Below are positions 1 to 35,325 of a DNA stretch of 35,325 nucleotides, piece after piece; position 1 is the stretch's first letter, and the number at the start of each line of letters is the position of its first letter. Under the pieces are notes generated by a model that saw only the letters and a program-made list of their open reading frames with translations, did not search any database and had not been told where the DNA came from. The stretch is from Acidobacteriota bacterium (GTDB taxonomy: Bacteria > Acidobacteriota > Blastocatellia > Pyrinomonadales > Pyrinomonadaceae), in assembly GCA_020199995.1 (NCBI GenBank), contig JAIVJM010000047.1, forward strand, positions 1 to 35,325. Direction: 5' to 3'. Position numbers and translations under genes: made by a program.

Positions 1-1
1 T

Positions 2-1096
2 GTCGAGGTCGGTCACACGACTTTGATCTCGGGAAGCGGCCGGCTGGCTATTGGGAAAGGGCCGGTGCGAACGGGCGTCACTGCAATCTTGCCGCGCGGG
101 AAAAAATCATTCGACCCGGTCTTCGCCGCGTGGTTTCCCCTTAACGGCAACGGGGAGATGACCGGCACGACGTGGATTCGGGAATCCGGCTTTCTTGAGG
201 GGCCGATCCTCATCACCAATACTCACAGCGTCGGCGTCGTGCGGGACGCGACCATCGACTGGGAAATTAAGAATGGCCGCAAGTTTCTTTTTACGTACCC
301 GATAGTGGCGGAAACTTATGATGGCGTGCTCAACGACATCAACGGGTTTCACGTCAAGCCGCAGCATGTCTTCGCCGCTCTCGATGGCGCGAGTGGCGGG
401 CGTGTCGCCGAGGGGAATGTTGGCGGCGGAACGGGGATGCTCTGCAACGGGTTCAAGGGCGGCATCGGCACTTCGTCGCGTGTGATGGCAGGCGAGTTCG
501 GCGGCTATACGGTGGGAGTGCTGGTTCAATGTAACTACGGAAGCCGACGCGGTCTGCGAATTGCCGGCGTCCCGGTAGGTCAGGAGTTTCCGACGCCCAT
601 GATCTGCGTGACAGGTTCAGAAGTTCCCTCCCAAGAGTTCCTGCGTGACATGCCTCGCTGCGAACAGTCCGGCGCGTTCGTGGAGCGCCCGCACCCTGAG
701 CTAGGCTCAATCATCATTGTGGTGGCAACGGACGCACCCTTACTGCCGCATCAACTTGATCGGTTGGTCAAGCGCGCCGCGCTGGGTCTTGGACGTGAAG
801 GGAGCATCGCCAGCAATTTTTCCGGCGACATCTTTGTCGCGTTCTCTACAGCCAACGCCGGTGCGGCAGCAGAAAAGGGCACCGTTTCGCTTACCATGTT
901 ACCGAACGAACGACTCGACCCCCTTTTCGCTGCTACCGTTCAGGCAACTGAAGAGGCTGTGACAAACGCCATGCTGGCTGCGGAAACGATGACCGGAGCC
1001 GACGACGTGCGAGCATACGCAATCCCTCATGACCGTCTCCGCGAAATTATGCGTAAGTACAACCGTCCAGGATCGCCCGTGGGGACGCGGCAATGA
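2..1096 (+). CDS. P1 family (DmpA-like, S58) aminopeptidase, 5'-truncated by window edge
   Basis: This is the C-terminal part of a self-processing N-terminal-nucleophile peptidase of the DmpA/P1 family, which removes N-terminal residues from peptides. The frame is open from base 2 and the first residues read VEVGHTTLISG, the motif that normally lies some tens of residues into the protein, so the true start is upstream of the window. Further family motifs are ITNTHSVG, EGNVGGGTGM and FKGGIGTSSR. Autocleavage in this family occurs before a Ser in a Gly-Ser pair; the candidate is LGSIIIVVATDAP, with Ser encoded at 707-709. The C-terminal half then gives the small subunit. It shows no signs of damage. 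It is followed by a non-coding stretch with a large inverted repeat, so it probably ends its transcription unit. The family call is confident; the physiological substrate cannot be read from the sequence. Confidence 0.9.
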   Translation, partial: VEVGHTTLISGSGRLAIGKGPVRTGVTAILPRGKKSFDPVFAAWFPLNGNGEMTGTTWIRESGFLEGPILITNTHSVGVVRDATIDWEIKNGRKFLFTYPIVAETYDGVLNDINGFHVKPQHVFAALDGASGGRVAEGNVGGGTGMLCNGFKGGIGTSSRVMAGEFGGYTVGVLVQCNYGSRRGLRIAGVPVGQEFPTPMICVTGSEVPSQEFLRDMPRCEQSGAFVERPHPELGSIIIVVATDAPLLPHQLDRLVKRAALGLGREGSIASNFSGDIFVAFSTANAGAAAEKGTVSLTMLPNERLDPLFAATVQATEEAVTNAMLAAETMTGADDVRAYAIPHDRLREIMRKYNRPGSPVGTRQ

Positions 1097-1154
1097 AATC
1101 ACCACTTTAAGCACGGCATAACAACTCGCCCAACCCGACTTGACAGAATCCTTC

Positions 1155-1263
1155 ACCGTTGACACCCCGCCCCCTCTCAAATATCTTCCCCCTAAACGGC
1201 AGTACCCGTCACACAATTAATCCGAAGTGCGAGATATTTGAGAGGGGGCGGGGTGTCAACGGT
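1155..1263. repeat. 32-bp perfect inverted repeat with 45-nt spacer
   Basis: The arms at 1155-1186 and 1232-1263 are perfect reverse complements over 32 bp and enclose 45 nt of unrelated sequence. The left arm holds a promoter-like pair: TTGACA at 1159-1164, 17 nt, then TATCTT at 1182-1187. By symmetry the right arm holds TTGACA followed by TATCTC on the minus strand, so two promoter-like signals face each other. No T-tract follows the right arm, which argues against an ordinary terminator. No target-site duplication is visible outside the arms. It could be a small non-autonomous mobile element, a processed RNA hairpin or a regulatory palindrome. The rest of the 1097-1378 gap shows no gene. 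Confidence 0.8.
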
Positions 1264-1378
1264 TTGTTATACAGGGCGAATGAAACTTGCCTCAAAGGCG
1301 GATTTGTCATTAAGCTACGCGCACGACGGTGAAGGGAAGACTACCGAAGAAAAGCAGTAAGAAGAGAGGCGACAGTAA

Positions 1379-2098
1379 GTGAAAAAACTACAGACCGGCT
1401 TCACGTTCGACCCGCACGCCGGCGCCACCTACAGCTTCGAGCACATGCGGCTCGCGGAAGCCGAGGAGAGGGCGCGCGCGACGGAGGCCCCGCACATCGT
1501 CGAGGCGATCAACTGGACGACGTCGGAGGGGGGCGCGGTGCATTACAACCGCTACTTCGCGCACGACTTCGACGAGGCCATCGGGCTCGCCGTCCGCCTC
1601 CGCATCGGCTTCGAGGAGGGCGTCGAGGAGGTGGTCGCCATACGCCCGGCCACCGCGGCCGAGGCTTCCGCCGGAAGCAAAGCCTCCGCGCACTTCCTCG
1701 AGCTGATGCCGCTCGCCGTCTCCAGCATCGATCGCCCGGAAGGCGTAGCGGAGGAAGGCGCCTTAGAGGCACGAGCAGCCGGCCGTGGGGGAGCCGAGGT
1801 GGAAAAGAAGGCGCGCCGTTCACGGGGCGGTGCCCGCGGCACCGCCGCGAGGGCCATCGACAGGGGGGCGGATACCGCCGGGGATCTCGGAGACAGGGCG
1901 GCCGACTTGGCGAACTCTGCCGTCGAAGTGACCGCCGGCGCGGTCAAGCGCGTCAGCTCGGCCGCGGGCGAAGTGCTCAAGCGTGTGGGCGAACCGATCA
2001 AGCGCGCGACGAAGGCGGCGCCGGGAAGAGGGCGAGCCGGACGTGACAAGCAGGGGAGACTCAGGCGGAAGGCGAGTAAAAAAGGCGGGAAGAAATGA
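1379..2098 (+). CDS. hypothetical protein with Ala/Arg/Lys-rich C-terminal tail
   Basis: 239 residues from a GTG start preceded by a purine-rich GAAGAGAGG at 1361-1369. I do not recognise a family. Residues 1 to about 115 look like a folded, mildly acidic domain (for example FEHMRLAEAEERARA and HYNRYFAHDFDEAIGLAVRL). Residues from about 140 to the end are low in complexity and strongly basic. They include an amphipathic Ala-rich stretch reminiscent of LEA-type or histone-H1-like tails (ADLANSAVEVTAGAVKRV) and end in KKGGKK. The tail could bind nucleic acid or polyanions; that is inference from composition only. The stop codon overlaps an ATG in the next reading frame (ATGA at 2095-2098), although a better start for the neighbour lies at 2122. 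The two genes are probably co-transcribed. Confidence 0.6.
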   Translation: MKKLQTGFTFDPHAGATYSFEHMRLAEAEERARATEAPHIVEAINWTTSEGGAVHYNRYFAHDFDEAIGLAVRLRIGFEEGVEEVVAIRPATAAEASAGSKASAHFLELMPLAVSSIDRPEGVAEEGALEARAAGRGGAEVEKKARRSRGGARGTAARAIDRGADTAGDLGDRAADLANSAVEVTAGAVKRVSSAAGEVLKRVGEPIKRATKAAPGRGRAGRDKQGRLRRKASKKGGKK

Positions 2099-2121
2099 GC
2101 GGGAGAGTGAGAGGGGGCGTA

Positions 2122-2436
2122 ATGTTCTACCATTCGACGAGAGTGCTGTCGTCAGGCCTTTTGCTCCTCGCCCTCTGTCTGGCGTCAGTCTCGGCCGCGC
2201 GCGGCCAGGTGATCCGGAGTCGGCGCGGGCAGGGGCCGAGGGTGGGCCGCGTCGTCCTCCCCACGCCCCCCTTTAACCCGAACGCGGGAATCTTGAGCGG
2301 CCCGCGCGCAGGAGGGAAGCCTTCTTCCAATGCCGGGGCGCGACGCCCGGTCGGCCGCCGGGCCCGTGCGAAGACTCGCAAGCCCCAACCCGGGACGCCG
2401 AGCAGGCGGCGGGCGCGGCGCGGACGGCGGAGGTAG
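2122..2436 (+). CDS. small secreted Arg-rich hypothetical protein
   Basis: 104 residues from the ATG at 2122, chosen because GAGAGGGGG at 2109-2117 gives it a ribosome binding site and because it starts a clean signal peptide. The sequence MFYHSTRVLSSGLLLLALCL is followed by ASVSAARGQ, a plausible signal peptidase I site after Ala. An in-frame ATG at 2095 overlapping the previous stop would add nine residues. The mature part is rich in Pro, Gly and Arg and ends in RRRARRGRRR. No family is recognised. With the preceding basic-tailed gene it forms a two-gene unit of unknown role. Short length and biased composition mean it could be a non-functional frame, but the signal peptide favours a real gene. 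Confidence 0.5.
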   Translation: MFYHSTRVLSSGLLLLALCLASVSAARGQVIRSRRGQGPRVGRVVLPTPPFNPNAGILSGPRAGGKPSSNAGARRPVGRRARAKTRKPQPGTPSRRRARRGRRR

Positions 2437-2776
2437 AAAAGCGGGAGAGGCGCCAGCCTTGAGGGCCGGCATCGGGCGTCTTCCGGGGCGTCGATTTATA
2501 CGGCTAATAAGCGTTAGGCACTCCGCTATTTCCAAGTAAAATATGTTCTGAACGGCAGTGTTGACGGGTCCTTTAGTGGAAGGCATAGCTCCTGCTATCC
2601 GCCTAGAATTTAACGTCCCTGCAGGTGTCTTCCGCCCATGTGAAGCTCTTTCAGCATAAGTGGCTGGAAACACCGGCACCTTTTGCCGAGCAACTTGCCG
2701 ATGCATACTCCAGCGCTCCGGGCAGTAGCTGATTAGAGGACGGTTATCATCTGATATTCGAAAGGATGGAGAAGTC
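2437..2776. other. 340-nt gap with no recognisable gene
   Basis: I see no credible coding sequence, tRNA or palindrome here. The stretch is less GC-rich than its surroundings. One short frame around 2610-2732 reads protein-like (for example AHVKLFQHKWLETPAPF) but has no usable start codon, so it may be decayed coding sequence. A TAAAAT box lies at 2537-2542 without a convincing -35. Confidence 0.4.
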
Positions 2777-2977
2777 ATGAGCCTGCCTCGTTTCGTGCTC
2801 GTCGCGACGGCGCTCTTTCTGCACTTATGTTTGCCGGTGCATGCCGCCCTCAATACTCTGGGGGGGACCGGCGGCCAAGCACGCAAACCTAACTTCTCCA
2901 CGCCGGAGCAGCTCCAGGAAGATATTAACGCGTCCCCCTGCAAGGGGAACTCGGAGCGTCTGAAGGCCTTCGGGTAA
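2777..2977 (+). CDS. short secreted ORF, possibly the 5' remnant of an M28-type peptidase gene
   Basis: 66 codons from ATG 2777, preceded by AAAGGATGGAGAAG. Residues 1-24 form a good signal peptide (LVATALFLHLCLPVHA, cleavage after Ala). The rest, ending STPEQLQEDINASPCKGNSE then RLKAFG, resembles from memory the N-terminal region of secreted acidobacterial M28-family peptidases, which continue for several hundred residues. Here the frame stops at once and tRNA genes follow, so the catalytic part is absent. It may be a remnant left by deletion or a genuine small secreted protein. The M28 link is a recollection of pattern, not a search result. Confidence 0.4.
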   Translation: MSLPRFVLVATALFLHLCLPVHAALNTLGGTGGQARKPNFSTPEQLQEDINASPCKGNSERLKAFG

Positions 2978-3012
2978 TTTGTGAGGTGCTTGTAAATCGT
3001 TGATAGGGAAGA

Positions 3013-3084
<72 letters not shown>

Positions 3085-3092
3085 GTAAAAAG

Positions 3093-3162
3093 GTTGAAGT
3101 CGGAACGCTGAGCGCGGAACTAAAAGCGTTTTCAGTTCGTCGTTCTGCGTTCCGACTTCAGC
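3093..3162. repeat. intergenic word-palindrome between tRNA-Cys and tRNA-Gly
   Basis: The arms 3095-3108 and 3147-3160 are perfect 14-bp reverse complements (TGAAGTCGGAACGC and its complement), and the pairing extends by a wobble and a further pair. Inside, GAACTAAAA (3117-3125) pairs with TTTTCAGTTC (3129-3138) with one bulge. The whole tRNA spacer is therefore one long hairpin. It belongs to the window-wide set of palindromes whose arms use a locus-specific word. Confidence 0.75.
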
Positions 3163-3169
3163 ACTTCAA

Positions 3170-3241
3170 AGCGGGAGACGAGATTTGAACTCGCGACTTC
3201 GACCTTGGCAAGGTCGCACTCTACCACTGAGTTACTCCCGC
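3170..3241 (-). tRNA. tRNA-Gly (GCC)
   Basis: The minus-strand cloverleaf begins GCGGGAGTAACTCAGTGGTA. The anticodon GCC sits in the stem-loop GACCTT-GCC-AAGGTC, the T-arm carries GTTCAAAT, and the acceptor closes GCGGGAG with CTCCCGC. The discriminator at 3170 is U and CCA is not encoded. A strong promoter-like sequence lies directly upstream at 3254-3281. Confidence 0.95.
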
Positions 3242-3253
3242 GGGCGTGGAGAA

Positions 3254-3281
3254 ATTTTACAGATTCGGTCGTGCTTGTCAA
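3254..3281 (-). promoter_or_regulatory. sigma70-type promoter for tRNA-Gly/tRNA-Cys
   Basis: Reading the minus strand, TTGACA (3281-3276) is followed after 16 nt by TAAAAT (3259-3254). The predicted start of transcription is only a few bases before the tRNA-Gly 5' end at 3241. The -35 is a perfect consensus and the -10 matches five of six bases. Confidence 0.7.
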
Positions 3282-3439
3282 GCGGACGCTCAAACGAGCG
3301 GGAAGTGAAGGCTCGAAGAGTGGTGTGTGGAGGCCGGATTGTATGGACGTGGGCATTTCGGGGCGCGCCGGAGGCTCCGCGTCGGAGGCTCTCCGGGGTG
3401 TGGTAGAGGGGCCGCGTTCAGTTCCGCTCGGGCTGTCTT

Positions 3440-3486
3440 CCGTCGAACGACTCTCTGAACTAGTACCTACCCACTAGCTTCGACGG
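3440..3486. other. nested stem-loop in the 3282-3608 gap
   Basis: CCGTCGAA (3440-3447) pairs with TTCGACGG (3479-3486), and inside it CTAGT (3460-3464) pairs with ACTAG (3473-3477). No T-tract follows. It stands about 120 nt upstream of the S9 peptidase start and could be a leader or boundary structure. The rest of this 327-nt gap shows no gene; the open frames crossing it also cross the tRNA and are not credible. Confidence 0.35.
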
Positions 3487-3608
3487 AGAATCACGTGTGA
3501 ATTGACACGAGGGCGTTGATGGAGGACACTCTCGACGCCGTCGTTTCCGCCGGTAACACTTTTTCATCAACGACATAACGCCTGTTCTGTGGAGGAACTC
3601 TGTCTGCC

Positions 3609-6015
3609 ATGAATTCTAAACGCAGGGATCATCTCTCGAAGCTCCGAAATTACAGCTGCATCGTCGTCGTCTCTCTCTTCGTCCTGCTCTCGGCGGGCGG
3701 CGCGTTGACAGCGCAGACTTACCAGAAGCCCCCGCAGGCGGTGCTCGACGTGCTGGGCGCGCCCGTCCCGCCCGGGGCTTCGCATCAACCCGAGCACGTC
3801 GGGGCCGCACCTCGCGGGGACTTACATCGCGCTCACGCTGAAGAGAATTTCCGACGGCGCGGAGACGAAGATCGCTCTGCCGCAGGGCGCGAAGGCCGGC
3901 GCGCCCGCGTGGAGCGCAGACGGGAAACGCTTCGCCTTCACGAACACGACCGCAGGCGGCATCGAACTCTGGGCGGGTGAGGCCGCGTCGGGGCGCGTGC
4001 GAAAACTGGAAGGCGTCGCGGTCAACGCGGTCTACGGCGCGCCCGTCCAGTGGATGCCGGACAACCGCACGCTCCTCGTGCGGACGGTTCCCACAAAGCG
4101 GGGCGCGCCGCCCGTCGAGCCGATTGTCCCGAAGTCGCCGAACATTCAGGAGAGCACGGGCAAGACGGGCCCGGTTCGCACCTTTCAAGACCTCCTCGGC
4201 AATGCTTTTGATGAAGACTTGTTCGACTTCTACGCGACGACCCAGCTCGCTTTCGTCTCAGCCGAGGGAGGAAAGGCGACCCCGCTCGGAGAGCCCTCGA
4301 TCTTCCAGACCATCGAGCCCTCGCCTGACGGCACACACATCCTCGTCGCGCGCATCCGACGCCCGTACTCTTACCTGCACCCGCTGAACGCTTTTCCCCG
4401 AGAGGTCGAGGTGTGGGACAGGAGCGCGAAGGCAGTCCACAAGGTCGCGAGCCTGCCGCTCGCCGATGAGGTGCCGATTGAGGGCGTGCCGAAGGGGCCG
4501 CGCGCTTACGAGTGGCACCCGACGGAGAACGCCGCGCTGGTCTGGGTCGAGGCGCTCGACGACGGCGACCCGAAGAAGAAGGTTCCGCACCGCGACCGGA
4601 TGCTGTTGCTGAAGGCTCCATTCACGGGCCCGCCCGTCGAGCTGTTCAAGACTGAGCACCGCTTCGCGGGCTCGCAGTGGGGCGAGCGCGGCGAGTTCCT
4701 CTTGGTCCGCGACTACGAACGCGACCGTCGCTGGGTGCGGACGCAGATGATCGAGCCGGGCAAGCCAGCCTCGGCCCCGCGCGTCGTGTGGAGCCATAGC
4801 GCCAACGAGCGTTACAACAACCCCGGCACGCCACTGACGCGCGTGCTACTGACGGGTCAGCGAGTCGTCCAACGACAGGGCGACTGGATATATTTGACGG
4901 GCGCGGGCGCGACGCCCGAAGGCGACCGCCCGTTCCTCGACCGCCTCAACCTCCAGACGCTCAAGAGCGAAAGGCTCTTCCGCAGCGACGCGCAGAGCTA
5001 CGAGACGGTCGTCGCTTTGATTAAGGACGACGCCACACAATTCATCACGCGCCGCGAGAGGCCCATCGAGCCCTCGAACTTCTACGTCCGCACGCTCGGC
5101 GCGTCTGGTGGCGGGACAAACGGCGGGGCGGCGGCGGATTCGGGTCTGAGGGCTCTCACGCAGATTCCCGACGCGACGCCGCAACTGCGCGACATCCGGA
5201 AGCAGCTCGTGACGTATAAGCGCGCCGACGGCGTTGATCTTTCGTTCACGCTCTACCTTCCGCCCGGCTACAAAGAGGGGACGCGCCTGCCGACGGTCGT
5301 CTGGGCTTACCCGCTCGAATTCAACGACCCGACGACCGCGGGACAGGTCACGGGCTCGACGCAGCGTTACACCTCGATCACGGGCTCTTCGCATCTCTTC
5401 TTCCTGCTCGCGGGCTATGCCGTCCTCGACAATGCCACGATGCCCATCGTCGGCGACCCCGAGACGATGAACAACACCTACGTCGAGCAGATCACGTCGA
5501 GCGCGAAGGCGGCGATTGACAAGGCCGCGGAGATGGGCGTCACAGACCCCGAGCGCGTCGGCGTCGGCGGTCATTCCTACGGGGCCTTTATGACGGCCAA
5601 CCTGCTCGCGCACACAGACCTCTTCCGCGCCGGCATCGCGCGCAGCGGCGCGTACAACCGCACGCTCACGCCCTTCGGCTTCCAGAGCGAGCGGCGGACG
5701 ATCTGGGAAGCGCCCGAAATCTACATCAAGGTCTCGCCCTTCATGAACGCGCACAAAATCAACGAGCCGCTCCTCCTTATCCACGGCGAGGCCGACAACA
5801 ACTCGGGCACTTTCCCCGTCCAGTCCGAACGCATGTATCAGGCCATGCGCGGCACTGGCGGGACAGTCCGTTACGTCACGCTCCCGCTCGAAGCCCACGG
5901 CTACGCCGCGCGCGAGTCTACCGAGCACACGCTCTTCGAGATGATCTCGTGGTTCGACAAGCACGTGAAGAGCGCCCCGCCGCGCGCGAAGAAACTAGAG
6001 AAGGCGGAACGATAG
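3609..6015 (+). pseudogene. S9 family glutamyl-endopeptidase-like peptidase, frame-broken near the 5' end
   Basis: The ATG at 3609, with GGAGGA at 3591-3596, opens a signal-peptide-bearing N-terminus (VVVSLFVLLSAGGALTAQ) followed by YQKPPQAVLDVLGAPVPP. At about 3771-3777 the reading jumps to another frame, continuing as GLRINPSTSGPHLAGTYIAL and then uninterrupted to 6015. From memory, relatives have about 30 extra residues between these parts, so a short segment is missing and the frame is lost. The long frame (first ATG-type start at 3997) keeps a beta-propeller region and a C-terminal alpha/beta-hydrolase domain. Its triad is Ser in GGHSYGAF (Ser codon 5575-5577), Asp in GEADNN (5794-5796) and His in EAHGYA (5896-5898). 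SGAYNRTLTPFGFQ matches the S9D group typified by chloroplast glutamyl endopeptidase. Without its signal peptide the remaining 672-codon frame would not be exported. It is either a pseudogene or a sequence/assembly error. Confidence 0.85.
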
Positions 6016-6016
6016 G

Positions 6017-6190
6017 ACAGTACCGCGAGCGGTAGCGAACGGGTGGGCCGATTGCGGATTGGCGATTGCGGAATGCGGATTAAAATACCTCCTCTCAATC
6101 CGCAATCCTCAATCCGCAATCCTCAATCCGCAATCCTCAATCCGCAATCCTCAATGCTGGTGACCCGCTCGCTACCGCTCGCGGTACTGT
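6017..6190. repeat. nested 174-bp palindrome with 14-mer tandem repeats between convergent genes
   Basis: The outer arms 6017-6044 and 6163-6190 match as reverse complements at 27 of 28 positions. The inner right side is four tandem copies of TCAATCCGCAATCC (6095-6150) plus a partial copy. The inner left side (about 6049-6082) carries the complementary word ATTGCGGATT in degenerate copies. It fills the space between the S9 peptidase stop (6013-6015) and yraN. The right arm encodes the last residues and stop codon of yraN. It could serve as a bidirectional transcription terminator. Confidence 0.85.
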
Positions 6191-6699
6191 TCCCAGCTTC
6201 GTTTGCGGAATTTATCTTCAGTCCAGAAGTTGCGGAGGAGTTCGAGGCGCGGTGGGTGCGCGTGGCCTGTGTCGTCCGCCGGGGGGAGGATGACGGCGAC
6301 GACATCAAAGCGGTGCGGCGCGTCCCTTAAGCCGAGCAGTCGTCGGTAGGCGCGTGCGGCGCGCGTGATCTGTCGCTGCTTGCGGAGGTCTACGTTGGCT
6401 TCGGGGGCGGCGAACCAGTCGGAGGCGCGCGTCTTGACTTCGACGAAGCAGAGCGTCGAGCCCTCGTAGGCGACCAGATCAATCTCGGCCTGCACGACCG
6501 CGCCGCGACGCCCGCGCCCGACGCTGAGCTTGAAGTTCGAGGCGACCAGACGGTAGCCGTGCCCGCGCAGGAAGTCCGCCGCCAACTCCTCGCCGCGCCG
6601 CCCGAGCGCGAGATGCGGCGCGGGTGCGGGCGCATCCGCGTCTGCCGCCGCGTCGAGCGCGAGGCCCCTCAACCGTCGTGTCACCTTCCGCCAGTCCAT
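6172..6699 (-). CDS. yraN: YraN/UPF0102 family nuclease-like protein
   Basis: The 175-residue form from ATG 6699 carries the UPF0102 signature: LGRRGEELAADFLRGHGYRL followed by VASNFK, then AEIDLVAYEGSTLCFVEVKTR, which resembles the D-(E/Q)-x-K core of Holliday-junction-resolvase-like nucleases, then RKQRQITRAARAYRR. The usual GEIDL is AEIDL here. I chose 6699 because the upstream extension to a GTG at 6756 (NRRTRPRNFHFHKR) does not look like the family; CTGAGAGAG precedes 6699, whereas AGAGGAGG directly abuts the GTG, too close for efficient initiation. The gene converges on the S9 peptidase. Its final residues WEQYRER and stop are encoded in the arm of a repeat, so the original 3' end appears to have been replaced. 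The cellular role of YraN is not firmly established. Confidence 0.85.
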   Translation of the reverse strand: MDWRKVTRRLRGLALDAAADADAPAPAPHLALGRRGEELAADFLRGHGYRLVASNFKLSVGRGRRGAVVQAEIDLVAYEGSTLCFVEVKTRASDWFAAPEANVDLRKQRQITRAARAYRRLLGLRDAPHRFDVVAVILPPADDTGHAHPPRLELLRNFWTEDKFRKRSWEQYRER

Positions 6700-6939
6700 C
6701 TCTCTCAGCCGTTTATGGAAGTGAAAATTACGAGGCCGTGTGCGCCGGTTCCACACCCTCCTCTGAATGCGCCTCTTGTCCGGAGAGCAGATTATCCCTT
6801 CTGAAAGCGCGGCTCAAGCTTTGCGAAGCCCCCTTGCGACGCCCCGCACCGCACGATACACTTGGGCGCGTTTTGCCGGGAGTCGAAAATCTTTTCTCTT
6901 AATTTTGAAGCGGGGCGCGGGCATGCGGGGCTATTTTTT

Positions 6940-8388
6940 ATGTCGAGCGAAGCGGGAAAATCGGAAGTCGAAGAGGTGGAGAAGCGCGCGGCGGTGGCGG
7001 CGGTCCTGCCTCTGGTCGCCATCGTGGGGCGACCGAATGTGGGCAAGTCCACGCTCTTTAACCGGCTCGTGGGCGAGCGGCGCTCAATCGTCGGCGACGA
7101 GCCGGGGATTACGCGTGACCGCATCTACGGCGAGACGGAGTGGATGGGGCGGCGCATCTCGGTTGTGGACACGGGCGGCATCGTGCCGGACGAGACCGCG
7201 GTCATCCCGGCGAACATTTTGAAGCAGGCCGACTTCGCCATCAACGAGGCGTTCGCGCTCGTCTGGGTCGTGGACGCGCGCGCCGGCCTGACGCCGCTCG
7301 ACGAAGAGCTGGCGACGCACCTGCGGACGACGGGCAAGACCATCCTCATCGCCGCGAACAAGACCGACGCGACGAAGTTTGAGGCGCACGCGGGCGAGTT
7401 TTACCGCTTCGGCTTCGCGGAGGTCATCCCGATCTCGGCTGAGCAGGGCGACGGCGTGGCGGAATTGCTCGACGCTGTGGTCGAGCGTCTGCCGTCGAAT
7501 GCGGAGGACGCCGCGGGCGTGGACGCCGAAGGCGAAGAGTCCGCGGAACCCAGAGAGCTGCGCCTCGCCATCGTCGGGCGACCGAACGTCGGGAAGTCTT
7601 CGCTTTTGAATAAGCTGCTCGGCGCTGAGCGCGTCATCGTCTCGCCCGTGGCCGGGACGACGCGCGACGCGGTGGATACGCTGCTCGAACACGAGGGGCA
7701 CAAGTTCCGCTTGATTGATACGGCGGGCATCCGCCGCAAGGGCAAGACCGAGGAGATGGCCGAGAAGCTCTCGGTGTTGATGGCCCGCCGGAGTCTCGAG
7801 CGCGCGGACGTGGCGGTCGTCGTGATTGACGCCGTCGAGGGCGTGACGGCGCTCGACGCGCACATCGCGGGCTACGCGGTTGATGCCGGGTGCTCGATCA
7901 TCATCGCCGTCAACAAGTGGGACGCGATTGGCGAGAAAGAGACGAACACCGCCAACGAGTTCGAGCGCGAGCTGCGTCACAAGATGAAGTTCCTCGAATG
8001 GGCTCCACTCGTGACCATCTCGGCGCTCACGGGGCAGAGGATAGAGCGAATACTGTCGCTCGCGCTGCACGCCAACGAGTCGCGGAACCTGCGTATCCCG
8101 ACCTCGCAGCTCAACGCCTTCTTCGAGCGCGCGGTCGCGGCCCCGCGCGCGCCGACCGCGCCCGCGCCGGTCAAGGGCGGGCAGTCGCGCCTCCACGTTC
8201 AGTACGTCACGCAGGTGGGCGTGCGCCCGCCGCGCTTTGTCGTCTTTACGGCGGGCGGCAAGTCTTCGGGAATACACTTCTCCTACGAGCGATACTTGCA
8301 GAACCGCCTGCGCGAGGAGTTCGACTTCTTCGCCACCCCTTTGCGCATTACCGAGCGACACAAGAGCAAGAAAGAGCGGCTGAAGTAG
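6940..8388 (+). CDS. der: ribosome-assembly GTPase Der (EngA)
   Basis: Der is an essential tandem-domain GTPase that helps 50S subunit maturation. Both G domains are complete. The first has GRPNVGKSTLFNRL, GITRD, DTGG and NKTD. The second has GRPNVGKSSLLNKL, GTTRD, DTAGI and NKWD. A C-terminal KH-like domain follows, ending in RFVVFTAGG and FFATPLRITERHKSKKERLK. From ATG 6940 the protein is 482 residues, normal for Der plus a short extra N-terminus. The frame is open back to 6862, but that extension (MGAFCRESKIF) is not family-like. The region between the divergent yraN and der (6700-6939) should hold their promoters; I see only weak candidates. A 33-codon ORF and a histidine kinase follow closely on the same strand. 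Confidence 0.95.
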   Translation: MSSEAGKSEVEEVEKRAAVAAVLPLVAIVGRPNVGKSTLFNRLVGERRSIVGDEPGITRDRIYGETEWMGRRISVVDTGGIVPDETAVIPANILKQADFAINEAFALVWVVDARAGLTPLDEELATHLRTTGKTILIAANKTDATKFEAHAGEFYRFGFAEVIPISAEQGDGVAELLDAVVERLPSNAEDAAGVDAEGEESAEPRELRLAIVGRPNVGKSSLLNKLLGAERVIVSPVAGTTRDAVDTLLEHEGHKFRLIDTAGIRRKGKTEEMAEKLSVLMARRSLERADVAVVVIDAVEGVTALDAHIAGYAVDAGCSIIIAVNKWDAIGEKETNTANEFERELRHKMKFLEWAPLVTISALTGQRIERILSLALHANESRNLRIPTSQLNAFFERAVAAPRAPTAPAPVKGGQSRLHVQYVTQVGVRPPRFVVFTAGGKSSGIHFSYERYLQNRLREEFDFFATPLRITERHKSKKERLK

Positions 8389-8406
8389 CCTTCGGAGGTC
8401 GGAGCG

Positions 8407-8508
8407 ATGGAGATGGAGGCGCGCTTGAGCGCAGCGGCCCAGATCGTCATCGGCACATACTTCCTCCGCACCGCCTACATTTACAACTGGAAGCTCAAGA
8501 GACGTTAA
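8407..8508 (+). CDS. 33-residue candidate small protein
   Basis: ATG 8407 follows GGAGGTCGGAGCG (GGAGGT at 8394-8399), a good Shine-Dalgarno sequence, and lies 18 nt after the der stop. The product begins MEMEARLSAAAQ and continues with a hydrophobic middle (IVIGTYFLRTAYIY) and a basic end (NWKLKRR), compatible with a membrane-associated peptide. The stop at 8506-8508 is followed 14 nt later by the histidine kinase ATG. No family is recognised. Its position, ribosome binding site and tidy spacing in an apparent operon support it; its shortness is the main doubt. Confidence 0.5.
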   Translation: MEMEARLSAAAQIVIGTYFLRTAYIYNWKLKRR

Positions 8509-8521
8509 GGCAGGAGCGTTG

Positions 8522-11500
8522 ATGGCAACTCCCGACACCTCGGACTTCCGAAAGCTCTTCGAGCGCGTGAGCGACGCGGCAGTCGTCATAGACACCGCGA
8601 GCGGTCTCGTGCTGGCCTCGAACCTCGCTTTCTCCGCGCTCAGCGCGCGGCCCTCCATGGCCCTCGTCGGCGCGGCAGCGAGCTCTCTTCTACTGGAGGA
8701 CGACGAAGCGGGCGGAGAGCTGGCGGGTGGGAACGCGACCCTTACGGTGGGAAGCGGGCAGGGGAGCGTGCGCGTGCAACTCGAAAGCTTCGCGTGCTTC
8801 TGGGAGGGCGAGCGCGCGCGCCTGTGCATCGTGAGCCCGGCGCGCTCGGCGCTCGACGCGGGGCGCGGGGCGCAGGAGGCCGACCGATTGCACGCGCTGC
8901 TCGACTACCTGCACGAGGCGACCGAGCAGTTGGAGATCGTCAATCGCGTCGTCGCCGCCGTCAATTCGAGCCGCACCTTCGAGGAGGTCTTCAGCCTCGC
9001 CTGCGAGCAGATTCGCTCGCTCGTCCCCTTCGACCGTGCCTCCATCGCCCTCTGCGAAGAGGACGGCGAGAGCCTCCGCGTCTTCGCGCTGTCGGGCGAG
9101 CAGACGGGCTCGCTCGCCGTCGGGGCGAAGGGCAGGCTGCGCGGCTCGGTCACGGAGAAGGCGCTCGAAGACGGAGTGATGGTCGTCATCCCGGAGCTTC
9201 AGGCCGAGACGGGCTTTAACGTCTACGACGACTTGCGGAGCGAGGGTTTTCACTCGGCGGTGTGCGTGCCGATGTTCTCGACGCACCGCGCGGTCGGGAG
9301 CCTGAACCTGACGAGCCGCCAGCCGGACGCCTACCAGCGCCGCCACCGGCTCGCGCTCGAACGCCTCGCGCCGCCGCTCGCGATTGCGATTGAGAAGGTG
9401 ATGCTGTTGGAGCAGTCCGAGCGGCGCTCGCGCGAGATGGAGGAGGCGGCGCGGCGCGAGGAGCTTTCGGGGCGCATCGGTCGGACGCTGGCGAGCACGC
9501 TCGACGCCTCCTCCGTGCTGCGCGAGACGGTCGAGACGCTGGGCCGAGCGCTCGAAGTCGAACGCTGCCTCATCGTGCTCTACGGCAGGGAGGGGGGCGG
9601 CGCGGTCGTCAACTACGAGTACCGCGCGCGCGCGGACGTCCTCAGCCTGCGCGACTTCTCGTGCGAGCCGCTGCACACGAGCCGCTACACGCAGCGCGTG
9701 ATCGAAGCCGAAGAGGCCGTCCAGATCAGCAACATTGGCGAGGTCGAGCGCGACGAATTGATCGAGTTGTACGAGCAGCTCAAGGTCTGCTCAGTGCTCT
9801 CGGCCTCCGTCCACGACGGCGGCCAGCATGTCGGGCTGCTTGAGCTGCACGACTGCTACCGCCCGCGCGTGTGGACGGACGAGGAGCGGAAACTCGTCTG
9901 CACCGTGGCGGCGCAGGTCTCGGTCGCGCTCACCAACGCGCAGCTCTACGAGGCGAGCCGCGAGCGCAACGAAGAGCTGCGCGGGCTCTATGAAATCTCG
10001 CGCTCCTTCTCGACGCTCTCCGGCACCGACGAGCTGGGCGCGCGCCTCTCTCGCTCCATTGCCAAGCTGGTCGGCGGGACGATGTGCCTCATCGCCACCT
10101 TCGACCGACGGACGAACACCGTGCGCGCCGAAGCGCCCGGCCACAACACGCCGCCCGACCTCATCCGCGAGTTCAGGTTCAGGCTCGAAAAGGGGGAAGA
10201 GCACTCGCCGGTTTACCAGACCGGCGAATCGTTCCTCTCGAACGATCCCGCCGAAGATGCACAGCTCGACCGCGCCTTCGTCGAGCGCTGGGGGCTCCGT
10301 TCGGTCCTGAGCGTCCCGATGAGGATCAAGAAGGAGCTCATCGGCTTTATCTACGTCGCGAACCGCGCGGGCGGCTTCAGCGTGCGCGAGCTGCGGCTGC
10401 TGGAAATCTTCGCCGCGCAGGCCGCCGAAACCATCGTCAACGCGCGGCTCTTCCTGACCATTCAGGCGCAGGCCGAGCGCGAGGCCGTCGTCAACCGCCT
10501 GCTCCTCTCTTTGCAGCGCAGCGGCGAGCCGCGCGAGAAAGTGCACGCCGTCATCGAGCGCATCGGCGAAGTGCTGGAACTCGACCGCTGCATCGCCGTC
10601 CTTTTCGCCGACGACGAACACGAGGACTATTACGGCGAGTGGTGCGCTGAGGGCGTCGAGGCCGTCACGGACTGGCTCGACGTCCGCGAACGCTCGCCCA
10701 TCCGCTACGCGCTGCGCACGGCGCGCCGCCCGCTCTTCGCCTCGGACGTGCGGCAGCACCCGCTCGCCGCCTCTCTCGGCGACCTCATCGAGCGCACGAA
10801 ACTCAAAAGCATGATGGTCGTGCCGATCATGCATCAGGGGCGCGTCATCGGCTCTTTGAGCGCGCACCAGACGCGCGCCGCACGACAGTGGGCCGAAGAC
10901 GACATAGACCTCCTCGCCGCCGTCGCCACGCACGTCGGCGCGACTTTAGAGAACGCGCGGCTCATCAGCGAGCTGCGCGAGGCCAGCCGCCTCAAGGACC
11001 AGTTCCTCGCCACGCTCTCGCACGAGCTGCGCACGCCGCTGACGGCCATTACCGGATGGGTCGAGCTTTTGAGCGAGAGCGAGGCGCTCAAAGATAACGC
11101 CGACCTCGCCGACGGCATCAACGCCATCAGCGCCTCGGCCACCTCGCTCACGCAGCTCATCTCAGACCTCCTCGACCTCTCGCGCATCCAGCGCGGCGTG
11201 CTCAGGCTCGAACGCTATTTCTTCGACGTCAACCAGATCGTCCAGAGCGCCGCGCGCAACGTCCGTCAAGCGGCGCTCGCCCGTCGCCTCGACCTGCGTC
11301 TGGAGCTGGCCGACGACATGCCGCCGACCATCGCCGACGCGCAGCGCATCCAGCAGGTGCTCTGGAACCTCCTCACCAACGCCATCAAATTCACTCCCGC
11401 GGGCGGGCAGGTGACGGTCCGCACGCGGCTCCTCGACGAAGGCTTGAAACTCGGCGAAGCGGCGGAAGACGGGAGCCGCATCCGCCGCATCGAGATCGAG

Positions 11501-11794
11501 GTCGAAGACACGGGCCAAGGCATCCCCGCCGATTTCATGCCCTTCCTCTGGGATCGCTTCCGGCAGGCCGACAGCTCGGCCACGCGCCGGCACGGCGGAC
11601 TCGGCATCGGCCTCGCGCTCGTCAAAGAACTGGTCGAGGCGCACGGCGGGCAGGTCGAAGCCCACAGCGAAGGCCGCGGCGCGCGCTTCACCGTCCGCCT
11701 CCCCGTCATTGATGTCGAGGAGTGGCAGGGTCACGAGCCCCGCTTCGGGACTTCGGGCGGCAGCAGGGATGCCGAACCCGATGAGTTAAATTAA
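8522..11794 (+). CDS. sensor histidine kinase with PAS and four GAF domains
   Basis: A 1090-residue sensor kinase started at ATG 8522 with AGGAG at 8512-8516. The order is a PAS-like N-terminus (about 6-115), a short helix, and four GAF-type modules (roughly 145-300, 325-480, 490-650 and 665-825). Then come a HisKA domain with FLATLSHELRTPLTAITGW (phosphoacceptor His834, codon 11021-11023) and a HATPase_c domain. The latter shows the N box LWNLLTNAIKFTP, a G1 box VEDTGQGIP and a GGLGIGLALVKELVEAHGG segment. There are no transmembrane segments, so it should sense a cytosolic signal such as a small ligand, redox state or cyclic nucleotide. No receiver domain is present and no response regulator gene is nearby, so its partner is unknown. 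Being next to der and tgt gives no clue to the stimulus. Confidence 0.92.
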   Translation: MATPDTSDFRKLFERVSDAAVVIDTASGLVLASNLAFSALSARPSMALVGAAASSLLLEDDEAGGELAGGNATLTVGSGQGSVRVQLESFACFWEGERARLCIVSPARSALDAGRGAQEADRLHALLDYLHEATEQLEIVNRVVAAVNSSRTFEEVFSLACEQIRSLVPFDRASIALCEEDGESLRVFALSGEQTGSLAVGAKGRLRGSVTEKALEDGVMVVIPELQAETGFNVYDDLRSEGFHSAVCVPMFSTHRAVGSLNLTSRQPDAYQRRHRLALERLAPPLAIAIEKVMLLEQSERRSREMEEAARREELSGRIGRTLASTLDASSVLRETVETLGRALEVERCLIVLYGREGGGAVVNYEYRARADVLSLRDFSCEPLHTSRYTQRVIEAEEAVQISNIGEVERDELIELYEQLKVCSVLSASVHDGGQHVGLLELHDCYRPRVWTDEERKLVCTVAAQVSVALTNAQLYEASRERNEELRGLYEISRSFSTLSGTDELGARLSRSIAKLVGGTMCLIATFDRRTNTVRAEAPGHNTPPDLIREFRFRLEKGEEHSPVYQTGESFLSNDPAEDAQLDRAFVERWGLRSVLSVPMRIKKELIGFIYVANRAGGFSVRELRLLEIFAAQAAETIVNARLFLTIQAQAEREAVVNRLLLSLQRSGEPREKVHAVIERIGEVLELDRCIAVLFADDEHEDYYGEWCAEGVEAVTDWLDVRERSPIRYALRTARRPLFASDVRQHPLAASLGDLIERTKLKSMMVVPIMHQGRVIGSLSAHQTRAARQWAEDDIDLLAAVATHVGATLENARLISELREASRLKDQFLATLSHELRTPLTAITGWVELLSESEALKDNADLADGINAISASATSLTQLISDLLDLSRIQRGVLRLERYFFDVNQIVQSAARNVRQAALARRLDLRLELADDMPPTIADAQRIQQVLWNLLTNAIKFTPAGGQVTVRTRLLDEGLKLGEAAEDGSRIRRIEIEVEDTGQGIPADFMPFLWDRFRQADSSATRRHGGLGIGLALVKELVEAHGGQVEAHSEGRGARFTVRLPVIDVEEWQGHEPRFGTSGGSRDAEPDELN

Positions 11795-11797
11795 AAT
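11792..11797 (+). promoter_or_regulatory. possible -10 box (TAAAAT) just upstream of tgt
   Basis: TAAAAT overlaps the histidine kinase stop codon and ends seven bases before the tgt ATG, so a transcript started here would be almost leaderless. The tgt start has no Shine-Dalgarno sequence (CACCTCC precedes it), which fits leaderless initiation. No -35 is visible 16-18 nt upstream, so this is tentative. Confidence 0.3.
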
Positions 11798-11804
11798 CAC
11801 CTCC

Positions 11805-13046
<1,242 letters not shown>

Positions 13047-13225
13047 GCCACGTCCCACGTTTGGCGCGCAGTCTCTCATCTCGAAGAATCTGTTTTCGGT
13101 TGAACCTGCGAAGCGCGTTTGCAGTGGGAGAGGCGTGCTCGCAAAGGCATCCTCGAGATTTCACGCTCGGCGGTCGGCGGGTTGCAGGCGGAAGAAGAGA
13201 AGGGAGCTTGAAAAAGCTTTGAGCC

Positions 13226-13286
13226 GTTAGCTCTCAGCCTTTAGCCAAAGATGCAGAGAGCTGACAGCTAACCGCTAGCAGCTAAC
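13226..13286. repeat. word-palindrome upstream of secD
   Basis: GTTAGCTCTCAG (13226-13237) pairs with CTGACAGCTAAC (13261-13272) at 11 of 12 positions. Extra copies of the word TTAGC/GCTAA lie at 13241-13245 and 13275-13285. It ends about ten bases before the secD ATG, leaving no room for a normal ribosome binding site. Confidence 0.65.
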
Positions 13287-13296
13287 ATCTATTCGT

Positions 13297-15000
<1,704 letters not shown>

Positions 15001-15003
15001 AAG

Positions 15004-15068
15004 TCGGGACGGGTGACAAGTGACAAGATTGAAACTTGTCCTGACCTGTCACCCATCACTCGTCACCG
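15004..15068. repeat. word-palindrome between secD and secF
   Basis: GGGTGACAAGTGACAAG (15011-15027) faces CTTGTC (15035-15040) and CCTGTCACCC (15045-15054), followed by a further complementary word CTCGTCACC (15059-15067). The arms are built from the word GTGACAAGT, different from that used before secD. It ends about 15 nt before the secF ATG. Confidence 0.65.
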
Positions 15069-15083
15069 GTTACGGACTTAATT

Positions 15084-15916
15084 ATGATTCGCATTTTTGA
15101 AGAGATACATGTTGACTGGCTCAGCAAACGGCGCATCCTCGTCGGGCTGTCGATCTTTCTGATGCTGGCGGGGCTGGCGTCCGCCATCGGGCGCGAACTG
15201 GTGCCCGGCGGCACTGGCGCTTTCAACCTCGGCGTAGACTTCAGGTGCTGATTAAAGTGGCGCGGCAGGGCAGCGAAGAAGAGGCACAGACGCAGGCGCA
15301 GGTTGATATCGGCCAGACCAAGGTCAAGGAGACCCTCTCCGCTTTCGGTCAGGGTGGGAAGCTGTCGGAAGGGGCCGACTGGGAGATCGCCGGGACGGAC
15401 GCCGTGGGGGCCGTGGCCGGCAACCAGTTGCGCAATCAGGCCGTGACGGTCACGCTTCTGGCGCTCGTCGGCATCCTCCTCTACATCGCCTTCCGCTTCG
15501 AGTGGACGTACGGAGCGGCGGCGGTCATCACCGTCTTCCACGACGTGCTTGTGACGCTCGGCTTCTTCTCGATCTTCCAGTGGGAAGTGAACCTGACGGT
15601 CGTCGCCGCGCTGCTCACGCTGGTCGGCTTCTCCGTCAATGACACCATCGTGACCTTCGACCGCGTCCGCGAGAACCTCCGCCTCCACCGCCGCACCTCG
15701 CTCTACGACATCACGAACGAGGCCATCAACCAGACGCTCTCGCGCACCGTCATCACCTCGGGGTTGGTCTTCCTCTCGGTCGTCGCGATGGTCATCTTCG
15801 GCGGAGAAGTGCTCCGCCCGTTCTCGCTCGCGCTCGTCATCGGCATTGTCATGGGGACGTACTCTACAATCGCCATCTCGAACCCGATCATGGTCTGGTG
15901 GCAGCAGCGCCTGTAG
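15084..15916 (+). pseudogene. secF: protein translocase subunit SecF, frame-broken after residue 53
   Basis: ATG 15084 opens MIRIFEEIHVDWLSKRRILV, a first membrane segment and NLGVDFR, which in SecF is followed by GGT and a beta-rich segment. Instead the frame ends in a TGA at 15249-15251. The protein resumes in another frame from about 15245 (VLIKVARQGSEEEAQ) and runs without interruption to 15916. That part includes the SecF motif GFSVNDTIVTFDRVRE and the last five membrane segments. By memory of the family about 30 residues and the frame are missing at 15241-15245. The fragment from 15245 alone would lack the first membrane segment. SecF is normally required for efficient export and secD is intact, so either this is a real lesion (tolerated or compensated elsewhere) or a sequence error. 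Confidence 0.85.
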
Positions 15917-16026
15917 ATGGCGCGTGCGCGACGTGTATACGGCGGCGTGACGGGAGCGTTGAATCGGGGCCGGACGGTATCTTTTTCACCCCTCGCCATT
16001 CAACGCCGATTCCCTTATTTTTGCGC

Positions 16027-16056
16027 TTGACTTCACGACGGCTGGCGACATAGACT
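16027..16056 (+). promoter_or_regulatory. possible promoter in the 477-nt secF-tonB gap
   Basis: TTGACT (16027-16032), 18 nt, TAGACT (16051-16056). It is a moderate sigma70 match and the only one I find in 15917-16393 pointing at tonB, but it lies about 340 nt from the gene. The gap also holds small hairpins: CGTTGAAT with ATTCAACG around 15957-16004, and CGTCTC with GAGACG around 16097-16120. No gene is evident in it. Confidence 0.3.
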
Positions 16057-16393
16057 GAGCGCGTTGCTGGCCAATCGAATATTTTACAGACGCGCCCGTC
16101 TCGCCTCGTTGTGTGAGACGGACGTTTGAACGTGAGCGTTTGTGTCCGGAGCGGCTGGCAGGCCGAATCATTCCCTGTTTGGCAAGCGTAAGGTAGCACA
16201 GCGGCGCGTTCGGCAGCGCTTGGTTGACGCTCTGCCGCCCCCCAATCCCTTAAGGCGAAAAAGAGAATCAGCAGACGGGCGTTTTTGATTGAAAACGTTT
16301 TGGAATCACAACTCTTTTTATCGAGTCCCTGTGATTTGATCTCTTACCACAACCCCTGATCCACCCGGCACCGGAAGAGGGAGGTTAAGCGAC

Positions 16394-17215
16394 ATGTTCG
16401 ACAATCTGGTTGAGTCCGGCTCTCACAAAGACGACCTCGCGAGAAAAAGCTCGTTTCTTTTCGGCACCCTGATCGTGTACCTCGTACTCGGGACGATCAT
16501 TGTCGTCGGCGGCATCCTGCTGGCCGATGCCACCATTAAAGACCCCAGCCTTGAGTTGCTGACGCTGGTGGCTCCGGTCCCGGTGACGGCGCAGGCGGAA
16601 CCGCCCAAGCCGAATGAGCCGAAGCCCGCGGCGAACAAAGAGCCGACAGTAGCGATGAGGCAGGAAATCTCCGTCGTCGCCCCGGTCGTCAAGAGCAACG
16701 AGGTCGCCAAAGAGACGACCAAAGAGGTCTCGCGCGCCAAGTCAATCGGCGTCGTGGTGGGCGATAGGGATGTCGGCGACGTGAATCAGGTGACCGCGAC
16801 CGGCCCGGTCGGGGTGATCGGCGGCGGCGGCGGCGGCGGCACGCCCGGCCCCGCGGCCCCAATCGTGGCGAGCGACGATCCGCCTCCGCCTCCTCCTCCG
16901 AAGCCGACGCCTCCGCCTCCGCCGAAACGCACGGCCCCCGTCTCGGGCGGCGTCTTGAACGGCAAGGCGATCAGCAAGCCTCAGCCGCCCTATCCGGCGA
17001 TTGCCCGCACGGCCCGCGCTTCCGGTCAGGTGACCGTGCAGATCACTGTAGACGAGGGCGGACGCGTGATTTCGGCGAGCGCGGTGAGCGGACACCCGCT
17101 GCTCCGGCAGTCCGCCGAGTCGGCGGCGCGGCAGGCGCGCTTCTCGCCGACGTTGCTTTCGGGGCAGCCGGTGAAAGTGACGGGCGTCATCACTTACAAC
17201 TTCGTGCTTCAATAA
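16394..17215 (+). CDS. tonB: energy transducer TonB
   Basis: A 273-residue TonB-type protein from ATG 16394 with AGGGAGG at 16378-16384. It links the ExbB/ExbD proton channel encoded just downstream to outer-membrane transport. Residues 20-44 are the inner-membrane anchor, 66-80 and 163-177 are Pro-rich stretches that would span the periplasm, and 143-149 is a run of seven Gly. Residues 182-273 are the TonB C-terminal domain (YPAIARTARASGQVTVQITV ... GHPLLRQSAESAARQARFSP). This last domain is about 58% identical, ungapped over 92 residues, to the end of the VWA protein at 27038-28906. First gene of tonB-exbB-exbD-exbD-TPR. Confidence 0.93.
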   Translation: MFDNLVESGSHKDDLARKSSFLFGTLIVYLVLGTIIVVGGILLADATIKDPSLELLTLVAPVPVTAQAEPPKPNEPKPAANKEPTVAMRQEISVVAPVVKSNEVAKETTKEVSRAKSIGVVVGDRDVGDVNQVTATGPVGVIGGGGGGGTPGPAAPIVASDDPPPPPPPKPTPPPPPKRTAPVSGGVLNGKAISKPQPPYPAIARTARASGQVTVQITVDEGGRVISASAVSGHPLLRQSAESAARQARFSPTLLSGQPVKVTGVITYNFVLQ

Positions 17216-17233
17216 ACCGGGCGCGGGGCCGAG

Positions 17234-17287
17234 ACCTTTCAAGAGTGCCGTGCGGCCCGTCAAGCGGGGCGGCACTCTCTGAAAGGT
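17234..17287 (+). other. strong stem-loop between tonB and exbB
   Basis: ACCTTTCAAGAGTGCCG (17234-17250) pairs with CGGCACTCTCTGAAAGGT (17270-17287) with a single bulge, and GCCCG/CGGGG pair inside the loop. No T-tract follows, so it is not a standard terminator. In an operon mRNA it could stabilise the tonB 3' end or allow differential expression of tonB and exbB. Confidence 0.6.
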
Positions 17288-17352
17288 CGCACGCGCCGCT
17301 TCATCGAGCGCCCTCGCTATTTGCAACAGAAAAATCTTGGAGGATTCCTACC

Positions 17353-18129
17353 GTGACCATTCTAACGAGCATTCTCGGAGCCAAGGCCTTCGGCTTCTTT
17401 GTGTTCCTGTTTCAGGAGGCGGCGAAAGGTGATGAGCCCACCATGCAGGAAGCCTTCACCATCTCCGAGATGGTGAAGAACTTGGGGTGGGTGGCGCTCA
17501 CCGTCATCATCATCCTGCTCATCATGTCCATGTACTCGATTGCGATCATGGTCGAGCGCTACCTGACCTACACGGCGGCCAAGAAGCAGTCGCGTGAGTT
17601 CGCCCCGCGCGTCGCGCAGGCTTTGAAGAACGACCGCATCGAAGAAGCCATCAACATCAGCGACAAGCACAAGAAGTCGCACCTCGCGATGGTCGTCAAC
17701 GCCGGCCTCCAGGAGTTCCGCGCGCACGACGCCTCGTCGGACATCTCGGGCGACGAGATCGAGTCCTCGAAGCGTGCTCTCCAGCGCGCCATTGCCATCA
17801 AGTCGGCTGAGTTCAAGCGCGGCCTCTCGGGGCTCGCCACCATCGGCTCGACCGCCCCGTTCGTCGGACTGTTCGGCACGGTGTTTGGCATCATCAACGC
17901 CTTCACCGGTATGAAGAGCGCCGAGAGCGCCGGCATCGGCGCGGTCGCGGGCGGTATCGCCGAGGCGCTTTTGACGACGGCGCTCGGGTTGGCCGTGGCC
18001 GTGCCCGCCGTGTGGCTCTTCAACTACTTCACGGGCAAGGTTGATGGCTTCATCGTCGAGATGGACAACTCGGCCTCCGAGCTGATCGACTACTTCCTGA
18101 AGAACCGCACGCGGCAGCTCAAGTCGTAA
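17353..18129 (+). CDS. exbB: MotA/TolQ/ExbB proton channel family protein
   Basis: A 258-residue polytopic inner-membrane protein, the pentameric stator of the ExbB-ExbD proton channel that energises TonB. GTG 17353 is chosen because GGAGGA (17339-17344) precedes it; the open frame further upstream overlaps the stem-loop and is not family-like. Membrane segments lie near residues 40-62 (VALTVIIILLIMSMYSIAIM) and in the two family-conserved helices: GLATIGSTAPFVGLFGTVFGI then INAF, and GGIAEALLTTALGLAVAVPA. The latter two are the ExbB/TolQ hallmark. An N-terminal hydrophobic stretch (ILGAKAFGFFVFLFQ) is additional. exbD follows after 115 nt. Confidence 0.93.
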   Translation: MTILTSILGAKAFGFFVFLFQEAAKGDEPTMQEAFTISEMVKNLGWVALTVIIILLIMSMYSIAIMVERYLTYTAAKKQSREFAPRVAQALKNDRIEEAINISDKHKKSHLAMVVNAGLQEFRAHDASSDISGDEIESSKRALQRAIAIKSAEFKRGLSGLATIGSTAPFVGLFGTVFGIINAFTGMKSAESAGIGAVAGGIAEALLTTALGLAVAVPAVWLFNYFTGKVDGFIVEMDNSASELIDYFLKNRTRQLKS

Positions 18130-18244
18130 GGGTCTTTTGACGCGAGGCGCGCCGCGCCCCGTGCAGCCCGCGCCCAAATTGGGCCGGGGACGGCGGGGGC
18201 AGGCGCGCGAGTGCCCGCGAGGGCGGTTTTAAGGCGTCACGCCG

Positions 18245-18667
18245 ATGGTGGACATCATGCTGGTGCTCCTCATCATCTTCATGGTCATCACGCCGTTCCT
18301 CCAGCAGGGCGTCTCGGTGGCCCTTCCGCGTGACCTGAAGAACCCGGAAGAGGACAAGGCGATCATCAAGGAGACATCGGTGGTGGTCGCGATCACGGAA
18401 GACGGCAAGCTTTACATCGGCAAGAAGCCGATTGATAAAGACTCGCTCAAGTCCGAGATCGACCAGAAGATGGCGACCAAGGAGCAGCAGGACAAGATCG
18501 TCTACATCCGCGGCGACATCAACGCCAACTACGGTCAGGTCGTGGAGACGATCAACCTCATCCGCGACTCTGGCATTGACCAGATCGGTCTGGTCGCCGA
18601 CAAGAAAAAGAGCGGGGCCGCAGCGCCGGCGGGCGGCGCGCCGGCACCGCCGCCGCCCGCCTCTTAG
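18245..18667 (+). CDS. exbD: ExbD/TolR biopolymer transporter, N-terminus missing
   Basis: The reading frame gives 140 residues from ATG 18245 (MVDIMLVLLIIFMVITPFLQ): the single membrane helix with its proton-carrying Asp at residue 3, then the periplasmic domain and a Pro/Ala-rich end. ExbD normally begins with about 15-25 cytoplasmic residues ending NVTP before (M/L)(V/I)D. Here VTP is encoded at 18236-18244, but an in-frame TAA at 18230-18232 precedes it and no ribosome binding site fits the 18245 ATG. Comparison with the second exbD, which keeps NINVTPLIDIL behind a proper start, indicates a lost segment of perhaps 50-60 nt around 18230. The gene may be inactive, poorly expressed, or mis-sequenced. 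It is otherwise intact. Confidence 0.85.
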   Translation: MVDIMLVLLIIFMVITPFLQQGVSVALPRDLKNPEEDKAIIKETSVVVAITEDGKLYIGKKPIDKDSLKSEIDQKMATKEQQDKIVYIRGDINANYGQVVETINLIRDSGIDQIGLVADKKKSGAAAPAGGAPAPPPPAS

Positions 18668-18755
18668 GGCGACGGCAACTTACGCGGCGGACGCCCCCCC
18701 CGTCTACAGAGACCGCTTCGGGGCATCCGCCGGCTCGACGGAGGACATAAGCTTT

Positions 18756-19259
18756 ATGAGTATGAGTTCATCAGGCGGCGGCGGGGGCGCCCAGCCGAAC
18801 ATCAACGTCACGCCGCTGATCGACATCCTGCTGGTGCTCCTCATCATCTTCATGGTCATCACGCCGCTCAAGCCGACGCGCTTCAAGACGCTCGTGCCCG
18901 AGCGCAGCGAAGAGATGAGCGCGTCGGCCAAGCAGAGTCCACGCACGCTCATCGTCGCGATTGACAAAGACCTCAAGGTGACTTTGACCCGCGGGGCCAA
19001 CCAGATCGCCGAGTCGTCAGTCAACGATGTGGGGAAGGTCGCCTCGACCCTCGCGGCTGAGTTCAAGGAGCGCAAGGATCAGCAAATCTGGAAGGAGAAC
19101 TTCGAGAGCCGCGTCGAGCTTTCGCCCGACGAACGCATCGAAAAGACCGTGTTTGTCAAAGCACCACAGACCTTCAAGTACGGCGACGTGGTGAAGGTCA
19201 TTGACGCCATCAAGGGGGCCCTGCACGCTATCTTCATCTGGGAGCCATCAAGTCAATGA
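18756..19259 (+). CDS. exbD: ExbD/TolR biopolymer transporter, second copy
   Basis: 167 residues from ATG 18756 with GGAGGA at 18740-18745. The Gly/Ser-rich cytoplasmic start MSMSSSGGGGGAQPN leads to INVTPLIDILLVLLIIFMVI, which carries the conserved membrane Asp. The periplasmic domain is longer than in the first copy and includes KTVFVKAPQTFKYGDVVKVI. Two adjacent divergent exbD genes behind one exbB are common in this kind of operon and probably form a mixed or alternative ExbD dimer within one channel. The stop overlaps the next start (ATGA at 19256-19259), so translation is coupled to the lipoprotein. Confidence 0.92.
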   Translation: MSMSSSGGGGGAQPNINVTPLIDILLVLLIIFMVITPLKPTRFKTLVPERSEEMSASAKQSPRTLIVAIDKDLKVTLTRGANQIAESSVNDVGKVASTLAAEFKERKDQQIWKENFESRVELSPDERIEKTVFVKAPQTFKYGDVVKVIDAIKGALHAIFIWEPSSQ

Positions 19260-20107
19260 AACTCTCTCGAATCAGCATCGTCACGCTGCTCTTGGTCGTG
19301 GTCGGTTCAACCGCCGGTTGCGGGATAATCAACCGCATCCGCGCCAAGAGCGCTTTGAACGAGGGCGCGCGCGCCTACCGCGACGGCAGGTTCGCCGACG
19401 CGGAGCAGAGGTTCCGGGAAGCCTACGAGTATGACCCGTCGCAGAAGAACGCCCCGCTTTTCATCGCGCGCTCAGTGCAGCAGCAGTACAAGCCGGGGGT
19501 GGACAATCCGGAAAACGTGGCGAAGGGGCAGGCCGCCATCGACGCTTATCAGGAGATTCTCAAAAACGATCCGGGGAACGAGGACGCCTACAACGCCGTC
19601 GTCTTCATCTACCGCCAGATGAAGAAGGAGGGCGAGGAGCAGAAGATGTTGACGCAGCGCGCCAGCATGGACTCCATCGCGAAGGAGAAGCGCGCCGTCG
19701 CCTACACCATCCTCGCGAGCAAGCAGTGGCAGTGCGCCTACGACATCACCGAGCAGAAAGAGAACAAGGAGACCGTCACGCAGACCGACAAGGTGCTCAT
19801 CAAGTACAAGAAGCCCGCGAACCAGTCGGACTTCGACAAGGCGCGCGGCTGCGTGACGGAGGGGCTCAAGCTGGCCGAGCAGGCCATCAACCTCGACCCG
19901 GACAACCCCAACTCCTGGTCGTACAAGGCCAACCTCCTGCGCGAGATGTCGAAGCTGGCCGAGATGGATGGCAACGCGCAGGCGAAGACCGACTACGACA
20001 AGCAGTACGAGGAGGCCCTTGAGACGCAGAAGCGTCTGGCCGAAGAGTCCGTCAAGAAGAAGGAGGCCGAGGCGGCCGCGAAGTCGCCGACCCCGCCCGC
20101 CGGCTAG
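19256..20107 (+). CDS. TPR-repeat lipoprotein of the ton operon
   Basis: 283 residues. Residues 1-22 are a lipoprotein signal peptide (VTLLLVVVGSTAGC, acylated Cys in TAGC). TPR-like helix pairs follow: NEGARAYRDGRFADAEQRFR then EAYEYDPSQ near 35-65, AIDAYQEILKNDPGNEDAYN near 97-116, and AEQAINLDPDNPNSWSYKAN near 210-229. The C-terminus is a charged coiled-coil-like stretch (EEALETQKRLAEESVKKKEA). The start overlaps the exbD stop, which marks it as an operon member. A periplasmic or outer-membrane scaffold working with TonB/ExbBD is a reasonable inference; no specific function is recognised. A terminator follows. Confidence 0.85.
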   Translation: MKLSRISIVTLLLVVVGSTAGCGIINRIRAKSALNEGARAYRDGRFADAEQRFREAYEYDPSQKNAPLFIARSVQQQYKPGVDNPENVAKGQAAIDAYQEILKNDPGNEDAYNAVVFIYRQMKKEGEEQKMLTQRASMDSIAKEKRAVAYTILASKQWQCAYDITEQKENKETVTQTDKVLIKYKKPANQSDFDKARGCVTEGLKLAEQAINLDPDNPNSWSYKANLLREMSKLAEMDGNAQAKTDYDKQYEEALETQKRLAEESVKKKEAEAAAKSPTPPAG

Positions 20108-20165
20108 GCGTTCTCAAACAGTTCAAGCGCGGCGCGCCAGAAGCCGGTCGCGCCTCAGTTAATTC

Positions 20166-20203
20166 AGGTGATGCTCGATTTCCCGTCGAGCATCACCTAT
20201 TCT
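20166..20203 (+). terminator. rho-independent terminator of the ton operon
   Basis: AGGTGATGCTCGA (20166-20178) pairs perfectly with TCGAGCATCACCT (20186-20198) around a seven-base loop, followed by the short T-rich ATTCTTAT. It lies 59 nt after the lipoprotein stop. Confidence 0.8.
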
Positions 20204-20209
20204 TATAAT
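20204..20209 (+). promoter_or_regulatory. consensus -10 box (TATAAT) upstream of rel
   Basis: A perfect TATAAT directly follows the terminator stem. The -35 region at the expected distance would fall in the terminator loop and reads TTCCCG, a poor match. If used, transcripts would carry the whole 20217-20332 palindrome in the rel leader. Confidence 0.35.
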
Positions 20210-20216
20210 GGCTATT

Positions 20217-20332
20217 AGCTATTAGCTGTTAGCTTTTAGCCGGTCATTTGCATCTAAGTTAAGAACGCGTGGAGGGCTCACCGCTAAAAGCCGAAATAAA
20301 AGCTGATAGCTAACTGCTAACAGCTGATAGCT
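20217..20332. repeat. nested word-palindrome upstream of rel
   Basis: AGCTATTAGCTGTTAGC (20217-20233) pairs with 20316-20332 at 16 of 17 positions, and inside it GCTTTTAGC (20232-20240) pairs perfectly with GCTAAAAGC (20283-20291). Arms are made of the word TTAGCT with variants. The structure ends six bases before the rel ATG, which has no Shine-Dalgarno sequence. Confidence 0.75.
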
Positions 20333-20338
20333 TCTTTT

Positions 20339-22540
20339 ATGATTCGCATCGAGGAGATAGTAGAAAAAGTTTCGCGTAACCACCCGCAGGCCGACCTCGA
20401 CCTGCTGCGGCGGGCGTACTTTTTCTCCGCGCGCGAGCACAAGGGGCAGACGCGCGCCTCGGGCGAGCCTTACCTGGTCCACCCGCTGGAGGTCGCCAAC
20501 ATCCTCGCCGACATGCGGCTCGACGAGATTTCGGTGGCGACCGGGCTCCTGCACGACGTGGTCGAAGACACGCTCGTCGAGCCCGAGGCGATCCGCGAGC
20601 TTTTCGGAGGGGAGATCGCGCACCTCGTCGACGGGCTGACGAAGATCGCGCAGATCAGCAACCAGTCGCGCGAGGAGCAGCAGGCCGAGAACGTGCGCAA
20701 GATGCTTCTGGCGATGGTGGATGACGTGCGCGTCGTGCTCGTCAAACTCGCTGACCGCCTCCATAACATGCGTACTCTGGGTTTCCTCAAGCCCGAGAAG
20801 CGCCGCCGCATCGCGCAGGAGACTTTAGATATCTTCGCGCCCATCGCGCACCGCCTCGGGATGGGGCGCATGCGCGGTGAACTCGAAGATCTGGCCTTCC
20901 AGAACCTCCACCCCGAGGAGTACCGCGAGCTGGCCGAGCAGCTCGAAAAGCGCCGGGGCGAGCACAAAGCCTTCCTCCGTGAAGTGACCTCGCGCATCGA
21001 GGAGAAGATGCGCGAGGCCGAGGTGCCCATCATCCGCATCGAGGGGCGCGTCAAACGTCTCTTCTCGATCTGGAAGAAACTCAAGCGGCAGAAAATCGAA
21101 CTCGATCAGGTTTACGACCTCATCGCGGCGCGCGTCGTCACGCCCGACGAGGTGCGTTACTGCTACGCGGCCCTCGGCGTCGTTCACAACCTCTGGCAGC
21201 CCGTACCGGGGCGCTTCAAGGACTGGATCGCCACGCCGCGCGAGAACCTCTACCAGTCGCTTCACACTTCGGTCATCGGCTCGATGGGGCAGTCGTTCGA
21301 GTTGCAAATCCGCACCGAGGAGATGCACCGCATCGCCGAAGAAGGCGTGGCCGCACACTGGAAGTACAAGGAGGGGAGGCGCGGCTCGCACGACGACGAC
21401 GAGGCGTTCCAGTGGCTGCGCTCGCTCGTCGAGTGGTCGCAGGAGGTGAAGGACTCGCGCGACTTCCTCGAATCCCTCAAGCTCGACCTCTACCCGAAAG
21501 ACGTCTACGCCTTCACGCCGATGGGCAAGGTGATCCAGCTCCCGCGCGGCGCGTCCCCCATCGACTTCGCCTATATGATCCACACCGAAGTGGGGAACAC
21601 CTGCTCGGGGGCGCGCATCAACAGTCGGATGGTACCTTTGCGCTCGACCATTCAGAACGGCGACGTGGTCGAAATCCTGACTTCGCCAAACGCCCACCCC
21701 TCGCGCGACTGGCTCAACTTCGTTACCACCTCCCGCGCGAAAAACCGCGTCCGCCACTGGGTCTCCGAGCAGCAGCGCATCGAGTCAATCGAGCTCGGGC
21801 GCAAGCTCTTCGAGAAGGAATCCCCACGCTTCAACCTCCCGGCCAAAAAGCTCCTCGCGGACGCCGACGGCGAGCTCAAGCGCATCGCCAACGAGTACGG
21901 CTACGGGCGCGTGGACGACCTCCTGGCAGCCATCGGCTACGGCAAGATCATGCCGCGCAACGTCATCGCCAAGTACCTCGGCCCCGAGAAGTTCGCCGAG
22001 CTCGAGCAGAAGAAGGAGTCGCGCCTGCGCAGCAGCGTCAACGCCGGCGTGCAGGCGGTCAGGAAACTGATCCGCCTCGGCGAGGACTCCATCGTCGTGC
22101 GCGGCGTGGACGACCTGCTGGTGGTACGCGCGCGTTGCTGCAACCCTGTGCGCGGCGAGGAGATCATCGGCTACATCACGCGCGGCAAGGGCGTGGCGGT
22201 GCACGCGCGCCGCTGCACGAACGTCCAGCAGTTGATGATTAACCCCGAGCGCGTCGTCGAGGTGGAGTGGGCCAGCAGCGTGGACGAGGCTGCCTCATAC
22301 GCCGTGAAGCTGCTGGCCATCACCGAGAACCGCACGGGGATGATCGCCGACGTGACGAACGCGATTAAAGACATCAAGACCAATATCCGCGCCTCGACGG
22401 CGGCGGTCTCCGAGGACGACCGCGGGCGCATCGAAGTGACGGTCGAGGTCTTCGACCTCAAACACCTCGACAAGGTGATGTCTTCGATCCGCAAAGTCCC
22501 CGGCGTGCTCGACGTCGAGCGTCTTCATGGCGTGGCGTAA
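20339..22540 (+). CDS. rel: bifunctional (p)ppGpp synthetase/hydrolase (RelA/SpoT family)
   Basis: A 733-residue long-form RSH enzyme that makes and degrades the alarmone (p)ppGpp. The hydrolase domain is intact: HPLEVANIL (His48) and HDVVED (72-77), with RLHNMRTL further on. The synthetase domain (about 235-350) has RFKD at 292-295, the basic RXKD form found in bifunctional enzymes rather than the EXDD of monofunctional RelA, and NLYQSLHTSVIG, then ELQIRTEEMHRIAEEGVAAHW and KYKEG. Then come a TGS domain (VYAFTPMGKVIQLPRGASPI then DFAY), a Cys-containing conserved region (RARCCNPVRGEEIIGYITRG) and a C-terminal ACT domain (ENRTGMIADVTNAIKDIKTN). The start ATG 20339 is fixed by the family N-terminus but lacks a ribosome binding site. 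Confidence 0.95.
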   Translation: MIRIEEIVEKVSRNHPQADLDLLRRAYFFSAREHKGQTRASGEPYLVHPLEVANILADMRLDEISVATGLLHDVVEDTLVEPEAIRELFGGEIAHLVDGLTKIAQISNQSREEQQAENVRKMLLAMVDDVRVVLVKLADRLHNMRTLGFLKPEKRRRIAQETLDIFAPIAHRLGMGRMRGELEDLAFQNLHPEEYRELAEQLEKRRGEHKAFLREVTSRIEEKMREAEVPIIRIEGRVKRLFSIWKKLKRQKIELDQVYDLIAARVVTPDEVRYCYAALGVVHNLWQPVPGRFKDWIATPRENLYQSLHTSVIGSMGQSFELQIRTEEMHRIAEEGVAAHWKYKEGRRGSHDDDEAFQWLRSLVEWSQEVKDSRDFLESLKLDLYPKDVYAFTPMGKVIQLPRGASPIDFAYMIHTEVGNTCSGARINSRMVPLRSTIQNGDVVEILTSPNAHPSRDWLNFVTTSRAKNRVRHWVSEQQRIESIELGRKLFEKESPRFNLPAKKLLADADGELKRIANEYGYGRVDDLLAAIGYGKIMPRNVIAKYLGPEKFAELEQKKESRLRSSVNAGVQAVRKLIRLGEDSIVVRGVDDLLVVRARCCNPVRGEEIIGYITRGKGVAVHARRCTNVQQLMINPERVVEVEWASSVDEAASYAVKLLAITENRTGMIADVTNAIKDIKTNIRASTAAVSEDDRGRIEVTVEVFDLKHLDKVMSSIRKVPGVLDVERLHGVA

Positions 22541-22701
22541 GAGACGCGCAGGATTCAGTCGTCAGCCCCGAAGAGAGCCTGTCGAAAAGTCAGCCGGACA
22601 CCCCGGCCAGTGCATCCACTTTTACCGTTGCGACATCAATGGGATTTAAGTGCTTTCAAGTAGCTCTGAGCCGGTGGCCGAACCGCCGACGGCTTCTTCG
22701 T

Positions 22702-22731
22702 TTGCCGTGCGGCGAAGGCATCTGTTAAAAT
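22702..22731 (+). promoter_or_regulatory. probable ridA promoter
   Basis: TTGCCG (22702-22707), 18 nt, TAAAAT (22726-22731), with transcription expected near 22738 and the ridA start about 37 nt later. The same TAAAAT -10 is seen at the tRNA-Gly promoter. Confidence 0.5.
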
Positions 22732-22774
22732 TCGCGTTTTGTTCGTGGCCATTAAATTGAGGTTGTCCGGGACA

Positions 22775-23161
22775 GTGAGGCAGATCATCAAAACCGTGGA
22801 GGCCCCGCAGGCCATCGGGCCGTATTCACAGGCCGTCGTGGCGGGCGGTTTCGTCTTCGCGTCGGGGCAGATTCCGCTCGACCCGAAGACCGGCGAGTTT
22901 GTCGAGGGCGGCATCGCCGAGCAGACCGAGCAGGTCTTGCGCAACCTCTCGAAAGTTTTGGAGGCCGCCGGGACGAGCCTCGCGAGGGTCGTGAAGACGA
23001 CCGTTTACATGGCGGACATGAATGATTTCGCCGCGATGAATGAAGTCTACGGGAGCTTTTTCGAGCAGGAGCCGCCGGCGCGCTCGACGGTGCAGGCGGC
23101 GCGCCTGCCGCGCGACGCGCGTGTGGAGATAGACGTAGTCGCGCTCGCGGGCGGCGAATGA
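22775..23161 (+). CDS. ridA: RidA family reactive enamine/imine deaminase
   Basis: RidA hydrolyses reactive enamines and imines released by PLP enzymes, sparing other enzymes from damage. From GTG 22775 the product is 128 residues, standard for the family. It has IKTVEAPQAIGPYSQAVVAG, FASGQIPLDPKTGEFV, the turn GTSLARVVKTTVYMADMNDF and the C-terminal ARSTVQAARLPRDARVEIDV, with the conserved Arg that binds the substrate carboxylate. A TTG at 22739 would add 12 residues unlike the family. The gene converges on rpmB. Confidence 0.92.
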   Translation: MRQIIKTVEAPQAIGPYSQAVVAGGFVFASGQIPLDPKTGEFVEGGIAEQTEQVLRNLSKVLEAAGTSLARVVKTTVYMADMNDFAAMNEVYGSFFEQEPPARSTVQAARLPRDARVEIDVVALAGGE

Positions 23162-23197
23162 GCTTTGGAGGTCGTGGGGCGGAAGAGCTTTCGGGCG

Positions 23198-23240
23198 AAA
23201 GAAAAGGCGGGAACGCCGGAGTTACTCCGCCGCCCGCCGC
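23198..23240 (-). terminator. probable rho-independent terminator of rpmB
   Basis: On the minus strand, GGCGGGCGGCGGAG and CTCCGGCGTTCCCGCC form a GC-rich imperfect stem around TAA, followed by TTTTCTTT. It begins about 20 nt past the rpmB stop. Confidence 0.6.
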
Positions 23241-23260
23241 CCGCCGGTTCTCAAAAGAAG

Positions 23261-23455
23261 TTAGGCCGCTTTGGCGACCTTGCCCCCCTTGATGCAGGTG
23301 GTGCAGACCTTCATCCGTTGCGCGCCGCCCTGCGGGCGCTGGACGCGAACGGATTGCAGGTTCGGGTTGAAACGGCGGCGCGTGCGGTTGTTAGCGTGTG
23401 AGACGTTGTTTCCGAATTGCGGTCCCTTGCCGCAGACTTCGCATCTTTTAGCCAT
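23261..23455 (-). CDS. rpmB: 50S ribosomal protein L28
   Basis: 64 residues with the L28 signature [20 protein letters not shown], then [15 protein letters not shown] and [11 protein letters not shown]. Two CxxC pairs (CEVC and CTTC) mark the zinc-binding form. GGAGG precedes ATG 23455 by about 15 nt on the minus strand. It stands alone, with its own promoter at 23541-23570 and a terminator-like hairpin after it. Confidence 0.95.
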
Positions 23456-23540
23456 GATTTGATTTTATACCTCCAAAAACTTTGAGCAGCGCAGCCTCGG
23501 TTCACACGGTCACGACGGCAATGCGCGTTAGAAACGAAAA

Positions 23541-23570
23541 TTTATAGCAAACAGACTCATGCAACGTCAA
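23541..23570 (-). promoter_or_regulatory. rpmB promoter
   Basis: On the minus strand, TTGACG (23570-23565), 18 nt, TATAAA (23546-23541), each five of six to consensus. It implies a leader of about 80 nt before the rpmB ATG. Confidence 0.65.
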
Positions 23571-23650
23571 GTTGGCGCCCGCCGCAGGCGGCTCTGCCCA
23601 GACGATTCGGCATCATCTTTTGAGACAGTTGGAAGGAGCATATAGCCACA

Positions 23651-24850
23651 GTGCACAGATACGCCAAGCGAGTTGCGTCAATCACCCTCGTCATCATCTC
23701 CGCCATCATGCTGGCCGCGTGCGGTCGCGGCCCCGGCATTCCGACGGACGGCAAAGACAATTCATCCGCCGCCGCCGCCACCGTCAACGGGAAAAACATT
23801 TCCCTAAGCGAAGTTGACACCCTCATCGCACAGCAGGCCGGGGGTCAACAGACCGCCATGTCGCCGCTTGAGAGGGCGACGGCGCGTCTTCAGGTCCTCG
23901 ACGGTTTGATCCAGCAGGAGGTGCTCTTCCAACGCGCCGACAAGGAAAAACTGTTGCCGAGCGAGGACGAGGTCACGCAGGCCATCAACGGCAAAAAGCG
24001 CGAAGCCAACATGTCCGAAGAGGATTACCAGAAGATGCTCAAGGAGAGCGGGCAGACTGAGCCGCAGCTGCGCGAAGTCGCGCGCAAGCAGCTCTCCATC
24101 CAGAAGCTTCTGGAGAAGACCGTCAGCAACGTGACGGTGCGCGATAACGAGGTTGACGCCTTCTATAACGCCAACAAGGAGCGTTTCGTCAGCCCGCGCG
24201 GAGTCGTCCTCTCCGCCATCTTCGCCGACTCCCTCGACGGGGCGGGCCAGTTCCCGAACGATGCGAAGAGCGACCTTGAGGCGAAGACCAAGATAGACAC
24301 TGTCAACGCTCAACTGCGCGGCGGGGCCGACTTCGCAACCGTGGCGCGGCAGCAAAGTGAAGACCAGAGCTTCATCCGCGGCGGCGACTACGGCTTCTGG
24401 GATGAAGCGCGTCTCAAGCAGGGCGGGCTGCCGGCGGAAGTCGTCTCGAACCTCTTCGGCTCGATGCGGCCCGGCGATTTGACCGCCCCCATCAGGCTCG
24501 ACGATGGGCGCTACGTGATTCTCAAGTTGACGGACAGGCGCTTACAAAACGAGCCGCAGACGCTTGAAACTCCGGGCGTCCGGGATCAGATCAAGAAGGC
24601 GCTCGTGGACGAACGACAAAAAGTCTTAGGCGCGGCCATGCGCGTCGTCGCAATCAGCGAGGCGAAGATCGAGAACCATCTGGCGCAGAGCATGCTGAAA
24701 GACCCGAGCATGCTCGGCGGCATGCAGCCGGTCAATCCCGGCACCGCGACGACGCCCGCCGCGCCCGCGGCGGCGACGCCCGCAGCGACAGCGACTCCGG
24801 CGGCGCCCGCGTCGCCCTCCTCGACGGCATCTCCGCAGGGCACGAAGTAA
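23651..24850 (+). CDS. parvulin-type peptidyl-prolyl isomerase lipoprotein (SurA/PrsA-like)
   Basis: 399 residues from GTG 23651, with AAGGAG about 14 nt upstream. Residues 1-25 are a lipoprotein signal (ITLVIISAIMLAAC, acylated Cys in LAAC). A SurA_N-like helical chaperone region follows (about 50-165: TARLQVLDGLIQQEVLFQRA, LREVARKQLSIQKLLEKTVS). The rotamase domain spans roughly 175-310: FVSPRGVVLSAIF, GGADFATVARQQSEDQSFIR, GGDYGFWDEA, FGSMRPGDLTAPIRLDDGRY. The C-terminus is a low-complexity Ala/Thr/Pro tail. It should fold exported proteins at the membrane. It is divergent from rpmB. No receptor or outer-membrane assembly gene adjoins it. Confidence 0.9.
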   Translation: MHRYAKRVASITLVIISAIMLAACGRGPGIPTDGKDNSSAAAATVNGKNISLSEVDTLIAQQAGGQQTAMSPLERATARLQVLDGLIQQEVLFQRADKEKLLPSEDEVTQAINGKKREANMSEEDYQKMLKESGQTEPQLREVARKQLSIQKLLEKTVSNVTVRDNEVDAFYNANKERFVSPRGVVLSAIFADSLDGAGQFPNDAKSDLEAKTKIDTVNAQLRGGADFATVARQQSEDQSFIRGGDYGFWDEARLKQGGLPAEVVSNLFGSMRPGDLTAPIRLDDGRYVILKLTDRRLQNEPQTLETPGVRDQIKKALVDERQKVLGAAMRVVAISEAKIENHLAQSMLKDPSMLGGMQPVNPGTATTPAAPAAATPAATATPAAPASPSSTASPQGTK

Positions 24851-24881
24851 CTAGCCGCACGCCGGGCCGCCCGGTGTGTTG

Positions 24882-24940
24882 TAAAATTTGAAGCGGGCAT
24901 GGCCGCTCATTCTTTTGAGCCTTGGCCTGCCCGCTTCAAA
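24882..24940 (+). promoter_or_regulatory. TAAAAT box followed by a 17-bp stem-loop upstream of the ABC-F gene
   Basis: TTTGAAGCGGGCATGGCC (24887-24904) pairs with GGCCTGCCCGCTTCAAA (24924-24940) with one bulge. A TAAAAT lies at 24882-24887 at its base, without a clear -35. The hairpin has no T-tract. It could be a structured 5' leader of the ABC-F mRNA or the end of the isomerase transcript. Many ABC-F genes are regulated by leader attenuation, which makes the first reading worth noting. Confidence 0.5.
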
Positions 24941-24981
24941 CGCGTCGGCCTGATTTAATCCTGACGGACAGACCGCTCCAT

Positions 24982-26958
24982 ATGTTGTTTCGCCTGACAG
25001 ACATTCACAAATCCTACTCCGCGCATGACGTTCTGCGCGGCGCGTCTTTGCAGGTCAATCCGGGTGAGCACGTCGGTTTGGTGGGACGCAACGGCGCGGG
25101 CAAGACGACGCTCTTCAGACTGATCACGGGCGAAGAGTCGCCCGACCGTGGCGACGTTGTGCGCGCGCGCGGCCTCAATCTGGGCCTGCTCGAACAGCAT
25201 GTGGATTTCGAGCCGGGGACGACCGTCCACGAGGCGGCGCTGGCGGCCTTCAGCGAACTCCAGCGCATCGAGCACGAGATGCACGCGCTCGAACACAGGA
25301 TGGCGGAGGGCGGCGACGACCTCGACGCCGTGCTCGAACGCTACAGCGACCTGCAACACGAGTTCGAGCGTCTCGGCGGCTTCGAGTACGCCGCCAAAGC
25401 CGAGGCCATTCTTCAGGGGCTCGGCTTCGAGCGCGACACGTGGGCGACACCCTCCGAGATTCTTTCGGGCGGGCAGAAGAACCGGCTCGGACTCGCGCGC
25501 CTGTTGCTGGCGGAGCCCGACATTCTGCTCCTCGACGAGCCCACGAACCATCTCGACGTCGAGGCGGTCGAGTGGCTCGAAGAGTTCCTCGCCTCCTACC
25601 AGTCGGCCTATGTCATCGTCAGCCACGACCGCTACTTCCTCGACCGCGCCTGCACGCGCATCGTCGAGGTCGAGAACGGTCGTGCCACGAGCTACACGGG
25701 CAACTACTCGGCCTTTCTCGTCGAGCGTGACGAGCGGCGCGAGGCGCAACTGCGTGCCTACGAGAACCAGAAGCATCTCATTGCCAAGACCGAAGAGTTC
25801 ATCCGCCGCAACCTCGCCGGGCAGAAGACGAAGCAGGCCAAGTCGCGCCGCAAGATGCTCGAAAAGCTCGAACGCGTTGACGCTGTGCGCCCCGACCAGT
25901 CGTCGGGCGATTTCCGTCTCCAGAAGGTCGAGCGCGCCGGCACTTACGTTCTGACGGTTGACGAGGCGACGGTCGGCTATCCCGGCAACGTCCTCGCGCG
26001 CGACATCGCTTTTATCCTGCGGCGCGGCGAAGCCCTCGGCGTCATCGGCCCGAACGGGTCGGGGAAGACAACCTTCGTCAAGACCGTGCTCGGGAAAATC
26101 CCGACGCTCGGCGGCGAAGTGCGCTGGGGATCGAACGTCGTGACCGGATACTACGCGCAGCAGCTCGACGATCTCGACGACCGCAACGAGATCATCATGG
26201 AGCTCCGCCGCGTCGCGCCCTCTTCGGCGACCGCGGGCGAGCTGCGCTCGTTCCTCGCGAAGTTTCTCTTCACGGGCGACGACGTGTACAAGCACGTCGC
26301 AGACCTTTCGGGCGGCGAGAAGGGAAGGCTCGCGCTCGCCAAGCTCATCTACTCGCGCGTCAACGTGCTCGTTCTCGACGAGCCGACGAACCATCTCGAC
26401 ATCCCCTCGCGCGAGGCGCTGGAGGAGGCGCTCGATGCCTTCGAGGGCACGATCATCACCATCAGCCACGACCGCTACTTCCTCGACCGCATCGCGACGC
26501 AAATCCTCGCCCTCGACGGCGCGGGGCGCGCAGACCACTACGACGGCGACTACACCGGCTACCACGACTGGAAGGCCGCGCTTCGCGCCGCGGAGTCTAC
26601 GGGCAAGGCGACGGCTGCGAAGGCCGAGCAGGCGAAAGCCGTATCCGTCGAAGAGAAGGCCGCCGCTCCACGCCAGCCGGGCGGCGGACGCGGCTCGCAG
26701 GGGCGCGGCAATAAGGGGCGTGACGAAAAGGAAGCGAAGAAGAAGAAGGCCGCGCGCGCTCCGCAGCTTATCGAGGAGGAGATCGCCGGGGCCGAGAAGC
26801 ACCTCGCGGCGCTTGCCGAAGAGATGTCTTCGCCTGAAGCGGCGCGCGTCGCCGAAAAGATGGCGCGTCTGAACGAGGATTACCGGCAGACGGACGAACG
26901 CCTGCGCGTGCTCTATGAGGAGTGGGAGAGGGTCGCAGCCGAGGCGGCTAAAGCCTGA
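24982..26958 (+). CDS. ABC-F family ATPase
   Basis: A 658-residue soluble tandem ATPase that, as an ABC-F protein, is expected to act on the ribosome rather than as a transporter. ATG 24982 begins the family start MLFRLTDIHKSYSAHDVLRG; an upstream ATG at 24922 would add 20 residues overlapping the leader hairpin. Cassette 1: GRNGAGKTT, LSGGQKNRLGLARLLL, DILLLDEPTNHLD, SHDRYFLD. Cassette 2: GPNGSGKTT, LSGGEKGRLALAKLIY, VLVLDEPTNHLD, SHDRYFLD. The linker between them is charged (FIRRNLAGQKTKQAKSRRKM). The C-terminal 130 residues are a Lys/Ala-rich segment followed by a coiled coil, as in Uup/YheS-like members. There is no membrane domain. No antibiotic-resistance role can be inferred from sequence alone. 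Confidence 0.93.
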   Translation: MLFRLTDIHKSYSAHDVLRGASLQVNPGEHVGLVGRNGAGKTTLFRLITGEESPDRGDVVRARGLNLGLLEQHVDFEPGTTVHEAALAAFSELQRIEHEMHALEHRMAEGGDDLDAVLERYSDLQHEFERLGGFEYAAKAEAILQGLGFERDTWATPSEILSGGQKNRLGLARLLLAEPDILLLDEPTNHLDVEAVEWLEEFLASYQSAYVIVSHDRYFLDRACTRIVEVENGRATSYTGNYSAFLVERDERREAQLRAYENQKHLIAKTEEFIRRNLAGQKTKQAKSRRKMLEKLERVDAVRPDQSSGDFRLQKVERAGTYVLTVDEATVGYPGNVLARDIAFILRRGEALGVIGPNGSGKTTFVKTVLGKIPTLGGEVRWGSNVVTGYYAQQLDDLDDRNEIIMELRRVAPSSATAGELRSFLAKFLFTGDDVYKHVADLSGGEKGRLALAKLIYSRVNVLVLDEPTNHLDIPSREALEEALDAFEGTIITISHDRYFLDRIATQILALDGAGRADHYDGDYTGYHDWKAALRAAESTGKATAAKAEQAKAVSVEEKAAAPRQPGGGRGSQGRGNKGRDEKEAKKKKAARAPQLIEEEIAGAEKHLAALAEEMSSPEAARVAEKMARLNEDYRQTDERLRVLYEEWERVAAEAAKA

Positions 26959-26965
26959 AGACCGC

Positions 26966-27035
26966 GAGCAGAAAGCAGTGAGCAGTCGAGGCGGCTGGCC
27001 GGGCCTGTTTGCTTACTGCTCACTGCTTTCTGCTC
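26966..27035. repeat. perfect 21-bp word-palindrome between convergent genes
   Basis: The arms 26966-26986 and 27015-27035 are perfect 21-bp reverse complements built from the word AGCAGT(G/A), with a 28-nt loop. It lies between the ABC-F stop (26956-26958) and the stop of the minus-strand VWA gene (27038-27040), so it would form a hairpin in both transcripts and may end both. Confidence 0.85.
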
Positions 27036-27037
27036 AC

Positions 27038-28906
27038 TTATTTATTGACGAACGTGTAGCGAATCGTGCCTGTCACCATAACCGGCATGCCGGAGAGCCT
27101 CGCGGGTAAAAACTTCGCGAGCCGCGCGGCGCTCACCGCCGCCCCTTGCAGGAGCTGATGCCCGGACAGTGCGCGCGCCTCGATCACCTTGCCTTCTTCA
27201 TTAATCGTAACTTCGACGATCACCGTCCCCCAGGCGCCGAAGCTCCGTGCCCCCGACGGGTAAATCGGCTTGGGCAGGCTGAGGGCCTTTGTGTTGAGGA
27301 CGCCTCCGGAGACCGGCACGACGGGCCGCGCCTCTTCTTTCGTCGCACTCTCGGGAGACGCTTTCGCGGGCGTGCCTTGCTCGACCGTCCGGGGCGAAGG
27401 CGTCGGCGTCGCGGAGGGTGCGGGTGAAGGCGCGGGCGCAGTAGCGGCGCGGGTCGAGACTGCCGGCTCCTTTTCGGGAGTCACAATAACGGCGGCGACT
27501 TCGTTCGGAGGCACTGCCGCGCTCCGGTGCTCGTCCTCGTCCGGCCCAACAGGGCCGACCTTGCGGCCCGCGCCGGCATCCTCACTGACGCCCGCGCGAG
27601 AAGAGGCGACGCCCGTCGCCGTCCTCGCTTCGCCGACCTTAATGTTCAAGGAGTCTCGGAGTTGCGCGGTCTGTGGCGGCGCGGCGGCGGCGAATTCGGG
27701 CCGGCGGCCAGCGGCGGAAGCGTTCGGTGCCCGCGCGTCACCTCCGCCCGAAGTCGGCGGCGACTGGCCCTGCGCCGCGTCCGGGTAGAAACCCTTTCGC
27801 GTGCGCACGCGGGCGTGAGGGCGCGCCGGCACACGCAGCGAGATGAGGCGGAAGTATTTGTCTTTACGCTCGTCCTGTGGGTAATAGCTGAGCATGTACT
27901 GCTGCGAGATGTCGAGGGCAAGCTGCGTGAAGGCGGCGTCGAGCTCTTCAATCGAGCGCGGCGCGTAGACGGCCCCGCCCGTCTGCTCCGCGAGCTTCTG
28001 CATCAACTGCTCGGAGAAAGTATCGTGGAGGTTCGGGTCTTCGACCTGCCGCGTCTGCACGACGTAGACCTGACAGTCGGCGCGCAGCGTGCGGCGCAGC
28101 GCCTCGTCGAAGTTGATGTCGCTGACCGTGTCGGTGCCGTCCGAAACGAGCACGAGGACTTTGCGGCCCGGCAGGGGCCTGACGTATTCCGCGGCCTGCG
28201 CGAGCGAGTCGTAGAGCGCCGTCGCGCCCTCTGGGGGCGGGAAATGCTCGATGGTGTTGACGAGCCTCCGCACGTCGTTCGTCAAGGGCTGCGCGAGCGA
28301 CGGGACGGTCGAAATAGAGAAGACCGCCGCGCGGTCAATCGGGCGCACGAGCGATTGGAAGAAGCGCACGGCGGCCTGCTTCTCGAAGGCGCGCGCCGCC
28401 GAGAGGCTCGCGCTGTTGTCGAACAACATGGTGATGTTGACGGGCGTCTCGGCCCGGCTCAGGTCGCTGATCGGCTTCACCTCGCCGTCAACGCGCAGCT
28501 CGAAATCCTCCAGCTTCAAATCCGACATCGCCTTCCCGCGGTTGTCTACGACCGAAGCTGGCACGATGACGAGATTCGAGTTAACACGTACCACTTCGTC
28601 TTCGTCCACCTCTTCGGCGACCTCGGAGCCGGCGTTGGGCGCTGGCGAAGCTGCGGGGGGATTCTGTTTGACCGTCCGTGGTCGGACGTTCGGATTCTGC
28701 GCGGGTTGCACGGACTGCGGCGCGGCTGTCGCTGAAAGGAAGAACGAGGCGGCGAGCAGCAGGCAGAAGTGCGCCGTCAAGAGTGGAGCCAAAATTCTGT
28801 GACGTCTTATCCCTCGGAGAAGTGGGAAGAGTGTCCGTCGCGGAGGATTCTTCGTGGACAAGTTGCTCGGTCTCCCGGATTGTTCTGTCGTTCTAGAGGG
28901 TGACAA
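27038..28906 (-). CDS. VWFA-related protein with C-terminal TonB domain
   Basis: A 622-residue fusion. Residues about 38-62 are a hydrophobic signal/anchor (PLLTAHFCLLLAASFFLSAT). Residues about 105-370 match the VWFA-related domain common in Acidobacteria: LKLEDFELRVDGEVKPI, then a VWA fold with MIDAS motif DNSAS (Asp163, Ser165, Ser167), GATALYD and VSDGTDTVSD. Residues about 380-525 are a low-complexity Ala/Pro/Thr-rich linker. Residues 531-622 are a TonB-type C-terminal domain (PVSGGVLNTKALSLPKPIYP) closely matching that of TonB at 16394. The start is uncertain: the outermost is a TTG at 28906, while a TTG at 28792 would place the hydrophobic segment at the very N-terminus. A metal-dependent adhesion module tied to a TonB-like end suggests an envelope-spanning role. 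Transport partners are not adjacent. Confidence 0.85.
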   Translation of the reverse strand: MSPSRTTEQSGRPSNLSTKNPPRRTLFPLLRGIRRHRILAPLLTAHFCLLLAASFFLSATAAPQSVQPAQNPNVRPRTVKQNPPAASPAPNAGSEVAEEVDEDEVVRVNSNLVIVPASVVDNRGKAMSDLKLEDFELRVDGEVKPISDLSRAETPVNITMLFDNSASLSAARAFEKQAAVRFFQSLVRPIDRAAVFSISTVPSLAQPLTNDVRRLVNTIEHFPPPEGATALYDSLAQAAEYVRPLPGRKVLVLVSDGTDTVSDINFDEALRRTLRADCQVYVVQTRQVEDPNLHDTFSEQLMQKLAEQTGGAVYAPRSIEELDAAFTQLALDISQQYMLSYYPQDERKDKYFRLISLRVPARPHARVRTRKGFYPDAAQGQSPPTSGGGDARAPNASAAGRRPEFAAAAPPQTAQLRDSLNIKVGEARTATGVASSRAGVSEDAGAGRKVGPVGPDEDEHRSAAVPPNEVAAVIVTPEKEPAVSTRAATAPAPSPAPSATPTPSPRTVEQGTPAKASPESATKEEARPVVPVSGGVLNTKALSLPKPIYPSGARSFGAWGTVIVEVTINEEGKVIEARALSGHQLLQGAAVSAARLAKFLPARLSGMPVMVTGTIRYTFVNK

Positions 28907-29129
28907 GTGCGCGCGGGTGCGGCGCTTGTGCTCTGTCTGAAAAGGCTGCGGGCGCGGAAAAATCAGGGCACGGCGTCGAGGGCCGACCGGACGGAAAAGC
29001 CTGTTGTTTCGAGCTCTCCCGGACTTCGCGGCGAGTGGCCCCGCCCGTCGGCGAATATGCTAACACTTCTCCGGCTATTTCCTCTAGCCCGTCTTTCTGG
29101 AAGCGGCGGCGGCCCACGGCGCGCGTCAC

Positions 29130-29159
29130 TTGACACAGACGTAAGCCGTTTGCTAACTT
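29130..29159 (+). promoter_or_regulatory. promoter for tRNA-Val
   Basis: TTGACA (29130-29135), 18 nt, TAACTT (29154-29159); transcription would begin near 29166, about 33 nt before the tRNA. A small hairpin with six T (29167-29188) lies between promoter and tRNA. Confidence 0.55.
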
Positions 29160-29198
29160 AGCCTTCCGCTTTTCGGTAAGCGTTTTTTGATAGTTTTT

Positions 29199-29274
<76 letters not shown>

Positions 29275-29423
29275 CTTTCACACTTTCGGCAGGAAGCTCC
29301 GGAAGACCTTTGCCACTCATGTTGACTCTGACTCGAACGCGATTTCGATTCTAAGCAACACGCGACCCGCGCCAAGAGCGGGCCGCGCGGCGAGGGCGCT
29401 TCTGCCGGATCAGATCAGTTTAA

Positions 29424-31331
29424 GTTTCGCCCCTGCATACGCGGGCGACACTGGCGGCGAAGGTCAACGGGCGCGAAGTTGACCTCGCGTACCGGCTCGC
29501 CGAAACGGACGCTAACGGCGAGCCCGTCCGCATCGAACCGGTCCTCCCGCAGACCCTCGACGGCCTCGACGTCATTCGCCACTCGGCGGCGCACCTTCTG
29601 GCCGCCGCCGTGCTCGACCTCTTCCCCGGCACGCAGCTCGGCATCGGCCCGGCGCTTTTGGAAGACCCGCGCTACGGCTTCTTCTACGACCTCATCGCGC
29701 CGCGCATCCTCAGCGACGAAGACCTGCCCGTCATCGAGAAGCGCATGAGGGAGATCGCCAAGCGCAATCTCGCCTATCGCCGCGAGGACATCACGAAGTC
29801 GGAAGCGTTGCGCATCTTTGCGGAGCGCGAAGAACCCCTCAAATGCGAGCTGGTCGAAGACAAAGGCGGCGAAGTGGTGAGCGTCTATTACATTGACGGC
29901 TCGCCGTTCATAGACTTCTGTCTCGGCCCGCACGTGCCGAACACGAACCGCCTCAAGGCGTTCAAGCTGCTCACGCTCTCGGGCGCATACTGGATGGGCG
30001 ACTCAGAGCGCACGCAGATGCAGCGCATCTACGGCACGGCCTTCGCCACGCAGGAAGAGCTGGATGCGTGGGTCAAGCAGCGCGAAGAGGCCGAGCGGCG
30101 CGACCATCGCCGGCTCGGGAAAGAACTCGACCTCTTCTCGATTCAGGAGCAGTACGGGCAGGGATTGATCTTCTGGCATCCGAAGGGCGGCGCAATCCGC
30201 AAGGAGATGGAAGATTACCTGCGCGGCGAGCTGGTGCGCCGCGGCTACGGCATGGTCTACACGCCGCACATCGCGAAGCGCGAGTTGTGGCAGGTGAGCG
30301 GGCACGAGGAGAACTACGCCGACTCGATGTTCTCGCCGACCGAGATAGAAGAGACGGAGTTTCGCCTGAAGCCGATGAACTGCCCGTTCCACATCGGCAT
30401 CTATAAATCTGCGCAGCACTCTTACCGCGACCTTCCGCTCCGCTTCGCGGAACTCGGCACGTGCTACCGCGCGGAACTTTCAGGAACGCTGCACGGACTG
30501 ATGCGCACGCGCGGGTTTACGCAGGACGACGCGCACATCTTCTGCACGCCCGAGACGGTCAAGGGCGAGATTATGGACTGCGTGGATTTCGCTTACGAAG
30601 TGCTGCGGACCTTCGGCTTCGAGAAGTTCAAAGTCGAACTGTCGGTCAAGGGCGGCGACACGAGCAAGGGTTATCTCGGCTCCGACGAAGACTGGGCCCG
30701 CGCCGAGTCCGCCCTCACGGACGCCCTCAACGAGCGCGGGATTCCATTCGAGAGGATGGAGGGCGAAGCCGCATTTTACGGGCCGAAGATCGACATCAAG
30801 GTCGAGGACGCCATCGGTCGCCTCTGGCAGTTGACGACGGTGCAGTTCGACTTCAATTTGCCCGAGCGTTTCGAGCTTGAGTACATCGGCGAGGACAACA
30901 AGGCACACCGTCCCGTGATGGTTCACCGCGCGCTGTTCGGCTCGGTCGAGCGGTTCTTCGGCGTGCTCGTCGAGCATTACGCGGGGGCCTTTCCCCTTTG
31001 GCTCGCGCCTGTGCAGGTCGCGGTGCTGCCGATCACGGATCGCGTCAACGACTATGCACGGACAATCGCGAACGAGCTGCGCGCGGCGGGCATGCGCGTC
31101 GAGGCCAACGTCCGCAGCGAAAAGATCGGCGCGAAGATTCGCGACGCGCAGTTGCAGAAAATTCCTTTCATGCTCGTCCTCGGCGACCGCGAGATGGAAG
31201 AGGGTAAAGTCGCCGTGCGTGAACGCTCAAGAGGTGACATCGGCGTGATGTCGCTCGCGGAGTTCAGGGAGATGGCGCGCCGCCTCGTCGAATCGCGCGC
31301 GCTCGTCAACACGGACGAGTCCGGGGTCTGA
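29424..31331 (+). CDS. thrS: threonyl-tRNA synthetase, 5' end broken
   Basis: ThrRS charges and proofreads tRNA-Thr. The frame is open from 29424, after a TAA at 29421-29423, and from [20 protein letters not shown] onward matches ThrRS. But it contains no ATG/GTG/TTG before GTG 29610, which lies inside the editing domain. In another frame, 29405-29428 reads PDQISLSF, a typical ThrRS beginning, headed by a CTG behind GAGGG. So most of the TGS domain and the frame appear lost around 29429-29440. The rest is complete: editing residues RHSAAHLL and FCLGPHVP; class II catalytic core with zinc ligand Cys in [10 protein letters not shown]; motif 2 [20 protein letters not shown] then DDAHIF; motif 3 [20 protein letters not shown]; and the anticodon-binding domain. 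The TGS domain is dispensable in some ThrRS, but the start problem remains. First gene of the thrS-pheT cluster. Confidence 0.88.
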
Positions 31332-31335
31332 AGTT

Positions 31336-31408
31336 CGGAGTCCGGAGCCGGAAAAGCAGACCGCTTTTCTGTCATGCTCCGGACTCCGAGACTCCGGACT
31401 CCGAGACT
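31336..31408. repeat. word-palindrome between thrS and infC
   Basis: CGGAGTCCGGAGC (31336-31348) pairs perfectly with 31376-31388, and inside it GAAAAGC (31351-31357) pairs with GCTTTTC (31363-31369). Further copies of ACTCCGGACTCCGAG continue to 31408. It begins five bases after the thrS stop. Confidence 0.75.
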
Positions 31409-31429
31409 CTTAACTGAGGAGGTGAGGAT

Positions 31430-32242
31430 ATCGCAGGCTTTCGAGGTCGTGGACAGCGCCCGGACAACCGTCGCGCTCCAGCCACGCGCATCAATGAACG
31501 AATCCGCGTGCCGGAAGTGCGCGTGATCGCGGACGACGGCGAGCAGCTCGGCATCATGAGCACGCGCGATGCGGTGAAGAGGGCGCGCGAGCAGGGACTC
31601 GATCTGGTCGAGGTCGCCGCCACCGCCGACCCGCCCGTCTGTCGCATCATCGACTTCGGCAAGTTTCAGTATGAGACGAAGAAGAAGGCGAACGAGGCGA
31701 AGAAGAAGCAGGTCATCATCGTCGTCAAGGAGGTCAAGTTTCGTCCGGGCACGGACGAGCACGACTACCAGTTCAAGATGAAGCACGCGCGGCAGTGGCT
31801 GGGCGAGGGCGACAAGGTGAAGGCCACGATCTTCTTCCGCGGTCGCGAAATCACGCACCGCGAGCTGGGCGCGCAACTCCTCGAAAAGCTCGAACAAGAC
31901 CTGGCCGACATGGGCGAAGTCGAAGCGCGCCCGCGCATGGAAGGGAACCAGATGTTCCTCATCTTCCAGCCAAAGAAGCACAAGTCAGCGGCCAAGCCCG
32001 AAGGCGCGAAGCCTCCGAGCCCGAAGCCTGAAGCCGCAAAGCCTGAAGCCGCGAAGCCCGAAGTAGCGAAGCCCGAAGTAGCGAAGCCTGTGGTTGCGAA
32101 GCCCGAGCCAACGAAAGCGGAGCCCGCGAAGCCGGAAGCCGCGAAGCCGGAAGCCGCGAAGCCGGAAGCCGCGAAAGCCGAGGGCGGCATCATGCAGGGG
32201 CCGCCCGTGCCGCCGGGAACCGGCGGTCAGGTCGAGCAATAG
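31430..32242 (+). CDS. infC: translation initiation factor IF-3 with AUC start and KPEAA-repeat tail
   Basis: IF3 checks start-codon pairing and keeps the subunits apart. Conserved sequence begins well upstream of the first GTG (31508): [12 protein letters not shown], then [14 protein letters not shown]. In this frame a TGA at 31415-31417 is followed by AGGAGGTGAGG (31417-31427) and then ATC at 31430, so the start is AUC (270 residues). Rare AUU/AUC starts are the known basis of IF3 autoregulation, and an AUC start has been reported in Myxococcus. The N domain, linker ([14 protein letters not shown]) and C domain ([39 protein letters not shown]) are complete. After the normal end come about 80 residues of Lys-Pro-Glu-Ala-Ala repeats and a Pro/Gly tail, which is unusual. 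Second gene of the cluster. Confidence 0.93.
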
Positions 32243-32248
32243 ACATCG

Positions 32249-32316
32249 GTTTTCAGTCTTCGGCTTCAAACGGAGCGAAAGTTTTATCTGAAAACTGGAA
32301 ACTAAAAACTGAAAAC
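32249..32316. repeat. word-palindrome between infC and rpmI
   Basis: GTTTTCAGT (32249-32257) pairs with ACTGAAAAC (32308-32316); CTGAAAACT at 32288-32296 offers an alternative partner. The right side repeats the word GAAAACT with variants. The loop contains no recognisable feature. Confidence 0.65.
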
Positions 32317-32333
32317 TTACGAGAGAGGTCATC

Positions 32334-32537
32334 ATGCCGAAATTGAAATCACATAAGGGAGCGCAAAAACGTTTCCGCACGACCGCGACGGGGAAGGTCA
32401 AGCGTGGCCACTCGCATGCGCGCCACATCCTGACGAAGAAGACGGCCAAGCGGAAGCGATTCCTCGACGTGGACGTGCTCGTCTCCGAGTCGGACGAGAA
32501 CCGCATCAAGCAGATGCTGCCCTACGGGCGAAGCTAA
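32334..32537 (+). CDS. rpmI: 50S ribosomal protein L35
   Basis: 67 residues with the L35 hallmark [20 protein letters not shown] and [18 protein letters not shown] 32334 follows GAGAGAGG. It lies in its conserved place between infC and rplT, flanked on both sides by word-palindromes. Confidence 0.96.
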
Positions 32538-32542
32538 AGGAT

Positions 32543-32616
32543 AGTGAGCAGTAAGCAGTAAGCAGTGAGCAGTAGAATTGCTTTTACTGCTTGCAGCTCA
32601 CCGCTTACCGCTTACT
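32543..32616. repeat. word-palindrome between rpmI and rplT
   Basis: A 31-nt left arm (32543-32573), a near-tandem series of AGCAGTA/AGCAGTG, faces a 31-nt right arm (32586-32616) of the complementary word. They match at 24 of 31 positions and most mismatches are transitions. The 12-nt loop is AGAATTGCTTTT. Confidence 0.7.
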
Positions 32617-32636
32617 TATAAGAAGGGAGTTTAATT

Positions 32637-33017
32637 ATGCCGAGGGCAAAACGTGGGCCGAAGCGCACCGAGAGGCGCAAGAAGATACTTGAATTAGCAA
32701 AAGGTTATCGCGGGACGAAGTCGAAGCTGTTTCGCTCGGCCAAGGAGTCCGTCGAGCGCGGGTTGAAGTTCGCCTACACGGGACGCAAGCTGAAGAAGCG
32801 CGACTTCCGCAGCCTGTGGATCGTCCGCATCGGCGCGGCGGCGCGCATCAACGGACTGAACTACTCGCAATTCATGCACGGGCTCGGACTGGCGGGCATC
32901 GAGCTCGACCGCAAGTCGCTCGCAGACCTCGCCGCCAACTCGCCGGAAGCGTTCGCGGAGCTGGCCGGGCAGGCGCGGAGCGCCATCGAGAACAGACAGC
33001 CGCAGCCGACTGCCTGA
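32637..33017 (+). CDS. rplT: 50S ribosomal protein L20
   Basis: 126 residues: [60 protein letters not shown] then NYSQFMHGL, the standard L20 sequence with a short extra C-terminus (ENRQPQPTA). AGAAGGGAG precedes ATG 32637. L20 binds 23S rRNA early in 50S assembly and represses its own operon in several bacteria; no leader mimic is evident here. Confidence 0.96.
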
Positions 33018-33047
33018 CGATTAAGTTAAACACTTGCGAGGACTCTG

Positions 33048-34145
33048 ATGGGTTCTGAAGTCGCTGACTATCAAGTGCAGGTCGAAGCGGTGAGCGAAGC
33101 GTTCGAGCAGGAGTTCGGACGCTTCGCGCGCTTTGGCAAGGGCGCGGAATCGGCGGGCTTCGCGCTCGGCGACGCAGAGGCATCTCTGCGCGAGCTTTCG
33201 GACTTGCGCACGCGACATACGGGCAAGAAGAGCGCGCTCTCCTCGTTGATGAAGCTGGTCGGGCGCGTGCCGGCGGGTGAGCGCGCGGCCTTCGGCCAGC
33301 TCGTGCAGCAGCTCAGAGCGAAGGTCGAGGCCGAGTTGGAAGAGGCCGAGGCCGGATTGAAGAATCTGATTGCGTCGGCGCGTGTCGAGCGCGAGCGGAT
33401 AGATGTGACCCTGCCCGGTCACCGTCCCCGGCGCGGGCATTTGCACCCGATCACCATCGTCCGCCAGCGTCTGGAAGACATCTTCGTCTCGATGGGCTAC
33501 GCGGTCGAGGACGGCCCCGAGATCGAGACCGACTTTTATAATTTCTCCGCGCTCAACATCCCCGAGCTGCACCCGGCGCGAAGCACACAGGACACCTTCT
33601 ACACGACCGGCGGCCTTAGCTTACGCTCGCAGACTTCGACCGTGCAGATTCACGCGATGCAGCGGCGTCGGCCCCCCTTGCGCGTCGTCGCGCCCGGCAG
33701 GGTCTTCCGCCGCGACACGCCCGACGCCACGCACAATCCGATGTTCTTCCAGATCGAGGGGCTGTGTGTGGACCGCGGCATCACGATGGGACACTTGAAG
33801 GGCACGGTGGCTGAATTCCTCCGCCGCCTCTTCGGCCCCGAGACGCGCACGCGCTTCCGGCCCTCGTACTTCCCCTTCACCGAGCCGAGCGCCGAGTTCG
33901 ACTTCACCTGCTTCAAGTGCGGCGGGTCGGGCTGTCGCCTGTGCAAGGGCTCGGGCTGGATCGAGATGGGCGGCTCAGGGATGGTGCACCCAAACGTCCT
34001 CAGCGCGGTGGACATCAACGCCGCCGAATACTCCGGCTTCGCCTTCGGCTTCGGCATCGACCGCATGTGCGGGCTCCTCTACGAGCTCGACGACATCCGC
34101 CTCCTCTTCGAGAACGACGTGCGCTTCCTCGAACAGTTCAACTAG
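33048..34145 (+). CDS. pheS: phenylalanyl-tRNA synthetase alpha subunit
   Basis: 365 residues from ATG 33048 with GAGGA upstream. An N-terminal coiled coil (to about residue 120) is followed by the class II catalytic core. It has [20 protein letters not shown] and [11 protein letters not shown], motif 2 [20 protein letters not shown] then IEGL, and motif 3 within [21 protein letters not shown] CxxC-type insert ([17 protein letters not shown]) looks like a small zinc knuckle; it occurs in a number of bacterial PheS. It pairs with PheT, encoded directly downstream, as an alpha2-beta2 enzyme. Confidence 0.95.
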
Positions 34146-34216
34146 AGCAGTTAGCGATTAGCTGTTAGCTGTCAGCTCCAAAACTGAAAAGCTAACTGCT
34201 GGATGCTAACCGCTGA
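34146..34216. repeat. word-palindrome between pheS and pheT
   Basis: AGCAGTTAGC (34146-34155) pairs perfectly with GCTAACTGCT (34191-34200). Further copies of TTAGCTGTTAGCTGTCAGCT on the left and GCTAACCGCT on the right extend it. It begins at the pheS stop codon and ends about six bases before the pheT ATG, which has no Shine-Dalgarno. Confidence 0.7.
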
Positions 34217-34222
34217 GTGCAT

Positions 34223-35325
34223 ATGAACATCAGCTACAACTGGCTACGCGAATTGACGGAGGTCGGGGCCGCGCCGAGGGAATTGGCGACGCGTCTGACG
34301 ATGGCGGGATTGGCCGTGGACGCGGTGCACGAGGCGGGCGACGACTTCGTGCTGGATATTGACCTGACCTCGAACCGCCCTGACTGCCTCTCGCACCTCG
34401 GCGTCGCGCGAGAGGCCACCGCGCTGCTGCGCGGAGAGTTGCGCCCCATCGGCGCGCAGGCTTCGACGGTCGGGGGGCGCGCCGACGCCTCCACGCGCGT
34501 CGAGATTGAAGACACAGGGCTGTGCCCGCGATATGCGGCGCGCGTCGTGCGCGGCGTCAAGGTCGGCCCTTCGCCGGACTGGCTCGCGCGGCGCTTGCAG
34601 GCCATCGGGCAGCGTCCGATCAACAACGTCGCCGACATCACCAACTTCGTCATGCACGAACTCGGGCAGCCGCTCCACGCCTTCGACCTCTCGACGCTCG
34701 CGGAGGGGAGAATCGTGGTGCGCCGCGCCCGCGCCGGCGAGAAGATTAAGACGCTCGACGGCGTGGAGCGCGCGCTCGACGAAGAGATGCTGGTTATCGC
34801 CGACGCCGCGCGTGCGGTCGCGATTGCGGGCGTGATGGGCGGCGAGGAGACGGAGATTTCCGAACGGACGAGCGACGTCCTGATCGAGAGCGCCTATTTC
34901 GACCCGGCATCCGTGCGCCGCACCTCGAAGGCTCTGGGGTTGCAGACGGAAGCCTCCTATCGTTTCGAGCGCGGGACGGATTACGAGGGCGTGCGGCGCG
35001 CGCAGGACAGGTGCGTGGCGCTCATCTGCGAACTCGCGGGCGGCACAGCCACCGAAGACGCGGTTGATGTCTACCCGCGTAAACTGTCCCGACCCACCGT
35101 CGCCCTGCGCCCTCGGCGCGTCAGAGAGTTGACTGGTCTGAGCGTCCCCGCCGGTGAATGCGCGCGCATCCTCCGCGCGCTAGGGTTCGAGCCGGAGGGC
35201 GACGAGGCGGGCGACGAGGGCGCTGGGAATCAGCCCGGCGACCCTTCGGATTCGGGCGGGGATTACGGCAGCACCTTCCGCGTCCCTTCGTGGCGCACCG
35301 ACGTGGCGATTGAAGAGGACTTGGT
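34223..35325 (+). CDS. pheT: phenylalanyl-tRNA synthetase beta subunit, short form, 3' end beyond window
   Basis: ATG 34223 opens [20 protein letters not shown] and the frame stays open to the window edge (367 complete codons). In E. coli-type PheT the first 40 residues are followed by an OB-fold tRNA-binding domain of about 110 residues with a HPNADKL motif. Here [20 protein letters not shown] runs straight into [18 protein letters not shown], so that domain is absent. The B3/B4 editing region follows ([20 protein letters not shown] then [13 protein letters not shown]). Then come the conserved [10 protein letters not shown] and a B5 domain with an acidic Gly-rich insertion (about 330-350). 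The gene depends on pheS for its partner. Confidence 0.93.

Follow-up and report, generated by a model that had tools for sequence, protein, structure and literature searches.

A dispersed nested palindrome supplies the last residues and stop codon of yraN in an Acidobacteriota genome

How does a conserved gene come to end inside a palindrome? This question is raised by the 35,325-nucleotide stretch of DNA that we analysed (the window; contig JAIVJM010000047.1 of assembly GCA_020199995.1, from a soil bacterium of the Acidobacteriota, forward strand), in which a nested palindrome at 6017-6190 makes up the whole convergent gap between an S9-family peptidase gene and yraN. The element fills the entire intergenic space, since the peptidase stop lies one base from its left arm and the yraN stop lies within its right arm. 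The peptidase flank, a second gene end at the element, was overlooked in the first-pass annotation of this DNA. The locus is composed as follows, from left to right:

3997 to 6015, plus strand: S9-family peptidase gene, the left convergent neighbour (open reading frame list; PF00326, E 3.5e-25); stop TAG at 6013-6015, one base before the element.
6017 to 6044, plus strand: left outer arm and A tip, ACAGTACCGCGAGCGGTAGCGAACGGGT, which contains a small palindrome, TACCGCGAGCGGTA, at 6021-6034; inverted repeat at 27/28, dispersed in the genome.
6050 to 6081, plus strand: inner heptad hairpin (B), left arm, made up of about four GATTGCG-type heptads; inverted repeats at 88%; the same left arm and junction occur in C12 and, slightly changed, in C266.
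6082 to 6093, no strand: loop region AAAATACCTCCT between the B arms; AAATACCTCCTCT, which runs into the array, is common to the sister copy C266.
6094 to 6155, plus strand: right B arm, 4.4 14-mers (8.6 heptads) with four exact TCAATCCGCAATCC (Tandem Repeats Finder); longer than in the sister copies.
6163 to 6190, minus strand: right outer arm and A tip, containing a small palindrome (6173-6186); yraN reads ..A CAG TAC CGC GAG CGG TAG here.
6172 to 6189, minus strand: QYRER codons and TAG of yraN, from the A tip by direct reading and absent from orthologues; the tip further contributes the third base of the Glu codon before them.
6172 to 6699, minus strand: yraN (UPF0102; PF02021, E 3.6e-23, and relatives); ATG 6699 is taken as the start, the upstream GTG 6756 also being possible.

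The two outer arms, of 28 nt each, are complementary at 27 of 28 positions (96%) and enclose 118 nt. Within them lie four exact copies and a partial fifth of TCAATCCGCAATCC, which Tandem Repeats Finder describes as 4.4 copies of the 14-mer (100%) or, alternatively, as 8.6 copies of the heptamer CAATCCG. An inner palindrome pairs 6050-6081 with 6104-6135 or 6118-6149 at 88%, which creates the nesting, and heptamer-pair matches in the window number 14 against 3.3 expected. The DNA folds at -64.6 kcal/mol compared with a shuffle mean of -28.0 (z = -11.9; 0 of 200 shuffles as good), placing the nested palindrome and its four 14-mers, as first described, far outside the shuffled range.

As had also been reported, the C-terminus of YraN is read from the right outer arm: the protein ends ...RKRSWEQYRER, and its stop codon, TAG (minus strand, 6174-6172), falls inside the arm. 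Across the border (marked by a slash) the window reads TGG GA/A CAG TAC CGC GAG CGG TAG, the tip giving the third base of Glu, the last five residues and the stop. YraN orthologues without the palindrome, whose comparison had been proposed as a check, end differently, with KKRRWTE-stop in the closest and RRWAE-stop or RRWER-stop in others, and in no case with QYRER, bearing in mind that tails vary after the last conserved Trp. The first-pass annotation had considered that the element either inserted into the 3' end of yraN or grew across it. Insertion is supported over growth because the arms are dispersed, the nested unit recurs elsewhere with identical junctions and the orthologue ends differ. 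Since no same-genus empty site at the S9-yraN junction was found among the available relatives, we infer the insertion event itself.

The outer arms of the window element are the tips of a family of hairpins of about 75 bp (A), which is both covarying and dispersed. When the outer arm was searched genome-wide as a possible dispersed repeat, its 17-mer gave 33 matches (at most one mismatch) in the same genome, many of them paired in inverted orientation at a distance of about 50 bp, and a covariance model built on 13 copies gave 74 matches over the two strands, or about 37 places. The model also matched in 37 of 60 relatives. L117 and L121, which carry a deletion in one arm, were part of the first alignment and were left out of the model. 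The own-genome copy numbers come from searches and are lower bounds. They are also approximate, because the window genome (G000) is a metagenome-assembled genome (MAG; 88% complete, 5.4% contamination) and some of its contigs look shared with the MAG G025. Contigs C299 and C339 match C216 and C250 of G025 at the same coordinates and with the same sequence, and are therefore probably shared between the two MAGs through contamination. In addition, hisH is present twice in G000 (C170 and C228).

The A consensus reads TCAGTACCG-nnn-GCGGTAGCG-nn-CGGGT, after which come a short loop and the same sequence inverted. There are three subtypes, with CGAG, CCTG and GGAG cores, each dominant in different genomes; no exact match to the CGAG subtype of the window, C266, C12, C188 and the hisH copy on C170 was found in G025. 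Over 26 copies, 17 of 28 stem pairs had changed on both sides and 97.9% of cells were paired, a level reached by none of 500 shuffles and by no slid control. Common descent inflates these counts; the slid controls nevertheless collapse. We found no target-site duplication at A copies. Insertion at palindromic targets was also considered and rejected, as an excess of flank pairing in the same genome was confined to the bases beside the tip (first 8 bases, p = 0.14) and was absent in G014 and G017. Separately, four own-genome loci (L206, L207, L210 and L217) hold a related palindrome with the same outer 17 nt (ACAGTACCGCGAGCGGT) followed by CTTT, or by TTTT in one arm, and tip modules appear to have been swapped between element types.

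Most A copies are extragenic and lie just after stop codons. Where an element end faces a called gene end in the window genome (34 cases), the stop falls before the tip in 25, inside the tip in 7 and beyond it in 2. All seven stops inside tips are in the QYRER frame, a bias (7/9, p = 0.008) that is suggestive because it depends on gene calls. Six of these genes have Pfam support, namely yraN, hisH, purD and the genes for an AraC-type regulator, a DedA-like protein and a spermidine-synthase-like protein, and one, on C298, lacks it. The A tip supplies the QYRER-stop ending to yraN, and other A copies supply the ends of other genes. In relatives, HisH mostly stops shortly after LKNFAE; the HisH of G011 carries an A copy in another frame (SVPPAVAGG...). 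In L146/L075 (MAG11, apparently G025), the convergent S9-yraN pair is kept, and YraN stops about 25 residues early (...GLRIAD-stop), truncated by a B-only hairpin. The first-pass suggestion that such elements can reshape coding ends is thus borne out, both by the five further recognisable genes that end in A arms and by the yraN of another genus. Short-period hairpins also lie close behind the yraN stop in the relatives L060 and L063, and one overlaps the stop in L085. Elsewhere in the window, in-frame 15-bp repeats at 31994-32175 give a KPEAA-type tail to the protein encoded at 31508-32242, which looks like translation initiation factor IF-3.

The inner hairpin B belongs to a family of CAATCCG-heptad hairpins with about 17 loci in the same genome, most of them outside A. 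Its 13-mer occurs in 38 of 60 relatives, with up to 265 matches in one genome, and reversed-pattern controls were almost empty. The left B arm holds about four heptads, while the right arm has 8.6 in the window copy and about 3-4 in C266, and in C12 consists of a diverged CTCCGCA array. This one-sided expansion relative to the sister copies fits lengthening of the 14-mer array by tandem slippage in the window copy, and it also led us to reject a model in which hairpin copying lengthens both arms symmetrically. The earlier claim that the element gives an orientation for its growth is borne out only in part: the array is longest in one arm, which points to slippage, whereas the nesting order, with A outside B and a third hairpin inside B, points inward.

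The composite A[B] is itself a repeated, dispersed element. Composites with common junctions lie at C178, C266 and C12 (C12:79450), and C266 and C12 are the two other loci of the same genome that repeat the window junctions. The window copy and C12 agree at the left junction (GGGTGGGCCGATTGCGGATTGGCGATTGCGGAATGCGGATT) and at the right one (CAATGCYGGYGACCCG), and the window copy and C266 agree in the loop (AAATACCTCCTCT). In genus G025 the nested pattern gave 21 matches, against 0 in the reversed control. The G025 copies that we read carry CCTG tips, yet their right junction (AATCGGCA...CCCG) is similar to that of C188 in the window genome (CGAG tip) and of a G003 copy (GGAG tip), and A[B] therefore appears to be a lineage of elements in which the tips match the local subtype. 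Two G025 copies, L368 (G025:C132) and L370 (G025:C188), are triply nested, with an octamer hairpin of CATTGATC units in the loop of B, within A tips. As separate observations, the sister composite in L125 (G000:C266:18500-20600) interrupts a DnaQ-type exonuclease gene (RNase_T, PF00929) before the end of the domain, and at 1155-1263 the window holds another candidate mobile palindrome, whose sequence is not related to A: a perfect inverted repeat of 32 nt (ACCGTTGACACCCCGCCCCCTCTCAAATATCT) around a spacer of 45 nt.

A candidate mover is found in the relatives. At 10 of 28 loci of one HUH/Y1 gene family, inverted A tips lie within 200 bp on both sides of the gene, compared with 0 of 18 other scored Y1 loci (Fisher p = 0.0036); at these 18 there was no tip within 200 bp on either side, and generic Y1 genes of relatives were accordingly rejected as movers. 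In G002, G037, G029, G004, G008 and G033 the transposase gene takes the place of the A loop, while in G014 a whole A stands on each side of it and in G017:C35 on the upstream side. The tip-bracketed protein carries TNHVHIV (NHVH) and YVINGQ (Y----Q) motifs that resemble class 3 TnpA_Y1, an assignment made by motif and without a class 3 profile score. Its 23.5 bits against the REP_Tyr_transpos cut-off of 80 show that it is not a canonical RAYT, and no relative of solved structure was found by sequence. Because the window's genome (88% complete) gave no match to this transposase at E <= 1e-12, we infer mobility by a class-3-type enzyme. A canonical RAYT or IS200 of the same genome was rejected as mover, its three Y1 genes (L088-L090) having neither A nor B at their flanks, bar one partial arm-like match near L089. 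A further locus, L310 (G017:C127:39691-40197), holds a class-3-type transposase gene and then an A hairpin, fused in frame into a histidine-kinase gene (…IFEPFFTTK-DMWNDRD…).

Taken together, we consider it probable that the window element is a non-autonomous, REPIN/MITE-like mobile palindrome with B as cargo, which inserted at the end of yraN before its array expanded. A class-3-type transposase would recognise the A tips as single-stranded hairpins and move the composite A[B] into the convergent gap between the peptidase gene and yraN, where the insertion would replace the original last codon or codons and the stop of yraN. Such an event would be tolerated because the tip offers an in-frame TAG six codons in and the conserved body of YraN is kept. 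The 14-mer array could then lengthen in one arm by tandem slippage and, once transcribed, the hairpin may have a putative further role at mRNA ends. B may have been carried by A, or may have entered the loop of A first. More tentatively, short-period repeat hairpins could be propagating elements that prefer to enter or grow in existing hairpin loops, building nests such as A[B] and A[B[C]] that the A tips would then take to gene ends, rewriting C-termini.

An alternative that we regard as unlikely is that the QYRER end is ancestral or unrelated to the insertion, in that yraN lost its stop through a point mutation or small deletion and read through into a palindrome that had landed beyond it. 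With 25 of 34 facing gene ends stopping before a tip, read-through into a nearby tip would look identical; on the other hand, in alignments with the RRWER-stop and RRWTE-stop ends, the tip border falls one or two codons at most from where YraN usually stops, and the same in-frame ending is found in six recognisable genes. Somewhat less likely again is a host element kept mainly as a bidirectional terminator or 3' mRNA stabiliser between convergent genes. Its position exactly between two convergent stops and its very stable fold would suit such a role, as would the hairpins at the same junction in L138 (perfect and AT-flanked) and L146 (B). However, positions 5900-6300 contain no intrinsic terminator (GC stem, 3-8 nt loop, T tract), copies also lie at non-convergent sites, including the C266 copy within the exonuclease gene, and dispersal together with the linkage of tips and transposase points to mobility, with which a host role is compatible. 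Quasi-palindromes can grow by template switching. That the nest grew where it stands, out of local sequence and without mobility, through slippage and template switching is nonetheless highly improbable, for although one arm of the window copy does show a clear expansion of the heptad array, unlinked loci have tips, junctions and loop in common and the subtypes differ by compensatory changes across genera.

The probable mobile palindrome resembles several known systems. REPINs are REP doublets that form hairpins (Bertels and Rainey 2011, PMC3116915), and like them A has two inverted conserved ends with covarying, hairpin-forming arms, each end with a small palindrome, a variable spacer, compensatory changes, dispersed and mostly extragenic copies (about 37 places, approximately) and linkage to a Y1 transposase gene in relatives. 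Unlike REPINs, A adjoins no cognate RAYT (class 2 TnpA_REP), the genome's own RAYT (L090) having no A at its flanks, and the linked transposase of relatives is class-3-like and below the REP_Tyr_transpos cut-off. By inspection, GTAG lies inside the A tip, which ends in TCAG/ACAG, rather than as a 5' foot before the stem-loop, and the A spacer can contain a heptad-repeat hairpin or the transposase gene itself. According to Quentin et al. (2018, PMC6006769), class 3 TnpA_Y1 genes occur in Acidobacteria and are flanked by 'atypical secondary structures' present in high copy. The tip-bracketed gene agrees in its NHVH and Y----Q motifs, its phylum and the genome-repeated structures at its flanks (10/28 loci versus 0/18 controls); the window element's own genome showed no such gene at E <= 1e-12. 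The published foot is 5' CnGA; A ends as TCAG...CTGA, with CTGA on one strand, and we do not equate its position with that of the published structure. Heptad cargo and C-terminal donation are features of the window family that the accessible part of PMC6006769 does not describe for class 3.

GTAG-tagged REPs also give TAG stops to flanking ORFs (PMC3733652). In both cases a palindrome terminus supplies the TAG of neighbouring genes; the window differs in that the 28-nt tip has its TAG six codons in and adds QYRER, with GTAG within the tip and not at a stem-loop foot. The CGTC-tagged palindromic elements of Rickettsia (PMC3733652) likewise contribute amino acids to host genes, but they lie inside ORFs, while A tips supply C-termini together with a stop and the A consensus has no CGTC. 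The P6b stem of the Nostoc trnL intron, among the heptanucleotide-repeat stems of cyanobacteria (PMC4476775), has, as B does, 7-nt repeats in both hairpin arms and length changes of 7 or 14 nt. It is an intron stem with the motif TDNGATT or NNTGAGT, whereas B consists by inspection of GATTGCG/CAATCCG units, which match neither the class I nor the class II motif, and occurs in a different phylum, both between genes at many sites and within mobile tips. TAG stops from REP-type repeats (PMC3733652), REPINs (PMC3116915) and Nostoc heptad stems (PMC4476775) are thus already published; in the open-access literature we found no description of tips with heptad-hairpin cargo, or of A as the partner of a class-3-type TnpA.

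Through this family, a class of HUH transposases that has received little study is tied to an identified mobile palindrome with covarying arms, in an environmental phylum (Acidobacteriota), and a REPIN-like element is seen to carry a structured heptad-repeat cargo. Its C-terminal signature, QYR[EL]R, is a readable mark of mobile palindromes absorbed into proteins, including the core enzymes HisH and PurD. The question of why hairpins of unrelated bacteria repeatedly contain 7-nt repeats also gains a setting in which it can be tested. Several different heptad families occur within this one 35-kb window, with other hairpins or arrays of 7-nt period (TTAGCTG, GAGCAGT and AGTAAGC types) at 20217-20332, 26966-27035, 3095-3160 and 32543-32574.
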